Positions 1 to 64,000 of a DNA stretch of 64,000 nucleotides are shown piece by piece. The notes under the pieces are model-generated. The model worked only from the letters and a program-made list of their open reading frames with translations, ran no database searches and was not told where the DNA came from. The position numbers and the translations under genes were made by a program. The stretch's first letter is position 1, and every line of letters starts with the position of its first letter. Source of the stretch: a bacterium (lineage in GTDB: Bacteria > ARS69); the NCBI GenBank assembly GCA_025774805.1, contig JALGZR010000003.1, positions 1 through 64,000 of the forward strand, read 5' to 3'.

Positions 1-1614
1 CGGGAGCCGACCGATGGGCGTGTCCACGGCCTGGCCGGTCCCCTCGCAGCGTTCGAAGACCCACTTGAGAACGCGGCTGTTCTCTCCGTAGCCCGGCCAG
101 ATGAACTTGCCGTCCTGGTCCTTCCGGAACCAGTTCACGTAGTAGATCTTCGGCAGCTTCGCACCGGCGCGCGAACCGATCCTGAGCCAGTGGGCGAAGT
201 AGTCACCCATGTGATAGCCGCAGAACGGAAGCATGGCGAAGGGATCGCGCCGGAGCTCACCGACCTTGCCGGCGGCCGCCGCAGTTTTCTCCGAGGCCAT
301 GATCGAGCCGAGAAACGTCCCGTGCCTCCAGTCGAACGCCTCCGTGACGAGAGGGACGGTGGTGGCGCGCCTTCCGCCGAACATCATGGCGCTGATCGGC
401 ACACCGGCGGGATCCTCCCACTCGTCGGCGATGACGGGACACTGCCGCGCGGGCGCGGTGAAGCGCGCGTTCGGGTGCGCCGCGACACGACCGCAGCCCG
501 GAGTCCAGGGGCGCCGGATCCAGTCGGTCGCTTCCGCGGGCTCCTCGTGGAACATCTGCTCCCAGTAGATGTCCTCGTCCTTCGTCAGCGCGACGTTCGT
601 ATGGATGCAATTCGCGTGGAGCGCCTTCATCGCGTTGGGATTGCTGAAATCGGAAGTTCCGGGCGCCACTCCGAAGAACCCTGCCTCCGGATTGATCGCG
701 TACAGGCGACCGTCGTCCCCGAACTTCATCCAGGCGATGTCGTCGCCGATGCACTCTGCCTTCCAGCCGGGAACCGTCGGGGTGAGCATCGCGAGGTTCG
801 TCTTCCCGCACGCGGACGGGAACGCCGCTGCGACGTACCTCACCTTCCCTTCCGGGTTCGTCAGCTTGAGAATCAGCATGTGCTCGGCCATCCAGCCTTC
901 GTCCCGGGCCTGCACCGAGGCGATCCGCAGGGCGTGGCACTTCTTGCCCAGGAGCGCGTTTCCGCCGTAACCGGATCCGTAGGACCAGATCTCGCGCGTC
1001 TCGGGGAAGTGCGTGATGTACTTGTTGTCTCCGTCGCACGGCCAGGGCACGTCCTGCTTCTTCGGGGAGTCGAGCGGGTAACCGACCGAGTGGATGCCGC
1101 GAACGAAGTCCGGGCTGTCCCCGAGGACCTCGAGAACCTTCGATCCGACGCGCGTCATGATGTGCATGTTCGCGACCACGTACGCCGAGTCGGTGACCAT
1201 GACCCCGATCTTGGAGATGGGCGAACCGACCGGACCCATGGAGTACGGAATCACGTACATGGTCCGGCCGACCATGCAGCCTTCGTAGTGCTTGCGCAGG
1301 GTCGCTTTGATCTCTTTCGGATTGGCCCAATTGTTGGTGGGACCCGCGTCCTCTTCTCTCTCTGAACAGATGTAAGTCTGGTCCTCGACCCGCGCGACAT
1401 CGGCCGGGTCCGAGCGGACGTAGATGCTGTTGGGCCGCTTGTCGGGGTTCAACCACATCGCGGTGCCGGAATGCACCAGGAGGCGAAGCATCTCCTGGTA
1501 CTCGTCCTTGGAGCCATCACACCAGCGCACCGCGTCGGGCCGAAGCATGGCGGTAACTTCATCGACCCAGGCGGTCAGCTTCTCGTTCCGAACCATGGTG
1601 GCCACGGTTTCCAT
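1..1614 (-). CDS. pckG: Phosphoenolpyruvate carboxykinase (GTP), 3' end cut by window edge
   Basis: Interconverts oxaloacetate and PEP using GTP/GDP, the entry step of gluconeogenesis; cytosolic. 538 codons are open from ATG at 1614 to the left edge, and the family is about 600 residues, so roughly 70 C-terminal residues lie outside. Visible family motifs are the PEPCK P-loop with the hyper-reactive cysteine ([13 protein letters not shown]), the substrate/metal region ([13 protein letters not shown]) and the PIGxLP stretch near the edge. These are GTP-type, not ATP-type, signatures. The start is supported by GGAGAAGGG about 8 nt upstream of ATG. It is divergent from the downstream kinase gene. 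Only the C-terminus is unknown; nothing suggests inactivation. Confidence 0.95.
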
Positions 1615-2045
1615 GCGTCTGTCCCTTCTCCATCAAGGTCTCGGCAGACGACCGCGCCACGAGCCAGTCCCGCCCGAGGTCGGAACTTGCCGATGGCCGA
1701 TCGCCCGTTCCCCGCCGATCCCGCTTGATCCGGCCCGGGGCGAACCCCCGGGACCCGCCGGGATCGGCACCGGCCAAGGTACTCCGAGGGTGGCCCGCCC
1801 GACAGGGCCCTGACCGTGTCGGATCGCGACCGGGTCCGGCCCGGGCGACGACCGCTCCGCCCGGAGGGGAGCTGTAACTGTGAGTGAGCCACCCCGATCG
1901 ACCCTTTCCCCCGCGGCCCGCCGTCCACCCCGGTGCCCCCCGCCGCCGCCGCTGCTCTCTGGCCCCGCCCTCGCTCCTCCTTTACAGTTCTCGTGGACCC
2001 GGGCCCGCTCCCCTCTCTCTTCTCCCTCCGGAGAAGGATCGCGGC
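1615..2045. other. Divergent intergenic region, 431 bp
   Basis: Lies between pckG (minus) and the Ser/Thr kinase gene (plus), so it must carry both promoters. The last 150 bases on the plus strand are strikingly pyrimidine-rich and end in a clear GGAGAAGGA ribosome binding site for the kinase. An ATG-initiated reading frame extends back into this region (from 1884) but encodes a Pro/Arg-rich stretch unlike any kinase N-terminus. No convincing -35/-10 pair, operator or RNA gene was recognised. Confidence 0.5.
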
Positions 2046-4706
2046 GTGATCGGCAAGTCCATCTCCCACTTCACGATCGTGGACCGGCTCGGAGCCGGCG
2101 GCATGGGCGAGGTGTGGCGCGCTACGGACTCGAGACTCGGGCGCGAGGTCGCGCTCAAGATCCTGCCTCCCGCCTTCGCGCAGGACGCCGAACGGATGGC
2201 GCGCTTTCAGCGGGAGGCGCAGGTCCTCGCCTCGCTGAACCACCCGAACATCGGGGCGATCTACGGAATCGAGGAGACCCCCGACTCGCGCGTTCTGGTT
2301 CTGGAGCTCGTCGAGGGGGACACGCTCGCGGAGCGGCTGAGGTCGGGACGACTGCCCGTCCGGGACGCCCTGTCCATCGCGGCCCAGATCGCGGAGGCGG
2401 TGGAGGACGCTCACGAGAGGGGCATCGTGCACCGGGATCTGAAGCCCGCGAACGTGAAGGTGACACCCGACGAGGGACGGGTGAAGGTCCTCGACTTCGG
2501 GCTCGCGAAGGCGATCGAGGGAAGCGCGGCGCGTGACCCCTCCTGCTCCGACTCCCTCTCCCCCACGATCTCGCCCGTCATCACCGGGGCGATGACCGGG
2601 GCGAACGTGATCCTGGGCACGGCCGCCTACATGAGCCCCGAGCAGGCCCGCGGCCAGCCGGTGGACAAACGGGCCGACATCTGGGCGTTCGGGGTGATCC
2701 TCTTCGAGATGCTCACGGGGCGGTCGCTGTTCCACGGTGAGACGGTCTCGGACACCCTCGCCTCCGTCCTCAAGACCGATCCGACGTGGGACGCGCTCCC
2801 GGACGACACGCCTCTCCGCATTCGCCGGCTTCTCCGCCGCTGCCTCGAGCGGAGTCCGAAAGACCGGCTGCGCGACATCGGAGACGCGCGCCTCGCGATC
2901 CGCGAGGTGCTCTCGGGAAAGGTCGAGGCCGCTGAGCCCGGCCGGACCGACGTGCCACCCTCCGCCGCAAGCCGGCGCCGTTGGCTTCTCCCGGCGGTCG
3001 CCGTCATCTCCGCAGCGATCGCGGCCGCCCTCCTGTGGATGCTCCGCCCCGGACCGCCCGAGCCTCCACTGCGCAAGTTCGCGATTCCGTTCGAGACGAT
3101 GTCGCGGGTCACCGACCTCGCGCTCTCCCCCGACGAATCGGCGATCGCCGGAGTCCTCAACGGCCGTCTCTGGGTCCGGGACTTCGTCACGATGGAGGAT
3201 CGCCGATTCCCGGGCTCGGAAGAGGTGTACACCCCGTTCTGGTCTCCTGACGGGGAGTGGATCGCCTACGGCACTCGGAACGCCCTCTGGAAGGTCCGCC
3301 GCACCGGCGGAGAGCCGCTCATGATCGCGGCGCTCGCCGATGAGCAGGAGTTCACGACCGTGGCCGGCGGCGCCTGGGGAGAGGACGGGCGGATCGTCTT
3401 CGCCTCGGGCAACGGAGGTCTCTGGCGGATCGCGGCCCAGGGGGGCGATCCCGCGCTCTTCGTTTCGCTCGGGGAGGGGGAGCAGGACTATCACTGCGCC
3501 GTCGCGTTGCCGGAGGGGAATGGCTGGGCGTTCCTCGTACACCGGGAGGACGGCTTCGACACGATCGGGACCTTCTCGGCCGGAGGGGAACGCGGCGTCG
3601 TGCTCAGACTCGAGGGCCAGAACCTGTTCAATCTGACCTGGTCTTCCTCGGGGCATCTTCTCTTCCGTCGCTCGGGCAACGCCGCCGGAGTGTGGGCGCT
3701 CCCGTTCGACGCCGAGACGCTCGAGGCCACCGGGGATCCGTTCCTTGCCGCACCGGGCGGTTCTACCCCCGCGGGCGGGAGGGGAGGCACGCTCGCCTAC
3801 ATGCGCGGGGGCCCGTCCCGTGAAACCCTCCTCGCTCTCCTCGACCGGAGCGGCGAGGTTCGGGAGACCACCGGGGACCCTGCCCTCTACCTCCACTTCC
3901 CGACCCTCTCTCCCGACGGTCGTTGGATCGTCTGCGGCCTCCGAGAGGGGGAGACCCGCAACCTCTGGCTGGTGGACGTGGCCCGGGGCACCCGCCGGCG
4001 CTTCTCCTCGCGTCCCGATCGCCAGGACTGGGGCACCTGGGACGCGGACGGCCGGGAGCTCTGGTACTACGCCACGACCGACGGTTTCCGCGGGACGATC
4101 CTCGTCCGCCCGGCGACCGGCGCCGGCGAACCCCGCGAGATCACCCGGGGCATCCTGCCGGAGCCGTCCCCGGACGACCGCTGGCTGCTGTTCACGCGCG
4201 CCAAAGAGGACGAGCCTGACCTCGACCTCTGGATCTTGGCCCTCGATGAGGAGGGGGCCGAGCCTGTGCCGCTCCTCGCAACGGATTCCAGTGAGCTGCG
4301 GCCGGTTCCCTCGCCCACCGACCCGCTCGTGGCGTACGTGTCGGATGTCTCGGGGCGTGAGGAGATCTACCTCGCCACCTATCCCGAGATCGAGTGGACC
4401 CGGCTCGTCTCGAAGGGCGGAGGCTGGTGGCCGGTTTGGCGGGCCGACGGCCGGGAGCTGTTCTACGCCGTCGGCGACTCGATCCTGGCCGTGGACGTGG
4501 AGGCCGCGGACGGTGACGTCCGGTTGGGGAAGCCCCGCCTGCTGTTCCGGCGCCCGCGCTACGAGCCGACGTCGTCGTCCTTCCCGGACGCTTTCGACGT
4601 CACGGCCAACGGAGAGACCATCGTCACGCACGTTCTCGATGAGGCCGCCGCACCCGAGCCGCCCACGCTCGTGATCGTGCAGAACTGGTTTTCCGAGTTT
4701 GAATAG
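2046..4706 (+). CDS. Receptor-type Ser/Thr protein kinase with C-terminal PD40/TolB-like propeller
   Basis: 886 residues. An N-terminal Hanks-type kinase (about residues 8-290) has the glycine loop LGAGGMGEVW, catalytic Lys in VALKIL, HRDLKPAN loop, DFG and YMSPEQ, so it should be active. One transmembrane helix follows (around residue 325, LLPAVAVISAAIAAALLWML). The remaining ~550 residues are repeats with LSPDG/WSPDG-type turns typical of WD40-like PD40 blades, presumably a periplasmic sensor or interaction domain. GTG at 2046 is chosen because GGAGAAGGA lies 8 nt upstream; a longer ATG start at 1884 adds low-complexity Pro/Arg sequence. The architecture is common in Acidobacteria and related high-GC phyla. 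Substrate and ligand are unknown. Confidence 0.9.
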   Translation: MIGKSISHFTIVDRLGAGGMGEVWRATDSRLGREVALKILPPAFAQDAERMARFQREAQVLASLNHPNIGAIYGIEETPDSRVLVLELVEGDTLAERLRSGRLPVRDALSIAAQIAEAVEDAHERGIVHRDLKPANVKVTPDEGRVKVLDFGLAKAIEGSAARDPSCSDSLSPTISPVITGAMTGANVILGTAAYMSPEQARGQPVDKRADIWAFGVILFEMLTGRSLFHGETVSDTLASVLKTDPTWDALPDDTPLRIRRLLRRCLERSPKDRLRDIGDARLAIREVLSGKVEAAEPGRTDVPPSAASRRRWLLPAVAVISAAIAAALLWMLRPGPPEPPLRKFAIPFETMSRVTDLALSPDESAIAGVLNGRLWVRDFVTMEDRRFPGSEEVYTPFWSPDGEWIAYGTRNALWKVRRTGGEPLMIAALADEQEFTTVAGGAWGEDGRIVFASGNGGLWRIAAQGGDPALFVSLGEGEQDYHCAVALPEGNGWAFLVHREDGFDTIGTFSAGGERGVVLRLEGQNLFNLTWSSSGHLLFRRSGNAAGVWALPFDAETLEATGDPFLAAPGGSTPAGGRGGTLAYMRGGPSRETLLALLDRSGEVRETTGDPALYLHFPTLSPDGRWIVCGLREGETRNLWLVDVARGTRRRFSSRPDRQDWGTWDADGRELWYYATTDGFRGTILVRPATGAGEPREITRGILPEPSPDDRWLLFTRAKEDEPDLDLWILALDEEGAEPVPLLATDSSELRPVPSPTDPLVAYVSDVSGREEIYLATYPEIEWTRLVSKGGGWWPVWRADGRELFYAVGDSILAVDVEAADGDVRLGKPRLLFRRPRYEPTSSSFPDAFDVTANGETIVTHVLDEAAAPEPPTLVIVQNWFSEFE

Positions 4707-4715
4707 GGGAGCTGA

Positions 4716-4738
4716 GGGGAGCGGCCGGCTCCTTCCCC
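4716..4738. terminator. Possible bidirectional terminator hairpin
   Basis: GGAGC/GCTCC arms around a five-base loop, extended by GG/CC pairs across a two-base bulge, sit 10 bp after the kinase stop and before the convergent anti-sigma gene. There is no T-run on either side, so termination is inferred mainly from position. Confidence 0.3.
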
Positions 4739-4824
4739 TAGAATCGCCACGGTTCCGGCCAACTCCCCTCGCTTCGGCGCCTCAACCCGGGATCGCCCGT
4801 GCCCCCGGCATCACCGGTCCCGCA

Positions 4825-5355
4825 TCACCGGTACTTCGGCGAGATCGCCCGGGACGTCCCGTCGAGGGGATAGGGAGGGAACTCCCCGAAGTCGGGATCC
4901 GACCGCGGATCGATGACGGGTTTCCGCAAGGGCTCCTCCGGCGGCGACCGTTCCGGTCGCGAGGGCGGAGAGGGCCGCTCGAGGAGAGCCAGCATCTCGT
5001 CGTCTCCTCCCCCGTAGAGCTCCTTCTCCCCCTTGTCCGGCAGGAAGGGCTCCTCGAGAAGGGCGGCCGGAGGCTCCGGTTCCGCGGAGCGTTTTCCGTA
5101 CTGAGCCCCCAGCAGGAACGCCGCCGCGAGCGCGGCGGTCGCGAAAGCGACCTTCGGGAGCGGCGAGAAGAGACGCCGCAGGATCCCCGTCCGAAGGGGA
5201 CCGCCCGCGGGGGCGTCGGATCGGATCAGATCCCTCTCTCGGAGAGCCTCGACGATCCGAGTTTCGCAGCCCGGAGGCGGAGACACCGGATCCGCGAGGG
5301 CCTCGAACGCCCTCCGCTCTTCCCGCGTCAGATCCTCAGAGTGCTCGTCGTTCAT
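4825..5355 (-). CDS. Putative membrane anti-sigma factor
   Basis: 176 residues with one central transmembrane segment (about residues 67-86, VAFATAALAAAFLLGAQYG), a cytosolic N-terminal ~65 residues and a Pro/Glu-rich periplasmic tail. It overlaps the 3' end of the upstream ECF sigma gene by 20 bp, the usual arrangement for a cognate anti-sigma factor. The start is backed by GGAGGAG before ATG. I see no HxxxCxxC zinc-binding anti-sigma motif, so the assignment rests on topology and gene order. The N-terminal half includes a short acidic/basic helix (TREERRAFEALADP) that could contact sigma. The sensed signal is unknown. Confidence 0.6.
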   Translation of the reverse strand: MNDEHSEDLTREERRAFEALADPVSPPPGCETRIVEALRERDLIRSDAPAGGPLRTGILRRLFSPLPKVAFATAALAAAFLLGAQYGKRSAEPEPPAALLEEPFLPDKGEKELYGGGDDEMLALLERPSPPSRPERSPPEEPLRKPVIDPRSDPDFGEFPPYPLDGTSRAISPKYR

Positions 5356-5902
5356 CGATACTCTCCTCCGGGTGATCGAGCCAGCTCCGGACCGCTCTCC
5401 TGGCGCGGGAGAGCTGGCTCTTCGAAGTGCCGTTGTGAATTCCCATGAGGCGGCCGATCTCCTCGTGCGTGTAGCCCTCGACGTCGTGCAGGATCAGAAC
5501 TTCACGGTACCCGCTCGGAAGCCGGGCGATGGCCCGCTCGAGGTCGATCGGGTGGATCTCCCGGTGCGGCGAACGCAGGGATCGCACATCCGGAAGGTCC
5601 TCGGCCCCGATCGATTCCGTCCGGCGGAGCTTCTTGCGCGCCTCCCGATGGCAGTTGAGCGCGATGCCGGTGAGCCAGCTCCGCAGGCTCGAGTCCCACC
5701 GGAAATCCTCCAGACGCTCCGCCGCCCGAATCCAGGCGATCTGGAGGATCTCCTCCGCGTCCTCCGGATCTCCGCCCGCCAGACGCAGAATCAGACGGTA
5801 CATGACCGGTGCGTGACGCCGGTAGAGGGCGCGAAACGCGTTTTCCGTCCGGGCCCGCAAATAGGCTCGGACCAGCTCTCGATCGTCTCCCGCGGGATTC
5901 AA
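5336..5902 (-). CDS. RNA polymerase ECF sigma factor
   Basis: 188 residues, normal for the extracytoplasmic-function sigma-70 family. Region 2 is visible as AFRALYRRHAPVMYRLILRL followed by DPEDAEEILQ and the W..DS.LRSWL block; region 4 is visible as the helix-turn-helix in REVLILHDVEGYTHEEIG and the SQLSRARRAVRSWL end. It probably directs transcription of envelope-stress genes and is held by the membrane protein encoded immediately downstream (20-bp overlap). The start codon appears to be TTG at 5902 with only a weak ribosome binding site; a second TTG 14 codons downstream is an alternative. The upstream minus-strand thioredoxin/TPR gene may belong to the same regulon. Confidence 0.9.
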   Translation of the reverse strand: MNPAGDDRELVRAYLRARTENAFRALYRRHAPVMYRLILRLAGGDPEDAEEILQIAWIRAAERLEDFRWDSSLRSWLTGIALNCHREARKKLRRTESIGAEDLPDVRSLRSPHREIHPIDLERAIARLPSGYREVLILHDVEGYTHEEIGRLMGIHNGTSKSQLSRARRAVRSWLDHPEESIDERRAL

Positions 5903-5982
5903 GGGGCTCGTCCCGTCTCGTTGCCTCGGTCGGTGAAGCGGAAGACGGCGGGGCGATGGTCCCGCCGCCTCCCGGAATCACG

Positions 5983-6003
5983 GCACGGAGTCTCGCTCCG
6001 TGC
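5983..6003 (-). terminator. Perfect 8-bp stem hairpin after the thioredoxin/TPR gene
   Basis: GCACGGAG and CTCCGTGC flank a five-base TCTCG loop, 9 bp past the stop codon at 6012 in the direction of transcription. No U-tract follows. It could be a terminator, or an attenuator separating this gene from the sigma/anti-sigma pair. Confidence 0.45.
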
Positions 6004-6011
6004 GGGATCTC

Positions 6012-7211
6012 TCACTCCCCCTCGCTCATGGCGAGGATCTCCTCGAAGCGGACCAGCTGCTTCTGGAAGTACTCGTTCTCCGGATCCTCCTGGACCGCCA
6101 GCCGGATGTACTGGACGGCGTTACTGCAATCATCCTTCAGATTGCAGATCTCGGCCAGCGTGTCGAGGACGTTGGCCTTGTCCCGCCCCGCCTCGCAGAG
6201 CTCCACCCCGCGACGCGCCATCTCCTCGGCTTCCTCGAGGTTGATCCGGTTCTCGAAGCACCACCACGCGAAGTTGTTCAGTAGGACGCCGTCCTCCTGC
6301 CAGTTCTCCGGCTGCTGCGCCTTGCGGGCCTGGACCGCGGCGTCCACGTCCCTCTCGATGTAGAGCGCGTAGTCGGGATAGATCTTCGCCCGCATCTTGG
6401 CGGATTTCTCGTCGTCCGCGTCCGCGAGCGCCTCGTAGGCCACCCGAAGATAGGGGTACGCGATCTCCGGAGTCTTCGCCTTGTAGCCGACCTTCCAGAC
6501 CGTGTGATAGGCGGACAGCATCGTCTCGGGGGTCGGATTGGAGGCGAAGACGGCGTCGGCCTGCCCCCGGACCTGGGCCGGCGTGTAGATCTTCGACCAG
6601 GCCCCCCGTGCCATGGCGCCCAGGACGCGGAGCTCGTAATCGATCTCCGACTCCGGGTTCAGCTCCATCGCCCGGCGGTAGTACGCCACCGCCTCGGCCG
6701 GATACCCGAGGTACTGGCGGAGGTCCCCGATCTTGACCGCGTCGGCCTCGGTCGGGTTCTCGCGGAACCGGGTCATCTTCTCGCTGATCGTCGTCGGATC
6801 CGCGAGAGCCTCTGCCTTCGCCTGGAGAAACTTGTCGCGGTGCTTGTAGCCCATCCAGCAGTCCATCGTCTCGCCCGAGCTATTCGCGAGGATGAACGTG
6901 GGATAGCCCACCACGCCGTAGGACTTGGCCACCTTCTCGCCCTCGCCCTCCTCGGCGTCCATGCTGTGGTACACGACTCCCTCGGAAACCGCGTTCCGGA
7001 ACTCCTCGTCGCTTTCCCACTCCTTCTGGAAGGCCTTGCAGGAGTACGACCACTCGGCTTCCAAGTTCAGGAGGAGGGGAACGCCTTGCGACGCGGCCAT
7101 CTTCTGGGCCGCTTCGTAGGAGTCGGGGGGGCCGTAGCCGGCGAAGGCCGCATCCCCGACGAACAGGAGCGGAAGGGCGGCCAGAAGGGCGATGGAGGTT
7201 CTGAGCTTCAT
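6012..7211 (-). CDS. Exported thioredoxin-fold protein with TPR-like C-terminus
   Basis: 399 residues with a Sec signal peptide (residues 1-24, cleavage near AFA-GYG). Residues ~30-135 form a thioredoxin-like domain: PLLLNLEAEWSYSCKAF at the active-site position, cis-Pro region GYPTFIL and the MGY turn. The usual CxxC is reduced to a single cysteine (SYSC), so it is not a classical disulfide oxidoreductase; single-Cys forms may act as peroxidase-like or thiol-binding proteins. From about residue 165 onward there are TPR-type helix pairs (YPAEAVAYYRRAMELNPES and others). Strong GAGGAG ribosome binding site. It lies upstream of the ECF sigma operon and divergent from the membrane TPR gene. Confidence 0.8.
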   Translation of the reverse strand: MKLRTSIALLAALPLLFVGDAAFAGYGPPDSYEAAQKMAASQGVPLLLNLEAEWSYSCKAFQKEWESDEEFRNAVSEGVVYHSMDAEEGEGEKVAKSYGVVGYPTFILANSSGETMDCWMGYKHRDKFLQAKAEALADPTTISEKMTRFRENPTEADAVKIGDLRQYLGYPAEAVAYYRRAMELNPESEIDYELRVLGAMARGAWSKIYTPAQVRGQADAVFASNPTPETMLSAYHTVWKVGYKAKTPEIAYPYLRVAYEALADADDEKSAKMRAKIYPDYALYIERDVDAAVQARKAQQPENWQEDGVLLNNFAWWCFENRINLEEAEEMARRGVELCEAGRDKANVLDTLAEICNLKDDCSNAVQYIRLAVQEDPENEYFQKQLVRFEEILAMSEGE

Positions 7212-7333
7212 TCTCGATCTCTCCTCGTTGGACGGGAACGCTCCCGGTTCGGCGGCCGGGATCGGTCCCGATGGTGTCTCCCACCCATGAGTGGCCCCGC
7301 ACCGGCGAAAGGTTGCACGGGTATACTCCCGAA

Positions 7334-9519
7334 ATGAGCCGCGAATCGAGCCGAAGGAGCCCCCGTCGCTCCCCGGCCGGGCCCGCCCCGGCCGAGCCGG
7401 TCCGCCGGCCCGCGGGGGCGGGCGTCCCCCGCCGCGGCCGGCGGACCCTCGCGGCCGGGGCGCTGCTCGCGATCCTCGTCGTCGTGGCCTATCTGCCGGC
7501 CACGCGGGGGGACTTCATCTGGGACGACGACGCCTACGTCCAGAACAACGAGACGCTCCGCTCGGGGGACGGACTGCGTCGGATCTGGCTCGAGATCGGC
7601 GCGACGGACCAATACTATCCCCTCGTTCACACGACGTTCTGGCTGGAGTACCGGGTCTGGCAGCTCTCCCCGGCCGGATACCGCGGGGTGAACATCCTCT
7701 TGCACGTCGTGTCGGTCGTGCTCCTGTGGCGTCTGCTCCGCCGGCTCTCCGTGCCCGGGGCGTGGGTCGCCGCGGCCCTGTTCGGTCTACACCCCGTGCA
7801 CGTCGAGTCGGTGGCCTGGATCACGGAGCGGAAGAACGTTCTCTCCGGGGTCTTCTATCTCGCCGCGGCCTTCCTCTATTTGCGCTCCGCCCTCCCCACC
7901 GGGGACCGGCCGGGGGATCGCCCTCCCCGCCGCGGAGTGGCCGGGGAGGGTGCGGGCGGCGGCGTCCCCCGCCCCGTTTACGTCGCCTCCCTCCTGCTGT
8001 TCGCCTGCGCGCTCCTCAGCAAGACGGTGACCGCGTCACTCCCGGCGGCACTCCTCCTCGTCCTCTGGTGGAAGCGAGGACGAATCGGGTGGGGCGATGC
8101 GAGGTCCCTTCTGCCCTTCTTCGCGCTGGGCGTGGCCCTGGGCTCGATCACGATCTGGATGGAGAGACACGAGGTCGGGGCCGTCGGGCCGGAGTGGGAC
8201 CTCTCCCCCGTCGAGCGCCTCCTGATCGCGGGACGCGCACTCTGGTTCACCCCCTCGCCTTCATCTATCCCCGCTGGGAGATCGACGTCCGGAACGGAGC
8301 CGCCTACCTCTTTCCCGCGGCGGCGGTGGCGGTCGTCGTCGTCCTCGGAGCCCTTCGCGGTCGGCTGGGCCGCGGACCGCTGACCGCGGTCCTGTACTTC
8401 GCCGGCACCCTCGTCCCCGCGCTGGGCTTCTTCGACGTCTATCCCATGCGTTACTCCTTCGTGGCGGATCACTTCCAGTACCTGGCCAGCATCGGAATCC
8501 TCACCCTGTTCGTGGCCGGCGTCTCCGCGGCCATGTCGGCACGGCACCGCCGCCGATCCCGCACCCTCGCCGTGATCCTGTCGGCGCTGGCGATCTCGAC
8601 GGGGGGGGCGCTCACCTGGAGTCGGGGGGGCGCGTTCCGCGACCTGGAGAGCCTCTGGCGCGACACGCTGCGCAAGAACCCCGCGGCCTGGCTGGCCCAC
8701 AACAACCTGGGCACCGTGCTCCAGGAGCGGGGCCGCTTCGACGAAGCGCTCGCGTGCTATCGGCGGGCGATCGAGCTCAAGAGCGACTACGCGCTGGCCC
8801 TGGACAACGTGGGCAACGTGTTGCACCTGACGGATCGATCTTCCGAGGCGGTCGCCTACTACCGGCAAGCGCTGCACCATCGCCCCGACCTCGTGGAGAC
8901 CCGCAACCGTCTGGGGGCCATGCTGCAGGCCGAGGGTCGGTGGGACGAGGCCATCCGGGAGTACTCGGAGGCGATCCGGATCCGCCCCGAGTACCCTCCC
9001 TCCTACTACAACCTCGGGAACGCGCTCCGATCGCGGGGGCGTCCCGACCTGGCCGTCGATTCGTATCGCCGGACCCTGGAGCTCGCGCCCCACTTCCCGG
9101 AGGCGCACAACAATCTCGGCCTGGCCCTCGTGATGACCGGACGGATGGCGGATGCGCTGGTGCACTTCCGGGAGGCCCTGCGGCAGCGACCCGACTGGGT
9201 GCAGCCCGCGGTGAGCGCCGCTCGAATCCTCGCGACCCATCCGGACGGAGGTGTCCGTCGCGAAGAGGAGGCGCTCCGCCTCGCGCGGCGCGCGGCCGAC
9301 GGGATCGGACGGGACGATCCCTGGGTGCTGGACACGCTGGCGGCGGCGCTCGCCGCCGCGGGCCGGTTCGCGCCGGCCGTCACGACCGCGGAGAGGGCGC
9401 GGGACGCCGCCCTCGCCCTCGGCGACGCCGGCCTGGCGGCGGAGATCGGAGATCGCCTGAGACTGTACCGGCAGGAGAGACCCTACCGTGAGTCCCCGGG
9501 TCGACCCTCCGGCCCGTGA
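7334..9519 (+). CDS. TMTC-like GT-C/TPR membrane protein, broken by a frameshift
   Basis: The 5' part (7334 to about 8248) encodes a multi-pass membrane domain with the GT-C style acidic loop FIWDDDAYVQNN and the family block HPVHVESVAWITERKNVLSG. The product continues in another frame from about 8250 to 9519: PLAFIYPRWEID, more membrane segments, then at least five TPRs (for example NPAAWLAHNNLGTVLQERG). Homologues read roughly LWFYxGKLxWPxPLAFIYPRW here, so about nine residues and one frame are missing at 8245-8252. The TMTC family includes protein O-mannosyltransferase-like enzymes, but no substrate can be assigned. ATG at 7334 is the likely start. Conservation on both sides of the break means either recent loss or an assembly error. 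Confidence 0.75.
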
Positions 9520-9714
9520 TCCCGGAGACGACCCTGGACCCGCCCCGGAGGCGGGGTATAGATAGAAGAAGCGGGGTACGCGGTTCATTCCCCGCACCTC
9601 TTCCTCCCCCGATCTCCTCCGCGAGTCACCGCCGGGGAGCCGTGGGGGGAGCGCCCGCGGATGCGCGGATCCCGGCCTCCTCGAGGAGGCCCCAATTGCC
9701 AGGGGAAATATGTG

Positions 9715-11076
9715 ATGCACCTCTCGGAGAGACTGGAAAACGTGGCGGTCATCGGGGCCGCCGGAAAGATGGGGAGCGGGATCTCCCTGCTTCTCACGAA
9801 GGAGCTGGCCCGAACGAGGCTCACTCCCGAGGGCAAGGGGAAGACGTACCGCCTGACCCTCATCGACGTGAGCCACGAGGCGCTCGGCGGCCTGATGACG
9901 TACTTGCGGAGTCAGCTCGTCAAGCTCGCGGAGAAGAGCGTCAACGACCTGCGGGTTCTCTACGCGGATCGCGAGGACCTGGTCGAGAACGGCGACATGA
10001 TTCGGGAGTTCGTAGGCCAGTCCCTCTTGCTCGTCCGTCCCTCGGTCGATCTCGAGGCCGCCGCCGGCGCCCGACTCGTGTTCGAGGCCGTGTTCGAAGA
10101 TGAGAACCTCAAGATCGATCTCCTCGGCCGGGTGAAGTCCGTCGCCGATCCGGACGCCTGGTATCTGACCAACACGTCGTCCATTCCGATCGGCGGCCTC
10201 GACGAGAAGCTCGAGCTCGGCGGCCGGATCGTCGGCTACCACTTCTACAATCCGCCGGCCGTCCAGAAGCTGCTGGAGCTGATCACGTCGAAGCGGACGC
10301 TGCCCGAGCTCAAGGATTCGGGCGAGCAGCTCGCCAAGCGACTCGGCAAGAAGGTGATTCCGGCCAACGACGTCGCGGGCTTCATCGGCAACGGTCACTT
10401 CATGCGGGACGGGCTGCACGCCATCTCCGTGGCCGACCGGCTTCGCGGAGGCGGCGACTGGGCCCCGGCGCTGTACAAGATGAATCGGGTGAGCCAGGAC
10501 TGGCTCCTGCGTCCCATGGGAATCTTCCAGCTCATCGACTACGTGGGCGTCGACGTCACGCAGCTCATTCTCAACGTCATGAACACCTACCTTCCGGGGC
10601 GAGGGCTCCACAGCGACCTCATCGACGATCTGGTCCGGAAGAGAATTCTCGGGGGCCAGCGGCCGGATGGCTCCCAGAAGGACGGCATCCTGAGGTACGA
10701 GAGGGGAAGGCCGGTCGCCGTCTACGAGCCCGGGAAGGGTGAGTACGTTCCCTTCGACGCGGCCGAGGTGAAGAGGGCCGAGACGGAGCTGGGCCCCCTC
10801 CCGGACGGGTTCCGGCCCTGGAAGGCGCTTCTCATGGACCGCGAGAAGGGCGCGGCACTCGCGAGCCACTTCGCGGCGCTGCGCTCCTCCGACGGCGAGG
10901 GCGCCAAGCTCGCCCTGGAGTACCTGCGGGCCTCGAAGTCCATCGGAGAGGAGCTCGTGTCCGACGGAGTCGCGAACGGTCCGGAGGACGTCAACGGCGT
11001 TCTGACCAACGGTTTCTTCCATCTGTACGGGCCGATCAACGAATTCACCCGTGAAGTGAAGGAAGTCGCGTCATGA
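9715..11076 (+). CDS. 3-hydroxyacyl-CoA dehydrogenase, NAD-binding
   Basis: 453 residues. An N-terminal Rossmann fold starts with VAVIGAAGKMGSGIS. The family signature for the catalytic histidine is visible as GYHFYNPPAVQKLLEL, preceded by the conserved LTNTSSIPI stretch; a C-terminal helical domain contains NDVAGFIGNGHF. It should oxidise (3S)-3-hydroxyacyl-CoA to 3-ketoacyl-CoA in the cytosol. It is longer than the ~290-residue FadB2/PaaH type because of insertions and a C-terminal extension. AGGGGAA lies 7 nt before ATG at 9715. The stop overlaps the start of the thiolase gene (ATGA), so the two are translationally coupled and carry out successive beta-oxidation steps. Confidence 0.88.
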   Translation: MHLSERLENVAVIGAAGKMGSGISLLLTKELARTRLTPEGKGKTYRLTLIDVSHEALGGLMTYLRSQLVKLAEKSVNDLRVLYADREDLVENGDMIREFVGQSLLLVRPSVDLEAAAGARLVFEAVFEDENLKIDLLGRVKSVADPDAWYLTNTSSIPIGGLDEKLELGGRIVGYHFYNPPAVQKLLELITSKRTLPELKDSGEQLAKRLGKKVIPANDVAGFIGNGHFMRDGLHAISVADRLRGGGDWAPALYKMNRVSQDWLLRPMGIFQLIDYVGVDVTQLILNVMNTYLPGRGLHSDLIDDLVRKRILGGQRPDGSQKDGILRYERGRPVAVYEPGKGEYVPFDAAEVKRAETELGPLPDGFRPWKALLMDREKGAALASHFAALRSSDGEGAKLALEYLRASKSIGEELVSDGVANGPEDVNGVLTNGFFHLYGPINEFTREVKEVAS

Positions 11077-12317
11077 TCACGCTTCGAAAGAAGGTCTACG
11101 GTTGCGCGCCCGCCCACACGATCTACCTCGGTCCGGGGCGCAAGGAGTTCCATCCCAAGAAACCCCGTCCGGGAATCGAGCACTACATCTTCGAGGCGGG
11201 ACGGGCGAGCGTCGCGCAGGTCTCCAATCCGGACGCGATCGACCAGGGTGTCATCGGCAACTTCATGGCCTCCCGGTTCAACCGGCAGGGACATCTCGCG
11301 GCCTTCCTTCCGGCGGTGCACGAATCGCTGCACCACAAGCCCTGCACGCGGGTGGAGGGCGCCTGCGGCTCCGGGGGCCTGGCCGTGAGCACCGCGGTGA
11401 ACGCGATCCTCGCGGACCTGGCCGATGCGGTGCTCGTGATCGGCGTGGAGGTCCAGAACACGGTCAAGGCGATGTACGGCGCCGACATTCTGGCCGGCGC
11501 GGGCCACTACAGCCGAGAGCGCAAGAACGGGCACGCTTTCTTCTTCCCGAACTGCTTCTCGATTCGTGCCGGGGCCTACTACGACAAGTACGGTCGCGAG
11601 CGGACGCGACGGGCCATGGCGGAGTGGTACGCCCTGGCCATCGAGAACGCGCGCCGCAATCCGAACGCGCAGGAGCACCACAACCGGGACCCGAATCCGC
11701 GGGCGACGGGGATGACCGAGCCGAACGCCAAGGCGTTTCTCGAGCACATCTCGGTCTTCGACTGCTCCAAGGTCACGGACGGCGCCTCGGCGCTCATTCT
11801 GGCCTCCGAGGAGGGTCTGAAGAAGCTCGGGGTCCCTCTCGACCGATCCGCGCGGATCGTCGGCGTCGGTCATTGCGAAGGAGACCTGACGAAGGACCCG
11901 GCGGATCTCACCCGCCAGGACACCACCGCGGCCTCCGCCGCCGCGGCCCTGGGCATGGCGGGCATCTCAGCCTCCGAGCTCGGCCTCCTCGAGACGCACG
12001 ACTGCTTCACGATCTCGGGTCTGCTCTCGCTCGAGGCGGTGGGTCTCGCCGAGCCGGGGAAGGCTCCGGACTACGTCCTCGACGGGAGGACGCGAATCGA
12101 CGGCGAGTGCCCCACGAACGCGACCGGCGGCCTGATCGGGTTCGGCCATCCCACCGGCTGCACCGGGGTCCGGCAGGTGGCGGACCTGATCCAGCAGCTC
12201 ACCGGCCGGGCGGGCGACTGTCAGGTGAAGTTCCCGACCGGCAAGCCCTACGCCATGTCGATGAACATGGGGGGGAATGACAAGACCGTCCTCTCCTTCG
12301 TCATGGCGGCGGACTGA
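11073..12317 (+). CDS. SCP2-type thiolase (acetyl-CoA acyltransferase family)
   Basis: 414 residues. The nucleophilic cysteine is in VEGACGSGG. The usual NEAF block is replaced by HDCF (LLETHDCFTISG), a hallmark of SCP-x/SCP2-type thiolases. GFGHPTGCTG carries the catalytic histidine. The C-terminal cysteine block of classical thiolases is absent (NMGGNDKT instead). It probably cleaves 3-ketoacyl-CoA with CoA, taking the product of the dehydrogenase encoded just upstream. The chain length or branched substrate range cannot be read from sequence. It starts inside the stop codon of the upstream gene and is followed by a convergent CarH-like gene. Confidence 0.88.
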   Translation: MITLRKKVYGCAPAHTIYLGPGRKEFHPKKPRPGIEHYIFEAGRASVAQVSNPDAIDQGVIGNFMASRFNRQGHLAAFLPAVHESLHHKPCTRVEGACGSGGLAVSTAVNAILADLADAVLVIGVEVQNTVKAMYGADILAGAGHYSRERKNGHAFFFPNCFSIRAGAYYDKYGRERTRRAMAEWYALAIENARRNPNAQEHHNRDPNPRATGMTEPNAKAFLEHISVFDCSKVTDGASALILASEEGLKKLGVPLDRSARIVGVGHCEGDLTKDPADLTRQDTTAASAAAALGMAGISASELGLLETHDCFTISGLLSLEAVGLAEPGKAPDYVLDGRTRIDGECPTNATGGLIGFGHPTGCTGVRQVADLIQQLTGRAGDCQVKFPTGKPYAMSMNMGGNDKTVLSFVMAAD

Positions 12318-12417
12318 GCGCGGGGGTCCCGCCCCCTCGGACTCGTCGTGAGCCCCGGCGGGGCGGTCCACCCGAGAGCGGCCGGGCTCCGGAGCTCGTA
12401 CCGGCAGGCGTGTTCGA

Positions 12418-13443
12418 TCAAGACGTGAGCGCGGCAAGGGCGCTCTGGAAATCACCGCAGTCCTCGACACGCGTCGCACCGATCTTCTGCAACTCCGTCT
12501 CGTAGGTCGGAGACGCGGAGCCGCCGACGAGGATCGGGACGTCGTCTCCGAGAAGGCGGCGCAGTCGCGTGAGCTCCTCCACGACGCGGGGGTCCGATCC
12601 CGGAAAGACGACGCTCAGAGCGGCCGCGCGTGCGCCGCGCTGGCGGACCGCGGCGGCGATCTCCTCGGCGGGGAGATTCGGGCCGAGGTAGACGGCCCTC
12701 CAACCGACCTCCGCCGCCGCCGCCGCCGACATGAGCGCGCCGATCTCGTGCAGCTGTCCGACGGGTGTGGAGATCACCACACTGGGGGCGGACGGCGGAA
12801 GGTCCTCGCCTCCGTGGATCTCCCCGAGGAACGAGCGGATGACGGAGCTCGCGAGATGCTCGTTCGCGATGCGGCACGATCCGCTCCGCCAGTCCTCGCC
12901 GGTCCGAACGAGGAGGGGACCGAGGAGCTCCCGACGCATGGCGACCGGGGTCAGGACGAGCGACGCGGCGCGGAGCACGCGACGGAGGCGATCGCCGTCC
13001 ATGTCCCGGATCGCGGCGAGGGCCTCTTCGAAGAGGTCCGCGACGCTCTCTCCCCCTCGTGGCGCGATCTTCTCGAGCCCGCCTCCCGGCGACCCCGCCC
13101 GATCCTCGCGGGCGAGGGCGATCAGCTCCTCGCGAGAGAGGTGGGCCACGTCGCTGATCCGCCGGCCGGAGTCCACGAGCCGCTTGAGAAGGCGAAACCG
13201 CTCGAGGTCCTGGTCGGAGTAGAGGCGCCGGCCCGTCTCCGTTCGATGGGGCACGACGGTCCGGTAGCGGCGTTCCCACGCCCGCAGGACATCCTGGGTG
13301 ATTCCGGTGCGCGCCGAGACCACGCCGATCGGGTGCCTCGGCTCGCTCGAGCGGGCGGAATCGGTCACGGTCGCGGAAACCCCGGTGTCCAGTTCATGTT
13401 CGCCAGCGCGCTCACCCGATAGGTCCGGGCTTCTCCTGGCCAT
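12418..13443 (-). CDS. CarH/LitR-like MerR regulator with B12-binding photoreceptor domain
   Basis: 341 residues. An N-terminal MerR-type winged helix (about 35-105: IGVVSARTGI, LRAWERRY, GRRLYSD) is followed by a four-helix cap and a cobalamin-binding Rossmann domain. The W-x9-EH signature of adenosylcobalamin photoreceptors is exact (W185, E195, H196), and the lower axial histidine sits in QLHEIGA (H232). In CarH, dark AdoCbl drives tetramerisation and DNA binding, and light releases it. ATG at 13443 has GGGAG about 10 nt upstream; a longer frame starting at 13629 gives an Arg/Ser-rich extension and is less likely. No carotenoid or photolyase gene is in the window, so the target is unknown; self-regulation or the adjacent antiporter operon are possibilities. 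Confidence 0.88.
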   Translation of the reverse strand: MARRSPDLSGERAGEHELDTGVSATVTDSARSSEPRHPIGVVSARTGITQDVLRAWERRYRTVVPHRTETGRRLYSDQDLERFRLLKRLVDSGRRISDVAHLSREELIALAREDRAGSPGGGLEKIAPRGGESVADLFEEALAAIRDMDGDRLRRVLRAASLVLTPVAMRRELLGPLLVRTGEDWRSGSCRIANEHLASSVIRSFLGEIHGGEDLPPSAPSVVISTPVGQLHEIGALMSAAAAAEVGWRAVYLGPNLPAEEIAAAVRQRGARAAALSVVFPGSDPRVVEELTRLRRLLGDDVPILVGGSASPTYETELQKIGATRVEDCGDFQSALAALTS

Positions 13444-13579
13444 GAGAGGGCTCCCGGGAGGCTCTGTCAAGGATGTGTCAAGCTTGTCGCGGGACGCCCC
13501 GGCGGGGATCTGGGTCGGCGGCCGCGAGGTCGGGCCGCCGTCATGGCCGGGGCGCGACGAGGCCGGTGAGATATGCCGG

Positions 13580-14197
13580 CTAGGCGAACTCCAGGTGGAT
13601 CGGCTCGACCGAGACGAGGGGGTGGTCATCCAGAAGGCGACGGGCCTGGATGAGCAGATCGACGCGGCCGATCGCGGTCCCCTCCCCTTCCACCTCGTAG
13701 TGGTGGGTCGGCGAGTAGGCCTCGATGCCGCGCGCGCTCTCGTCGACGGTCTCCCGGGGCTCGCCCCCCTCCAGCTTGACGCCCGCGGGAAGCGAGCGGA
13801 AGAGCTCCCGGATCTGCCGGCCGTACTGCCGCGCGTAGGCGTGATAGGCGAAGTCGAACCGGCCGCGGCGGATCCGCTTCGTCTCGGCGAGCCGCATCTC
13901 TCCCGCCTTCACCAGGCGCTTCTCGAAGCGTCGGAGAAGATCGAGCACGGGCTTGTCCACGATCACGTGGCACACCGCCTGGAGTCCCACGAGATCCCGC
14001 AGTCGCTCTCCGAGGGAGACGGGGGTCACGCCCTCCTCGTGACTGAAGTAGAGCCGCCCCTTCACTCCGGAGCCGAGAACGAGGCCGGTCAAGATGCCGC
14101 GAACCTGCTCGGGCTGCCCCTCCAGCGCGACCTCGTAGAAAGTGGGGCGGGAAGATCCGGAACCGCGATTACTCGGGGCCGGGGCGGCGGGCGTCAT
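13580..14197 (-). CDS. Uncharacterised protein, second gene of antiporter operon
   Basis: 205 residues, no signal peptide or membrane helix, family not recognised. The N-terminal ~20 residues are Pro/Ser-rich. A compact alpha/beta part follows (TFYEVALEGQPEQVRGILTG, with LYFSHEEGV) and then a strongly basic helical segment (LLRRFEKRLVKAGEMRLAET). The gene starts 13 bp after the stop of the NhaD-like antiporter, with GAGGAG overlapping the end of that gene, so they are probably co-transcribed. A regulatory role for the antiporter is possible but purely contextual. Confidence 0.6.
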   Translation of the reverse strand: MTPAAPAPSNRGSGSSRPTFYEVALEGQPEQVRGILTGLVLGSGVKGRLYFSHEEGVTPVSLGERLRDLVGLQAVCHVIVDKPVLDLLRRFEKRLVKAGEMRLAETKRIRRGRFDFAYHAYARQYGRQIRELFRSLPAGVKLEGGEPRETVDESARGIEAYSPTHHYEVEGEGTAIGRVDLLIQARRLLDDHPLVSVEPIHLEFA

Positions 14198-14210
14198 GGC
14201 GCGTACTCCT

Positions 14211-15896
14211 CTACCGGAAGAAGATCAGGGTCACGATCACGAACGACGGGATCAGGATCGGGATCGAGTATTTGATCATGAAGCCGAAGAAGGAGGGCAT
14301 GGGAATCCCCGCCTCCTCCGCGATGGACTTCACCATGAAGTTCGGGGCGTTGCCGATGTACGTGTTCGCCCCCATGAAGACGGCTCCGGCGGAGATGGCC
14401 TTCAGATTGCTAATGAACCACTCGTTTCTCAGCTCGTCGCCCAGGTAGCCGAGCATGCCGGGAACCGCGCTCTCGGGCATTCCGAGAGATCCCAGGGCGC
14501 TGTTGAAGAACGTGAGGTACGTGGGGGCGTTGTCGAGGAAGCTCGACAGAATGCCGGTCACCCAGAAGTAGTGGATCGGCTCCTGGACCGTTCGCACCAA
14601 TCCGGCGAGCGCTCCGTGCTCTCCCGCCTGGAGGATCTTGAGCGCCGGAACGATCGTCATGAAGATCCCGGCGAAGAGGTAGGCGACCTCCTGGATCGGA
14701 AACCACGTGAACTCGTTCTTCTTTCGCGTGGCCTTGGCGGTGGTCAGCAGAGAGAGGATCCCCATCAGGATGAGGAAGCCGTCCCGAATCAGATTCTGCG
14801 TCTCCACGTGGACGTGCCCGTATACGGTGTGGGAGCCGAGCCGGAAGTTCCCGGAAAACAGCACGCCCCCCATGACTCCCAGAAGAAAGAAGAAGTTGTG
14901 CCAGCCCTCGATGTAGATGCCCCGCCTCTTGGCGCCGGTGGTCGCGGCCACCCTCAGGCTCGTGGCCGCCGGGCCTCCGGGATTTCCGCTCGCCGCCTCC
15001 TCCGGCGGGGGAGCTTCCCTCCGGTAGATGCGACGGTCCAACAGGTAGAAAAGAGCGAGGAGAAATACGACCACGATGAGCATGTGGGGCAGTATGCCCG
15101 TGGTGACCCAGAAGAACGGAACCTGGTGCAGGAACCCGAGGAACAGGGGCGGATCTCCGAGCGGGGTCAGCGACCCGCCGATGTTCGCCACCAGGAAGAT
15201 GAAGAAGACGATGATGTGGACCTTGTGCCTTCTCCAGGCGTTGGCCCGCAGCAGCGGCCGGATCATGACCATGGCCGCTCCCGTCGTTCCGATCCACGAG
15301 GCGACGAGCGTGCCGATGGCGAGAAGGGTCACGTTGACCTGAGGCGATCCCCTCAGCGACCCGCCGACGTAGATTCCCCCGGCCACCGTGAACAGCGCCC
15401 AGAGGAGAATGATGAACGGGATGTAGTCGACGAGGTAGATGTGGAAGATCTCCTGGAGGGCCGCCCCTTTGTATACGATCAGGAACGGAACGGCGAGCGC
15501 CAGGGCCCAGAAGGCCGAGATCTTCGGGAAGTGCCGGTGCCAGAAGTGGGGCGCGAGGAGCGGGAAGATCGCGATGGAGAGAAGAATGCCCGCGAACGGC
15601 AGCGCGCTCCAGAGGGGAAGGAGGCTCCCGAGGTCGGGTCCGTGCTCCCCTCCGTGCTCCTCTCCGTGAGCTCCCGCGTGACCGTCCGTCCCCTGGCCCG
15701 CGGTCGGATGAGCGGCTTCATCCCCCGTGACCTCGGACCCGTGCGGTTCGTCCGTGGCCGGCGCCGCCGGGTCCGCGGGAGAGGCGAGGCAGAGAGAGGC
15801 GGCGGCCGCCCCGACCAGAACGAGGACGAGAGAGAGAACCGGGAGCCGGACGGGCAGCCCCGACCGGCGGGAGAGAGGGGGGCGACTGGATCCCAT
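14211..15896 (-). CDS. NhaD-like sodium/proton antiporter with His-rich N-terminal segment
   Basis: 561 residues of the ion transporter superfamily. After a signal-anchor-like helix (about 14-36) comes a ~45-residue hydrophilic stretch with six histidines, then about 12 transmembrane helices. Conserved pieces are GGSLTPLGDPPLFLGF, SSFLDNAPTYLTFFN and GAVFMGANTYIGNAPNFMVK, matching the half-membrane loops of NhaD/ArsB/citrate-type carriers. It likely exchanges Na+ (or Li+) for protons at the inner membrane. ATG at 15896 is preceded by GGAGG 6 nt upstream. The His-rich stretch would lie on one face of the membrane and could bind metal or act as a pH sensor. Downstream partner starts 13 bp after the stop. 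Confidence 0.85.
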   Translation of the reverse strand: MGSSRPPLSRRSGLPVRLPVLSLVLVLVGAAAASLCLASPADPAAPATDEPHGSEVTGDEAAHPTAGQGTDGHAGAHGEEHGGEHGPDLGSLLPLWSALPFAGILLSIAIFPLLAPHFWHRHFPKISAFWALALAVPFLIVYKGAALQEIFHIYLVDYIPFIILLWALFTVAGGIYVGGSLRGSPQVNVTLLAIGTLVASWIGTTGAAMVMIRPLLRANAWRRHKVHIIVFFIFLVANIGGSLTPLGDPPLFLGFLHQVPFFWVTTGILPHMLIVVVFLLALFYLLDRRIYRREAPPPEEAASGNPGGPAATSLRVAATTGAKRRGIYIEGWHNFFFLLGVMGGVLFSGNFRLGSHTVYGHVHVETQNLIRDGFLILMGILSLLTTAKATRKKNEFTWFPIQEVAYLFAGIFMTIVPALKILQAGEHGALAGLVRTVQEPIHYFWVTGILSSFLDNAPTYLTFFNSALGSLGMPESAVPGMLGYLGDELRNEWFISNLKAISAGAVFMGANTYIGNAPNFMVKSIAEEAGIPMPSFFGFMIKYSIPILIPSFVIVTLIFFR

Positions 15897-16199
15897 GAGA
15901 CCTCCGATGCGGTGCCGGCCGCACCCGGAGGATCCGGACCCGATTCGTGGTCGCGAGACGCCCGGGCGCTCAGAGAGCAAAGAGCCGCGCGAAGTTATGC
16001 GAAGCGGATTGCTCTGTCAACTTCTACCCGGGGGGACCGCACACCCGACGGCACTCGGAAGGCGATGGCGTCCTTCTCGACGGTCTGCTCACGCGTACCG
16101 GAGATCCGCTCGCCTCTACGCGGAGAGCATTGCCGAGCTCGATGGGGGCAGCTTGGAGGGGTGCCAGGTCACGGAAACCGGCGAGTGGTTCGTCGCCTG
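15897..16199. other. Intergenic region upstream of the antiporter, 303 bp
   Basis: Separates the antiporter (minus) from the 3' end of the SDR gene (also minus). The end adjacent to the antiporter carries its GGAGG ribosome binding site. No convincing promoter, hairpin or small gene was seen. Confidence 0.4.
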
Positions 16200-16979
16200 T
16201 CAGACGGCGGTCCAGCCTCCATCCACCATCAGGATGTGTCCGGTGACGTAGTCGGATGCGCTCGAGGAGAGGAAGACGGCCGCTCCGGCCATCTCCGCGG
16301 GGGTCGCGGCCCGACCCAGAGGTGTCTTCGACCGGATCACGGCCTCGGTCTCGGGATTGTCGAGGGTCGCCGCCGTCATTTCCGTCCGTGTATAGCCCGG
16401 CCCGATCGCGTTTACCAGGATTCCGTGTCGCGCCCACTCGACGGCACAGGTCCGGGTGAGTTGCACGACGCCTCCCTTGGTGGCCGCGTAGGGCGCGGAA
16501 AGAGGATCCGCCACGACGCCGGCGAACGATGCCAGGTTGATGATCTTTCCCGGACGCTTCTGAGCGATCCATCGCCGCGCCGTCTCTCGCATGCATCGGT
16601 AGAGGCCGCTCAGGTTGAGAGCGATGATCCGGTCGAGATCGGGGTCGGAGTACTCCTCCGCCGGGGTCCGCTGACTCATCCCGGCGTTGTTGACGAGAAT
16701 GTCCACCGCTCCGAACTCGGCTTCCGCTCGATCGAGCATCGAGGAGATGCTTCGGGGATCCGTCACGTCGACGGGGACCCGGATCGCATCGCCCCCCGAC
16801 TCGCGGATGGCCTCCGCCGCGGCCTCGCCGGTGCGCCGGTCGATCTCGGCGATGACGAGACGAGCGCCCCAGGCGGAAAGACCCTCGGCGATCGCCCGCC
16901 CGATCCCGCGACCTCCGCCGGTGACGACGGCGACCCTCCCCTGCAGATCGAAAAGAAGGCGGGGCGAGGGATCGGTCAT
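16200..16979 (-). CDS. Short-chain dehydrogenase/reductase, glucose 1-dehydrogenase-like
   Basis: 259 residues, the classical SDR length. TGGGRGIGRAIAEG forms the nucleotide loop, NNAG is in VNNAGMSQRT, and the active site is NLASF followed by YAATKGG (Tyr/Lys). The C-terminal motif GHILMVDGGW is typical of FabG/glucose-dehydrogenase-like enzymes. It lacks features allowing NAD versus NADP or substrate to be named with confidence. ATG at 16979 is preferred; an in-frame start at 17027 adds a Gly/Pro-rich extension. It lies downstream of the PAS-PP2C gene on the same strand, 79 bp away. Confidence 0.88.
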   Translation of the reverse strand: MTDPSPRLLFDLQGRVAVVTGGGRGIGRAIAEGLSAWGARLVIAEIDRRTGEAAAEAIRESGGDAIRVPVDVTDPRSISSMLDRAEAEFGAVDILVNNAGMSQRTPAEEYSDPDLDRIIALNLSGLYRCMRETARRWIAQKRPGKIINLASFAGVVADPLSAPYAATKGGVVQLTRTCAVEWARHGILVNAIGPGYTRTEMTAATLDNPETEAVIRSKTPLGRAATPAEMAGAAVFLSSSASDYVTGHILMVDGGWTAV

Positions 16980-17058
16980 CGGGACGCCTTTCCCGGCTCC
17001 GGCCCCCGGGCCGGGCGAATTCCGCATCCGGTCGGCCGCGAGGGCGCGGGAACCCCCG

Positions 17059-18576
17059 TCATCCCGACCCGTTGCCGAGAACCCGAACGACGATCGCGGT
17101 CAGATCGTCGGGCAGGTGGTCATTGCCCGCGAACCGGCACACCGCCGTGTGCAGGGAGCGGATCACCCGGGCGGCGGGCTCGCCCCGGCACGATCGGACC
17201 ACCGAGAGCACCCGTTCCGCTCCGAAGGGCTCGCCGCTCGGCGACTCCGCCTCGAGGAGTCCGTCGGTCAGCAGGAGCACCAGGTCTCCCGTCTGCAGCG
17301 AGATCGGCGGACGCTTCGGGTAGTCGAACTCCGGCAGAATGGCCAGCGGGATGCCGACACTCTCGAGCGTACACCGCACGTCCCCCTTGCCGTCCAGTAC
17401 GTAGCCCGTGGGATGTCCCGCGTTCACGTAGGAGAGAACCCGGGAGACCGGATCCAGCTCGGCCAGAAGCAGTGTCACGAAGCGGTCCGCGTCGGTCATG
17501 CGATGGAGCGCGCGGTTCGCCTGCGCGAGAATCCCCGCGATGTCCCCATCCGCTTCGCCGAAGGCGCGGACGAAGGCGTGGGTGCTCGCCATGATCAGCC
17601 CCGCCGCGACCCCGTGACCGGTCACGTCGCCGATGACGATCCCCAGGGATCCATCGGCCATGGGGATGAAGTCGAGGTGATCGCCCCCCGACAATTCCGT
17701 GGGGTAGGTGGCGCCGGCGATGTCGAACCCCGGCAGCGACGGAGTCTCCGACGGGAGGATGAATCTCTGGATTCCCTGGGCGGCGAGGAGCTCCGCCTCC
17801 TTGGCGCGCAATCCGTGTTCGGTTCTCTTGCGTTGAGTGATGTTCCGCACGGCGGCAAAGACGAGCGCCTCTCCGTCGACCTCCAACGGCGAGAGGCTGA
17901 TCTCGGCGGGGAACTCGCTGCCGTCCCGGCGCCGACCGGAGAGCTCGATGCCGCTGCCCATCGGGCGCACCCGGGGGGACCCCAGGTAGTGCTCCCGATG
18001 CTTCACGTGGCTTTCCCGGAGCCGTTCGGGCACGAGAAGCTCGATCGTCTGATCGATGAGGTCTTCTCTCCCGTATCCGAAGAGGGTCTCCGTCAATCGA
18101 TTGACCAGCAGGATCCGACCTTTCCGATCGGTGATGAGGACCGCGTCCGGCGCGGAGTCGATGACACTGCGGTAGAACTGCTCGGCGCGCTTGCGCTCCG
18201 TGACGTCGAGAGCGGTGGCATAGAGCAGGCCGTTCTGCGCGTCGGGTGAGGAGGTCCACACCAGCCAGCGGTAGGACCCGTCCTTGCACCGGAATCGATT
18301 CTCGAAGTGGACGGTCGGCTCGCCTGCCTCGAGCTTGCGGATCTCCTCTACGGTGGCCTTCCGATCATCCGGGTGCACGAAGTCGAGCAAAGGCCGGACG
18401 AGCATCTCCTCGGTGCTGTGACCCAAGGTCCTCTCGAACGCGGGATTGAGGCGCTTGAAGTACCCGTCGGTCCCCGCAATGCAGAGCATCTGGACCGACA
18501 GGGAGAAGAGGCGGTCGAGCTCGTCGGACGAACGAACGGCCTTCGATGGGGAGAAGTCTCGGACGCTGTCGGTCAT
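17059..18576 (-). CDS. PAS-PAS-PP2C (SpoIIE/RsbU-type) serine phosphatase
   Basis: 505 residues, soluble. Two PAS domains (about 20-130 and 135-255) are recognisable from FENRFRCKDGSYRW, DVTERKRAEQ and the second S-box ending NITQRKRTEH. A short linker follows and then a PPM/SpoIIE phosphatase (about 275-500) with the metal-binding pieces GGDHLDFI, IGDVTGHG, NAGHPTGY, TDGLLEA and DDLTAIV. Such proteins dephosphorylate an anti-sigma antagonist in a partner-switching cascade in response to a PAS-sensed signal. No cognate anti-anti-sigma or RsbW-like kinase gene is in the window. GAGG precedes the ATG. Confidence 0.9.
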   Translation of the reverse strand: MTDSVRDFSPSKAVRSSDELDRLFSLSVQMLCIAGTDGYFKRLNPAFERTLGHSTEEMLVRPLLDFVHPDDRKATVEEIRKLEAGEPTVHFENRFRCKDGSYRWLVWTSSPDAQNGLLYATALDVTERKRAEQFYRSVIDSAPDAVLITDRKGRILLVNRLTETLFGYGREDLIDQTIELLVPERLRESHVKHREHYLGSPRVRPMGSGIELSGRRRDGSEFPAEISLSPLEVDGEALVFAAVRNITQRKRTEHGLRAKEAELLAAQGIQRFILPSETPSLPGFDIAGATYPTELSGGDHLDFIPMADGSLGIVIGDVTGHGVAAGLIMASTHAFVRAFGEADGDIAGILAQANRALHRMTDADRFVTLLLAELDPVSRVLSYVNAGHPTGYVLDGKGDVRCTLESVGIPLAILPEFDYPKRPPISLQTGDLVLLLTDGLLEAESPSGEPFGAERVLSVVRSCRGEPAARVIRSLHTAVCRFAGNDHLPDDLTAIVVRVLGNGSG

Positions 18577-19151
18577 CGATCGCCTCGTTCCGGTCGGCGG
18601 GGGATCCTGCGCGGGAGCACGATCGGATGCGAACGCCGGGCGTCGCGTCCTGAGCCCACTATGCGCATGATCGAGTATTCCGGCAAAGCCCGCATCAAAT
18701 CAACCAATTCGTGATCCCGGGCCGTCCGCGGGGAGTGAGCTCGCCCGCACGAAACCTCAGGCATTTCTTGAGTGTCGCGTTCGGGTTTCGCTGAATGCTC
18801 GTCGCGCTGGCGGGTTGCCGTGCGTATAGCGAGGAGTCACAGCAGAACCTCCGGGGAGTGAGGTGCCCGCGGAGTAGCTGGTTCATCATCCTTGCCGTCC
18901 CGTCGCACCGCCCCGTCCGAGCTCATTCACGATTCGCGGACCGGTGCGCCGGATTGCACTCCGGTCGCGGGGATCGGTTCGAGCCGGAGGGCGCGGGGAG
19001 ACTTTCGGACCGGGGCGACGGCGGACCGCATTTCGGCTGAGAGTGGAGGATCGCTGGAGTAAGCTCGGGGGGGAACGAGGCGGAAGCGGGAGAGATCTCG
19101 AGGGAGGTCGTCCCCCGCGCCACGGGAAAAGACCCGTACCGAGGACGACGA
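18577..19151. other. Divergent intergenic region, 575 bp
   Basis: Lies between the PAS-PP2C gene (minus) and the outer-membrane protein gene (plus). It is locally less GC-rich around 18670-18800 and contains a short interrupted inverted repeat, CTCAGG...CTTGAG. No coding frame with the codon usage of its neighbours, no tRNA and no clear promoter was recognised. It is the second longest apparently empty stretch in the window. Confidence 0.4.
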
Positions 19152-20219
19152 TTGGCGAAGCGAGAATCCCGGCCCCGGCGGGGCGACCGGGCGGATCGAT
19201 TCACGACTCCACGGCGGTCGCTCCGGCGCCTGCTCGCCGTCGTCTGGCTGCTCAGTCTCCCCGCGCACGTCCCGGCGTCACCCGAAGCGGGACCGGAGGA
19301 AGAGGAGGACGATGTCGGCGGCCGCTGGGACCTCGTCGTCGAGGCCGATCTCGAGCTCGTCGCCGAGGATCAGGGCGGAGAGACGGCGGGCGAGATCACG
19401 TTCGATGAGGTGGGCGTGGTGCTCGAGGGCGCGTGGTGGCAGCTCGAGACGGGGATCAAATGGGAGTCGGAGGGGGACCGGGGCGTCCTCGTCGAAGAGG
19501 TCTCTCTGGAGGTGGGCGATGAGGAGCGCTGGCCGGGCTTCGCCCGGGCGGGCCGAACCGTCGTCCCTTTCGCGGAGTCCGATTCCCGCTTCATCGAGGA
19601 TCCGCTGACGGTCGTCCTGGGCGAGACCGACGACGACACGGTCGTCCTCGGATACCGGGGAGAGCGCCTGGAGGCGTCGGTGAGCGCCTACCCGGGCGAG
19701 CTCGCCGGGGACGGCGATCTCGACTTCGCGGCCTCCCTGATCGCGGAGGTTTCCGGGGGGTGGAGCCTCGGCCTCTCGTGGACAAGCGATCTGACGGAGG
19801 CCGTCGAGCTGCGGGAGCTACGCGACGAGTTCCGGGAGGAGGACCCGTCCGTTTCCGCGCCGACGGATGTCGTCCGCGGAATCGCCGGGTTCGTCTCTCG
19901 GAAGTGGGACCGCGTCCTCGCACGATGGGAGCTCGTCACGGCGATCGAGGAGTTCGCCGCCGGTCATCTGGACGAGGGCGCCGTCCGTCCGTCGGCCGCG
20001 AGTCTGGAGCTGACGCTCCGCGTGTCCGAGCGCTGGGCCCTTTCGGGACGGGCCGAGACGTCGTCCGAGCTGGCGGGCCATCCCGAGCGGCAGATGGGTC
20101 TCGCGGCGTCCGGGGAGCTGTCCGACTTCGTCACCGCGACGGGGGAATACCTGCACGGCTCATTCGACGGTGAACCCGATCGCGACGCGGTCGCACTGAT
20201 GCTCGCGTTCGAGCTCTGA
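19152..20219 (+). CDS. Acidic outer-membrane protein, possibly LbtU-like porin
   Basis: 355 residues. A basic N-terminus and hydrophobic signal segment (RLLAVVWLLSLPAHVPA) precede a very acidic mature protein of alternating hydrophobic/polar strands (WDLVVEADLELVAED, WWQLETGIKWESEG, WSLGLSWTSDLTEAVE) ending in a phenylalanine-containing terminal strand (VALMLAFEL), as expected for a beta-barrel. The periodic pattern and FARAGRTVVPFAESDSRF region resemble LbtU-type siderophore porins, but that call is tentative. The start codon appears to be TTG at 19152 with GAGG 8 nt upstream. It is a single-gene unit facing the end of the two-component operon. Confidence 0.65.
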   Translation: MAKRESRPRRGDRADRFTTPRRSLRRLLAVVWLLSLPAHVPASPEAGPEEEEDDVGGRWDLVVEADLELVAEDQGGETAGEITFDEVGVVLEGAWWQLETGIKWESEGDRGVLVEEVSLEVGDEERWPGFARAGRTVVPFAESDSRFIEDPLTVVLGETDDDTVVLGYRGERLEASVSAYPGELAGDGDLDFAASLIAEVSGGWSLGLSWTSDLTEAVELRELRDEFREEDPSVSAPTDVVRGIAGFVSRKWDRVLARWELVTAIEEFAAGHLDEGAVRPSAASLELTLRVSERWALSGRAETSSELAGHPERQMGLAASGELSDFVTATGEYLHGSFDGEPDRDAVALMLAFEL

Positions 20220-20282
20220 GACCGACCGACGACTGTCGACCCCGTCTGGAGCTCCCTCCACCACCGCTCTCCGGTCCCGGCC

Positions 20283-21695
20283 TCAGGCGCTCCGTCGGGG
20301 GCCGGGCCAGACCAAGGTGAACGTGCTTCCCTTCCCGGGGGCGCTCCGGACCTCGATGTTCCCGCCGTGGGCCCGGGCGAAGGCCAGCGCGAGGCTCAGC
20401 CCCAGTCCGTTGCCGTGGTCCGTCCGACTCCGGTCACCACGGTAGAAACGATCGAAGATGCGGTACGTCTCCTCGGAGGTCATCCCCACTCCCGTATCCT
20501 CGATGGACAGCGCGACGACGCCGTCCCGCTCGGACAGACGAAACGTCACCCGTCCGCCGGCGGGGGTGTACTTCAGTGCGTTGTCCAGCAGGTTCGCGAC
20601 GATTCGCTGGACCTTCTGCAGATCGCCGCGGACGGAGCACCGCTCCGGCAGCTCGGTCTCGAGCGCGACGTTCCGGTCCTCCGCCACGGACCGGAAGACG
20701 TCGCAGGCCTCGAGAACCAGATCCTTGAGGTCGATGTCCGTGAGGCGAAGCCGGGCCGCGCCGGATTCCGCCTCGGCGATGTCCAGCGTGGCGTCGACCA
20801 TCTCCATCAGACGATCGCACTCCTCGATCGTGCCGGCGGCCAGGGACTCGCGCTCGGCGGACGGATCTTCCTCCGCGAGCGCCATCTCGGCGGTCGTCCG
20901 GATGCGGGTCAGCGGACTCCGGAAGTCGTGCGCCAGGTTGTCCGTCATTTCGCGCATGCCGCGGATGAGCGCCTCGATCCGGTCGAGCATCGTGTTGAAG
21001 GCCCGCGCCAGCCGATCCAGCTCGTCGTCCCGGGTGCGGACCGTCACCCGCCGGTCGAGGGCGCCGTCGGCGATCTCCGTGGCCGTCCGCGTGATCTCCT
21101 CGACGCCGCGGAGCGCACGCCGGGCGAGGAACCAGCCGATCGGAACCCCGAGGAGGATGACGACGACCAACGTGACCGCGAAACCGATTCGGAACGCGGT
21201 GATCAACTCCTCGTCCTCATCCAGCGACTGACCGAACTGGAGCACGACGTCGGGGGCGAGGCGTCCGTAGATCATGCGCACGGCGTGCTCGCGCCCGGGA
21301 GCCGCGAGGGTCTCCAGGATCGGTTCGGGATCCTCCTCGAGCTGACGCAGCTTCTCGAGGGGGGGCCGCAGTCCCGGCCACTCGAAGCCGTCGGTTCGGA
21401 GGCTCGTTCCGTCCGGAGACCAGAGGGCGATGAGGACGTCCGGCGCGTGGGGCCCCTGGACTTCCAGATCGATCTCGGCCTGGACTCTCTCCAGCCCTTC
21501 GTCGCGCATCATCGCGGCGAGCTCCGCGACGTCCTCCTCCAGATCCTCGTCCGTGCGGTCCCGCAGGATCGACACGAGCATCGCGTAGACGATCGCGAAG
21601 GCGATCGTCGAGGAGACGGCGAAGATGCCCGCGTACCAAAGGGCGAGTCGCAGTGCGAGCGACCGCCCGCGTCTAATCGGCTTCCCGGAGGACAT
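20283..21695 (-). CDS. Membrane sensor histidine kinase
   Basis: 470 residues with two transmembrane helices (about 15-38 and 165-185) bracketing a ~125-residue periplasmic sensor. These are followed by HAMP (EEITRTATEIADGALDRR), an H-box of the form LAHDFRSPLTRIRTTAEMAL, N-box NLLDNALKYTPAGG, DTGVGM and GNGLGLSLA. The phosphoacceptor context HDFRSP differs from the usual HELRTP but is a known variant. It overlaps the 3' end of the response-regulator gene by 23 bp (35 bp if GTG at 21707 is used). The kinase should phosphorylate that regulator; the signal is unknown. The lipoprotein and barrel genes beyond the divergent promoter are candidate targets. Confidence 0.92.
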   Translation of the reverse strand: MSSGKPIRRGRSLALRLALWYAGIFAVSSTIAFAIVYAMLVSILRDRTDEDLEEDVAELAAMMRDEGLERVQAEIDLEVQGPHAPDVLIALWSPDGTSLRTDGFEWPGLRPPLEKLRQLEEDPEPILETLAAPGREHAVRMIYGRLAPDVVLQFGQSLDEDEELITAFRIGFAVTLVVVILLGVPIGWFLARRALRGVEEITRTATEIADGALDRRVTVRTRDDELDRLARAFNTMLDRIEALIRGMREMTDNLAHDFRSPLTRIRTTAEMALAEEDPSAERESLAAGTIEECDRLMEMVDATLDIAEAESGAARLRLTDIDLKDLVLEACDVFRSVAEDRNVALETELPERCSVRGDLQKVQRIVANLLDNALKYTPAGGRVTFRLSERDGVVALSIEDTGVGMTSEETYRIFDRFYRGDRSRTDHGNGLGLSLALAFARAHGGNIEVRSAPGKGSTFTLVWPGPRRSA

Positions 21696-22350
21696 AGCCC
21701 ATTCCACGCACGGTATGGATGAGAGGAGAGTCGTGTCCCCGATCGATCTTCTCGCGCAGGCGGCAGATCCGGGACTCCACGACGTTCGTGCGGGGATCGA
21801 AGTCGTAGTCCCAGACGTGCTCCATGATCATCGTCCGCGAGACGACCCGCCCGGCGTTGCGCGCGAGGTACTCGAGCAGGGAGAACTCCCGGGGAGGCAG
21901 ATCGATCCTCCGGTCTCTCCGGGTCACGATCCTCCGCACGACGTCGATCGAAAGATCACCCACGGTGATGCTCGTGGGCTCGGGTGCGTTGCTGGCGCGC
22001 CGGATCAACGCCTGGACCCGGGCCAGCAGCTCGGAGAACGCGAAGGGCTTCGTCAGGTAGTCGTCGCCCCCCGCGTGGAGCCCTTCGATCCGCTCGTCGA
22101 CCGACCGTTTGGCGCTCAGGATGATGACGGGCAGGCGCACCCGTCGCTCACGCAGACGCTCGATGATCGTCAGCCCGTCGAGCCCCGGCAACATGATGTC
22201 GATCACCGCCGCGTCCCAGGGCTCGCTCAGGGCCATCTGCAGCCCGGTGGGACCGTCGTTCGCATGGGCAACCACGAAGCCGGCCTCTCGCATGCCTTTG
22301 ATGACGAAGGACGCGATCTTGAGATCGTCCTCGACGAGCAGAAGACGCAC
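21673..22350 (-). CDS. OmpR-family response regulator
   Basis: 225 residues. The REC domain begins VRLLLVEDDLKIASFV, with phospho-accepting Asp in VIDIMLPGLDGL and conserved Lys in YLTKPF. The winged-helix effector domain spans about 130-220 (LPPREFSLLEYLARNAGRVV and the C-terminal TVRGMGYVLRE). GTG at 22350 is chosen because GAGGAG sits 10 nt upstream and translation then begins at the first REC strand; a longer frame from 22431 adds unrelated residues. It is first in a two-gene operon with the histidine kinase and divergent from the lipoprotein at 22584, with 233 bp between for operators. Confidence 0.93.
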   Translation of the reverse strand: MRLLLVEDDLKIASFVIKGMREAGFVVAHANDGPTGLQMALSEPWDAAVIDIMLPGLDGLTIIERLRERRVRLPVIILSAKRSVDERIEGLHAGGDDYLTKPFAFSELLARVQALIRRASNAPEPTSITVGDLSIDVVRRIVTRRDRRIDLPPREFSLLEYLARNAGRVVSRTMIMEHVWDYDFDPRTNVVESRICRLREKIDRGHDSPLIHTVRGMGYVLREAD

Positions 22351-22583
22351 TGTCGCGCGAGCTCCTCTTCCGGAAAGGGGATCGTAGTGACGCTGATTCC
22401 AATCTAGAGGACGGACCGACGGGCTGTCCACAACCGCACGGTCACGTGCGCGAACATTGCCGAATCGTCATCTCCACGACAGGCGCCGGTCATCCCGCCA
22501 GGCTAGCGTAAGGTCGTTCGGTCTCACGGCCGCGATCGGCCGGTGGGGAACCTGGCGAATGGATTGCGAATCGGAGGTGAAGC

Positions 22584-23360
22584 ATGACGTGCTCGTGGCT
22601 CGCATCGCGGATGGCGGTGCTCCTGATCGGTGGGATCGGACTGGGCTTGACATTGGGTTGTGGTGACGAGGGGACCGTCATCGAACCGGATCCCATAGAA
22701 GAATCGAGCGATCCGTCGAACTCGCCCGAAACCGAGGTACTCGATGACCTGGACCCAGGACGCGGCGGGATTTCGTTCGCGGACTCGGAGATCTTCCTCG
22801 AGTTCAACTCTACGGACAACGATCTCGGCGTTCAGATCTTTCTCGACGGCGAGGACTGGAGACGGGTGAAGATCTATTCTCCGTTCGAAGAGCCCATCCT
22901 GGACATCCGCGCCAAGAGAGAGCTGAGGGAGCTCGGCATCACCGAGCTGCGTTTCGAGAGCGCCGAGCCGTCGCCGGGAGAGGTCCTCGGCCTTTTCGCT
23001 CCGGGAGAGTACACTTTCGCCGGCAGGACGACCGAAGGTGTCCGAATGACGGGGACGGGGACGCTCTCGCACGACCTCCCGGATCCGCCCGATTTCTCGC
23101 CGTCGAACGGGGAATCGGTCGATCCCGAGGACGTCGAGATTCGCTGGAAGGCGGTTCCGAGCGCGGAGAGCTACCAGGTGATCGTCGAGAGCGAGGACAC
23201 GGGAGCCTCGATGGAGGTCGAGCTCTCCGGGGACGCGAGGAGTCTGCGCGTCCCTTCGACGTTCCTCGAGCCGGGCGCCCTGTACAAGGCGGAAGTCCTG
23301 GCCATCTCGGAGAACGGAAACAAGACGATCACCGAGGGCTTCTTCAACACCCTGCCGTAG
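22584..23360 (+). CDS. Lipoprotein with Fn3-like C-terminal domain
   Basis: 258 residues. A lipobox (LTLGC, Cys about residue 26) ends a hydrophobic signal, followed by an acidic linker (EGTVIEPDPIEESSDPSN). The middle (about 60-160) is an uncharacterised beta-rich domain (IFLEFNSTDNDLGVQIFLDG). The C-terminal ~85 residues read like a fibronectin type III domain (VEIRWKAVPSAESYQVIVES). GGAGGTGAAGC before ATG is a strong start. The absence of Asp at +2 (CGD has Gly) favours outer-membrane sorting if Lol rules apply. It is the first gene divergent from the OmpR/HK operon and lies 141 bp before a barrel protein gene. Confidence 0.75.
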   Translation: MTCSWLASRMAVLLIGGIGLGLTLGCGDEGTVIEPDPIEESSDPSNSPETEVLDDLDPGRGGISFADSEIFLEFNSTDNDLGVQIFLDGEDWRRVKIYSPFEEPILDIRAKRELRELGITELRFESAEPSPGEVLGLFAPGEYTFAGRTTEGVRMTGTGTLSHDLPDPPDFSPSNGESVDPEDVEIRWKAVPSAESYQVIVESEDTGASMEVELSGDARSLRVPSTFLEPGALYKAEVLAISENGNKTITEGFFNTLP

Positions 23361-23501
23361 TCGTCGTCCCCCGGGGAGCGTATCGTCACCCTCTCGGGGG
23401 GCGGTTCCTTCGACTACGAAGGGGGGGCTGACTTCCTGTCGGAGCGTGACCCGACGGCGGGCGAAGAAGGGCTCTCCTCGGGAGATCCGGAGGTGATGGA
23501 A

Positions 23502-24359
23502 ATGAAATCGGCAGTGCTCGCGGCTCTCGGAGTCGTGCTCCTGGCGGCCGGCGCTGAGGCAAGGCAGGTCCGGTCGCACCTCGACACCGAAGACCTGCCG
23601 CCCCACCTGCGGGACCGGGGCGAGGGCATCCCGTCCTCGATGTTCGGGACCTATATCCAGCCGGGCCAGCTCCTCGTCTATGCCTACTTCGAGTACTACC
23701 GCGACTCCGATTTCGAGTACTCCCCGGACGAACTCGGATTCGCGGAGGATCGCGATCATCGTGGAGAATACGACGCGTCCGAGGGGCTCCTCTTCCTGGG
23801 ATACGGTCTGTCCGACCGATTCGCACTGGAGGTCGAGGCCGCGATCATCACGGCGGAGCTGGAGACGAGCGGCGAAGATCGATCTGGTCTTCCCGGGGAG
23901 ATCTCGGAATCCGGATTGGGAGACGTGGAGGGTCAGCTTCGCTGGCGTTGGACCCGGGAGAGCGACGGGCGGCCGGAGATCTTCAGCTACTTCGAGACCG
24001 TCCTGCCGACGCAGGACGAGGGGTCGCTCATCGGGACGACGGACTGGGAGTTCCAGCTCGGAGTGGGGGCGGTGCGAGGGTACTCCTGGGGCACGCTGTC
24101 GGGGCGGGCGGCCGCCGAGTACGATCGCGCCGAGGAGGCGTTCGACGTCGGCGAGGTGGCGGTGGAGTACCTGAAGCGCCTGTCGTCGAGCTGGCGCGTC
24201 TTCGGCAGCGTCGAGGGCACGCAGGACGAGGTCGAACTCATCACCGAGGCGCAGTGGCACTTCAGCCGGCACGCGCTCCTCAAGCTGAACAGCGCCTTCG
24301 GCCTGACGTCGAAGGCGACCGACTGGGCGCCGGAGGTCGGTTTGATGTTCAGCCTGTGA
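23502..24359 (+). CDS. Outer-membrane beta-barrel protein
   Basis: 285 residues. The signal peptide covers residues 1-20 (AALGVVLLAAGAEA). The mature chain has an N-terminal ~35-residue Asp/Arg-rich segment, then alternating amphipathic strands (QLLVYAYFEYYRDSDFEYSP, FALEVEAAIITAELET, WEFQLGVGAVRGYSWGTLSG, WRVFGSVEGTQDEVELITEA) and a terminal strand ending in GLMFSL. This fits a roughly 12-strand porin or transporter-like barrel. ATG at 23502 is chosen over the nearby GTG/ATG at 23493/23496 because CCGGAGG then has normal spacing. It probably shares regulation with the preceding lipoprotein. Transported substrate unknown. Confidence 0.7.
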   Translation: MKSAVLAALGVVLLAAGAEARQVRSHLDTEDLPPHLRDRGEGIPSSMFGTYIQPGQLLVYAYFEYYRDSDFEYSPDELGFAEDRDHRGEYDASEGLLFLGYGLSDRFALEVEAAIITAELETSGEDRSGLPGEISESGLGDVEGQLRWRWTRESDGRPEIFSYFETVLPTQDEGSLIGTTDWEFQLGVGAVRGYSWGTLSGRAAAEYDRAEEAFDVGEVAVEYLKRLSSSWRVFGSVEGTQDEVELITEAQWHFSRHALLKLNSAFGLTSKATDWAPEVGLMFSL

Positions 24360-24531
24360 TGACTTCTGATCCGATCTCGGGACCGGCCACGGCACTGGCG
24401 TCGCCCCGGTCATCCGGCTAGTCTGCTCTTCCCACCGGGCTCATCGCGAGCCACCGCCGTAGCCAGGGCGGGTGAGATACGCAGACCAGTCTCCCCTCTC
24501 CGGGGACGACGACAGAGAGGAGCCGAGCACG

Positions 24532-24933
24532 ATGATCGAGGACGGGCGGAAACGCGTCTCGACCGCCTCACCGTTCGAACCGGTGATCGGGATCTCGCGC
24601 GCGGTTCAGGCCGGCCGCCTGATCGCGGTCACGGGCACGGCGCCCCTCGGCCCGGACGGCGAGACCATCGGAGTGGGAGATCCCGCGGCGCAGGCACGGA
24701 GATGTCTGGAGATCATCCGCGAGGCGCTCGAGGAACTGGGGGCGGAGCTGCGCCACGTCTACCGGACCCGGACCCTGCTCACCCGCATCCAGGACTGGGA
24801 GATTGTGGGACGCGTCCACGGCGAGTTCTTCCGTGACATCCGGCCCGCGAACACGGTCATGCAGGTGACCCGCTTCATCGATCCGGATTGGCTCGTGGAG
24901 TTCGAGGCGGACGCGATTCTGGACGATCGCTAG
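24532..24933 (+). CDS. RidA/YjgF family enamine/imine deaminase
   Basis: 133 residues, normal for the family. Recognisable blocks are ISRAVQAGRLIAVTGTAPLG, QARRCLEIIREALEELGAEL and the C-terminal RPANTVMQVTRFIDPDWLVEFEADAI, which keeps the arginine and glutamate of catalytically competent RidA proteins. It is expected to hydrolyse reactive enamine/imine intermediates from PLP enzymes in the cytosol. ATG at 24532 follows GAGGAG; an upstream frame from 24472 adds an unrelated extension. Monocistronic. Confidence 0.9.
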   Translation: MIEDGRKRVSTASPFEPVIGISRAVQAGRLIAVTGTAPLGPDGETIGVGDPAAQARRCLEIIREALEELGAELRHVYRTRTLLTRIQDWEIVGRVHGEFFRDIRPANTVMQVTRFIDPDWLVEFEADAILDDR

Positions 24934-25081
24934 CCTGCAGACCCGCCGCCGGGGTCGTGACCGCGCGAACGCGCGCTCCGGAGAGGGGATCGACCGCTCC
25001 ACGCGACGGCGGGCGGTCACGGTGGCGGACATCCGCCGCCGCTTCCGCCCGCGTCGGGATTCGTCGTCGCCGAGGCGGCGG

Positions 25082-25693
25082 TTACCGGTACAGGGCCTTG
25101 ACGTTCGACCAGCTCCTGTTTTCGGTGGCAACCGGGCTGTTGATCGACAGGGAGCGCGGGACGCCGTCGTCCTCGAACACGTAGCCGATGTCCGCGCAGG
25201 TGCCCCATCCCGGGCCGAGACCGTCAAAGCTGCCCATGAGGCCCGGTCCCACGCCCACGAAGAGGTCTTCCGCCTCGACCATCAACACGGCTTCGAACGC
25301 GCACACGACGTTCGGGCCATCCTGCAGAGTCACGCAGGGCGCGACCGCCACGGAGAAATCGTAGGAGCCGCTCGACAGTCCCGCGCCGGCGTTGACCGCG
25401 ATGTCGCCGATCCAGTCGATCTCGGCGACCCAGATCTCCGTACTGAAGGCGAGACTTCCCTCGACCACCCGGAACTCGAACGGATCCCCGCCGGCGAGAT
25501 CCAGGTCAACGATCAGATAGAAGTCGAAGGGAGTCTGAGCGTCGACGTGCCGATCCTGCACCCGGCCGTCCGGGGAGAAGCTCAGGTAGATCTGTCCCGC
25601 CTCCGGGAACGACGCCTGAGCCGCCATCGGGCCGTGAAGAAGCAGAAGACAGGAAACGCACAGGAGTGACGCCGTAGTCCGCTTCGCCAGCAT
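25082..25693 (-). CDS. Secreted protein of unknown function
   Basis: 203 residues with a clear signal peptide (residues 1-27, LLCVSCLLLLHGPMAAQASF). The mature part is acidic and beta-rich (GQIYLSFSPDG, PFDFYLIVDLDLAGGDPFEF, SYDFSVAVAPCVTLQDGPNV), with two or three cysteines that could form a disulfide, and a Gly-rich stretch near residues 150-165. It resembles the small exported beta-sandwich proteins common in this type of genome, but no family is recognised. GGAAGGAGG precedes the ATG at a good distance. The gene is divergent from the Fn3 lipoprotein at 25921. Confidence 0.65.
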   Translation of the reverse strand: MLAKRTTASLLCVSCLLLLHGPMAAQASFPEAGQIYLSFSPDGRVQDRHVDAQTPFDFYLIVDLDLAGGDPFEFRVVEGSLAFSTEIWVAEIDWIGDIAVNAGAGLSSGSYDFSVAVAPCVTLQDGPNVVCAFEAVLMVEAEDLFVGVGPGLMGSFDGLGPGWGTCADIGYVFEDDGVPRSLSINSPVATENRSWSNVKALYR

Positions 25694-25866
25694 GGTAACC
25701 CTCCTTCCGATTGGAACGTGAGAACACCCAGTCCCGAGGTGACCATTGTCAGGAATTCGGCAATCGTCAAGACGGCACCCGGTGCGCGGGGAAGCGCTTT
25801 CCCGCGCCCCGGGCGGGCGGGGGGGTATCCGCGCACGTTACGCGATCGTATGATTGCGCTCAGACA

Positions 25867-25909
25867 GGGTAAAAAGACGGAGTAAAAGAACGGGGTAAAA
25901 AGAAGGGGT
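25867..25909 (+). repeat. A-rich imperfect tandem repeat upstream of the Fn3/FGE-fold lipoprotein
   Basis: Three 12-13-bp units of the form (G)GTAAAAAGAmGG run head to tail and stop 11 bp before the ATG at 25921. The run is strongly adenine-rich in a genome that is otherwise about two-thirds GC. It could be a leader element, a DNA-bending tract, or a scar of a short interspersed repeat. Confidence 0.6.
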
Positions 25910-25920
25910 CGAGGGAGCCA

Positions 25921-27594
25921 ATGGAGGGCCGGCGAGCGCTGGGGACGGTTCTGGGCATTCTCCTCGGGTGCGGTCTCCCCTCGGGCTGCGGGGACGAGAG
26001 TCCGACCCAGCCGAGCGACGAGAACGGCCCCGGGGACCCGACGGGAGCCGATACGACGGCGCCGGCGGCCGTGTCCGACCTCGCGCTGCGGAGAGTGGAC
26101 CAATGGGCCGCCACGGTGGCGTGGACGGCCCCGGGGGATGACGGGGCGGTGGGTACGGCCACGGGATACGATGTCCGGCACTCCCTGGCGGCCATCACGG
26201 ACGCGAGCTGGGACACCGCGATCCGGGTGAGAGCGGCGCCGAATCCGCAGGCGGCCGGCTCGACGGACTCCCTCTCCTTCCAGATCCCCAGCACCGACAT
26301 CACCTTTTACGTCTCTCTGAAGACCGTCGACGACGCTGGGAACTGGTCGGATCTGTCCAACGTCCTGGCCGTGACGAGTCCGGACGTGCTGCCCCCGGGG
26401 CAGGTCCAGGACCTGGCCGTGGTGTCGAGAACCACCACCTCCGTTTCGCTCACCTGGACGGCCCCCGGGGACAATCTCGGTGCGGGCCGGGCGAGCGCAT
26501 ACGATCTCCGCTACTCGACGACGGCCCTCTCCGAGACCACATGGGACGACGCGGTGCCGGTGAGCGGGTTGCCGCTCCCCCGGCCCGCGGGAGCCACGGA
26601 GACGTTCGAGGTCACCGGCTTGACGGCGGGCACTTTCTACTACTTCGCCTTGCGGGTCGCGGACGAGGTGCCCCGCTGGTCGGGGCTGTCCAACGTGCTC
26701 TACACGCCCACCGTTCCGCTTCCCCGTCCACCGGAGACGATCCTCGTTCCGGCAGGGGCTTTCACGATGGGGGACGGCGTGTCCACCTGCGGAGAAGACC
26801 AGCGGTCGGTGACGCTCACCCGGGACGTGGATCTGGGCCGCTACGAGGTGACCAATCAGGAGTACCTGGAGGCGGTCTGGTGGGCGTACTCGAACGGATA
26901 CGTGGCGGCCACCGCCACCTCGGTGATCGACAACCTCGACGGGAGCACCGTGGAGATTCTGGACCTCGATGATCCCGAAGGACAGAGTGAGATCGCCTTT
27001 CACGAGGGGATCTTCTATCTGCGGGACGCGGGCTGGGGGATCAACGGCGACCACCCGGTGAAGGAGGTGAGCTGGTACGGCGCCGCAGCCTACTGCGATT
27101 GGCTCTCGCTGATCGAAGGGCGGCCGCGCGCCTATGATCACTCGACGTGGGTGTGCAACGGAGGGGATCCCTACGGCGCGGCCGGATACCGCCTGCCCAC
27201 GGAAGCCGAGTGGGAATACGCGGGGCAGTTCGACGACGAGCGGGCGTTTCCCTGGGGAAACGAGTCACCCGACGACGAGAGGGCGAACTACCGGCTGGCC
27301 GTCGGTTGGACGACGGTCGTCGGGAGCTATCCGGGCGGACCGAGCATCTTGGGTGAGCTTCCCCACGACTTGGCCGGAAACGTGATGGAGTGGTGCAACG
27401 ACTGGCAAACGTGCCTGCTGGGGAATTCACCGAAGACCGATCCCCCCGGCCCGGCCGGCGGCACGAAGCGCGTGGCCCGCGGGGGCAGCCTGAGTGCCGG
27501 CGGGACCTACCTGCGCGTGGCGGACCGAGCCGGCTTCTACGAGCCGGAGAGAACGAGCCACACCATCGGTTTCCGGATCGTGCGCACTCGTTGA
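25921..27594 (+). CDS. Lipoprotein with two Fn3 domains and a formylglycine-enzyme-fold domain
   Basis: 557 residues. Lipobox LPSGC (Cys about residue 23) and an Asp/Pro/Gly linker precede two Fn3 repeats (about 50-155 and 160-260), each with an APGDDG/APGDN turn and ending LSNVL. Residues ~270-557 form an FGE/sulfatase-modifying-factor domain: ILVPAGAFTMGDG, VTNQEYLEAV, HPVKEVSWYGAAAYCDWLS, YRLPTEAEWEYAG, NVMEWCNDW and the final RGGS...IGFRIVR. The active-site cysteine pair expected after RGGS is absent (RGGSLSAGGTYLRVADR), so conversion of Cys to formylglycine is unlikely; a binding role is more plausible. It is surface or periplasm anchored and monocistronic, with a hairpin after the stop. 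Confidence 0.85.
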   Translation: MEGRRALGTVLGILLGCGLPSGCGDESPTQPSDENGPGDPTGADTTAPAAVSDLALRRVDQWAATVAWTAPGDDGAVGTATGYDVRHSLAAITDASWDTAIRVRAAPNPQAAGSTDSLSFQIPSTDITFYVSLKTVDDAGNWSDLSNVLAVTSPDVLPPGQVQDLAVVSRTTTSVSLTWTAPGDNLGAGRASAYDLRYSTTALSETTWDDAVPVSGLPLPRPAGATETFEVTGLTAGTFYYFALRVADEVPRWSGLSNVLYTPTVPLPRPPETILVPAGAFTMGDGVSTCGEDQRSVTLTRDVDLGRYEVTNQEYLEAVWWAYSNGYVAATATSVIDNLDGSTVEILDLDDPEGQSEIAFHEGIFYLRDAGWGINGDHPVKEVSWYGAAAYCDWLSLIEGRPRAYDHSTWVCNGGDPYGAAGYRLPTEAEWEYAGQFDDERAFPWGNESPDDERANYRLAVGWTTVVGSYPGGPSILGELPHDLAGNVMEWCNDWQTCLLGNSPKTDPPGPAGGTKRVARGGSLSAGGTYLRVADRAGFYEPERTSHTIGFRIVRTR

Positions 27595-27596
27595 GC

Positions 27597-27628
27597 GCCC
27601 GGAACCGCCCTCCGGAGGCGTCTCGGGC
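27597..27628 (+). terminator. GC-rich hairpin after the FGE-fold lipoprotein
   Basis: Two bases after the stop codon, outer arms GCCCG/CGGGC enclose an inner stem around CTCCGGAG. The predicted fold is strong but lacks a U-tract. Confidence 0.45.
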
Positions 27629-27828
27629 TCGCGCGTCGCTCGAGTTGAGTCCGGACCGCCGGAGGAGTAACATATAGTCGCAAGGAGAACATCGGACGGC
27701 TGTTCAGACCCCCAGCGGGTGCCACGGGAATTCGGGCTTCCCTTGGCTCGTCATTATTGAATCCTGCGCCGATGACCCGGGCCCCTGCGACGCGCTTTCG
27801 CCGAGTGCCTTCCGTCGAGGGGGAAGAT

Positions 27829-28425
27829 ATGGATCTCGATCAGGAACAGAGAGTCAGACTCAAGAGCGGCACCGAAGTCCTCATACGCCACATGGTCCCC
27901 GACGATCTCGAGCGCTCCATCACCTTCTTCCACGAGCTGCCCGAGGACGATCGGGCGTTCCTTCGCGTCGACGTCACCCGACGAGATCACGTCGAGCGGA
28001 GGATCCGGGAGGCGGAGACCGGTCGGGTGAGGCGACTGGTCGCGCTCGACGGAGACCGCATCGTGGCGGACGGCGGGTTGGAGCTCTTCGGCCACGGTTG
28101 GAAGGAGCACGCGGCCGAGCTGAGGCTGATCGTGGCGCGCGACTTCCAGCGGCAGGGCCTCGGAATGTTGATGGCCCGCGAGCTCTTCGGGCTCGCCGCC
28201 CACGAAAAGGTCGAGGAGATCGTCGTCAAGATGATGCGCCCTCAGATTGCGGCTCGACGCATCTTCCGCAAGCTCGGATTTCGAGAGGAGTTCTCGCTCC
28301 CCAGGTGGGTGAAGGACTTGAGAGGGGTGAAGCAAGACCTCATCGTGATGCAGTGCGATCTGAACGCACTCTGGGAGGAGCTGGAGGAGCACTTCACCGG
28401 CCGGGACTGGCAGCGCACGCGCTAG
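27829..28425 (+). CDS. GNAT family acetyltransferase
   Basis: 198 residues. The acetyl-CoA-binding motif A is visible as LIVARDFQRQGLGMLMARELF (Q-R-Q-G-L-G), preceded by the strand pair that starts RRLVALDGDRIVADGGLELF and followed by the AARRIFRKLGF block. The N-terminus VRLKSGTEVLIRHMVPDDLE is typical of the GNAT proteins related to bacterial protein acetyltransferases, though without the CoA-ligase or cNMP domain found in Pat enzymes. Acceptor unknown. ATG at 27829 has GAGGGGGAAG upstream; an in-frame ATG at 27757 is less well supported. Monocistronic. Confidence 0.85.
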   Translation: MDLDQEQRVRLKSGTEVLIRHMVPDDLERSITFFHELPEDDRAFLRVDVTRRDHVERRIREAETGRVRRLVALDGDRIVADGGLELFGHGWKEHAAELRLIVARDFQRQGLGMLMARELFGLAAHEKVEEIVVKMMRPQIAARRIFRKLGFREEFSLPRWVKDLRGVKQDLIVMQCDLNALWEELEEHFTGRDWQRTR

Positions 28426-28509
28426 TGTCCCGCGGCCGTCGATTCGGGTCGCGGAGCGCAGAGCGTGCGACGAGTGGTGTGAAGGAGCATGAGGGGGTCA
28501 AGAGACGGC

Positions 28510-29031
28510 ATGGCTCGCGGGATCACGCGGTTCGCTCTCCTGGGTGCGGTCGCATTCGCGGCGGCCTGTGACCCGAATCCCTCCGAGAACCCGGTGGGGA
28601 ACACTCCGGCGTCGGCATCTCCTCCGGTTCGGATCCACCCCGACGTTGGACCGCACTCCCTCCTCGACGCGACGACGATCTCGGCGGCCACGATCCAGGC
28701 CAACTTCCTCCGTCTCGAGCTCGAGTACTCGGGCGGGTGCCGAGAGCACGACTTCGCGGCCCTCTCCTCCGGCGCGTTCCTGGAGTCCTGGCCGGTGCAG
28801 CTGATCGTCTTCCTCCGTCATGACGCCCACGGCGACCCGTGCGAGGCTCTCGTTGACAACGAGGCCACGTTCGATCTCACTCCGGTCGCCCGGCTCTATC
28901 GATCCGAGTACCCCGGGGCGGAGGAGCCCGTGATCCTCCGGATCGTCGACATTCCGGGGCGATATGTCTTGGTTCCTTACCACCCGCCCGAAGCCAAGGT
29001 CTTTCCCGGCCGGACGGCAGATTCCCCGTAG
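28510..29031 (+). CDS. Small lipoprotein of unknown function
   Basis: 173 residues. The signal ends in a lipobox (AFAAAC, Cys about 20). A Pro/Ser-rich linker follows, then a beta-rich domain that includes LRLELEYSGGCREHDFAALS and VQLIVFLRHDAHGDPCEAL, where two cysteines may pair. The GGCxxHDF motif recurs in uncharacterised lipoproteins of several phyla. ATG at 28510 is preferred, because the ATG at 28489 lies directly on its Shine-Dalgarno sequence. It sits between the GNAT gene and a short unknown gene. Confidence 0.7.
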   Translation: MARGITRFALLGAVAFAAACDPNPSENPVGNTPASASPPVRIHPDVGPHSLLDATTISAATIQANFLRLELEYSGGCREHDFAALSSGAFLESWPVQLIVFLRHDAHGDPCEALVDNEATFDLTPVARLYRSEYPGAEEPVILRIVDIPGRYVLVPYHPPEAKVFPGRTADSP

Positions 29032-29108
29032 CTGGCCCTCGGAAGACCGCGTATAATGCCCGTCTCTGGAAACCGATCCACCGTCTGTCTGCCCATCCGG
29101 GGGCACGA

Positions 29109-29465
29109 TTGCGAACACCCGCCGAAGGGGGAGGTATCCGTCACTGGCTGAAGCACGCCTTCGCCGTGGACCCCCCCGGGCCGGCCGAACCGACCGAGGA
29201 GCAACGCCGGATCGCCGATCGGCTCTGTCAGTTGATCGTGCGTCGCCGGCTCACGTCTCCGGCCCTCCTCTATCTGGAGGTCGGGCGTCCCCTGAACTAC
29301 GTCGGGGCGCAGGTGTTGCACTTCTTCCGGCCGATCCTCACCGCCCTCTTCGACGCTCGAGGGTGCGAGGAGTTCGCGTCCTTTTTGGAGCGGCGAGGAT
29401 CGGTGGACTATTTGGTCGCTCGAATCGAATACTTCGAGGATGAGCGCGGGCGACGGGGATCGTAG
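29109..29465 (+). CDS. Small conserved-looking hypothetical protein
   Basis: 118 residues, no signal peptide. It is mostly one helical region with a basic start (RRIADRLCQLIVRRRLTSPA) and a distinctive hydrophobic core (LLYLEVGRPLNYVGAQVLHFF), ending with an acidic/basic tail. I recognise no named family. The apparent start is TTG at 29109; no ATG or GTG is available near a GGGGGAGG at about 29128, so the true 5' end is uncertain. The hydrophobic segment could be amphipathic membrane-associated. It lies 103 bp before the DUF6754 operon on the same strand and may be expressed with it. Confidence 0.5.
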   Translation: MRTPAEGGGIRHWLKHAFAVDPPGPAEPTEEQRRIADRLCQLIVRRRLTSPALLYLEVGRPLNYVGAQVLHFFRPILTALFDARGCEEFASFLERRGSVDYLVARIEYFEDERGRRGS

Positions 29466-29568
29466 GGCGAACACGCGGCCTGCGGGGCGGATCCACGCCC
29501 GCGGGGCGAAGAGGAGTGAGCCGGCGGCAGGTGCCCCGGTGCTTCACGGTAGGCTTCGAGGAGGTGCC

Positions 29569-31014
29569 ATGCGGCCGTTTCAAGCGCGGATGACTATCCG
29601 CCTGCCCTCATCGGCGGGATCTTTGGCCCTCGCGACGGCCGCCCTTCTGCTCGCCACCGGCCTCTCCTCCGCCCAGATCCCGACGGCTCCGTCCGCCGAA
29701 GGCGGTCCGGCGCCTCCCACGAACCTGACCGTCCGGGACCATCCTTTCGACAACGGCCGCGTGATCGATCTGTCCTGGACGCCGTCGGTGGATGATCCCG
29801 GCCCGGTCGTCGAGTATGCGGTCTATCGCTCCCTCACGGAGAGCGAGGCCCGCAACGCGGACACGGAACTTCGGACCAAGGCGATCCGCAGCGCCAAGGA
29901 GGAGGCCACCGCGAGAACGAGGGCGAGCGCGGCGGCGGAGGGTCTGAGCTCCCGGGACACGTCGACTCGTATCCGATCCGCGCGAAGAGACGCGGCCCGG
30001 CGTGCCGCCGCGGAAGTGGCGGCTACGGTGGATGTGTTGAACGGCGAGACCCGGTTCAAACTCATCTCGCGGCTCGCTTCCGGGGAGCGGTCGTTCTCCG
30101 TCGGCAACCTGAGTCACGAGGAGGGCTATTTCTTCCGGGTCGAGGCCCTGACCGAAGACGGACGGACCTCCGCCCCGCTTCTCAGCTCGCAGCCGTTCAT
30201 CCCGCGACGCCAGTGGTTCGACGGGGGTCGGTTCTATCTCTTCATCATCACCCTCATCTTCGGTGGCTCGGTGGTCTACTTCATCGCGAGGGCTTCGAGC
30301 GGGCAGACGATGAAGATCCGGAAGATCGCGGCCCTTGAGGCCGTGGACGAGGCCGTGGGGCGAGCCACGGAGATGGGACGCTCCTGCATCTACGTTCCGG
30401 GCATCCAGGACATGAACGACATCCAGACCATCGCCAGCATGACCATTCTCTCACGGGTGTCCCGGACCGCCGCCGGATACGACGTGAAGGTCCAGGTTCC
30501 CACCGCCCGGTCCCTCGTCATGACCACCGCCCGAGAGATCGTGGAGGCGGCGTTCCTGGCGGCGGGCCGTCCCGACTCCTACAATCGCGATCTGATCTAC
30601 TACGTGACCGACGAGCAGTTCGGATACGTGGCCTACCTGTCCGGTCTGATGGTGCGCGAAAAGCCCGCCACTTGTTTCTACATGGGAACCTTCTTCGCGG
30701 AATCGCTCATCCTGGCCGAGACCGGAAACTCGATCGGCGCGATCCAGGTGGCCGGAACCGCGATGCCGGCCCAGCTGCCGTTCTTTGTCGCGGCCTGTGA
30801 CTACACGCTGATCGGTGAGGAGTTCTTCGCCGCGTCCGCCTATCTGTCCGGATCCCCCGAAGAGCTCGGCAGCCTCAAGGGACAAGACGTCGGGAAGGTC
30901 ATCGTCGGAGTCATACTGCTCACCGGAGTCGCGTTGGCGACTCTGGCCTCGATCACGGGGTCGGAAGCGCTCGCCGAGGCCGTTCACTACCTCAGGTACA
31001 CCATCCTGACCTAG
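29569..31014 (+). CDS. DUF6754-domain membrane protein with Fn3-like domain (operon gene 1)
   Basis: 481 residues. Signal sequence 1-35; an Fn3-like domain (from about 50, NLTVRDHPFDNGRVIDLSWT) interrupted by a ~70-residue Ala/Arg/Glu-rich helix (about 85-155), then completed (FFRVEALTEDGRTSAP). A transmembrane helix (about 222-242, YLFIITLIFGGSVVYFIARA) leads to the ~200-residue DUF6754 domain, which starts KIRKIAALEAVDEAVGRATE. A hydrophobic C-terminal helix (about 443-462) ends the protein. The DUF6754 part has alternating beta/alpha character (CIYVPGIQDMNDIQTIASMT; LPFFVAACDYTLIGEEFF). ATG at 29569 follows GAGGAGG. Function is unknown; the gene heads a tight four-gene operon. Confidence 0.8.
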   Translation: MRPFQARMTIRLPSSAGSLALATAALLLATGLSSAQIPTAPSAEGGPAPPTNLTVRDHPFDNGRVIDLSWTPSVDDPGPVVEYAVYRSLTESEARNADTELRTKAIRSAKEEATARTRASAAAEGLSSRDTSTRIRSARRDAARRAAAEVAATVDVLNGETRFKLISRLASGERSFSVGNLSHEEGYFFRVEALTEDGRTSAPLLSSQPFIPRRQWFDGGRFYLFIITLIFGGSVVYFIARASSGQTMKIRKIAALEAVDEAVGRATEMGRSCIYVPGIQDMNDIQTIASMTILSRVSRTAAGYDVKVQVPTARSLVMTTAREIVEAAFLAAGRPDSYNRDLIYYVTDEQFGYVAYLSGLMVREKPATCFYMGTFFAESLILAETGNSIGAIQVAGTAMPAQLPFFVAACDYTLIGEEFFAASAYLSGSPEELGSLKGQDVGKVIVGVILLTGVALATLASITGSEALAEAVHYLRYTILT

Positions 31015-31025
31015 GAGCCCGACGG

Positions 31026-31724
31026 ATGAGACGCACTATTCCGGGCCTCATTGCCACGATCGTCGGATTCGTGCTGATCGTCGCCTACTTCATTCCCCAG
31101 ACACAGCAGTGGGGAGAAGTGACATCCATCTGGTTCGACATTCTGGCGGCAATCGCCTTCGTGCTCGGGGGCGGCAACCTGTTGAAGGTTCATCTCACCA
31201 AAGTATCGAGCCGGGTCAGCGGCTGGGGCTACTCCGTGATCACGGTCCTGGCCTTCGCGGTCACGTTGATCGTCGGGCTCTCGAAGTTCGGAATCAACCC
31301 GGCCGAGCTCTATCCCGACCGGCCCTGGTCGGGCAGTTACCGGGAGACGGGCAAACCGTTCTGGTGGCTCTACCAGTACGCCTTCGTGCCGCTCACCGCG
31401 ACCATGTTCTCGATGCTCGCGTTCTACGTCGCGTCCGCCGCCTTCCGCGCGTTCCGGGCGAGAAACGTCGAAGCCGTCATGCTTCTCGGAACGGCCTTCA
31501 TCATTCTCCTGGGCCGCACGTTCGCCGGCGTCTTTCTGACGAACTTCCTTCCCGACTTGCTGTCCGGACTGCGACTCGAGAACCTGACCGTGGACATAAT
31601 GCGGGTGTTCAACACGGCGGGTAACCGGGCGATCATGATCGGCATCGCGCTGGGAACGGCGTCGGTGGCGCTCAAGATCCTCCTGGGAGTCGATCGTTCC
31701 TTCCTCGGTTCGGGAAAGGAGTAG
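31026..31724 (+). CDS. Polytopic membrane protein (DUF6754 operon gene 2)
   Basis: 232 residues with about six transmembrane helices: LIATIVGFVLIVAYFI; IWFDILAAIAFVLGGG; GYSVITVLAFAVTLIVGL; FVPLTATMFSMLAFYVASAA; VMLLGTAFIILLGRTFAGVF; IGIALGTASVALKILLG. Loops are short apart from a ~35-residue Pro/Trp-rich loop after helix 3 (LYPDRPWSGSYRETGKPFWW). No family recognised. GGAG precedes ATG and only 11 bp separate it from gene 1; the next gene starts 3 bp downstream. Probably the membrane core of a complex with its neighbours. Confidence 0.75.
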   Translation: MRRTIPGLIATIVGFVLIVAYFIPQTQQWGEVTSIWFDILAAIAFVLGGGNLLKVHLTKVSSRVSGWGYSVITVLAFAVTLIVGLSKFGINPAELYPDRPWSGSYRETGKPFWWLYQYAFVPLTATMFSMLAFYVASAAFRAFRARNVEAVMLLGTAFIILLGRTFAGVFLTNFLPDLLSGLRLENLTVDIMRVFNTAGNRAIMIGIALGTASVALKILLGVDRSFLGSGKE

Positions 31725-31727
31725 ATC

Positions 31728-32591
31728 GTGTACGAATTCCTCGTCCGTTTGGACCGCCGCTGGATCTTCCTCCTGATGTTCCTCGCCGTCGCCGTCCCCA
31801 TCCTGCTCCAGGCCCAGTTCCCGGAGAAGCCGACCGGACTGGCGCGCGCCGTGTTCGACGAGATCGAAAAGCTGGAAGAGGGTTCTCGGGTGCTCCTTCC
31901 CTTCGACTTCGATCCGGCGAGCGAAGGCGAGCTCGGACCGATGGCCACGGCCTTCGTGCGGCACTGCTGCGAGAAGAAGCTGAAGATGTACTTCATGTCC
32001 CTCTGGCCGGTGGGGCCGCAGATGATCGACGACAACATCCAGAAGGTGATCCGGGAGGACTTCCCCCATCTGCAGTACGGGGAGGACTACGTGAACCTGG
32101 GCTACAAGTCCGGCATGGAGGGGGTCATCAAGGTCATCGTCACCGATCTGCGCCAGCTCTACACGACCGACTCCTTCGGCACCACGATCGACGCAATCCC
32201 GATGATGAAGGACATCGAGAACATTCAGCAGATGGACCTCGTCGTCAACGTCTCGGCCGGGTACGCGGGCACGAAGGAGTGGATCCAGTACGCGGCGACC
32301 CCGTTTCCGGACGAGATCCGGATCGTGGGCGGGTGCACGGGGGTCCAGGCTCCCCTCATGTACCCGTACATCCCCCAGCAGCTCCCCGGCCTCCTCGGCG
32401 CCATCAAGGGCGCGGCCGAGTACGAGAAGCTTGTCATGGACAAGTACGGAGGTGACCTGCCGGCCGGAAAGTACCTGGAGGGCCAGAGACGGATGGGACC
32501 GCAGCTCGTCGCACACGTCTTGATCCTCGTTCTCGTCGTCGTGGGCAACGCCGTCTACCTCACCGGTCGCAGGCGGGAGGCCGCCCGATGA
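31728..32591 (+). CDS. Membrane-anchored extracytoplasmic domain protein (DUF6754 operon gene 3)
   Basis: 287 residues. N-terminal transmembrane anchor (about 11-27, WIFLLMFLAVAVPILL), a ~220-residue soluble domain and a C-terminal helix (about 262-280, HVLILVLVVVGNAVYLTG). The soluble domain has alternating beta/alpha elements (RVLLPFDFDPASEGELGP, LKMYFMSLWPVGPQMI, VVNVSAGYAGTKEWIQYA) and resembles the general character of the DUF6754 domain in gene 1, suggesting related folds on opposite sides of the membrane. Two adjacent cysteines (HCCEKK) are notable. The start is GTG at 31728 with AAAGGAG at ideal spacing. The stop overlaps the next ATG. Confidence 0.75.
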   Translation: MYEFLVRLDRRWIFLLMFLAVAVPILLQAQFPEKPTGLARAVFDEIEKLEEGSRVLLPFDFDPASEGELGPMATAFVRHCCEKKLKMYFMSLWPVGPQMIDDNIQKVIREDFPHLQYGEDYVNLGYKSGMEGVIKVIVTDLRQLYTTDSFGTTIDAIPMMKDIENIQQMDLVVNVSAGYAGTKEWIQYAATPFPDEIRIVGGCTGVQAPLMYPYIPQQLPGLLGAIKGAAEYEKLVMDKYGGDLPAGKYLEGQRRMGPQLVAHVLILVLVVVGNAVYLTGRRREAAR

Positions 32592-33643
32592 AGCGCGAGA
32601 ACCTCGTCTGGACGGCGTTGTTCCTCGTGGGCGGCCTGTTGCTCGTGATCCGGGCGGGCTTCACTCCCCAGGGAATGGGCAAGGACTACGTCCGGGCCCG
32701 GACGATGGAGTTCGTCCAGGTCGAGTCGTCCCCCGAGCTCGGGGAAGAGCCGGGATCCACCCGGTGGATTCGGGTCGAGTCCGACGACGCCCTGGATCAC
32801 GACCTGACGGCCATTGGAGAGGATCGTCGGATCTCCTGGACCCGGTACGAGCCGGTCGAGGCCCGACTGTACTACGAGGCGGAGGCCGAGAATCCGGAAC
32901 AGACGGAGTATCGGCTCAGCGTGTCCCGCTCGATCGGAATCTGGGTGGCCGCCTTCTTCACCCTGGCGATCTTCTCGTTTCTCATCCGGGACAACCCGTT
33001 CTACCGCGTGGCCGAGTCGGTGGCGGTGGGCGTAACGGCGGCCTACTGGATGGTCGTCGGGTGGTGGAACGTCATCGTGCCCAACCTGATCGGAAAGCTC
33101 CATCCCGAGATGATCCGAAACTGGGCCATGCCGGGGCTGGAAGCCGAGATGGAGTGGCCGTATGTCGTTCCGCTCGTCCTGGGCGGGATGCTGCTCTGGC
33201 GCCTTTCCCCGAAGGGGGGCTGGATCGCCCGCTGGCCCATGGCGTTCATCATCGGCGTCTTCTGCGGCCTGCGCCTCATCGGCTTCCTCCATGCCGACTT
33301 TCTCAGCCAGATCCGCAACAGTATTCAGCCCCTCTGGGCGGTGGGCGCGGGGGCTGAGTTCATGTTCTGGGACTCGCTCCGCAGCTTGACTCTCGTCGGC
33401 GGAGTGCTCGCCAGCATCGTCTACTTCTTCTTCTCGATCGAGCACAAGGGATTCGTCGGCCGAACGGCCCGGGTGGGTATCTGGGTCCTGATGATCACGT
33501 TCGGCGCCGCGTTCGGCTACACGGTGATGGGGCGAATCGCGCTACTCGCCATCCGCCTCGAGTTCCTCTTCGACGACTGGCTGTGGTTGATCGACCCGGC
33601 GGGGAGCCGTTTGCCGGAGGCCGCATCCCTCCTCGGTCCGTGA
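32588..33643 (+). CDS. Polytopic membrane protein (DUF6754 operon gene 4)
   Basis: 351 residues. The first transmembrane helix (about 7-22) is followed by a ~90-residue acidic extracytoplasmic segment (RWIRVESDDALDHDLTAIGE), then about seven helices, including GIWVAAFFTLAIFSFLI, VAVGVTAAYWMVVGWWNVIV and VGIWVLMITFGAAFGYTVMG. No family recognised. The ATGA overlap with gene 3 indicates translational coupling. Together genes 1-4 encode two Rossmann-like domains, an Fn3 domain and about 15-20 membrane helices, consistent with one stoichiometric membrane complex of unknown activity. Confidence 0.75.
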   Translation: MKRENLVWTALFLVGGLLLVIRAGFTPQGMGKDYVRARTMEFVQVESSPELGEEPGSTRWIRVESDDALDHDLTAIGEDRRISWTRYEPVEARLYYEAEAENPEQTEYRLSVSRSIGIWVAAFFTLAIFSFLIRDNPFYRVAESVAVGVTAAYWMVVGWWNVIVPNLIGKLHPEMIRNWAMPGLEAEMEWPYVVPLVLGGMLLWRLSPKGGWIARWPMAFIIGVFCGLRLIGFLHADFLSQIRNSIQPLWAVGAGAEFMFWDSLRSLTLVGGVLASIVYFFFSIEHKGFVGRTARVGIWVLMITFGAAFGYTVMGRIALLAIRLEFLFDDWLWLIDPAGSRLPEAASLLGP

Positions 33644-33710
33644 CCGGCCGGGCGCGGGACGTTCGGCGCCCGACCTCGGCTCTCCCCCGGTGTCGACCCC
33701 GGGAGCGACG

Positions 33711-34736
33711 ATGACCGAACCGACCGAAAGCCGAATCGATTCCCATCTCTCCCGAATGGTGGAGGAGCTCTCCGAGACGGCCTCCGCGTTTCGGCAGTCC
33801 ATCCTGCTGCTGACCGCGAATCGATGCGCTCTCTTCGACCGCTTGGCCCCGGCACCCCTCAGCGCATCAGATGTCTCCCAGCGGATGGGATGGGACCTTC
33901 GGGCGGCGGAGGTCTTTCTGAACGCACTGACCGCGATGGGAATGCTCCGGAAGAGCGAGGGCCGCTTCTCGAACACCCCCCGCACCCAGCGGTTGCTCGT
34001 AAGAAGCTCGCCGGACTACCAGGGGGACATTCTCAACCACGACCTGAACACCTGGGAGCGGTGGTCCCGCGTGGGAGAGGTGTTGGAGACCGGTCAGCCC
34101 CTGAAGGGCACCGGGGAGCGGCGCTCGGGAGAAGAGCTCGGCCACTTCATCCGCGGCATGGCCAACATCGCGCGCCTCTCCGCGATCCGTCTCCTGGACG
34201 AGGTCGATCTGTCCGGCTGCCGGTGCCTCTTGGACGCGGGGGGAGGGCCGGGAACCTACGCCCTCACCGCGTGCGAGCGTCATCCCGGGCTCGAGGCGAT
34301 CGTCTTCGATCTTCCCGAGGTCGAACCGATCTTCGAGGAGTACCGGGGGAAGTCGGACGCCGCCTCCCGAGTGCGATTCCACGCGGGAGATCTTCACGCG
34401 GATTCTGTTCCCCAGGGATTCGACGCCGCCCTTCTGTCCAACATCATCCATTCCTGGGGAGAGGACGAGAATCGCGCGATCGTGCACAAGATCGGCTCGA
34501 CGCTGGCCCCGGGGGGACGCTTCCTCATCAAGGACTTCTTCGTCTCGGAAGACGGAACGGAGCCCACGTTTTCCGCGCTCTTCGCGGTCAACATGCTGCT
34601 GAGCACACGGGCGGGGGGTTGCTACTCCCAGAGCCGCGTGGAATCGTGGCTGCGCGAAGCAGGATGCCGACTGGACGACGTTCGCGGACTCACCGAGCGA
34701 ACGAGCGTCCTGGTCGCGATCAAGGAGTCCCGCTAG
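33711..34736 (+). CDS. SAM-dependent O-methyltransferase (methyltransferase family 2)
   Basis: 341 residues. The N-terminal dimerisation/winged-helix domain (about 20-110: ANRCALFDRLAPAPLSASDV, LRAAEVFLNALTAMGML) is typical of small-molecule O-methyltransferases. The SAM-binding site is LLDAGGGPGTYALTACERHP, followed by VFDLPEVEPI and FLIKDFFVSEDG. It methylates an unidentified small molecule, perhaps a phenolic or quinone-like compound. ATG at 33711 has GGGAG 5 nt upstream; GTG at 33690 is the alternative. Its 3' end overlaps the convergent GGDEF gene by 4 bp, and it may be the last gene transcribed with the DUF6754 operon (67-bp gap). Confidence 0.88.
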   Translation: MTEPTESRIDSHLSRMVEELSETASAFRQSILLLTANRCALFDRLAPAPLSASDVSQRMGWDLRAAEVFLNALTAMGMLRKSEGRFSNTPRTQRLLVRSSPDYQGDILNHDLNTWERWSRVGEVLETGQPLKGTGERRSGEELGHFIRGMANIARLSAIRLLDEVDLSGCRCLLDAGGGPGTYALTACERHPGLEAIVFDLPEVEPIFEEYRGKSDAASRVRFHAGDLHADSVPQGFDAALLSNIIHSWGEDENRAIVHKIGSTLAPGGRFLIKDFFVSEDGTEPTFSALFAVNMLLSTRAGGCYSQSRVESWLREAGCRLDDVRGLTERTSVLVAIKESR

Positions 34737-36544
34737 CCTGAAGGGGGAGGCGTCGCCTCCCGCATCTCGAGATCCTCCCCCGGCAGCGTCGGGTCCGGCA
34801 CGGCATCCACGGGGGCGGTGGCGTCCGCCAATGCCGCCGCTTCCACGGCGGCGAGCTCGGCCGCGAGCGCCTCTTCGTCGGTCATCTCTCCGGCCGAGAC
34901 CGCCGCTTCCGCCGCGGCGAACTCGGCCTCGAGGGCCGCTCCCGCATCCAGAACGGAGTCGAGCGAGGTCGCCTCCTCCGGCGCCTCGCATCCCGGCTCA
35001 CGATCCGTCTCGCCGGCCGGTAAGGAGTCGGCGGGCATTACGTCCTTCGTTCCGTCGGACCCGTCCGGGCGGGGCTCCCGGGCGGTCGGCGGCTCGGTCT
35101 CCGGCGTCGTGACGGGCGACACGGCCGTGGCCGGGTAGCGGACGACGCGATTCCGACCCGACTCCTTCGCCACGTAGAGGGCCTCGTCGGCGCGTTCGAT
35201 GCACTCGGCCAGCGTGCACGCGTCGGTGGGGAACTCCGCGACCCCCACGCTGATGGTGCAGCGGATCACGGTGTCGCCGACCTGGAACGAATGCTCCTCC
35301 ACGGCGGCACGAGATCGATCCGCGGCGGTGAGAATCCCGTCGTCCTGCGCGCCCTCCTGGAGCACGATGAGGAACTCTTCGCCGCCGTAGCGAACCATGA
35401 TGTCGCACGCCCTCACGGACTGCTGGAGGACGTTGGCGAGCTCACTCAGGATCTGGTCTCCCACGTCGTGGCCGTACGTGTCGTTGATCCGCCCGAGGTG
35501 ATCCACGTCGCACATCGCCAGACCCAGCGGGGTCATGCGACGGCGGGCGAGCGCGATCATCGACGCCTCGATCTCCTCGAGAAAGCGGCGATTGTACACC
35601 TGGGTCAGGTTGTCCCGGACCGATGATTCCCGCAGGCCCTCCGAGATCCGCTTTGCCGCAAGCACGGGTATCGCTTCCCGGATGTATCGCTGCGCCTGCT
35701 CGAGCCGGATCTCCAGGTCTACCGCTCTTCCGGGGCCGAACGGCTCGATCACCTGGACGACACCCGCGGCGGATCCATCGATGATCAGCGGGGTGCAGAT
35801 GTGCTCGTGATTGGGGCGAGAGAACTGCTGGCAGATCCGCGGGTAGGTCGTCGAGGAGACGACCGCGCCCGTCTTGATCGCCCGGCACTGGCCGCAGTCG
35901 GCGAGCACCACCGGATTGCACCAATCCTGGCTGTCGTCCGTGCTCACGGCCAGGCGCATCTCGTGCGTCTCGCCGGTCGTCTGGTAGATCTGATGGTAGG
36001 GCAGTCCGAGGTCCGTCAGCACGCCGCTCAGGCGTTGGTAGACCTCACGCGTCGAGTCGTCCTCCTCGATCACTCTCTTGAAGCGGCTCACGTCCCTGAG
36101 GCTTTCCTGCAGTCGATTGATCCGCCCCGCCAGCTCACCGATCTCATCCTTCGAGGAGATGTCGACCTCGCCGAGGGTGTCCGGATCCGACTCGGTCAGC
36201 GAGCGGATCTGTCGAGAGATCGAGTCGATGGGATCGGTCAGCGACCGGGTCAGCGATCTCGTGAAGAGGAAGAGCAGCACGTGGGCGAGGGTCAGGCAGA
36301 TCACGATCCCCAGGAGCTCGATCGCGTGGTACGCGTGGATCAGACCGATCCCACCGATCGCCAGGAACCAGAAGGAGACCCCGAGGGAGAAGAGAGCGAG
36401 TCTCCGGTTGATGGGCATGTTCCGGAGCATGAGTCCGTCCGTGACGCGTCGAATGAGCTCCACCAAGGCTTTGCCTCTCGTCCCGGTTCGTCGGACCGCC
36501 GGTCGCCCGCGGGACCCGGCGCGGGGCGGCGGCGGGGCATTCAC
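34733..36544 (-). CDS. Membrane diguanylate cyclase: HAMP, Cys-rich GAF, GGDEF and acidic tail
   Basis: 603 residues. Two transmembrane helices (about 50-70 and 73-93), a HAMP-like linker ([19 protein letters not shown]), then a GAF-like domain (about 155-290) with a cysteine cluster DWCN...DCGQCRAI...RICQQ...HICTP. The GGDEF domain (about 310-465) has an intact YGGEEFLIV active site and [14 protein letters not shown] start, so it should make c-di-GMP. The last ~125 residues are an Ala/Glu-rich tail of unknown role. GTG at 36544 is the furthest start but its Shine-Dalgarno is too close; a start nearer [16 protein letters not shown] is possible. It overlaps the methyltransferase by 4 bp tail to tail. 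Confidence 0.85.
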
Positions 36545-37061
36545 CTCCTGTCAGTCGGATCGGCCGCATCGGCGCAGGCCCTTAGGGGGATCCCTCCCGC
36601 CGGGACGCCGGGCCCGGGGCGGCGCCGGGGCGAGAGGTTCGGCCGTGGCCCGGGGACCGGCGGGCCGCGGTCCGAGGCCCCTACGTCGGCTCCGGCAACT
36701 CGTTGTCCGAATTGGCGTTGTCTTCTCCTCTCGATTCCCGGCAGGATCGCGCCGCCGTCCGGGTTTCGGGCCTGGTATCGCGACGGCACGGGATCCCGCG
36801 ACCTGTTCGCAGTGTCACAAGGGACCGGAGGGTTCCCGCGTACCCGGTCAACTCAGTCCGCAAGCACGGGAATCTCTACGACGCGCTCGGCGAGGAGTGG
36901 GACTTCGATTCCGTCCCGTGGGAGAGCAGACGATTCCGGAGAACTCTGCTATTCTGGAGTGGCTCCCGGGTCCGCCCGCGGCCCGGACGCTGGCCGGAGC
37001 AGAGGCGGATCCCCTCGCCGCAGGCGACGCGACGGATGCCCCCACCGGAGCCCACAGACCC
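36545..37061. other. Divergent intergenic region before the redox operon, 517 bp
   Basis: Separates the GGDEF gene (minus) from the DUF6599 gene (plus). The stretch 36690-36760 is less GC-rich and may contain promoters, but no clear -10/-35 was picked. Plus-strand frames running through it are Arg/Pro-rich and lack the codon bias of real genes here; a CxxCH in one of them is treated as chance. Confidence 0.4.
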
Positions 37062-38123
37062 GTGCGCCACTCCTCGACTCGCGTCGATCCCGTCTTCGTG
37101 CGCGACGGGCGCCGACACCATCGGCGCTCCTACTCTTGGACCGAGTTCCGCGTCGGCATCGCCGTTCTCGTCTTGCTGGCCGCCGTGCTCGCCTGGGTCG
37201 CATGGAGGGGAGCCCACCCCGATCCCGAGCTCTTCGCCACGGGCGGAGATCTCCTCACCCCGCCCCCGACGACCGCGTCCACGACGACCACGGACCGTGG
37301 ACCCCTTCCCTCGGGGATCGCGGCGGAAGGCTGGAAGGAGGGTCCGGTCTCGACGTTCGACGCGGACAACCTCTACGAAAAGATCAACGGCCGGGAGGAC
37401 TACTACAAGTCGTTCGGCTTCCGGCGCCTCTGGTTCGTCTCACTCGTCTCGGAGGCCGATCCGGAGGAAGTCGTCGACATCGAGATGTACGACCTCTCGG
37501 ACGCCCCGAACGCGCTCGGGGCCTACGCCGGGGAGAGGGCGCCCGGAATCTCCCCCGTGGTCAACGAGCGGGGGCTGTCACACGTCGATCGCAACGCGCT
37601 CTACCTGACTCGAGGCTCCTACTACGTCCGGGCGATCGGCACCGGCGAGTCCCCCTCCGTGCGTGCGCAGCTCGCGCATCTCGAGCGCCGCTTCGACGAC
37701 ACGTTGGCCGGCGAGCCGCTCCCCTGGGCGTATGCGCTCTTCGTCGGCTGTCTCGGCCTCGATCCCGGTCGGGTTTCCTACCAGAGCGAGAACGCGTTCT
37801 CCTTCGGATTCGCCCGCGACGTGTACTCGGGGCTTCTCGCCGACGACGAGACGGAGGGGTTCGTGGTGGCAGCCGGATCGGCGGCGGCGGCCGAAAGCCT
37901 GGCGCTCCGCTTCACGGAGGGATTCCGGTCCTACGGAAGCCCGATCGGAGACTCCGACTCCATCGCGTGGACGCGGGATCGCTACCTCGGAAGCGTGGCG
38001 GGAGCGACGCCCTCCGGCGCATGGACCCTCGGTATCCGGGGAGCTCCCGATCTCGAACGGGCGGAGTCCTCTCTGCGCGCCCTCGAGGACGCGGTTCGCG
38101 CGTACTCCGGAGAGCGCCCATGA
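37062..38123 (+). CDS. DUF6599 family membrane-anchored protein (redox operon gene 1)
   Basis: 353 residues. An N-terminal signal anchor lies at about 26-45 ([20 protein letters not shown]), followed by a Thr/Pro-rich linker. The body (about 85-350) fits DUF6599, with blocks such as [37 protein letters not shown] and GSYYVRAIG. The apparent active surface is unknown. GTG at 37062 with CGGAG 11 nt upstream is the best start; upstream in-frame sequence is Arg/Pro-rich. The stop overlaps the DUF362 start (ATGA). Homologues elsewhere are generally uncharacterised exported proteins; here the context suggests a partner in periplasmic electron transfer. Confidence 0.75.
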
Positions 38124-39205
38124 CCGAGAGACGAAGGGGACGCCGCCGGACGGAGAACCGCACGCCCGGCAACGCACGTCTCGGAGGGGACCCGCGTCGG
38201 CAGGAGCGTCGCGTGTTCCTCCGGCAGGCGGGCGCCGCGACGCTGCTGGCCGTCGGATCGGGGTGGGCCGCCCTCGCTCCGCCCGACTGGCCGCTCTCGC
38301 TGCGCGATCCGGACGGCGAGCGGGGCAAGCCCCGCCACCCCGCCCGGAGGCTTCCCGAGGAAGGCTTCGCCGTCCCGCCGGCCCCGGCGGCGGCGGTGCT
38401 CGGCGTCGCGCGCGGAGAGAACGTCGACGCCATGGTCCGCGCCTCGATCGATGCGATCGGGGGAATCCGGCACTTCATCGGGCCCGACGACGTCGTCGTC
38501 ATCAAACCGAACGTCGCGTTCGAGCGCGTGGCCGCCCTCGGAGCCACGACGAATCCCGAAGTTCTCGCCGCGCTCATCCGGGTGGTCCGCGAGGCCCGGC
38601 CCGCCGAGATCCGTGTCGCCGACAACCCCATCGAGTCGCCGGAGAGCTGCTTCTTCCGCACCGGCATCCGGCAGGCCGCGGTCGAGGCGGGGGCGCGGGT
38701 CTACCTTCCCGCACCCGGGGATTTCGGGACGCTGCACGTGCCCGGGGCGAAGTGGATCGAGCAGTGGCCCTTCTTCTGGACGCCGTTCCGGGGCGCGACG
38801 AAGGTGATCGGCGTCGCTCCGGTCAAGGACCACAATCTGTGCAAGGCGTCGATGACCACGAAGAACTGGTACGGGCTTCTCGGTGGCCGCCGCAACCAGT
38901 TCCATCAGGACATCCACGGGATCATCACCGACCTCGCCCTGATGATGCGGCCGACCTTCGTGCTGCTCGACGGCACGCGCGTCCTCTTCCGGAGCGGCCC
39001 CACGGGAGGCAGCCTGGGCGACGTGCGGCCGGGCCGGACGGTAGTCGCCTCGCGGGATTGCCTGGCGGCCGACTCCTTCGGGTGGGACGACCTTCTCGAG
39101 CGCGCCGGTCAGGAGCCGCCCGGCTACCTCGCGCAGGCGGCGGCGAAGGGTCTCGGGAATCCCGCGTGGCGGTCGCAGGCGCGAAAGGAGGTGCAGGTCG
39201 GATGA
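38120..39205 (+). CDS. Tat-exported DUF362 protein (redox operon gene 2)
   Basis: 361 residues. A twin-arginine signal is visible ([19 protein letters not shown], about residues 30-48). The DUF362 body includes [70 protein letters not shown] and [11 protein letters not shown]. Many DUF362 proteins carry a C-terminal ferredoxin domain; this one does not, having only scattered cysteines, so the iron-sulfur clusters would be supplied by the next gene's product. Four-base overlaps at both ends show translational coupling. Periplasmic location is inferred from the Tat motif. Enzymatic function of the family is not established. Confidence 0.85.
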
Positions 39206-40974
39206 CCCCGAGTTCCGGTAGTCACTCGGCCTTCCCCCTGTTTCGTCCGAATCGGGACGGATCGCCTTGGTTCCTGCGGGTCGTCCGGATCACCACGGTC
39301 CGCATCATCTCGCAGGCCGTCTTCTTCGGGCTCTTCGTCTTTCTGGTCTGGGTGACCTGGTTCAGTCGGCTCGGAGGCTACCCCGCCTCCCTCTTCCTCG
39401 AAGTCGATCCACTCGTCGGTCTCGCGACCGCGATCTCGACGCACACGATCTACCGAGGGCTCTGGAGAGCCCTGTTCGTGCTCGTGCCCACCCTGCTTCT
39501 CGGGCGCGCGTTCTGCAATTGGATGTGTCCGTACGGGACGCTCCACCATTTCTTCGGGTGGCTGTTCAACGTGCGGTCCAACCGGGCGAACCTCGACAAG
39601 AACCGCTATCGATCCGTCCAGCAGATCAAGTACGTGATCCTCGCGTTCTTCCTGGTTCTGGCGCTCTTCGGCTCCCTCCAGATCGGGCTCCTCGATCCCA
39701 TCTGTCTGCTGGTCCGGACCCTGACCGTCACGCTGGCCCCGGGAGTCGATCTCGCCCACGCCGAGCTCACGGAATACCTGGTCCGCCACGGCCTCGACGC
39801 CCGGAGCCTCGGGTTCCTCACGTCGGCCCCCGGCGCCTCCGAGCAGAGGATCTTCGCGGGGGCGTGGTTCGTGGGGCTCCTCATCTTGGGACTGGTGGGA
39901 ATGAATCTCGTTCTCCCCCGGTTCTTCTGCCGGGTGCTCTGTCCGCTCGGCGCCCTTCTCGGCGTGCTCTCCCGTCTCTCCCTCTGGCGGATCGACCGGG
40001 ATCTCACGCGGTGCACGGACTGCGATCTCTGCTTGAAGCACTGCGAGGGCGCGTCCGATCCGCACGCGGCGCTCCGCAAGAGCGAGTGCTTCGTCTGCTT
40101 CAACTGCATCGACGACTGTCCGGAGGACGCTCTCCACTTCCGCTTCGCTCCCGCGGCCGTGAAGGATCGGATCACCGGCGAGAGGGACTCCATCCTGGGG
40201 AAGATCCGCGAGGGCACGGCGGAGCTCTTCGGGGTCCCGGTCATCTCGAAGCGGCACGAGACCGAGGTGAGGGCTCCGGCCGTACCGCGCCGGCGCTGGC
40301 TGTTCGCGGGAATCGCCGGAGTCCTCGGGTATCCGTTCCTGCGGCTGTCCGCCGCGGTGAATCGGAGAGGCTACCACGAGAAGGCGATCCGTCCCCCCGG
40401 TTCGGTCGAGGAGGGGGAGTTCCTCGAACGCTGCATCAAGTGCGATCAGTGCATCAACGTCTGCCCCACCAACGTGCTCCAGCCCTCGACCCTCTCCCCG
40501 GGCGGTCTCGAGGGACTCTGGACCCCGGTGATGGACTTCTCCATCGGTTTCTGTCAGTTGAACTGCACGCTCTGCAGCGAGGTCTGTCCCACCGGAGCGA
40601 TCCAGAAGATCTCGCTGGCGCGCAAGCTCGGGCGAGGGGAATGGACCGAGGAAGGGCCCATCAAGCTGGGGACGGCGTTCTTTCACCGGGGCCGCTGTCT
40701 TCCCTGGGCGATGGAGACTCCCTGCGTCGTCTGCGAGGAGGTCTGTCCGGTCAGCCCCAAGGCGATCGGAACCTACGACGAGGAGATCAAGCGCTGGGAC
40801 GGGACGCGCGTGGTTCTCAACCGGCCCTACATGCGACCGGAGCTCTGTATCGGATGCGGCATCTGCGAGCGAGAGTGCCCGGTGATGGATGATGCCGCCG
40901 TCTACGTCACCGCGATCGGCGAGTCCCGATCCGAGGATCGGTCCTTGCTTCTGAACCGCAACCGGCCGGCATGA
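39202..40974 (+). CDS. Membrane polyferredoxin with NapH-like domain and internal Tat motif (redox operon gene 3)
   Basis: 590 residues. The N-terminal half is a NapH/NosR-type membrane unit: four to five transmembrane helices and two CxxxCP loops ([18 protein letters not shown]), then two 4Fe-4S motifs ([11 protein letters not shown] and [12 protein letters not shown]). Around residue 363 an RRRWLFAG motif precedes another hydrophobic helix, after which come further ferredoxin-type clusters: [34 protein letters not shown] and [12 protein letters not shown]. The layout suggests a chain of four to six clusters passing electrons across or along the membrane, probably from quinol or a cytoplasmic donor to periplasmic partners encoded next door. 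ATGA overlap with DUF362; the aldo/keto reductase starts 19 bp later. Confidence 0.88.
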
Positions 40975-40993
40975 GCCTCCGGAGGGCAAGGAC

Positions 40994-42220
40994 ATGAGAT
41001 CGAACGACAAGCAGGTCACGCGCCGGGATCTACTCAAGCTGGGGATGGTGGCGGGCACGATCGGCTTCGTGGGCCGTCCCTTCTCCGCGGGCGCGGAGGA
41101 GAAACCGGTCCCGGAGGAGGGCGATGCCGGCGAGGACCTCAGCCTTCCTCAGGTGCCGCGCCGGATTCTCGGCAAGACGGGCAAGTCGATTCCCATTCTT
41201 CTCGTGGGAGGCGGCGTCAATCTCGACCCCCGTTTCGATCCCAAGCTGGCGGAGGCCCTGCGGTTCGGAGCGAACTACGTCGATGCCGCGGACTGCTACG
41301 GCGGCGGCTCGTGCGAGACCGCGGTCGGCAACTTTCACACGCGCGCGGACATCCGCAAGGAGCTCTGGATCACGAGCAAGAGCGACGCGCACGATCCCGA
41401 GGGGTTCGAGCGCACTCTCGAGACCAGCCTCGAGAAGATGCAGACCGACTACGTGGACATGTACTACTTGCACGCTCTCCAGAACGGCGACTACCTGAGC
41501 GACGAACTGCGCACCACGGTCGAGCGGCTCCGGAGCGGGGGGAAGATGCGCCACTTCGGCTTTTCCTGCCACCACGAGAACGTGGCCGAGCTCCTGCGGC
41601 TTGCCGCCGCGACGCCGTGGGTCGAGTCCGTGATGTTTCGCTACAACTTCCGGCAATACGGCGACAAGGAGCTGAACGACGCGATCGATGCGTGCGTGAA
41701 GGCCGGCGTGGGATTGATCGCCATGAAGACGCAGGGATCGGAGGCTTCCTTCCGAGAGGACTGGAGGAAGTTCGAACGGACCGGCAAGTGGACGAAGCAC
41801 CAGGCGGTGCTCAAGGCGGTCTGGGCCGACGACCGGATCACCGCGGCCGTCTCCCACATGGACAACCTCGAGAAGCTGAAGCAGAACCTCGCCGCCGCCC
41901 TGGACCGCACCGAGCTCGGGAGGGCGGACTGGAACGCCCTGGAGAAGTACGCGGCCGCCACCCGCAATCATGCCTGCGACGGCTGCGATCATCTCTGCGG
42001 GGCCGGGATGTCGGCTCCGATTCCGATCGGGGCCGTGATGCGCTACCTGATGTACCACGACGTCTACGGCGAACGGGAGAGGGCGAGAGAGCTCTTCACG
42101 CGGCTGCCGGCCGAGGCGCGAAACCTGGCCACGGCGGACTTCGGTTCCGCCAGCGCGGCCTGTCCGCACGGGGTGGACCTCGCGCGGCACATGGAGAGGG
42201 CCGCGCGCGTGCTCGCCTGA
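40994..42220 (+). CDS. Tat-exported aldo/keto reductase with C-terminal Cys cluster (redox operon gene 4)
   Basis: 408 residues. N-terminal twin-arginine signal ([19 protein letters not shown]). AKR TIM-barrel blocks: [15 protein letters not shown] (catalytic Asp/Tyr), ELWITSKSD (Lys), [12 protein letters not shown] and [10 protein letters not shown]. The C-terminus carries CDGCDHLC and ACPHGVD, the spacing seen in AKR subfamilies with a bound 4Fe-4S cluster. Export through Tat with bound cofactor and adjacency to a polyferredoxin suggest that electrons may come from the iron-sulfur chain rather than from NADPH. GGAGGGCAAGGAC precedes ATG. Substrate unknown. Confidence 0.88.
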
Positions 42221-42237
42221 CGAGGGCGAGCGTCATC

Positions 42238-43390
42238 TCACCATCGCCGGTGCAGCCCACCCATGAGATAGAGGCCCCTCTCTCCGCGCTCCGGAAAGCG
42301 AGGCGCGAGATTGACCTCCGCCCGCCAGGGAATCGGGAGTGATCGCGGCAGATCGAGTCCGACCGAGCGCGATCGGATCTCGCGGGGCCCGGGGTTTCTC
42401 TCCGCCGGGTAGCTCTCGGAGCCGGCGCTCGCCGAAAGGCGCACCTCGGTCGGGGCGCGCCAGGATCCCACCCACGAGCGCGTCGAAGTTCCCGCCGGAG
42501 CGCTCGGCCAGCATGTCGGTGAGAGCTTCCCGGAGACGCGGACGACCCGTATCCAGCACGCGAATGAGCAACGGAATCGCCTCGCCGTCCTCCAGGGTCG
42601 CGGTCCGCCATCACGATCGCGGAGACTCCATTTGCGGGAGAGAGGCTGTCGACCAGAGCCAGAACGACCATCGCGTCATCCAGGCCTCCGTCCGCCCGAG
42701 GATGAGGTCGAGCCGGTTGTACGCGCCGAGCGTCCGCGCCGCCTGTGCCCGAAGAGATCCGTGCGGGGTGCTCGGGAAATCCGAGACCCCCTTCTCCACC
42801 TCCTCCCCCGGATGGAGTCGCTCCAGGAGTCGAAGCACGGCCTCCTGGATCTTCGGATTCTCCTGATCGAGGAGGGAGCGCAGCCGGGGCAGATCCCGCG
42901 ACTTCGCGTCGCAGGCCAGATACCCGATGGCGGACTGGCGCACCACACGTCGTCGGATAGGAGAGGCTGCGGGTCAGGAAGTCCACCGAGTCCCGGGTCG
43001 GGAGCTTTCCCCGCGCCTCCGCCACCGCGGTACGGACGAAGAAGTCGGGATCGGTCACCAGGCCATCCAGGAGCATCCCGGAAGAGGAGGGGTCGCGCAG
43101 ATTCCCGAGGGCTCGGGCGGCCCGGGCGCGCAGCTCGGGATCGACATCGGTCAGGGTCGTTTGGAGCGAGAGCAGCCCGCGGCGGTCGCCGACGGCACGG
43201 AGAACGGGGCCCGCCCAGCGCCGGCCACGATCGACCGCGCGGGGTCCACCAGAACGCGGATGAGATGCTCGACGGCGGGCGTTCCGATCTTGGAGAGGAC
43301 GGTCGCGGCCAGGGAGGAGAGCCACGTCTCCGAACTGGAGAGTGCGTCGACGAGAGGGCCGACGGCCCCCGGGAAGAGAAACGAATGTCA
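42238..43390 (-). pseudogene. Decayed HEAT-repeat gene, possibly with an outer-membrane-like 3' part
   Basis: Recognisable pieces appear in order, but in changing frames: FPGAVGPLVDALSSSETWLS (about 43385-43230), then PELRARAARALGNLRDP...PDFFVRTAVAEARGKL (about 43160-43010), RQSAIGYLACDAKSRDLPRL...KIQEAVLRLLERLHP (about 42945-42800), then DDAMVVLALVDSLSPANGVS (about 42685-42620), TGRPRLREALTDMLAERSGG (about 42555-42490), and finally EVRLSASAGSESYPAERNPG... ending YLMGGLHRRW (to 42238). HEAT-type helices are clear; the last piece reads like beta-strands. At least four frame changes occur in 1.15 kb and the first segment has an in-frame stop just upstream. Either a pseudogene or a locally error-rich assembly. 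Confidence 0.65.
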
Positions 43391-43422
43391 AAATCGCATG
43401 AGATCCCGAGCTCGCAGCCTAC

Positions 43423-43450
43423 TTGATGCTTCGACATCGTGAGTGATAGT
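43423..43450 (+). promoter_or_regulatory. Possible sigma-70 type promoter of the multidomain regulator
   Basis: TTGATG and GATAGT separated by 16 bp, each four of six matches to consensus. If used, transcription would start near 43458, which rules out the GTG at 43443 and supports GTG at 43509. Confidence 0.3.
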
Positions 43451-43508
43451 CTGGTTTTCTCACCAGGAGGCTGCCGGGGCCCGCCCGGCGGCGTCGCGGG
43501 GAAGACTC

Positions 43509-46500
43509 GTGCGAACCGTCGCGATTCCCGGGTGGGACCTCGAGGAGCGGATCGGAGGGGGAGGGTCAGGAGAGGTATTCCGGGCCCGCCATAGGGAGAG
43601 CGGAGAGGTCGTCGCCCTCAAGCTCGGACACCCCTGTCCTCGGAGCAGTCCCGAGGACTTCGCCTTCAAGCTCGAGTACTCCCTGCACTCACGGCTCCGG
43701 CACCCCCACATCGTCCGCGCCCGTCAGTTCGGCGAGATCGACGGAGACCGCCGCTACTACACCATGGAGTTCGTCGAGGCCGTCCCCTTGACGGATCTCT
43801 TCCGGGACACGGGGCTCGAGGCCGCGGCCGAGATCGCGCTGGCCCTTCTGGCCGCGCTGGAGTACGCGCATTCCCAGAGAATTCTCCACGGGGACCTGAA
43901 GCCGGAAAACGTCCTCGTGTCGGTCGACTCCGCCGGCCGCCCGGATCGCATTCTGCTCGCCGACTTCGGCCATGCCCGGCGCCCGGGGCTCGGGACGCAA
44001 TCGGAGATCCGCGGCTCACTGGCCTACCTGGCCCCCGAGCAGATGGCGGGGTGGCCGCTCGACGGGAGATCGGATCTTTACTCGCTCGGGGTCACCCTGT
44101 TCGAGGCCACCTCCGGCCGTCTCCCCTATCCGGTCTCGACCCCGGAGGAGCTCCTTCGCGCCTACGCCGAGTTCCGCCCCCCTTCGGTGCTCGAGCTCGT
44201 TCCCGACCTGGATTCCCGGTGGGCCTCCCTCGTCGACTCGCTGATCTCCCGAAATCGCGAGAACCGCCCGCCCTCCGCCGCCGCCGCGTACCGCAAGGTC
44301 GCCGAGATCCTCGAACGGGATCCGGATCTCGCGGACGTGACGGAGGAGACCGAGCGGCTGCTGGCGCCGACGTTGCTGCACGTGGGCCGTCGCGAGGCGC
44401 TCGACACGCTTGCCCGCCTACTTCGCGATCCGGGACCGATCCGCACCGTGGTCATCCAGGGAGAGGCCGGGGTCGGCAAGACCCGGTTGGTGGAGGAGTT
44501 CGCTCAAACGGTGGAGCTGGAGGGCGGTCTCGTCCGGCGATCCGACGCCGCGGAAGGAGCGGCCGCGGGGTTCCGCGTGCTGCGCCAGGTCTGGAACGAG
44601 GGAGAGGTCGTCGACCTGGCGGGACCGGAAGAGGTCGAACGGAAGGAGTCCCGGAGACCGGGAGCTTCCGCTCGGCCCGGATCGAAGATCCGCGCGGCGG
44701 AGCTCGGGCGTCTCGCCGACCGCTTCTTCGAGGGCGAGGAGTCGAGGACCCGCGAGAGGATCTTCCTCTTCGACTCGCTCGATCGCGCCGATCTCGACAG
44801 CCTTGCCTTCCTCGGAGCCCTGCAGGGACGAATCGCGGGATCCCGGGTCCTTCTCTGTCTGGTCACGCGGACCCCGGGAGAGGAATCGCTCCACCGATTC
44901 CTGGACGAGCGATTCACCCACACCGTTCGGCTGGAGCCCCTCGGAAAGGACGACGTCGCGACGTTTCTCGCGGCTCACCTCGGGGCCGGCACCGACGACT
45001 CGGGAACCGGTCTGCCGCCTCTCGACGAGGAGGAGATGGCGGAGCTCGTGGGCTGGATGTCCCGGAACACCGGCGGCAATCCGAGACGGATGGAGCTCGC
45101 TCTCCGGGGGTTGGTACGCGAGGGGCATCTTCAGCGGCTCGGCCCGGCGTGGCGCCTGGAGGCCCGGTCCCTGCCGAGCTCGATGCTCCGACGCGACGGG
45201 TCCGAGCGCGAGCTCGAGCGGCTCGACGGGGTCTCGATGGAGACGCGCTCGTTCCTGGAGACGGCGAGCGTCGCGGGGCCCGAGTTCGACGTCTCCGACG
45301 TCGCGGCCTGGGCCGAGCTCGACCCGCCGACCTCCGTCGACTCCCTCGCGGAGTCGCTGCTGGCCGGGGTGCTGGCGGCCGACCCTGGGGGATCCTCCCG
45401 GGTTCGCTTCCGGGATCCGGAGTTCGCGCGGGCGCTGCGCGAATCGCTGACCGAGGAGAGGAGCCGAGAGCTCCACCTCCGCCTCGCGGAGTACCTCTCC
45501 GCCCCGGAGCGGGAAGAGGGAGCCGCGGCCGATCTCGCGTTCCACCTGGAGAGGGCCGGCGAGAGAGCGCGGGCTCGAGAGGCGTACGTCCGGGCCGCGA
45601 TTCGCGATCGGGACCGCGGGGCCCACCTCGAGGCGGCCCGGCACTTCCGGAAGGCCTGGGAGCTCCACTCCGCCCGGGAGCGGAGAAAGATCCCGGAGTT
45701 CGCCTCCGACTGGATCCTCGCGCTCCACACGAACGCTCACTTCGACGAGGCCGTCGAGACGATCGAGGAGATCTTGGGGGAAGCGAAGTCCGGGGAGGCG
45801 TCCCGTCCCGCGTCGGCGAGCCTCCTGCTCTGGAAGGGGATCTGCCTCGCCGCCGCCGGTCGCCGGGAAGAGGGACTGGAGTGCCTCCGAGCCCTGCTGG
45901 AAACCGGCCCGAAGATCGAGGATCCCCTCCTGGAGGCTCGGGCGCTTTTGGAGCACGGGTGGCTCAGGTATCTCGTCCACCGGGACAAGGACGCCCGAGC
46001 CGCCCTGGTCCGGGCTCGGGAGATCGGCCTTCGCGAGGGCGATCCCTACACGGCCGGAACGGCGGAGCTTCGTCTCGGAATCCTGTGCTGGCGGGGGGAT
46101 GATCCGGTCACCGCACTGGAGTGGCACGCGCGCGCCCACGACCACCTCGTGGAGGCGGAGGGAGATGATCTCCTTCCCGCGGTCTGGGGTAACCAGGCGA
46201 TCTGTCACTGGACGCTTCTCGAGACGCGCAAAGCGGTGAGATCCCATCGGCGGGCGGCCGAGGGGTTCTTGCGACTCCACCGGCGCGCGGAGGCGACCCG
46301 TTCCTACCAGAACCTCGCCTTCGTCCTCATCGAGATGGGTCACTGGGAAGAGGCGGAGGAGACGCTCACCACGGCCGAGCATCTCTTCCGCTCCCTGAGG
46401 GGTCCCCGAGAGGCGAGCTACTTCGAATACTGCCGCGCCCGCCTCGCCCTTCACCGGGGTCGCTACCGGGAGGCCCTCGATCGCGTCGATCTGGCGATCG

Positions 46501-48704
46501 GAATGGCGTCCGAGCTCGAGGACCCGCTGGTCTCCGTCGGGCATCACTCTCTCCGGGGGCTGATCGAACTCTCTTCGGGGCGCTCATCGGAGGCGGGACG
46601 GACCGCGATGCAGTGTCTCGACTCGGCGCGGCGCATCGACTACCGGTGGGGAATCGCCAAGAGCCTTTTCCTTCTCGGTCGGGCGGCGGGTGAGGAGAAG
46701 AACACGAACCGGGCGCTCGAGCATCTCGACGACGCCCGGAGGGTGGCGACCGACTCGAGCCAGGCGGTGCTGGAGCTCCACATCGAGTTGGCGCGGGCGG
46801 AGATCCTCGCGCACCGGGGCGATTCGCAGGAAGCCCATCGCGTCCTCGCCCGGTGCCAGACTCTGTTGGAGCCTGCCGAGTCCCTCTTCTGGAACGCGCT
46901 CCTCGCTCTGACGACCGGGAAAGTCCGCGCGCGTCTGGGGACTGCCGAGAAGGCGTGTCAATCCCTCACGGATGCCTATGACGCGTTTGCCAAGCTCGGG
47001 GCGGAGCACCTGCGGGCGGAGACGCTCTCGCTTCTCGCCGGTCTCCGCGCGGACATGGGAAACGTGAGCGCCGCCCGGGCGGCCTGGCGCCAGGCCCGCG
47101 TTCTCCTCGAGCATTTGGACCTACCGCTCCCGACGCCGCCGATTCCGGACGACCTCGAGGGGCGGGCCAGTTCGGCCCCGACGGTGCAACGGGTTCTCGA
47201 GGCGGCGACCTCCGTCTCCCGGGAGGTCACGACGGCTCAGAGCGTCGACTCGGCCCTGGAGCGAATCCTCGACGTCGCCATCACCCATCTCGGCGCCGAG
47301 CGCGGGGTCATCGCCCTCGAGGGCGAAGGGAGCCGCGAGCTGAAGGTCCGATTCGCCCGGAACATGGATCCCGATCCGTTCCTCGACAGTCTGGAGGTCA
47401 GTCGATCCGCCATCTCCCGGGTCGGGAAGGAGGGAGAGGCGATCCACTCCCGGGACGCCCTCGCGGATCCCCTCCTCGGTCTCAAGGAGAGCGTGCAGAG
47501 AAGCCGCATCCGGTCCCTGGTCTCCGTCCCGATCCGCTGGGGGGATCGCGTTCTCGGCGCCATCTACATGGATCACCGGGAGCTCACGGATCTCTTCGGT
47601 CGGGAAGAGCGGCTCTTCCTCCAGTTCATCGCCGACATGGCCGCGATCGGGATTCGCAACGCCCAGCGGTTCGAGTTCGCCCAGGAACAGGTCCACATCC
47701 TGCGCGGCGAGCTGCAGGAGGAGACGCTCCACTTCCCGGGAACGGTCATCGGTCGCAGCAAGCGCATGCGGAGTCTGATTCACAGAGGCATCCGGGCCGC
47801 CAAGGCGGGAAAGGTCATCCTGCTCACGGGACCGAGCGGCGCCGGTAAGGACCACTTGGCCAAGGTGCTTCACGACGCGTCGGGGAGGACGGGCGATTTC
47901 GTGAACTGCCCTCTTCCCACGCTCTCCGAGACTCTGATCGAGAGCGAGCTCTTCGGCATCGCCCGAGGAACCGCGACGCAGGTCGAGCCCCGACCCGGCT
48001 TCGCCGAGGTGGCCAGGGGCGGGACCCTGTTCCTCAACGAGATCGGAGACCTTCCGTTGGGCCTGCAACCCATCCTCCTGAGCTTTCTGGAGAACCGGAC
48101 CTTCCGCAGAGTCGGGGGGCGGGAGTTGCTCGAGCTCGACGGCCTCATCATCTGCGCGACGAACCTGGACCTCGCCCGGCGGACGGCCGAGAGAGCCTTC
48201 CGGGAGGATCTCTACTACCGCCTGATGGAGTGCGTGCTGGAGGTTCCCCCTCTTCGCGAGCGATCCGAGGACATCCCCGAGCTCGTGGATCTCCTGCTCC
48301 GCGATCTGGAGCGAAGCGCCGGACGGGAAGGCCTCATCGTGAGTCGCCGGGCCATGGATATCCTGATGGAGTGCCCTTGGGACGGGAATATCCGGGAACT
48401 GAAAAGCTGTCTCGGGCGCGCGGTCGACAGCTGCCCCTCGGGGATCATCGACCCGCAGCACTTGGAGAGTCCGAGCTTGCAGACGACGCGGCACCCCGTG
48501 GCCGTCGTCGATACGAGAGACGTGCGGGAGGAGATGGAGGGGGTCGAGATCCGCCGGATCCACGAGGCCATGCGGAAGACGGGCGGGATCATCACCCGTT
48601 CCGCCGAGCTGCTTGGCCTCACGGAGGCGGCCCTGAGACGGCGGATCAAGAGGTACCACCTCGAGCACCTGGTGTTGCACCGGAAACCCCGTGCGAAGAA
48701 ATAA
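43509..48704 (+). CDS. Multidomain regulator: Ser/Thr kinase, STAND-like ATPase, TPR, GAF, NtrC-type AAA+, Fis-type HTH
   Basis: 1,731 residues, no membrane helix. Kinase at about 8-285: IGGGGSGEVFRA loop, VALKL Lys, HGDLKPEN and ADFG, so likely active although HRD is HGD. P-loop ATPase near 318-325 (EAGVGKTRLVEE) with FLFDSLDRADLD. TPR-like helices about 620-1180. GAF about 1230-1390 (HLGAERGVIALEG, DRVLGAIYMDHREL). AAA+ about 1410-1645: Walker A GPSGAGKD (Lys 1447), ELFG, Walker B LFLNEIGD, and FREDLYYRL with the PPLRER end. GAFTGA is replaced by GTATQV (1487-1492) and the Walker B Asp by Asn1510. A Fis-like HTH (about 1680-1725) ends it. GTG at 43509 has GGGGAAG upstream; GTG at 43443 is the alternative. 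It probably senses cell state through the kinase and GAF parts and acts on the sites immediately downstream. Confidence 0.88.
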   Translation: MRTVAIPGWDLEERIGGGGSGEVFRARHRESGEVVALKLGHPCPRSSPEDFAFKLEYSLHSRLRHPHIVRARQFGEIDGDRRYYTMEFVEAVPLTDLFRDTGLEAAAEIALALLAALEYAHSQRILHGDLKPENVLVSVDSAGRPDRILLADFGHARRPGLGTQSEIRGSLAYLAPEQMAGWPLDGRSDLYSLGVTLFEATSGRLPYPVSTPEELLRAYAEFRPPSVLELVPDLDSRWASLVDSLISRNRENRPPSAAAAYRKVAEILERDPDLADVTEETERLLAPTLLHVGRREALDTLARLLRDPGPIRTVVIQGEAGVGKTRLVEEFAQTVELEGGLVRRSDAAEGAAAGFRVLRQVWNEGEVVDLAGPEEVERKESRRPGASARPGSKIRAAELGRLADRFFEGEESRTRERIFLFDSLDRADLDSLAFLGALQGRIAGSRVLLCLVTRTPGEESLHRFLDERFTHTVRLEPLGKDDVATFLAAHLGAGTDDSGTGLPPLDEEEMAELVGWMSRNTGGNPRRMELALRGLVREGHLQRLGPAWRLEARSLPSSMLRRDGSERELERLDGVSMETRSFLETASVAGPEFDVSDVAAWAELDPPTSVDSLAESLLAGVLAADPGGSSRVRFRDPEFARALRESLTEERSRELHLRLAEYLSAPEREEGAAADLAFHLERAGERARAREAYVRAAIRDRDRGAHLEAARHFRKAWELHSARERRKIPEFASDWILALHTNAHFDEAVETIEEILGEAKSGEASRPASASLLLWKGICLAAAGRREEGLECLRALLETGPKIEDPLLEARALLEHGWLRYLVHRDKDARAALVRAREIGLREGDPYTAGTAELRLGILCWRGDDPVTALEWHARAHDHLVEAEGDDLLPAVWGNQAICHWTLLETRKAVRSHRRAAEGFLRLHRRAEATRSYQNLAFVLIEMGHWEEAEETLTTAEHLFRSLRGPREASYFEYCRARLALHRGRYREALDRVDLAIGMASELEDPLVSVGHHSLRGLIELSSGRSSEAGRTAMQCLDSARRIDYRWGIAKSLFLLGRAAGEEKNTNRALEHLDDARRVATDSSQAVLELHIELARAEILAHRGDSQEAHRVLARCQTLLEPAESLFWNALLALTTGKVRARLGTAEKACQSLTDAYDAFAKLGAEHLRAETLSLLAGLRADMGNVSAARAAWRQARVLLEHLDLPLPTPPIPDDLEGRASSAPTVQRVLEAATSVSREVTTAQSVDSALERILDVAITHLGAERGVIALEGEGSRELKVRFARNMDPDPFLDSLEVSRSAISRVGKEGEAIHSRDALADPLLGLKESVQRSRIRSLVSVPIRWGDRVLGAIYMDHRELTDLFGREERLFLQFIADMAAIGIRNAQRFEFAQEQVHILRGELQEETLHFPGTVIGRSKRMRSLIHRGIRAAKAGKVILLTGPSGAGKDHLAKVLHDASGRTGDFVNCPLPTLSETLIESELFGIARGTATQVEPRPGFAEVARGGTLFLNEIGDLPLGLQPILLSFLENRTFRRVGGRELLELDGLIICATNLDLARRTAERAFREDLYYRLMECVLEVPPLRERSEDIPELVDLLLRDLERSAGREGLIVSRRAMDILMECPWDGNIRELKSCLGRAVDSCPSGIIDPQHLESPSLQTTRHPVAVVDTRDVREEMEGVEIRRIHEAMRKTGGIITRSAELLGLTEAALRRRIKRYHLEHLVLHRKPRAKK

Positions 48705-48712
48705 GTTAGGGC

Positions 48713-48732
48713 ATTCGGCGTTCCCGTCGAAT
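48713..48732. promoter_or_regulatory. Imperfect 20-bp palindrome, candidate activator site 1
   Basis: ATTCGGCG-TTCC-CGTCGAAT: seven of eight arm positions pair. It begins 9 bp after the regulator's stop codon, and its centre lies about 281 bp upstream of the predicted sigma-54 start point. Confidence 0.55.
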
Positions 48733-48733
48733 G

Positions 48734-48753
48734 GTTCGCCGAAATCGTCGAAT
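48734..48753. promoter_or_regulatory. Imperfect 20-bp palindrome, candidate activator site 2
   Basis: GTTCGCCGA-AA-TCGTCGAAT: seven of nine arm positions pair. Its centre is 21 bp from that of site 1, which would place both on the same face of the helix. Confidence 0.55.
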
Positions 48754-48833
48754 GACCGACGGGAACGGCCTGCGCTCTCCAGGTAGGTAGGAGCCCCGCA
48801 ACTCGGCAGGGGCCTTCTGGAGGGCGTTTGCCG

Positions 48834-48853
48834 ATTCGACGAAATCGTCGAAT
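48834..48853. promoter_or_regulatory. Perfect 20-bp palindrome, candidate activator site 3
   Basis: ATTCGACGA-AA-TCGTCGAAT: both nine-base arms are perfectly complementary. It lies exactly 100 bp from site 2 and about 160 bp upstream of the predicted transcription start, a normal distance for a sigma-54 enhancer. Confidence 0.65.
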
Positions 48854-48979
48854 GGCGCAGGCGAAGCCCCGGCGGGTTCATCTCCTCCGCCCGTCGCCTT
48901 CCCCGCGCCGGTCGTAACGGACGATTCGACAGGGCCTTGGACCGGCCGGGCCCGGAGAGGGGGGAACGTGTCTCCAAGA

Positions 48980-48993
48980 GGCACGCGTTTTGC
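48980..48993 (+). promoter_or_regulatory. Sigma-54 (-24/-12) promoter for the secreted peptide gene
   Basis: GGCACG-CGTT-TTGC matches the sigma-54 core (TGGCACG-N4-TTGCA) at every position of the GGCACG and TTGC boxes, with the required 10 bp between GG and GC. The expected transcription start is about 49004, giving a ~73-nt leader before the ATG at 49077. Confidence 0.65.
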
Positions 48994-49076
48994 GATCCAT
49001 AACCATCAGCCCCGGGTGACAGCGTCGGAATGTGCCGACTCCGTCCCTTCAGGGGAACGAGGGAAGGATGACCGTC

Positions 49077-49325
49077 ATGAAGCACAAGCCCTTGTTGAAG
49101 CTCGCAACTCTGCTCCTGGCTCTAGGACTTGCGATCCAACTCGGTGGGGTACCCGCCCTGGCAGGCACTACCGCGGACCCGACCGGAGGTGGTCAGGATC
49201 CTCCTTACCCTCCCGCCCCTCCTGGCGAAGGAGACGAGAGCGTGCCGATCGAGACCGACTCGATGGACGGCGGCGACGTCATCGCGGGAATGGTGGGGGT
49301 TCTGATCCAGATCACCCGACTCTGA
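49077..49325 (+). CDS. Small secreted peptide precursor downstream of a sigma-54 promoter
   Basis: 82 residues. Residues 1-28 form a good Sec signal peptide (KHKPLLKLATLLLALGLAIQ, then VPALA as cleavage site). The mature ~53 residues are Gly/Pro/Asp-rich (GGGQDPPYPPAPPGEGDES) and end in a short hydrophobic segment (IAGMVGVLIQITRL). There is no cysteine. GGAAGG lies 9 nt upstream of this ATG; the ATG at 49068 is too close to it. No homologue is recognised. The position directly after the giant regulator, behind palindromes and a sigma-54 promoter, suggests a regulated export product such as a signal, toxin-like peptide or envelope factor. Confidence 0.65.
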   Translation: MKHKPLLKLATLLLALGLAIQLGGVPALAGTTADPTGGGQDPPYPPAPPGEGDESVPIETDSMDGGDVIAGMVGVLIQITRL

Positions 49326-49406
49326 TCCGACCCGTCGCCGGGGTGACACGTGGGGGAGGTCGGTGGGCCGATGTCCCCGAGGGAGCTCACCACAAGGGGG
49401 AAGGCG

Positions 49407-50255
49407 ATGCTCGATCTGAACGTGGTTGTCGAGAACATCTACGATCTGGAGCCCCTTCCTCCCAGCGTTCCCGTCCTCGCGGCGCTCGTCGAGCACGAGG
49501 ATTCCGATCTCGGAGAGATCGCCGACGTCATCTCCCTCGATCCCCCGCTGACGGCGAAGCTGCTGCGCGCGGCCAACTCGGCGGCGAACGCTGCGCGCTC
49601 TCCCATCACGTCGGTCCGGGGCGCGGTCGTCCGTATGGGGCTCGACGTGACGCTGTCGCTCGCGGTGGGGGCGGTGGCCCACCCTCGGCTGAACCGGTCG
49701 CTCCCGCAGTACGGCTATTCCGAGGGGCAGCTCTGGAACCATTCCGTGGCCGCATCCCTGGCGGCCGAGCTCGTCGCGAAGCGGTGCGAGGCCCCGTCCG
49801 GATCCGTGGCCGCCGCCCTTCTGCACGATATCGGCAAGCTGATCATCTCGCGATATCTCGAGCCCGAGATCCTGGAGCGCCTGGCCCGAGTTCGGGAGGA
49901 GCAGGGCTGCAGCCCGTGCGAGGCCGAGGGAGAGGTCCTCGGGGTCCACTCGGGAGAGGTGGGAGGACTGCTCGCCCAGCACTGGAAGCTCCCGGAGACC
50001 ATCGTCCAGGGCATCACCCACCATGACAATCCGAACGAGGCGGAGTCCCTCTCCGCCGACGTCGTGCACATGGCGAATCTCGTGGCGATCGGGGTGGGCG
50101 CCGGTCTCGGGGACGAAGAGGAGGGCCTTCGACCCCAGGTCTGGTCCCTGGAGCGCTTGGGGTTGGTGCCGTCCGTGTTCGAGGTCCTCCGCGAGGACAC
50201 GACCGCGAATCTCGAGAAGGTGCTCGAGACCTACGCCGCCTGCCAGTCGGCCTAG
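49407..50255 (+). CDS. HDOD-domain signalling protein
   Basis: 282 residues. The HDOD domain covers most of the protein: LPPSVPVLAALVEHEDSDLG, ADVISLDPPLTAKLLRAANS and the VRGAVVRMGLDVTLSLAVGA block. The later HD-like motif AAALLHDIGKLIIS keeps the His-Asp pair, and VHSGEVGGLLAQHWKLPETI follows. HDOD proteins act in signal transduction, often with c-di-GMP or two-component systems; catalytic activity is usually lacking. ATG at 49407 follows AAGGGGGAAGG. It lies 81 bp after the secreted peptide gene on the same strand, so it could be read from the same sigma-54 promoter. Confidence 0.88.
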   Translation: MLDLNVVVENIYDLEPLPPSVPVLAALVEHEDSDLGEIADVISLDPPLTAKLLRAANSAANAARSPITSVRGAVVRMGLDVTLSLAVGAVAHPRLNRSLPQYGYSEGQLWNHSVAASLAAELVAKRCEAPSGSVAAALLHDIGKLIISRYLEPEILERLARVREEQGCSPCEAEGEVLGVHSGEVGGLLAQHWKLPETIVQGITHHDNPNEAESLSADVVHMANLVAIGVGAGLGDEEEGLRPQVWSLERLGLVPSVFEVLREDTTANLEKVLETYAACQSA

Positions 50256-50547
50256 GCCGTTCTGCCGCGGGTCCCGGACCTCACAGATCCTGCACGCCCG
50301 AATCCTGTCTAAATGCTAGTTTTTCTCTCAGGAAGGCAGCTCCCCTCCCTCCGAAGGTGACTTGCAGCGCCCCCCTGCCTGCATTCCTCTCCAGGCTCGT
50401 CGCGAGGCCGTGGATCGCCGTGTCTGGCTCCTTCGCGCCGTGCGTTCAGGGCCCCGATGTGGTATGTCATTCTGGCCGCGCTGCCCCCGGAGGACGGGGG
50501 GCTCGAAACGCGTCCCCCCGGACGAACACCACGAAGGAGAACGGAAG
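50256..50547. other. Intergenic region upstream of DUF4332 gene, 292 bp
   Basis: Contains a short T-rich run (about 50318-50328, TAGTTTTTCTCTC), the only AT-rich spot, which may mark a promoter or a terminator for the HDOD gene. Nothing else was identified. Confidence 0.35.
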
Positions 50548-50955
50548 ATGGCGTACAAGATCGACGAGATCGAGGGCATCGGTCCCGCGTACAGGGAGAA
50601 GCTCTCCGTGGCCAAGATCGCGACGACCGATGACCTGTTGAACCTTTGCTCCAAGCCATCCGGCCGTAAGGAAGTTGCCGAGAAGACCGGTCTGAGCCAG
50701 ACGCACTTGCTCAAGTGGTCCAATCTCGCCGATCTCATGCGGGTTTCCGGCCTCGGTCCTCAGTATTCCGAGCTACTCGAGGCATCCGGTGTCGATACGA
50801 TCAAGGAGCTCCGGAACCGGAACGCCGAGAACCTCGCGGAGAAGATGAAAGAGGTCAACGAGGCGAAGAACCTCGCCAAGGCCACCCCGTCGGCGACGGT
50901 CGTTCAGGGATGGATCGATGCGGCCAAGAAGCTGGAGCCGATGATCAGTTACTGA
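50548..50955 (+). CDS. DUF4332 helix-hairpin-helix protein
   Basis: 135 residues, cytosolic. DUF4332 pattern with two helix-hairpin-helix-like repeats: IDEIEGIGPAYREKLSVAKI (first) and LMRVSGLGPQYSELLEASGV (second), each followed by LLNLCSKPSGRKEV or ELRNRNAENLAEKM. These domains resemble non-specific DNA- or protein-binding HhH modules. Clear GAAGGAGAACGG ribosome binding site. Monocistronic, followed by a terminator-like stem. Confidence 0.88.
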   Translation: MAYKIDEIEGIGPAYREKLSVAKIATTDDLLNLCSKPSGRKEVAEKTGLSQTHLLKWSNLADLMRVSGLGPQYSELLEASGVDTIKELRNRNAENLAEKMKEVNEAKNLAKATPSATVVQGWIDAAKKLEPMISY

Positions 50956-50988
50956 TCCGCCCCCCATTGACGAAGCCGCCACGGAGAC

Positions 50989-51022
50989 ACGGCCCTCGCT
51001 CCCGATCTCGAGCGGAGGCCGT
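50989..51022 (+). terminator. Terminator-like stem after DUF4332 gene
   Basis: Thirteen-base arms ACGGCCCTCGCTC and GAGCGGAGGCCGT with two mismatches and an eight-base loop, followed by TCTCTTG. It sits 34 bp after the stop codon and faces the end of the convergent channel-like gene. Confidence 0.5.
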
Positions 51023-51144
51023 TCTCTTGCCTGCGTCGCTCACCGGCCTCTGCCGGGGCGACCCTTTTTCGGCGGGAAGACCGACCGGCCGCGCACGGAG
51101 GAGTATCCACCCGTCCGCGGCCGGCGAGTCCGATTCGCCCGCCG

Positions 51145-52668
51145 TCAGTCGTCGCCTCTCCCGGAGGCTCCCGCAGACCCCGAGGAACCGAGCCACGACC
51201 GCAGCTGCTGGGCGGCGAGGTCCCGGCCGCCGATGCCGAAGGCGATCGCGGCGGCCACGGCGATGGCGCCGAGGAGCAGACCGAAGGCGAGGTTGATGAT
51301 GTCGTTCGCCAGACCCATCCGCCGCAGGCCGATCGCGGCGGAGAAGAGGACGATCGCCAGCCAGGCGGCCCGGGAGAGGAGGATCGACTGGTCCGATCCC
51401 GCGCTCCGCAGCGCCGAGGAAGCCAGGTTGGCGAGCCAGAAGCCGAGGGCGAAGATCAGGAGGCCGGTGAGGATTCGAGTGGCGAACGCGAGGAACTGGC
51501 CGGCGAACTCCGTCAGCATGTCGAAGCCCAGCAGACTCGAGGCCTCGATCGTGGCGAAGAGCATCACGCCCCAGAGAACGATCGTGCCGGCGATCACGGA
51601 CGGCGTGCGGCTCTCCGGCCGCGCCTCGCCTGTCTGCTTCGAGAGTCCCATCCGGACGAGGATTGCGTCGAACCCGGCGGCGTGGAGAAGGTTGACCAGG
51701 AATCCCGCGAGGATCTTCCCGATGACGAAGGCGATGATGAGGACCACACCGGCGCCGAGGATCATGGGCACCGCGTCGAACGCGGTGTAGAGCATTTCGG
51801 TGGCGGGACCCGTGATCGCGTCGATCTCGAGCGCGTTCAGGGCGGAGATCAGAACGGGCACCAGGATGAGCACGTAGACGGCGAGTCCGAGAATCCCCGA
51901 GATCGAGTGGCGGCTCTCGCTGCCGGCGATCCCGATCCGGTCCCCGAGGCGATCCACACCGGCCGCCGCCAGCAGATTCGTGACGATGCGGCGCACGATG
52001 CCGGCGACGAACCACCCGACGAACCCGATGAGTGCGCCGGCCAAGAGCTTGGGCAGGTAACCGATCACGTCGTCGAACATGTTCTGGACCGGGCGCAGAA
52101 GCCCCTCGAGCTCGAGCGCGCCGAGGATGGCGGGAAGGAAGAGGAGGAAGACGAACCAGTAGACTGCCTCCCCAACCGACTTCGCGAGGGGCACGCGCTG
52201 GTCCGGCCCGGGGTCCCCGGAGATGCGCTCGTCGATCCGAGCCGCCGACAGCGCGCCGCTCACGATCCGGCGCAGGATCGTCGCCGCCACCCAGGCGACG
52301 AGGGTGAGCACGACGGCCCCGATGATCTTCGGGAGGAACTCGAAGATCTGAAGGAGAAGACCGTTCAAGGGCGCGGTGGCCAGATTCAGGTTCAGCGCCT
52401 GAAACACGGCGATGACCACGAACAGCATGATGATGTAGAACAAGGCCCGGGAGATCCAACCCCCCACGTCGACGGCCGAGTCCCGCTCCCGCCCGGTCGC
52501 CAGCCGGGCGAGCCGATCGTCAAGCGTGGTGCGCCGGAGCGCGCTACGCACGCCCTTCGCGATGAGGGTGGCCACGAGCCATCCCACGACGAGGATCCCG
52601 AGGGCGGCCAGCAGGTTGGGCAGGGTTCCTCCGAGCTCCGCCTTCAATTGTTCCCACATCTCCAGCAT
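51145..52668 (-). CDS. Membrane protein with repeated conserved TM helices (mechanosensitive-channel-like)
   Basis: 507 residues with about 11 transmembrane helices. Four copies of one repeat unit are visible, each beginning with a Leu/Val-Pro followed by a long helix and basic exit: LPNLLAALGILVVGWLVATL, LPKIIGAVVLTLVAWVAATI, LPKLLAGALIGFVGWFVAGI and VPMILGAGVVLIIAFVIGKI. This is the 'conserved TM helix' repeat found in CmpX-type mechanosensitive-channel-family proteins. The cytosolic MscS beta-domain is missing, so gating properties may differ from MscS. GGGAGGG precedes the ATG. Monocistronic; convergent with DUF4332. Confidence 0.82.
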   Translation of the reverse strand: MLEMWEQLKAELGGTLPNLLAALGILVVGWLVATLIAKGVRSALRRTTLDDRLARLATGRERDSAVDVGGWISRALFYIIMLFVVIAVFQALNLNLATAPLNGLLLQIFEFLPKIIGAVVLTLVAWVAATILRRIVSGALSAARIDERISGDPGPDQRVPLAKSVGEAVYWFVFLLFLPAILGALELEGLLRPVQNMFDDVIGYLPKLLAGALIGFVGWFVAGIVRRIVTNLLAAAGVDRLGDRIGIAGSESRHSISGILGLAVYVLILVPVLISALNALEIDAITGPATEMLYTAFDAVPMILGAGVVLIIAFVIGKILAGFLVNLLHAAGFDAILVRMGLSKQTGEARPESRTPSVIAGTIVLWGVMLFATIEASSLLGFDMLTEFAGQFLAFATRILTGLLIFALGFWLANLASSALRSAGSDQSILLSRAAWLAIVLFSAAIGLRRMGLANDIINLAFGLLLGAIAVAAAIAFGIGGRDLAAQQLRSWLGSSGSAGASGRGDD

Positions 52669-53262
52669 GACGATCCCTCCCGGATGGGGTGAGGTTCCAC
52701 GACCGAGGCCTGTCTCACTCCCCCGACCACCGGCGAGGGCAAGAAGTCACACGGGTTCGCCTTCCCCGCCCCGTGACCGCTGGGGTCGTGCCGCCGGCGC
52801 CGTTCCCGGGCGCGAAGCGTCTTCCCGCGCCGACGCCGGTTTCCCTTGGACCGGGAGTATACGCGGATCGAATAGGAGGGACACCCCGGATTGGATGCAA
52901 CGCCGCCCCGGGGTCCGGCCCGCCTCGCCCGCCGGTCCCTCTCCAACCTCTTGGAGGGCAGCCGGTTCGGCACTTCTCCACCGACGCGGACGGGTCGCCG
53001 GACCCGCCCGCGACGACGGCCGACCTCGGCCGTTCACCCCCTTCTAAAGCAGGCCGCAAGCCCCACCGAAATCGAGGATTAGGAGGTTCGCGCCCGAAGC
53101 TCGCGCACGCCCGAATCGCCTCTTCCGAGGAGGCGTCGTCGCGGCGTGCCCGATCGTACGGGCCGAGGTGCGGCGGCACCACTTCGCCTCGGTCGCGCGG
53201 CGTGGGCGGCCGGATCGCATTTCCTGAGCGCGACACCAGAGTCGCGGTGAGAAAGCTACGGT
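52669..53262. other. Divergent intergenic region, 594 bp
   Basis: The longest gap without a recognised gene, between the channel-like gene (minus) and the hybrid kinase (plus). It ends with a CGCGAC/GTCGCG hairpin (53229-53246) 16 bp before the kinase ATG, which could affect translation. No small gene, RNA or clear promoter is recognised; frames crossing it are Arg/Pro-rich shadows. Confidence 0.4.
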
Positions 53263-55419
53263 ATGGAAGATCCCCGCATTCTCGTCGTTGATGACGAGAT
53301 CACTCTGTGCGTCTTCATTCAGGAGATCCTCGAAGAGAACGGCTGCCGGGTCGAAACCGCGAACTCCGCCGAAGAGGGGCTCGAGCTGCTCGACCGGAAC
53401 CGTTTCGACGTGGCCCTCCTCGACATCGTCCTCCCGAACATGAACGGTCTGCGCATGCTGGCCGAGATCAAGAAGCGCTCTCCGGAGACGGAAGTGCTGA
53501 TGATGACGAGCCATACGTCGGTGGAGACCGTGCTCGAGGCCATAAAGCACGGAGCCTACGACTACCTGCAGAAGCCCTTCGAAGAGATCGAAGAGGTTTG
53601 GATCAACGTGAAGCGGGCTCTCGAGAAGACGGAGCTCGCGGAGAGCAACAAGAGACTCCTCGAGGAGAAGGACGAGAGGAACCGGGCCCTCTCGGCCGCG
53701 GTGATGAGGCTCACGTCGTTCATCGACGCGGGCCGGGCCATGAGTGACTTCCAATCCCTGCCGCAGCTGCTGGACTTCTTCACCGGACTCGTGGCCAACG
53801 AGCTCGGCGTCGACCGTGCCTCCCTCATGCTCCTCGACGAAAGCTCCCAGGAGCTCAGGATCGTCGCGCACCGGGGGATCGAGGGGATCGATCCCGCTAC
53901 GGTTCGCGTCCCCGTCGGGCAGGGGATCGCCGGAACGGTCGCGAAGACGGGTCGGCACATTCTCGTGACGGATGCGGACCCACCGCAGGGGACCAGCCCC
54001 GACGGATTGCCGAACCTGTCCAGCTCCTTCATCTCCGCACCGATCGTGCTGTCGATCCCCATCAAGTCACGGACCGAGGTGCTCGGGGTGATCAACGTCA
54101 CGAACCGCCGCAGCTCCATCCCCTTCTCGGACGAAGACCTCGACTATCTGACCGGCATGACCGGTCAGCTCGCCGTTGCCGTCGAGCGGGCGAAGCACCT
54201 GCAGGACCTGCAAGAGGCCTACGAGTCTCTCAAAGCGACCCAGTACCAGCTGATTCTGTCCGAGCGTCTCAAGGCGGTCGGACAGATGGCGACCGGGGTC
54301 GCCCACGATTTCAACAACGACCTCAGTGTGATTCTGGGCAAGACCCAAATGGCCCTGCAGCGCCTGCAGAGCTCGGACCGGGCGGCTGTGGAGAAGGTCC
54401 GGGAGGATCTCGAGACGATCCGGAAGATCTCCATGCGGGGCGCGGAGATGATCAAGCGCGTCCAAAACTACACGCGGATCCGAAGGGACCGACCGCACAA
54501 GGGGGTCAATCTCAACACCGTCGTACGCGAGTCGGTGGAGATGTCCCGTCCGCGGTGGCGAGACGGTGCCGAGGCACGCGGTGTCAACATCGATCTCCGG
54601 TGCGAGTTCCGGAAGATCCCGCTCGTGGACGGCAACTTCCACGAGCTCACCCAGGTAGTGAGCAATCTCACCTTCAACGCCATCGAGGCGATGCCGGACG
54701 GAGGTTGTCTGACGTTCCGGACGTTTTCGGAGGAGGGCGACGTCGTCCTCGAGATCGAGGACACCGGCGTGGGAATGGACGAGACGACGAAGGAAAACCT
54801 CTTCCAACCGTTCCTGACGAACAAGGAGACCGGCAACGGGTTGGGGACGAGCATCGTCTACGGAATCGTGACCCGTCACAAGGGGAAGATCGAGGTCGAG
54901 ACCGAACTCGGACGGGGCACAACCTTCCGCATCCGACTGCCCGTGGCCGAGACCCTCTCCCCCCGGGCCACGGCGGCGCCGGCCGTCGAGCGGTCGCCCG
55001 AGCGGTCGCCCGAGCGGTCGCCCGAGTGGTCGCCCGAGGGCTCCCGTCCCGCGAGGATTCTGCTCGTCGAGGACGAGAAGCTGGTGCGGGAGACCCTCGC
55101 CGAGATGCTCGATGCGGATGGTCACACGGTGAAGGACTTCGCCGAGGGTCGGGAGGCGGTGTCCGGACTGCAGAGGAATACATTCGACCTGGTGATCACC
55201 GATCTGAATATGCCCGAGATGTCGGGCCTCGATGTGGCCCGGGCCGTGAGAAGCGTGGACCCCGACGTCCCGATCGTCCTTCTCAGCGGATGGGCCGTGC
55301 AAATGGAAGAGGAGCGACTCCGCGAATCGGGGATCGAACTCATGCTGACGAAGCCGTGCTCGTTCGAAACGCTCTCCAGCACGGTTCGGCGGGCCATTCG
55401 GCCTCGCGCCGGAGTCTGA
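53263..55419 (+). CDS. Hybrid histidine kinase: REC-GAF-HK-REC
   Basis: 718 residues, soluble. N-terminal REC (about 5-120, ILVVDDEITLC, phospho-Asp in LLDIVLPNMNGL, KPFEE); GAF (about 155-310, ELGVDRASLMLLDESSQE, VPVGQGIAGTVAKTGRHIL); coiled linker; kinase core with H-box GVAHDFNNDLSVILGKTQMA, N-box NLTFNAIEAMPDGG, DTGVGMD and GNGLGTSIVYG; a linker of four SPE(R/W) repeats; and a C-terminal REC (about 600-715, LLVEDEKLVR, ITDLNMPEMSG, TKPCS). It can receive phosphate through the front REC and pass it to the rear one. No membrane helix or DNA-binding domain. It precedes the surface-protein cluster by 159 bp. Confidence 0.92.
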   Translation: MEDPRILVVDDEITLCVFIQEILEENGCRVETANSAEEGLELLDRNRFDVALLDIVLPNMNGLRMLAEIKKRSPETEVLMMTSHTSVETVLEAIKHGAYDYLQKPFEEIEEVWINVKRALEKTELAESNKRLLEEKDERNRALSAAVMRLTSFIDAGRAMSDFQSLPQLLDFFTGLVANELGVDRASLMLLDESSQELRIVAHRGIEGIDPATVRVPVGQGIAGTVAKTGRHILVTDADPPQGTSPDGLPNLSSSFISAPIVLSIPIKSRTEVLGVINVTNRRSSIPFSDEDLDYLTGMTGQLAVAVERAKHLQDLQEAYESLKATQYQLILSERLKAVGQMATGVAHDFNNDLSVILGKTQMALQRLQSSDRAAVEKVREDLETIRKISMRGAEMIKRVQNYTRIRRDRPHKGVNLNTVVRESVEMSRPRWRDGAEARGVNIDLRCEFRKIPLVDGNFHELTQVVSNLTFNAIEAMPDGGCLTFRTFSEEGDVVLEIEDTGVGMDETTKENLFQPFLTNKETGNGLGTSIVYGIVTRHKGKIEVETELGRGTTFRIRLPVAETLSPRATAAPAVERSPERSPERSPEWSPEGSRPARILLVEDEKLVRETLAEMLDADGHTVKDFAEGREAVSGLQRNTFDLVITDLNMPEMSGLDVARAVRSVDPDVPIVLLSGWAVQMEEERLRESGIELMLTKPCSFETLSSTVRRAIRPRAGV
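54991..55038 (+). repeat. 12-bp tandem repeat, four units, inside the hybrid kinase gene
   Basis: CGGTCGCCCGAG three times and once with a C-to-T first base, encoding RSPE-RSPE-RSPE-WSPE in the linker before the C-terminal REC. Being in frame, copy-number change would alter linker length without breaking the protein. Confidence 0.9.
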
Positions 55420-55578
55420 CGCCATGAGAGATGGCGAGGAGGTGTCATCCGCCAGGAGATCACGCACGGCCCGGCCGATCGATGAAAGGCTTTCCGCAAG
55501 AACCCGCCCCGCCGTGAGGCGGCGCTCCGCGAACGACGCCACAACCACCGCTCATCCGAGTGAAGGAGGAAAACTGTA

Positions 55579-56154
55579 GTGAGAGTGAAACTCGCTCACC
55601 CGGAGTCCTGGATCCCGCTGGGGATGGCGCTGCTCATCGGCGCCGGAGGGCTCTCCCCCGGATCGGCGTACGCCGCCGACAACACCGCGACCGGTGACAT
55701 CGCCGGTGTGGGCGCCGACCTCACGGACTCGAACATCTTCACGGTGAATCTGAGTACGTTGGCGCTGGTGAAGACCGCATTTCTGACCGACGGGACTCAG
55801 CTCACCTCCGGCGATGCGGTGCCCTCCGGCACGCTCGTCCGCTTCATGATCTACATCGACAACCCGACGGCCGTGGACGTCAGCGACGTCAACGTGCAGG
55901 ACGTCCTGGATCCGACGTTCACCTACCAGGCCGGCACGATCAAGGTGGACAACTCACAGGCGACCGGGGCGACCGAGGCGGCGATCTACGCGGCCGTGAA
56001 CGCGACCGGAGCCCTGGACGACGCCGTCGATCTCGTCGACGTGGCCGGAATCACCGGCGCGACGGTCAGTGCCGGCAGCAGTGCGGGCAACCAGCAGCTC
56101 GACATTCTCGCCAGCCGTGTGTGGGCGATGCTGATCGAGGTGCGCGTCCAGTAG
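55579..56154 (+). CDS. Secreted DUF11-like surface protein 1
   Basis: 191 residues. Signal peptide about 1-33 (PLGMALLIGAGGLSPGSAYA). The mature chain is one DUF11-like beta-sandwich: FTVNLSTLALVKTAFLTDGT, VRFMIYIDNPTAVDVSDVNV and QDVLDPTFTYQAGTIKVDNS. DUF11-type domains are repeat units of large surface proteins; here one is encoded as a stand-alone secreted protein. The start is GTG with AAGGAGG upstream. A 16-bp palindrome lies 4 bp past the stop. It is paralogous to the next gene and to the N-terminal part of the giant protein after that, so all three may assemble together at the surface. Confidence 0.8.
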   Translation: MRVKLAHPESWIPLGMALLIGAGGLSPGSAYAADNTATGDIAGVGADLTDSNIFTVNLSTLALVKTAFLTDGTQLTSGDAVPSGTLVRFMIYIDNPTAVDVSDVNVQDVLDPTFTYQAGTIKVDNSQATGATEAAIYAAVNATGALDDAVDLVDVAGITGATVSAGSSAGNQQLDILASRVWAMLIEVRVQ

Positions 56155-56157
56155 CGA

Positions 56158-56173
56158 TCGATTCGCGAATCGA
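56158..56173. promoter_or_regulatory. Perfect 16-bp palindrome between the two DUF11-like genes
   Basis: TCGATTCGCGAATCGA lies 4 bp after the stop of the first gene and 84 bp before the second. It could be an operator, an attenuator or a processing site; there is no U-tract. Confidence 0.45.
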
Positions 56174-56256
56174 GCGATCGGTCGGAGGGCGAGATCGTCT
56201 CGCCACGTGACTCGAGCGCTCGTGGGTACGCAGAGTACGGGACGGCGCGGGAGACG

Positions 56257-56862
56257 ATGAACCTTCGTCATTGCGTTCTGATCGTCCCGATCCTCTTGTT
56301 CGGATCGCTGATCGCATGGACGCCACCTCCCGCCGGTGCCGCGACGAACGCGGCCGTGGGCGGAATCGGTGGCGTCAACAACGGCACGATCCAGAACGGG
56401 GACGGGACCGGACCTGCTCAGTTCACGGTCGATTCGGTGGATCTCGCACTGGTGAAACAGGCGCGTGATCTGAACGGTGTCGTGTTGCCACCCGGCGCCG
56501 GCGTGAGACCGGGTCAGCAGATCTACTTCGTCCTCTACGTCGACAACCCGACCGTCTACCCGTCCGACGACCTCCGCATCTCGGACGTCCTCAACGAGGC
56601 CCAGTTCACCTACGTCCCCGGAACTCTGGAGACGACCCAGGTCACCGACGGTTCGCCGGATGCGACGATCTGGGCGGGAACTTGGACTCCGCTGACGGAC
56701 TCCATCGGCATTCCCGACGACACCGCATCGTTCATCGACACGGTGGCGCCGACCGGGCCGAATCTCCTCAGCATCGGCGCGGTGCCCGGGCAGTCCAACA
56801 TGGTTGTGACGTTGCCCGGCAGTACCCTCGTTGCCTTCCGCTTCCTGGTCACGGTGAACTGA
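56257..56862 (+). CDS. Secreted DUF11-like surface protein 2
   Basis: 201 residues. Signal peptide about 1-28 (IVPILLFGSLIAWTPPPAGA). The mature part parallels the preceding protein: QFTVDSVDLALVKQARDLNG, IYFVLYVDNPTVYPSDDLRI and SDVLNEAQFTYVPGTLETTQ, then a Thr/Asp-rich C-terminal region ending FRFLVTVN. Both proteins share the layout LALVKxA...Y(I/V)DNPT...SDV...FTYxxGT. GGGAG before ATG. Its stop codon overlaps the ATG of the giant OmpA/barrel gene by one base, so translation is coupled and the products may be partners. Confidence 0.8.
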   Translation: MNLRHCVLIVPILLFGSLIAWTPPPAGAATNAAVGGIGGVNNGTIQNGDGTGPAQFTVDSVDLALVKQARDLNGVVLPPGAGVRPGQQIYFVLYVDNPTVYPSDDLRISDVLNEAQFTYVPGTLETTQVTDGSPDATIWAGTWTPLTDSIGIPDDTASFIDTVAPTGPNLLSIGAVPGQSNMVVTLPGSTLVAFRFLVTVN

Positions 56863-59800
56863 TGAGAACACGTCGGAACACACGGGCCGCGAGGATGCGG
56901 ATACTCGGCCGGAGCGGGGTCATCGTTCTGCTCTGGCTCATCGCGGCGGCGGGGACTTCCGATCCCGCGCACGCGCAAAATCTCCAGAACGCCGCCACCG
57001 GAAGCCTGGGAGGGCACGCACTCGATCCCACCCGGGCGATCGTCACGCTGACCCGCGTGGGAACCGTTGCCACCTCCGCCGCGGCGGAGATCAACCCCGG
57101 GGTCGTCCTCGCGGACGGTCCTGCATCCCTGACCTATGATCTCCTGCCGTCCATCGGATCGGAAGATGTGGGCCTGACCCAGCTGTCGATCACGATTCCG
57201 GCCGGCTTCACCAACGCCACCGTGACCGATGTGATCGTGGGCGGCACGCCCCTGATCGCGGAATGCCCGGTTCCGGGACCGGGCGGCTACTGCGCCCAGG
57301 TCGTGGACTCCTTGCTGACCGTGGACCTCGGATCGGGAATCACGACGAACCTGACGAACATCCGGGTGGAGATCGACGCCCGTGCGCCCTCCGTGGCCGG
57401 CTCGGGCCGCTTCTCCTCGGTCCTCGCCAACGGAGACCTCACGTTGGCGGCCACGCCGGGAGATGCGGACGGCGTCGCCGACAACACGAACAACGTCGTG
57501 GTCGAGGTCGTCGAGTCCCAGGGGATCGTCCTGGAGCTCGACCATCTCGCCCGGAAATCCACCGCGCTCGTCGGCGAGATCGTTCCCTACACCGTGGCCA
57601 TCCGGAACACGGTGGCCTCCGACGTGGACTCCGTGAACATCGAAGTCCGGATTCCGCCCGGGTTCAAGTACGTCGACGAGAGCGCCCGGCTCAATGGAGG
57701 CGCGGCCGCGGCCACGGTCGACGCGGACGGGTTGCGCGTCCCGATCGGAGACGTTCCTGCCCTCACCGATGACAACGGCAACGGAACCGCGGACCCGGGC
57801 GAGGCCGGTCACCGGTCGTTGACGTACCAGCTCGTCATCGGCGCCGGAGCGCACCCCGGAATCTACGTGGGCCGGGCGATCGCCAGGGACTACTGCGACG
57901 TCTGCGTCATTTCCAACGAGGCGGAAGCGGGCGTCGAGGTCGCCGTCGATCCCGACTTCGACCTGGGAACGATCATCGGAAAGGTCTTCCACGATCGGAA
58001 CGACGACGGATGGCAGGATCCCGGCGAGGACGGTGTCGCCGGGGCGGTGGTTGCGTTGGACGACGGGTCCTACGCGATCACCGACGAGCACGGCCGATAC
58101 CATTTCCCCGTTGTCGAGCCCGGCCATCGACTCCTGAAGATCGACCACGGGCGCACTGCCGGAGTGAGCGAGTCCACGACCGATGAGAGCCTGATCATCC
58201 GGGTCACCCCGGGACTTCTCGCGAAGGCGAACTTTGGAATCCACATCCGACGCGAGACCGAATCGATCGGGAAGGCCGAGACCGAGGGAGTGGCGATCGT
58301 GCGCGAGACTGGCGACAACGCGATCGAGGTCTACGGCAACGCACGCATGCCGTCCCTCGTGATCAACGGGAGAGCGGTTCCGCTTCCCTCGAGTGAAGTC
58401 CTGATGCGTCAGGGGGACCGGGAAGACGTCCTGGAGATCAACGGCTCCGAGCTCGAAGAGCCCGTGAGGTTCGAGCTCACCCTGGACTCCCGGGAAGAGA
58501 CCGACCGCTGGACCCTGAGGATCCACGGATCGACGGGCGAGGTGATGCGCACGATGGAGGGGGACGGTCCGCTCCCGAAAGCCCTCTCTTGGGACGGCAG
58601 GGCGGACGACGGGTATCTGCCGAGGCCGGGCGACATCGGAACGTACCAGCTCCACGTCGAGTTCGCGGACGGCACGCGGATCACGAGCCCCCGCCGGTTC
58701 TTCGGAGTCGACCGGACGTCGGTGATCTCCTTCCGCCTCACCGGGGACGCATTCGAGTCGAACCGCACGCAGCTCAGCCGGGCGGCCATGACTTCGTTGA
58801 CGGAGGCGGCTCCGATCCTCCGGGAGCACCCGGACGAGAGGATCGTGATCGAGGGACACACGGACAACGTGGGATCACGCGAGCACAACTTGGAGCTCTC
58901 GTACGGACGGGCCAAGGCCGCATACGACTTTCTCACGGGGGAAATGGGACTCCCCACCGATCAGTTCGTCATCCGCGGTCGGGGACCGGATCGCCCGGTC
59001 GCCTCCAATGAGCTTCCGGACGGACGAGCGCTCAACCGGCGCGTCGAGATCAAGGCCGAGCTCGCCGAGGTCGAGAACGCGCAGGTGCGCGACCAGTTCC
59101 GCACCGAGGCCCGCGTCGAAATCAACGACAGTCCCATCGAGATCGGATCCCTCGGTCGGTTCACCGCCCGGATCGACGACATCTCGGTGCGAGAGCTCAC
59201 GGTCGTCATGTCCGATTCCCGAGGACAATCCGTCGAGACGAGGATTCCGATCCCCCACTTCGAGATCCTGGAGCCCGCGGGGATTCGCATGCTGCCGCAG
59301 GACGCGGTCGACACTTCCTGGATCCGACAGGCGTCGACCGGAGAGGCCGAGCCCGGGCCGAGTCCCATCGCCCTCATGACGGGCCTGGCGGGAAGGACCG
59401 ATCCCGGGAACGTAGTGGAGATCGACGGCGTCGAGGTGCCCCTTTCGGAGGACGGATCCATCGAAACCGTCTTCCCGCTGACCGGTCTTAGGAACACGTT
59501 CACGATCCAGATCCGCAACGCGGAGGGTTATTCCCGGATCGTCGATCTGATCGTCGATGTCACGACCGAGGACGAGTTCGGAGAGAAGTGGATCCACAGC
59601 GACGCCATCCCCGATCTCGAGATCGACCTGCCGCCAGCCGGCGAGCCGTTGCGCTCGGCCCAACTCCTCTTGACCGGATCCACCGACCCCTCGAACCGCG
59701 TCAAGGCGAACGGACAGACGATCGCGGTCGATGAGCAGGGACGGCTCCAGGGAACCGTCGACCTGCCGCACGGCAAGAGCAGACTGCTCGTCGAGGTCAC

Positions 59801-62468
59801 GGATCCGCGGGGTCGAACGGGCACCGTCGAGCGGGAGGTAGAAGTGCTCGAGACCGAGATCTTCCTGCTGGCCTTTGCCGACGGCACGATCGGCCACATG
59901 AAGGGCGACGGAAGGTTTGAAGCCGCGGGCTTGGACGAGGCCGACGACTTCTACACCGAGGGTCGTCTGGCCTACTACCTGAAGGGAAGGGTGGCCGGAC
60001 GATACCTGATCACCTCCGCCCTGGACACCGGCCGGGAGGAGTTCGATTCCCTCTTCAAGGACTTCGGGGCCGACGAGACGCGCCGACTGCTGCGCAATCT
60101 CGACCCGGACAAGCTCTACCCCGTCTACGGAGACGCCAGCACGGTCGTCTACGACACGGAGACGCAGGGCGAGTTCTTCCTCGCCGTGCAGAGCGAGGAC
60201 ATTGATGCGCTTCTCGGGAACTACGCCCTGAACCTGTCCGACACGGAGCTCTCGGCCTACCACCGGACGCTCTACGGCGGCAGGATCGCCTACGAGTCCC
60301 TCTCGCGGACCCGTTACGGCGCGCCTGATTCGCGGGTCGTCCTCTTCGGGGCGGAGCAGAGACACGTCCACGCCCGCAACGAGCTGCGAGCGGTTGGAGG
60401 ATCCATCTACTACCTGCGCCACCGGGACGTGATCGAGGGAAGCGAGCAGATCGCCCTGGTCGTTCGCGACAAGAACACCGGCCTGATTCTCAGCCGGGAC
60501 CCGCAGCGCCGGAACCGCGACTACACGATCAAGTATCCCGAGGGTCGGGTCGTCTTCCGCCGTCCGATCACGAGTGTCGTCCTCGATGGAACGCTCGTGG
60601 ATCAGGACCTTCTGTCGGGGAACCCGGTCTACATCCAGGTCGACTACGAGGCCCGAATGGGGTCCTTCGAGAAGAACGGGGGCGGCGCGCGGGCCCGTCA
60701 GCAGATCGGTGACCACGTGGCGGTGGGAGGAACCTGGATCGACGACGAGCAGGCGGCGGCGTCCTACGAGCTGCACGGCGTGGATTCCGAGATACGGATC
60801 GGGGAGGGAAACCGCCTGACGGCCGAGTACGCCGAGAGCGAGGGAAGCGACGCTCTGACCTGGATCAGCGAGGACGGGGGGCTCACGTATGCCGAGGCCT
60901 CGATCGACGATGCCATCGACGGGTCGGCCTGGAAGGTCGCCCTCGAGCTCGACGTCGGCGAGTGGTTCGACCGGCCCGACCGATTCCACCTGACCGGGTA
61001 CTACAAGGACCTGGAGCCCGGCTTCGCCTCCAGCGGGAACCTCCTGGAACGGGGAACGGAGAAGGCCGGCGGGACGGCACGGGTCCGGATGACCGAGGCC
61101 AACACCTTGGCGCTCCGGGTCGCCCACGACCGCCTGAAGGACGGGTCCGCCTCCCCGGGCACCCCCGGGCGCTCTTCGACGGCCTCTGTTCAGTGGGATC
61201 ACCGCCGGGAGCGTTGGGAGGCCTCCGCGGAGTACTTCGAGAAGAGGCTCGAGGATTCCTCCGGCCGGTCTCTGGAGGACATTCGATACGCGGCGGCCCG
61301 GATCGCCGCGAACGCGACCGACGACCTGCGCGGTCACCTGGAGCACCAGCAGACGCTGTCGGGACCGGACAACGACCAGACGACGCTCGGCGTGCAGTAC
61401 CGAATCCTCTCCACCCTCTCGCTCGACTTGCAGGGCACGGAGGGCGCGCGGGGTCGGTCCGCGCAGGCGGGCGCGATCCTCGAGGCGGACGGGAGCCGTG
61501 TCTACGTCTCGGAACGAATGCTCGAGGACCGGACCGGCGCCACCGGGGCCATGACCGTCCTGGGGGCCGAGACGCGCCCGGACCCGTCGAGCCGCGTGTA
61601 CACGGAGTACCAGTGGGATCACTCCGGTCCCCGAGACCGGACGATTTCCCTCTTGGGTGCCCAGAGGGAGTGGAACGTTCGCAGGGGATTCCGCTTCGTC
61701 ACCGGCGGAGAGCTGTCCGAGATCGACGCGGGCCCTCAGAACTCCAAGCGCGCGAGCCTGGCGGCCAGCGCGGCGCACTCGGGGATTCGAGGCGTCTCGG
61801 CGGTCTCTCGTCACGAGATTCGCTACGAAACGGGTTCCACCGAGCGCGTTCAGTACTTCACGTCGAGCCGCCTCGAGCTCCGTGTCACTCCCGATTTCAC
61901 CCTCCTCGGGAGCTACCGCTACAGCCGCACGCGGGACCGAGACATGGCGCTCGTCGAGGCACGACTCAACGAGGGGAGCGTCGGTATCGCGTATCGCCCG
62001 GTCCGGGACGACCGATTGAACGGCATGGTGCGCTACACTCACCTGGCTGACCGTCGTCCCGATCTCGCGGGTGACGCCCCCCCGGCGAATCGACGGATGG
62101 ACGTGGTGTCCCTGGAGGGCATCTACGAAGTGCACCCCCGCATCCAGTGGTCGGCCAAGGGCGCCACCCGGATACTGGACGAGGCGTTCGTCGCCGTTCC
62201 CTCCGTTCGAACCCGCACGTATCTCGGAATCCAGCGGGCGGACTTCACCCTCTACGATCCGATCGACTTGGGTGTCGAGTACCGACTCCTTCACCAGAGA
62301 GAGGCGGACGACACCCGTCAGGGGTGGGTGTTCGAGCTCTCTCGTCGCTTCGGCGATCGTCTCCGGCTCGGAGCGGGATACAACTTCAGCGACCTCTCGG
62401 ACAACGAGTTCTCGACCAACGACTACTCGGTCCGTGGCGCGTACGTCCGCGTCCAGGGGAAGTACTAG
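56862..62468 (+). CDS. Giant outer-membrane protein: DUF11, SdrD-B-like, OmpA and beta-barrel domains
   Basis: 1,868 residues. Signal peptide about 1-39; DUF11-like beta-sandwiches (about 45-365), where VGEIVPYTVAIRN is typical; an SdrD-B/CnaB-like domain (about 370-460: GKVFHDRNDDGWQDPGEDGV) with Asp-rich calcium-loop-like motifs; a long beta region; an OmpA-like peptidoglycan-binding domain (about 620-735: IVIEGHTDNVGSREHNLELS); further beta modules with SDPSNRV-type turns; and an ~870-residue C-terminal barrel from about 1000 (YPVYGDAST, YHRTLYGGRIAYESLSRTRY, GGSIYYLRHRDVIEGSEQIA) ending VRVQGKY with a terminal aromatic. It would span the outer membrane with an internal OmpA anchor. It overlaps gene 2 by one base and is 2 bp from the FecR-like gene. 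Confidence 0.88.
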   Translation: MRTRRNTRAARMRILGRSGVIVLLWLIAAAGTSDPAHAQNLQNAATGSLGGHALDPTRAIVTLTRVGTVATSAAAEINPGVVLADGPASLTYDLLPSIGSEDVGLTQLSITIPAGFTNATVTDVIVGGTPLIAECPVPGPGGYCAQVVDSLLTVDLGSGITTNLTNIRVEIDARAPSVAGSGRFSSVLANGDLTLAATPGDADGVADNTNNVVVEVVESQGIVLELDHLARKSTALVGEIVPYTVAIRNTVASDVDSVNIEVRIPPGFKYVDESARLNGGAAAATVDADGLRVPIGDVPALTDDNGNGTADPGEAGHRSLTYQLVIGAGAHPGIYVGRAIARDYCDVCVISNEAEAGVEVAVDPDFDLGTIIGKVFHDRNDDGWQDPGEDGVAGAVVALDDGSYAITDEHGRYHFPVVEPGHRLLKIDHGRTAGVSESTTDESLIIRVTPGLLAKANFGIHIRRETESIGKAETEGVAIVRETGDNAIEVYGNARMPSLVINGRAVPLPSSEVLMRQGDREDVLEINGSELEEPVRFELTLDSREETDRWTLRIHGSTGEVMRTMEGDGPLPKALSWDGRADDGYLPRPGDIGTYQLHVEFADGTRITSPRRFFGVDRTSVISFRLTGDAFESNRTQLSRAAMTSLTEAAPILREHPDERIVIEGHTDNVGSREHNLELSYGRAKAAYDFLTGEMGLPTDQFVIRGRGPDRPVASNELPDGRALNRRVEIKAELAEVENAQVRDQFRTEARVEINDSPIEIGSLGRFTARIDDISVRELTVVMSDSRGQSVETRIPIPHFEILEPAGIRMLPQDAVDTSWIRQASTGEAEPGPSPIALMTGLAGRTDPGNVVEIDGVEVPLSEDGSIETVFPLTGLRNTFTIQIRNAEGYSRIVDLIVDVTTEDEFGEKWIHSDAIPDLEIDLPPAGEPLRSAQLLLTGSTDPSNRVKANGQTIAVDEQGRLQGTVDLPHGKSRLLVEVTDPRGRTGTVEREVEVLETEIFLLAFADGTIGHMKGDGRFEAAGLDEADDFYTEGRLAYYLKGRVAGRYLITSALDTGREEFDSLFKDFGADETRRLLRNLDPDKLYPVYGDASTVVYDTETQGEFFLAVQSEDIDALLGNYALNLSDTELSAYHRTLYGGRIAYESLSRTRYGAPDSRVVLFGAEQRHVHARNELRAVGGSIYYLRHRDVIEGSEQIALVVRDKNTGLILSRDPQRRNRDYTIKYPEGRVVFRRPITSVVLDGTLVDQDLLSGNPVYIQVDYEARMGSFEKNGGGARARQQIGDHVAVGGTWIDDEQAAASYELHGVDSEIRIGEGNRLTAEYAESEGSDALTWISEDGGLTYAEASIDDAIDGSAWKVALELDVGEWFDRPDRFHLTGYYKDLEPGFASSGNLLERGTEKAGGTARVRMTEANTLALRVAHDRLKDGSASPGTPGRSSTASVQWDHRRERWEASAEYFEKRLEDSSGRSLEDIRYAAARIAANATDDLRGHLEHQQTLSGPDNDQTTLGVQYRILSTLSLDLQGTEGARGRSAQAGAILEADGSRVYVSERMLEDRTGATGAMTVLGAETRPDPSSRVYTEYQWDHSGPRDRTISLLGAQREWNVRRGFRFVTGGELSEIDAGPQNSKRASLAASAAHSGIRGVSAVSRHEIRYETGSTERVQYFTSSRLELRVTPDFTLLGSYRYSRTRDRDMALVEARLNEGSVGIAYRPVRDDRLNGMVRYTHLADRRPDLAGDAPPANRRMDVVSLEGIYEVHPRIQWSAKGATRILDEAFVAVPSVRTRTYLGIQRADFTLYDPIDLGVEYRLLHQREADDTRQGWVFELSRRFGDRLRLGAGYNFSDLSDNEFSTNDYSVRGAYVRVQGKY

Positions 62469-62470
62469 CC

Positions 62471-63760
62471 ATGAGGGTCTTGCCTCACAAGCTCTTCAGG
62501 CACGGCATGGAGGCCGTCTTCTCCCTCTCTCTCGTGCTGATCTGCTTCGTGGCCATCCTGGGACTTCTGAGTCTCAGCTTTCCCCAGGGGATGAATCTCC
62601 GTGACCTGATCGCCCGGGGGGAGGCGGCCTCCCTGCGGGGAAGCTTCCCATCGGACGGTCGGGACGTCGCGATTACGGGCTCGCTGAAGCGACGAGATCA
62701 GATCGCCCGTCTCTCCCGGATCTCCCGGAAGGTGAAGGACAAAGCATCCGACGACATCGCCTGGGAGGACTCCGAGACGGGGATGTCTCTCGGCTCCCGT
62801 CACGCCATCCAGACGTTCGACGATGCCAGTGCCACGATCGCGTTCGACGAGAAGAACGTGCTCGATCTCGCCGAGAACTCACTCATCGTACTGAAGGGAT
62901 TCGAGAGCGCGCCAGACGGATCGGATCGGAAGGCCTCGTTGATCGTTCTCGGAGGTGAGCTGAGAGGATCGATCTCCGGACGAGGCAAGGACTCGCTGCA
63001 CGTCGAAGTCCAGGTGGCGAACGGTGTCGCCCGGATCCGGTCGACGCCCGATCGCAAGACCCCGACCAGCTTCCGGGTGAAGGTGAACGAGGACCAGACC
63101 TCGACCCTGTCGGTCCACGACGGAGAGGCGGAGGTCGTCTCGGGCGGGGAGTCCGTCGTCGTGAAGCCCAATCAGGTGATCGAGGTCCCCTCGACCGGAC
63201 GGCCCTCGGCTCCCCGGAGTCTCCCGAACGCCCCCGCTCTTCTTTCGCCGTCCTCCGGAGCCCGCTACCTCTACCGGTCGCTGCCCCCACGAGTCACGTT
63301 CTCATGGCGCGACGTTCCGGGAGCCAATGGCTACCGATTCGCCCTGGCCACCGACCGGGGGTTCCAGGAGGTCGTCTACGAGACCGACGTCTCGGAGGCG
63401 GAGCTCGCGTTCGGAAACCTGAGCGCTGGCGAGTTCTACTGGAGAGTATCGACGATCATGGGCGACCTCGAAGGGACCCCGAGCCGGGCGCGACGGTTCC
63501 ACATGCAGCAGGACGCGCGGCCTCCGGCTCTTTCCGTGGTCTGGCCGGAGGGGCCCCTGACGGAAGAGAAGATCGTGATCCGGGGAACCACGGATCCGGG
63601 ATCGCGCGTGTTCGTGTCGAACCTCGAGGTCGATGTTTCGGCGACAGGTCAGTTCTCGGGCGAGATCGTCCTGAAGCGGGGAACGAATCTCGTGGTGGTG
63701 GAAGCCGTCGACGAGGCGGGGAACACCACTTACGAATCCCAGACGATCAAAGTCGAATAG
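62471..63760 (+). CDS. FecR-domain membrane-anchored protein with Fn3/Ig-like modules
   Basis: 429 residues. N-terminal signal anchor (about 13-38, GMEAVFSLSLVLICFVAILG). The FecR-like domain spans about 90-235: HAIQTFDDASATIAFDEKNV, LDLAENSLIVLKGFES, LIVLGGELRGSISGRGKDSL and VVVKPNQVIEVPST. An Fn3-like domain (VTFSWRDVPGANGYRFALAT) and a bacterial Ig-like end (TDPGSRVFVSNLEVDV) follow. Proteins of this type bind surface or periplasmic partners. It begins 2 bp after the giant protein's stop and is followed 21 bp later by a membrane sensor gene, so all are probably one operon. Confidence 0.85.
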   Translation: MRVLPHKLFRHGMEAVFSLSLVLICFVAILGLLSLSFPQGMNLRDLIARGEAASLRGSFPSDGRDVAITGSLKRRDQIARLSRISRKVKDKASDDIAWEDSETGMSLGSRHAIQTFDDASATIAFDEKNVLDLAENSLIVLKGFESAPDGSDRKASLIVLGGELRGSISGRGKDSLHVEVQVANGVARIRSTPDRKTPTSFRVKVNEDQTSTLSVHDGEAEVVSGGESVVVKPNQVIEVPSTGRPSAPRSLPNAPALLSPSSGARYLYRSLPPRVTFSWRDVPGANGYRFALATDRGFQEVVYETDVSEAELAFGNLSAGEFYWRVSTIMGDLEGTPSRARRFHMQQDARPPALSVVWPEGPLTEEKIVIRGTTDPGSRVFVSNLEVDVSATGQFSGEIVLKRGTNLVVVEAVDEAGNTTYESQTIKVE

Positions 63761-63781
63761 CTCCCAACGGGTGAGTGTCCC

Positions 63782-64000
63782 ATGAAACCCAAACTCTCGT
63801 TTCCGCTGCGTCTGAGGATTCTCGCGACCCTGCTCCTCTTGGTCACGACGGTGGTCAGCCTCATCACGTTCGTCATGGCAAACCTGTTCCATGACGACAA
63901 GAAGACGTACATCAACGACCTCACCTCGATCGTCGCTCTCAGCACGGCGGAGGAATGCCGTTCGCTGCTGAACGGGTACTCGGAGAAGCTTCGAATCTTC
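63782..64000 (+). CDS. Membrane sensor protein, 5' end only (runs off window)
   Basis: 73 codons are visible. There is a basic N-terminus, a transmembrane helix at about 13-34 (LATLLLLVTTVVSLITFVMA) and the start of an extracytoplasmic helical region (KKTYINDLTSIVALSTAEEC). This start is typical of membrane sensors that continue into HAMP plus an output domain (cyclase, phosphatase or kinase), but the output lies outside the window. GGTGAG upstream of ATG is a moderate ribosome binding site; last visible gene of the surface operon. Confidence 0.7.
   Translation, partial: MKPKLSFPLRLRILATLLLLVTTVVSLITFVMANLFHDDKKTYINDLTSIVALSTAEECRSLLNGYSEKLRIF

Follow-up and report, generated by a model that had tools for sequence, protein, structure and literature searches.

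The operon at positions 29569-33643 of the window (the whole 64,000-nucleotide stretch of DNA that was analyzed) carries four membrane-protein genes on the + strand, g1 to g4, which form a conserved cassette co-dependent with a MutL-type ATPase and a protein here called bar. The reading that we hold about as firmly as we doubt it is that the four proteins constitute the membrane half of an ATPase-dependent machine energized via MutL-bar. Of the 386 bacterial genomes sampled, 103, or about one in four, carried the system; they belong to 67 families. Family names exist for DUF6754, Fn3, and MutL only, and five of its seven proteins carry none. DUF6754 was not mentioned in the literature searched, which also held nothing on MutL in connection with Planctomycetes. 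Because this gene set was found in no known kind of membrane system, we provisionally call the system categorically new, a label that could fall once its function is known.

Operon structure and conservation of the cassette

The original prediction of a four-gene membrane operon was correct in its coordinates, starts, spacing, and ribosome-binding sites (Table 1). The intergenic gaps g1/g2, g2/g3, and g3/g4 are 11, 3, and -4 bp, the last being an ATGA overlap, and Shine-Dalgarno sequences (GGAGG, AGGAG, AGGAG, and GGGAGG) precede g1, g2, g3, and g4, respectively. The assignment of g1 as an Fn3 plus DUF6754 protein was likewise confirmed, with both Pfam matches above cut-off: PF20539 (DUF6754) at E 5.8e-120 and 399.7 bits (cut-off 27), and fibronectin type III PF00041 marginally, at 25.3 bits (cut-off 25). 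Residues 45-216 of g1 adopt an Fn3 fold by VIA structure comparison (Z about 13). Family-averaged hydropathy gave g2 the six helices expected of it, and a transmembrane segment lies at each end of the soluble domain of g3. For g4, which had been described as an eight-helix protein, the multi-helix character stood but the count came out at seven to eight, the hydropathy profile marking six peaks and two extra hydrophobic stretches being read by eye.

Table 1. Features of the operon and of the gene upstream of it, in window positions
Feature	Position	Strand	Description
m0	29109..29465	+	Small (118 aa) and soluble, read here with a TTG start; elsewhere heads the conserved cluster
g1	29569..31014	+	Signal peptide, periplasmic Fn3 with helical insert, TM1, cytosolic DUF6754, TM2
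g1 residues 46-205	29704..30183	+	Periplasmic Fn3 domain with helical insert; variable part
g1 residues 244-443	30298..30897	+	Cytosolic DUF6754 domain, Rossmann-like alpha/beta
g2	31026..31724	+	Six TM helices, N-terminus in; cytosolic loop RAFRA-x-N-x-E conserved
g3	31728..32591	+	GTG start; TM, periplasmic alpha/beta domain, TM; DRR N-terminus, RRR C-terminus
g3 residues 31-256	31818..32495	+	Periplasmic alpha/beta domain (AlphaFold2 model, predicted topology)
g4	32588..33643	+	7-8 helices; cytosolic loops DNPxY..AE, SPKGxWI, YFFFSxEHKG conserved; periplasmic N-terminal region variable

No match to any Pfam or NCBIfam family was found for g2, g3, or g4, nor to any Pfam family for m0, and comparison of bar, MutL, g2, g3, and g4 with the sequences of solved structures gave no convincing match. 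Neither g2 nor g4 showed likeness to a known family or solved chain, or a transport signature. Within g4, residues 131-177 and 206-252 form a weak internal repeat (hhalign self-comparison, P 0.009), each copy of which comprises a cytosolic loop, a transmembrane helix, and a periplasmic stretch.

When about 85,000 species genomes were scanned, at least 547 confirmed relatives of the DUF6754 region emerged. The best 80 of these loci, which were fetched, came from Planctomycetota, Neomarinimicrobiota, Acidobacteriota, Zixibacteria, and Verrucomicrobia. The gene-neighborhood survey showed that the neighbors of DUF6754 are conserved in other genomes. Among the matches listed, g2, g3, and g4 followed g1 in 60 of the 66 loci whose downstream sequence reached 2.9 kb or more, and all four genes were present in 19 of 19 distant loci from other genomes (L112-L130). 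Tandem arrays of two to four cassettes also occurred (L085, L091, L095, L099, L103, L106-L108, L124, L128, L169, and L170). The four genes thus represent a conserved cassette and no local curiosity. Other neighbors, unrelated to one another in distant genomes (shikimate kinase, hydrogenase, RecO, sulfatase), were uninformative on function.

Several loci depart from the usual arrangement. At L169:1-12000 and L170:108-10144, three to four divergent cassettes of one genome stand in tandem. In a Neomarinimicrobiota locus (L069:5561-11368), restriction-modification-like genes occupy the place after g1 where g2-g4 would be expected, apparently because the cluster is split in this genome. In some Planctomycetia (L076:3468-6819, L062, and L176), bar and g1 lie together after an FtsY-like (SRP54-type) GTPase, with g4 elsewhere.

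The m0-MutL-bar partner

The original prediction missed the larger system to which the cassette belongs: MutL, bar, and m0 are also members, and m0, just 5' of g1 in the window, was omitted. Among the matches listed, m0-MutL-bar preceded g1 in 50 of the 53 loci that had 4 kb or more of upstream sequence, m0 measuring about 110-165 aa in related loci. The m0 of the window is 46-56% identical to the m0 preceding MutL in many Planctomycetota loci. It alone adjoins g1 in the window; MutL, bar, and a second m0 are located on another contig of the same genome.

The partner MutL passes PF13941 at 428 bits, above the cut-off, and the motifs TDCGSTTTKAI, GVDIGGATTDxFSVF, and SGGVLSHAP are conserved among 64 homologues. 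It is a long ASKHA protein of the MutL/GlmL type, and its phosphate-binding motifs are intact. It shares the fold family and the phosphate motifs with GlmL/MutL (PF13941, NF040745), and differs from GlmL in its length, at least about 600 aa compared with about 460, and in its partners, which are bar and the membrane cassette, with no glutamate mutase in the genome.

Among the 386 genomes, bar was found in 98 (63 families), all 98 of which also carried DUF6754; bar alone occurred in none (Fisher p 2e-86, computed without phylogenetic correction). A strong MutL match was present in 96 of the 103 DUF6754-positive genomes. Twelve DUF6754-negative genomes also had one, a short form (427-503 aa) in 10 of the 12; long MutL in the absence of DUF6754 was limited to G090 (85% complete) and G277 (90% complete, its genus shared with a DUF6754-positive genome). 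The link between cassette and MutL-bar persists where the two are unlinked, as in the genome of the window, and g1 and g4 lie apart in G139 and G386. The system was found in none of 14 well-known control genomes.

Glutamate mutase is the usual partner of MutL, and the PF13941 match could be taken to mean that MutL serves a B12-dependent mutase as annotated, its link with the membrane cassette being incidental. We consider this highly improbable. Glutamate mutase E was strong in only 7 of the 386 genomes, one of which was DUF6754-positive (1 of 103), and the conserved neighbors include no B12 enzyme. Furthermore, the DUF6754-linked MutL reached 231 bits against GlmL NF040745, far below the equivalog cut-off of 475, and its length sets it apart from the short forms, which include those beside glutamate mutase. 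Given this score and the rarity of glutamate mutase, the name MutL should not be taken to mean a glutamate mutase role here, and in nearly all of these genomes it suggests the wrong pathway.

A different alternative is that MutL-bar is a maturation or repair factor, such as a reactivase or chaperone, that assembles, loads, or repairs g1-g4 and stands outside the working cycle of a complex that is not itself driven by ATP. This is possible, if rather doubtful in our estimate. Characterized MutL/GlmL relatives are accessory proteins of B12-dependent mutases and not stand-alone enzymes (family knowledge and NCBIfam names), and an assembly chaperone fits the data as well as the ATPase-machine reading does. 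In two genomes, G062 and G080, DUF6754 and g4 were present and neither MutL nor bar was detected, which accords with an accessory role and counts against an ATPase-dependent machine; G034, G220, and G258 are less clear-cut exceptions to the co-occurrence. On the other side, the cassette contains no cofactor-binding motif or B12 enzyme, and the ATPase is retained alongside it in nearly all genomes.

The cassettes of these two genomes (G062:C1:3818019-3820986 and G080:C16:134700-138032) are possible MutL-independent variants.

The protein bar is 375 aa long and has a weak barrel-sandwich signature, its C-terminus weakly resembling a stretch of SPT5. It is encoded adjacent to MutL, and the two share one frame, as a fusion, in L035. 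A weak RnfC_N match of bar (17.4 bits, below the cut-off of 25.6), a weak NqrA match in a fused MutL-bar paralogue, and the analogous placing of a barrel-sandwich soluble subunit beside several multi-TM proteins raise the idea that the complex is a pump of the Rnf/NQR kind, driven by redox reactions or ions, in which bar would correspond to RnfC/NqrA. Such a pump is very unlikely: the matches fall below the family cut-offs over a short stretch typical of any barrel-sandwich domain, the cluster has no Fe-S or flavin subunit, unlike Rnf/NQR, and g2 and g4 have no conserved Cys or His set.

Fused MutL-bar paralogues of about 880-1045 aa occur at L161:8303-11368, where the protein has an additional N-terminal HTH, and as similar frames in L159, L160, L162-L168, and L178. 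They lie beside thioesterase, PcrB, or DAHP synthase genes, away from membrane cassettes, and these neighbors were uninformative on function.

Membrane faces and the two alpha/beta domains

AlphaFold2 models of g1 and g3 were confident (pLDDT 92 and 96). The signal peptide of g1 places its Fn3 domain outside and DUF6754 inside, and the positively charged ends of g3 place its domain in the periplasm. The two alpha/beta domains are thus predicted to occupy opposite faces of the membrane, in agreement with the original prediction.

Conservation differed by face. The DUF6754 domain had a mean identity of 70% and measured 197-201 aa in every one of 137 relatives; its invariant residues include E378, E384, D411, and E418. 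Identity was 61-77% across the short loops that g4 exposes to the cytosol and the second such loop of g2. The periplasmic stretches of g1, g2, and g4 showed 26-43% identity and ranged from a few to 308 aa (g1 alone, about 26% and 5-308 aa across the family), and the periplasmic domain of g3 was in between, at 52%. The predicted cytosolic face is therefore rigid and conserved and the periplasmic face variable, suggesting that the constant side faces the ATPase and the variable side looks outward. In some Planctomycetaceae, g2 carries an insertion of 380-440 aa in a predicted periplasmic loop (L034:4214-6040, L049:6848-8698, L065:6884-8830, and L078:2934-4748).

Variable ectodomains combined with a conserved cytosolic domain would also suit a sensory or structural envelope complex, in which components of the envelope are recognized by Fn3 and other ectodomains, with g1 passing the signal on to the cytosol. 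We regard this as very unlikely, since the cluster includes no kinase, cyclase, or regulator domain and two multi-TM subunits with conserved charged loops would be unusual for a sensor.

The DUF6754 and g3 domains had been thought alike in secondary-structure pattern and possibly related in fold. The likeness itself stood: in the AlphaFold2 models, both follow the order H-E-H-E-H-E-H-E-H-E-H-E-H, and in both the final strand is short and continues into the final helix. Relatedness did not find the same backing, profile-profile comparison of the two domains being non-significant (P 0.36 and 0.077). Alternating alpha/beta is a common arrangement, and the shared order of elements alone is thus no proof of relation. 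With hhalign there was no significant sequence homology for DUF6754/g3, g2/g4, or other pairs, even with 120-180 homologues, and on these profiles we do not claim DUF6754 and g3 as inverted paralogues.

A fold search with the whole g1 model was filled by Fn3 matches. The g3 model gave weak Rossmann-like matches (VIA Z 7.7-9.3), the best being 1kjn (Z 9.3), with TrkA at Z 8.4; there was no Foldseek match below 1e-3 and no profile match to a known Rossmann family. The alpha/beta arrangement of the g3 domain resembles that of MT0777 (1kjn), the CODH epsilon subunit, the RCK domain of TrkA/KefC, and transhydrogenase domain III, although the structural likeness is weak and no sequence relation was found. 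The signal for a conserved ligand site along the C-terminal sheet edge was weak in g3 (p 0.013) and not significant in g1 (p 0.10), and a conserved site at this position was rejected.

Proposed machine and possible exchange of cassettes

Under the ATPase-machine reading, MutL-bar would contact the cassette and couple ATP to it. MutL and bar would dock on the cytosolic side, where g1 presents its DUF6754 domain and g2 and g4 their short conserved loops, and ATP binding and hydrolysis would alter the conformation of the g1-g4 complex. In such a complex, g2 and g4 would provide the membrane core, and g3 together with the variable ectodomains of g1, g4, and sometimes g2 would relay the movement to the periplasm or take up substrate from there. 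As a first guess, the process may be the transport or translocation of an envelope component. One MutL-bar pair could serve several exchangeable cassettes, by analogy with group II ECF transporters, whose single energizing module is shared by several substrate units. Unlike in ECF transporters, the conserved neighbors here include no ABC ATPase or EcfT, each cassette comprises four proteins, and a transport role for the cassette is hypothetical.

More tentatively, the system might represent a new class of primary active machine, driven by an ASKHA (MutL-type) ATPase in place of an ABC, P-type, or AAA ATPase. Several exchangeable complexes of four proteins, with related alpha/beta domains on both faces, would then draw their power from a single ATPase-adaptor pair. 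If MutL-bar does power a membrane complex, this would be a new way of coupling ATP to a membrane process. The planctomycete Planctopirus limnophila, for which a transposon-insertion map has been published, may offer a starting point if it carries the system; the main text of its essential-gene paper does not name these genes (PMC10632474).

Two to six DUF6754 genes or cassettes were present in 50 of the 103 DUF6754-positive genomes, mostly with one full-length bar. A single MutL-bar for several cassettes would suit an assembly factor shared among them as well as a shared energizing pair.

The family of the window offers a possible case of cassette exchange. In G001 and G002, m0-MutL-bar is followed by a native linked cassette. 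The genome of the window (G000) and G004 carry an orthologous m0-MutL-bar (bar 78% identical), about 7 kb behind which contain no g1-g4, and a Planctomycetota-like cassette located elsewhere in the genome. In a tree of g1+g2+g3, the cassette of the window grouped with the G004 copy (L019 and L029 being a single record) within a clade composed mainly of Planctomycetota/Neomarinimicrobiota (40 tips, support 0.98), and the second cassette of the window's genome (C137) grouped with other family members. The native cassette may have given way to one gained by lateral transfer while the ATPase half stayed in place, a reading drawn from five genomes whose completeness ranges from 67 to 100% and two of which have an estimated contamination of 5-9%.

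The possibility that the window is a misbinned contig was rejected, because its tetranucleotide profile fits the other contigs of its genome (r 0.83-0.84) as well as its own halves fit each other (0.82). Elsewhere in the window, the translation of 25921-27594, taken by itself, reads as a lipoprotein-like protein in which Fn3 appears to be repeated and one domain looks like formylglycine-generating enzyme.

Follow-up and report, generated by a model that had tools for sequence, protein, structure and literature searches.

A giant kinase-ATPase-TPR-GAF regulator, candidate operators and a sigma-54 promoter beside a short exported peptide gene: a probable self-contained module that recurs across phyla

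A 64-kb stretch of bacterial DNA (the window) carries what is probably a self-contained sigma-54 module, in which a 1,731-aa regulator would activate the promoter of a short exported peptide from palindromes lying between the two genes; this is the reading that best explains the locus as a whole. The predicted gene order of regulator, palindromes, -24/-12 promoter and short exported peptide is conserved in an ortholog from another genus and in a second phylum. Since the layout recurs in other phyla, we regard it as a real signalling module and not as a chance arrangement.

Layout of the locus and its closest ortholog

The features of the locus are the following.

43509-48704, plus strand: giant regulator, 1,731 aa (Pfam; start backed by the ortholog N-terminus)
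43539-44273, plus strand: Ser/Thr kinase domain (PF00069, E 6.7e-38)
44382-44837, plus strand: AAA_16 (STAND-like) ATPase domain (PF13191, E 1.7e-14)
46059-46265, plus strand: TPR unit, the best-scoring within a longer TPR region (PF13424, E 4.8e-12)
47247-47654, plus strand: GAF domain (PF01590, E 2.2e-12)
47745-48488, plus strand: sigma-54 AAA+ domain with its lid; motor residues diverged (PF00158, PF25601; residues; predicted fold)
47967-47984, plus strand: GTATQV replacing the GAFTGA loop (sequence alignment)
48537-48656, plus strand: HTH_8 DNA-binding domain (PF02954, E 1.7e-7)
48713-48732, no strand: palindrome 1, ATTCGGCGTTCCCGTCGAAT, one arm mismatch, centre 257 bp upstream of -24
48734-48753, no strand: palindrome 2, GTTCGCCGAAATCGTCGAAT, two mismatches, centre 236 bp upstream of -24
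48834-48853, no strand: palindrome 3, ATTCGACGAAATCGTCGAAT, arms perfect, centre 136 bp upstream of -24
48980-48993, plus strand: -24/-12 sigma-54 promoter GGCACGCGTTTTGC, score 30/33, predicted transcription start about 49005
49077-49325, plus strand: gene for an 82-aa exported peptide (signal peptide, GQDPP, hydrophobic C-terminus), with a positional equivalent in the ortholog

The open frame around the regulator spans 43443-48704; the GTG start at 43509 is favoured because the N-terminus of the ortholog aligns with it (VETLFIPGFDLLESIG versus VRTVAIPGWDLEERIG). Pfam analysis revealed the domain order Pkinase - AAA_16 - TPR_12 - GAF - Sigma54_activat - AAA_lid_14 - HTH_8. The kinase domain has the glycine loop and the VALK, HGDLKPEN and DFG motifs, and the Sigma54_activat match scored 149 bits against a Pfam cut-off of 20.2. 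These domains and the start backed by the ortholog bear out the 1,731-residue kinase/ATPase/GAF/NtrC-type regulator of the initial annotation, as do the sequences downstream of it its three 20-bp palindromes, its GGCACG-N4-TTGC element at the right spacing (30/33, with an equal score in the ortholog) and its 82-residue peptide gene with a signal-peptide-like N-terminus. Upstream of the regulator, the minus strand at 42096-43437 showed HEAT-repeat coding potential over overlapping frames, as if from a frameshifted gene or assembly errors.

The phylum of the window was sampled with five genomes, one other of which carries the regulator. This ortholog (L032/L070; contig JAGQIB010000457.1), from another genus, shows 42% identity over the full length, and a scan of genome contigs detected only the same ortholog, labelled Gemmatimonadetes bacterium HKST-UBA01. 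It is followed by palindromes CCGGAATCGGCGTTTTGAACGTCGATTCCGG and ACTCCGAAATCGGAGT, whose centres precede -24 by about 251 and 140 bp, by the promoter AGGCACGCCCCTTGCC (30/33) and by a gene for a 66-aa exported peptide, MSSIKQITRTLALAFTLTLVASPWLGLAHADGELDNGQDPPIAHYVGSISIDSVARVISFAVNVIL, with GQDPP. The initial annotation had made its reading depend on conservation of the palindromes or the -24/-12 element; two palindromes at matching distances and an equal -24/-12 were found. The same domain order with an adjoining signal-peptide gene and -24/-12 promoter, which it had proposed to look for in related genomes, was present in the ortholog and in four genomes of the second phylum. A third genome of the window's phylum (G002) encodes a 1,084-aa TPR-GAF-type EBP, followed by TGGCATCCGGATTGC and a 102-aa ORF whose N-terminal part includes a hydrophobic stretch. 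Further EBP genes of the host (L003, L004, L005, L012) likewise have a -24/-12 element and an exported ORF, one of them pilin-like, just downstream.

The AAA+ motor and its contact loop

The GAFTGA loop is absent from both proteins, GTATQV standing in its place in the window regulator and GAATGV in the ortholog. The AAA+ and HTH_8 domains and the upstream palindromes agree with the NtrC-type activator that had been proposed, but the GTATQV loop and changes at three further residues important in PspF (E43, N64, D107) do not. These changes, E43D, N64P/S (N64P in the window) and D107N in PspF numbering, are found in the window regulator and the ortholog and set the two apart from nearly all other aligned relatives; Asp occupies the N64 position in two relatives, and G393, outside the residue alignment, likewise has Asn at D107. 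Alignment with NifA agrees with the assignment of the N64 position. Equivalents of K42, E108, R162, D164 and R168 are retained in the window AAA+ domain. For the GAF-AAA-HTH part, AlphaFold gave a pLDDT of 82, and the predicted AAA+ fold resembles the NtrC1, FleQ and FlrC structures.

Alignment of 10 variant-loop regulators showed the GAFTGA Phe replaced by Ala and the last Ala by Val or Ile, with the Thr retained; most relatives examined have a VATGV-type loop. In one tree 9 of 11 variant-loop regulators formed a clade (support 93/92), with the window pair on a long branch. When the loop was masked, a single clade of all 11 had a p-AU of 0.487, so these alignments neither show nor reject a single origin of all variant loops.

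PspF D107A and N64Q lose most ATPase activity and are nearly inactive (PMC3419264), the PspF mutant at Walker B being D107A whereas the change in the window is D107N. GAFTGA F to A changes generally abolish sigma-54 activation (PMC3162934). DVUA0100 of D. vulgaris, with a GVATGV loop, has been judged sigma-54-active from regulon predictions, although this was not shown (PMC4641369). Because the loop is a variant and three ATPase residues are changed in the window lineage, direct activation of sigma-54 by the window regulator is likely but unproven. The residue comparison leaves the sigma-54 promoter well supported, while direct remodelling by this regulator, as we infer it, faces a real rival: the protein may bind the operators with a motor that no longer remodels sigma-54, and repress, poise or co-assemble while another of the roughly 30 host EBPs opens the promoter. 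The loop and the three ATPase residues have changed together in both window and ortholog, the host genome has 34 sigma-54 AAA+ hits from which a substitute could come, and TyrR, HupR and other EBPs whose GAFTGA is defective work without sigma-54 (PMC3162934). We nevertheless consider this reading unlikely, if far from negligible, given that the window AAA+ domain retains the loop Thr, the Walker A Lys, the catalytic Glu, the sensor I Asn, the R-finger residues and the sensor II Arg, and that the same layout occurs in relatives whose motors are intact apart from a VATGV-type loop.

The exported peptide

The 82-aa ORF is preceded by a Shine-Dalgarno-like GAGGGAAGG. By inspection, the peptides of the window, the ortholog and the second phylum all have signal-peptide-like N-termini, as the exported precursor of a pheromone-type system would, and Sec is the probable route of export. 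In the window and in the ortholog alike, the signal peptide is followed by GQDPP, although the overall similarity of these two peptides was not significant (81/1000 layout-keeping shuffles). Homology between phyla was likewise not significant in such shuffles, only the comparisons of the window with L140 (16/1000) and of L070 with L139 (41/1000) being suggestive. The one thing shared with confidence between phyla is the layout of signal peptide, acidic/proline linker and hydrophobic C-terminus. Pfam and NCBIfam searches gave no match above cut-off for the peptides of two relatives and, for the window peptide, DUF4730 at 16 bits, under its cut-off of 27. A search for paralogs in the window's five-genome phylum gave none that convinced, the best non-self match (E 0.011) lying within a 320-aa frame.

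In the second phylum, third codon positions took most of the substitutions, the counts at the three positions being 22, 17 and 42 for L137/L138 and 28, 11 and 33 for L139/L140, and the peptide gene of the latter pair gave dN 0.38 and dS 1.0 (dN/dS about 0.37, one pair). Judged by these substitutions, the second-phylum peptide is a real, conserved gene under purifying selection.

The HDOD gene downstream had been suggested as a further partner. It begins 25 bp past the peptide stop (49325) with no terminator-like site between, and the promoter might accordingly be thought to serve the HDOD gene, with the short ORF as a mere leader in that operon. In the ortholog and the second-phylum loci the peptide is kept but no HDOD gene comes after it; we therefore place the HDOD gene outside the module and hold the leader reading to be very unlikely.

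Promoter and candidate operators

The promoter lies in AGGCACGCGTTTTGCG (48979-48994; AGGCACGCGTTTTGC at 48979-48993). It is the top-scoring -24/-12 site in the 64-kb window, and its 30/33, by scoring rules fixed only after the loci had been seen, compares with a chance expectation of about 0.007 per 350 nt on one strand. The -24 GG and -12 GC stand at the correct spacing here and in the ortholog. The host has one rpoN (E 3.7e-64), and rpoN was found in 12/12 other genomes tested (13/13 including the host).

Exactly two perfect matches to the palindrome pattern ATTCGNCGNNNNCGNCGAAT occur in the 5.1-Mb assembly, both at this locus. Three sites have one mismatch; the middle palindrome is one of them, and the two others have no good -24/-12 nearby, which speaks against a wider regulon using the same palindrome. 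The three palindromes share the frame TCG[GCA]CG-N4-CGTCGA, a 16-bp TCG-N10-CGA, whose count was compared with 500 dinucleotide shuffles (for the window, of the 274 nt from regulator to promoter). The observed count was reached in 0/500 shuffles for the window and for G138, and at frequencies of 0.002 in G391, 0.016 in G389 and 0.114 in G388, which carries one copy only. This frame is absent from the closest ortholog, L070.

Candidate operators lie 97-140 and 217-275 bp upstream of -24, the usual enhancer range; across six loci the spacing is 97-136 and 217-275 bp. Examination of 320 bp on the upstream side of the regulator showed no such operator, and we therefore infer control of the peptide, not autoregulation. 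Palindrome 1 begins 9 bp past the regulator stop codon, a position that would also suit a transcript hairpin or terminator of the regulator gene. Such a role is highly improbable for the set, as a search for a terminator-like site found none and copies of the frame keep fixed spacings to -24 from locus to locus, some as far as about 130 bp past the stop codon.

Recurrence in other lineages

A full-length regulator profile matched 15 of the 385 sampled genomes. In a second phylum (that of G138) 6/8 genomes carry the regulator, and four of them (G138, G389, G388, G391) have TCG-N10-CGA operators, a -24/-12 element (weak in G389, 25/33) and homologous peptides of 70-75 aa, e.g. ...FADGDDPPTNPGDPEPDLPLGGTLSPTAGTLLEVMIFAFFASVQLLL. 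The downstream region is complete in G138, G389 and G388; in G391 an insertion of about 2.2 kb separates the elements from the regulator. A peptide ORF lies about 2 kb downstream of the regulator in G394, and the arrangement is absent from G395. The regulator of G140 has a canonical GAFTGA loop and is accompanied by GTAAAC-AATA-GTTTAC and GTAAAT-TAAA-GTTTAC, different in sequence and of the same 6-4-6 geometry, by TGGCATATCAATTGCT and by an 80-aa exported peptide. In G105, G198 and G222 the regulator, a -24/-12 element and a secreted ORF are present, with no clear operators. A mechanical rule (-24/-12 plus exported ORF downstream) was satisfied by 7/10 variant-loop regulators, 2/15 other giants and 5/27 canonical EBPs (26 from the host, one from G002); its p-values of 0.009 and 0.006 are indicative only, the rule having been written after the loci were seen and the rows being non-independent. 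When plasmids were searched by tblastn with the L071 AAA+ region, most of the matches listed were ordinary EBPs, AtoC-like ones included.

GC-rich DNA commonly contains short ORFs and weak motifs, and our scoring rules were set after the sequences had been seen, but recurrence of the layout in the ortholog and the second phylum, with a peptide under purifying selection in the latter, largely refutes a chance arrangement, which we set aside as scarcely credible.

At L137:7141-7710, with equivalents at L138, L139, L140 and L145, the peptide gene is followed by a small AAA+ gene that is EBP-like but lacks both a GAFTGA loop and an HTH. It was seen in second-phylum loci and, as a partial frame, in G394, not in the window or the ortholog, and the DNA examined near the window locus contained no such homolog. 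Its product could be a partner or a brake of the giant regulator. At L137-L140, the module is bordered past this gene by dnaK and by a protein that weakly matches AHJR/Hjc-like nucleases. A 101-aa peptide gene at L142 (G198:C142) is followed, about 500-4500 nt after the EBP, by several more secreted ORFs and a small AAA-like one.

Proposed mechanism and implications

If the regulator does activate the peptide promoter, its HTH_8 domain would bind the palindromes as dimers, and the distal and proximal operators would seed the AAA+ ring. DNA looping would carry the ring to RNA polymerase-sigma-54 at -24/-12, where ATP-driven remodelling via the variant loop would start transcription of the peptide gene. 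As long as no internal signal is received, the ring may be kept inactive by the kinase, STAND-like ATPase, TPR and GAF parts, and the output would therefore be a single small exported peptide made in a switched burst. Once exported, the peptide might serve as a signal, an antagonist or an envelope component.

More tentatively, and with somewhat less than even confidence, the loci could represent a cross-phylum class in which giant kinase-STAND-TPR-GAF sigma-54 regulators, their contact loop re-engineered to the VATGV type, govern exported peptides; the motor of the window lineage may open sigma-54 promoters although it lacks both GAFTGA and the Walker B aspartate. The usual yardstick for sigma-54 activation is the GAFTGA loop, and EBPs that lack it are rated as doubtful or non-functional in surveys. 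A VATGV-type lineage beside good -24/-12 promoters suggests that this rule is too strict, and its members allow the need for individual loop residues to be tested cleanly. The orphan exported peptides are placed under an elaborate internal sensor; their role would reveal what several little-known phyla release, and when.

Comparison with known systems

A literature search, with most subscription journals outside its reach, found among the papers listed no description of this combination with an adjoining exported peptide. The initial annotation's view of the combination as undescribed thus holds for the module, apparently, but the domain combination is not unique, as its occurrence across the sampled genomes shows.

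For the kinase-STAND-TPR front end the best comparisons are PknK and the STK-GAF-HisK dual kinases (PMC1262709). Kinase-STAND-TPR regulators and these dual kinases likewise fuse a Ser/Thr kinase to further signalling domains in one cytosolic protein, but the window regulator has sigma-54 AAA+ and HTH_8 as its output, not LuxR or a histidine kinase. DVUA0100 of Desulfovibrio vulgaris, likened here by description and not by sequence, shares the GVATGV loop, a long N-terminal region and predicted sigma-54 targets beside its own gene, whereas these targets are type III secretion operons and not a lone exported peptide (PMC4641369). Links between sigma-54 and the exterior of the cell are already an established theme (PMC3162934). 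Within the host, the pilin-type pair at L005 also has TGGCACGGCCCATGC downstream of an EBP gene and then an exported protein, but its loop is GSFTGA and its product is pilin-like, not a small orphan peptide. The best PDB sequence match of the regulator is NifA (9qq6). With NifA/NorR one-component activators that carry an N-terminal GAF it shares the order GAF - AAA+ - HTH_8, palindromes upstream of a -24/-12 promoter and a local target; in contrast to them, it adds the kinase, AAA_16 and TPR front end, the GTATQV loop and diverged ATPase residues.
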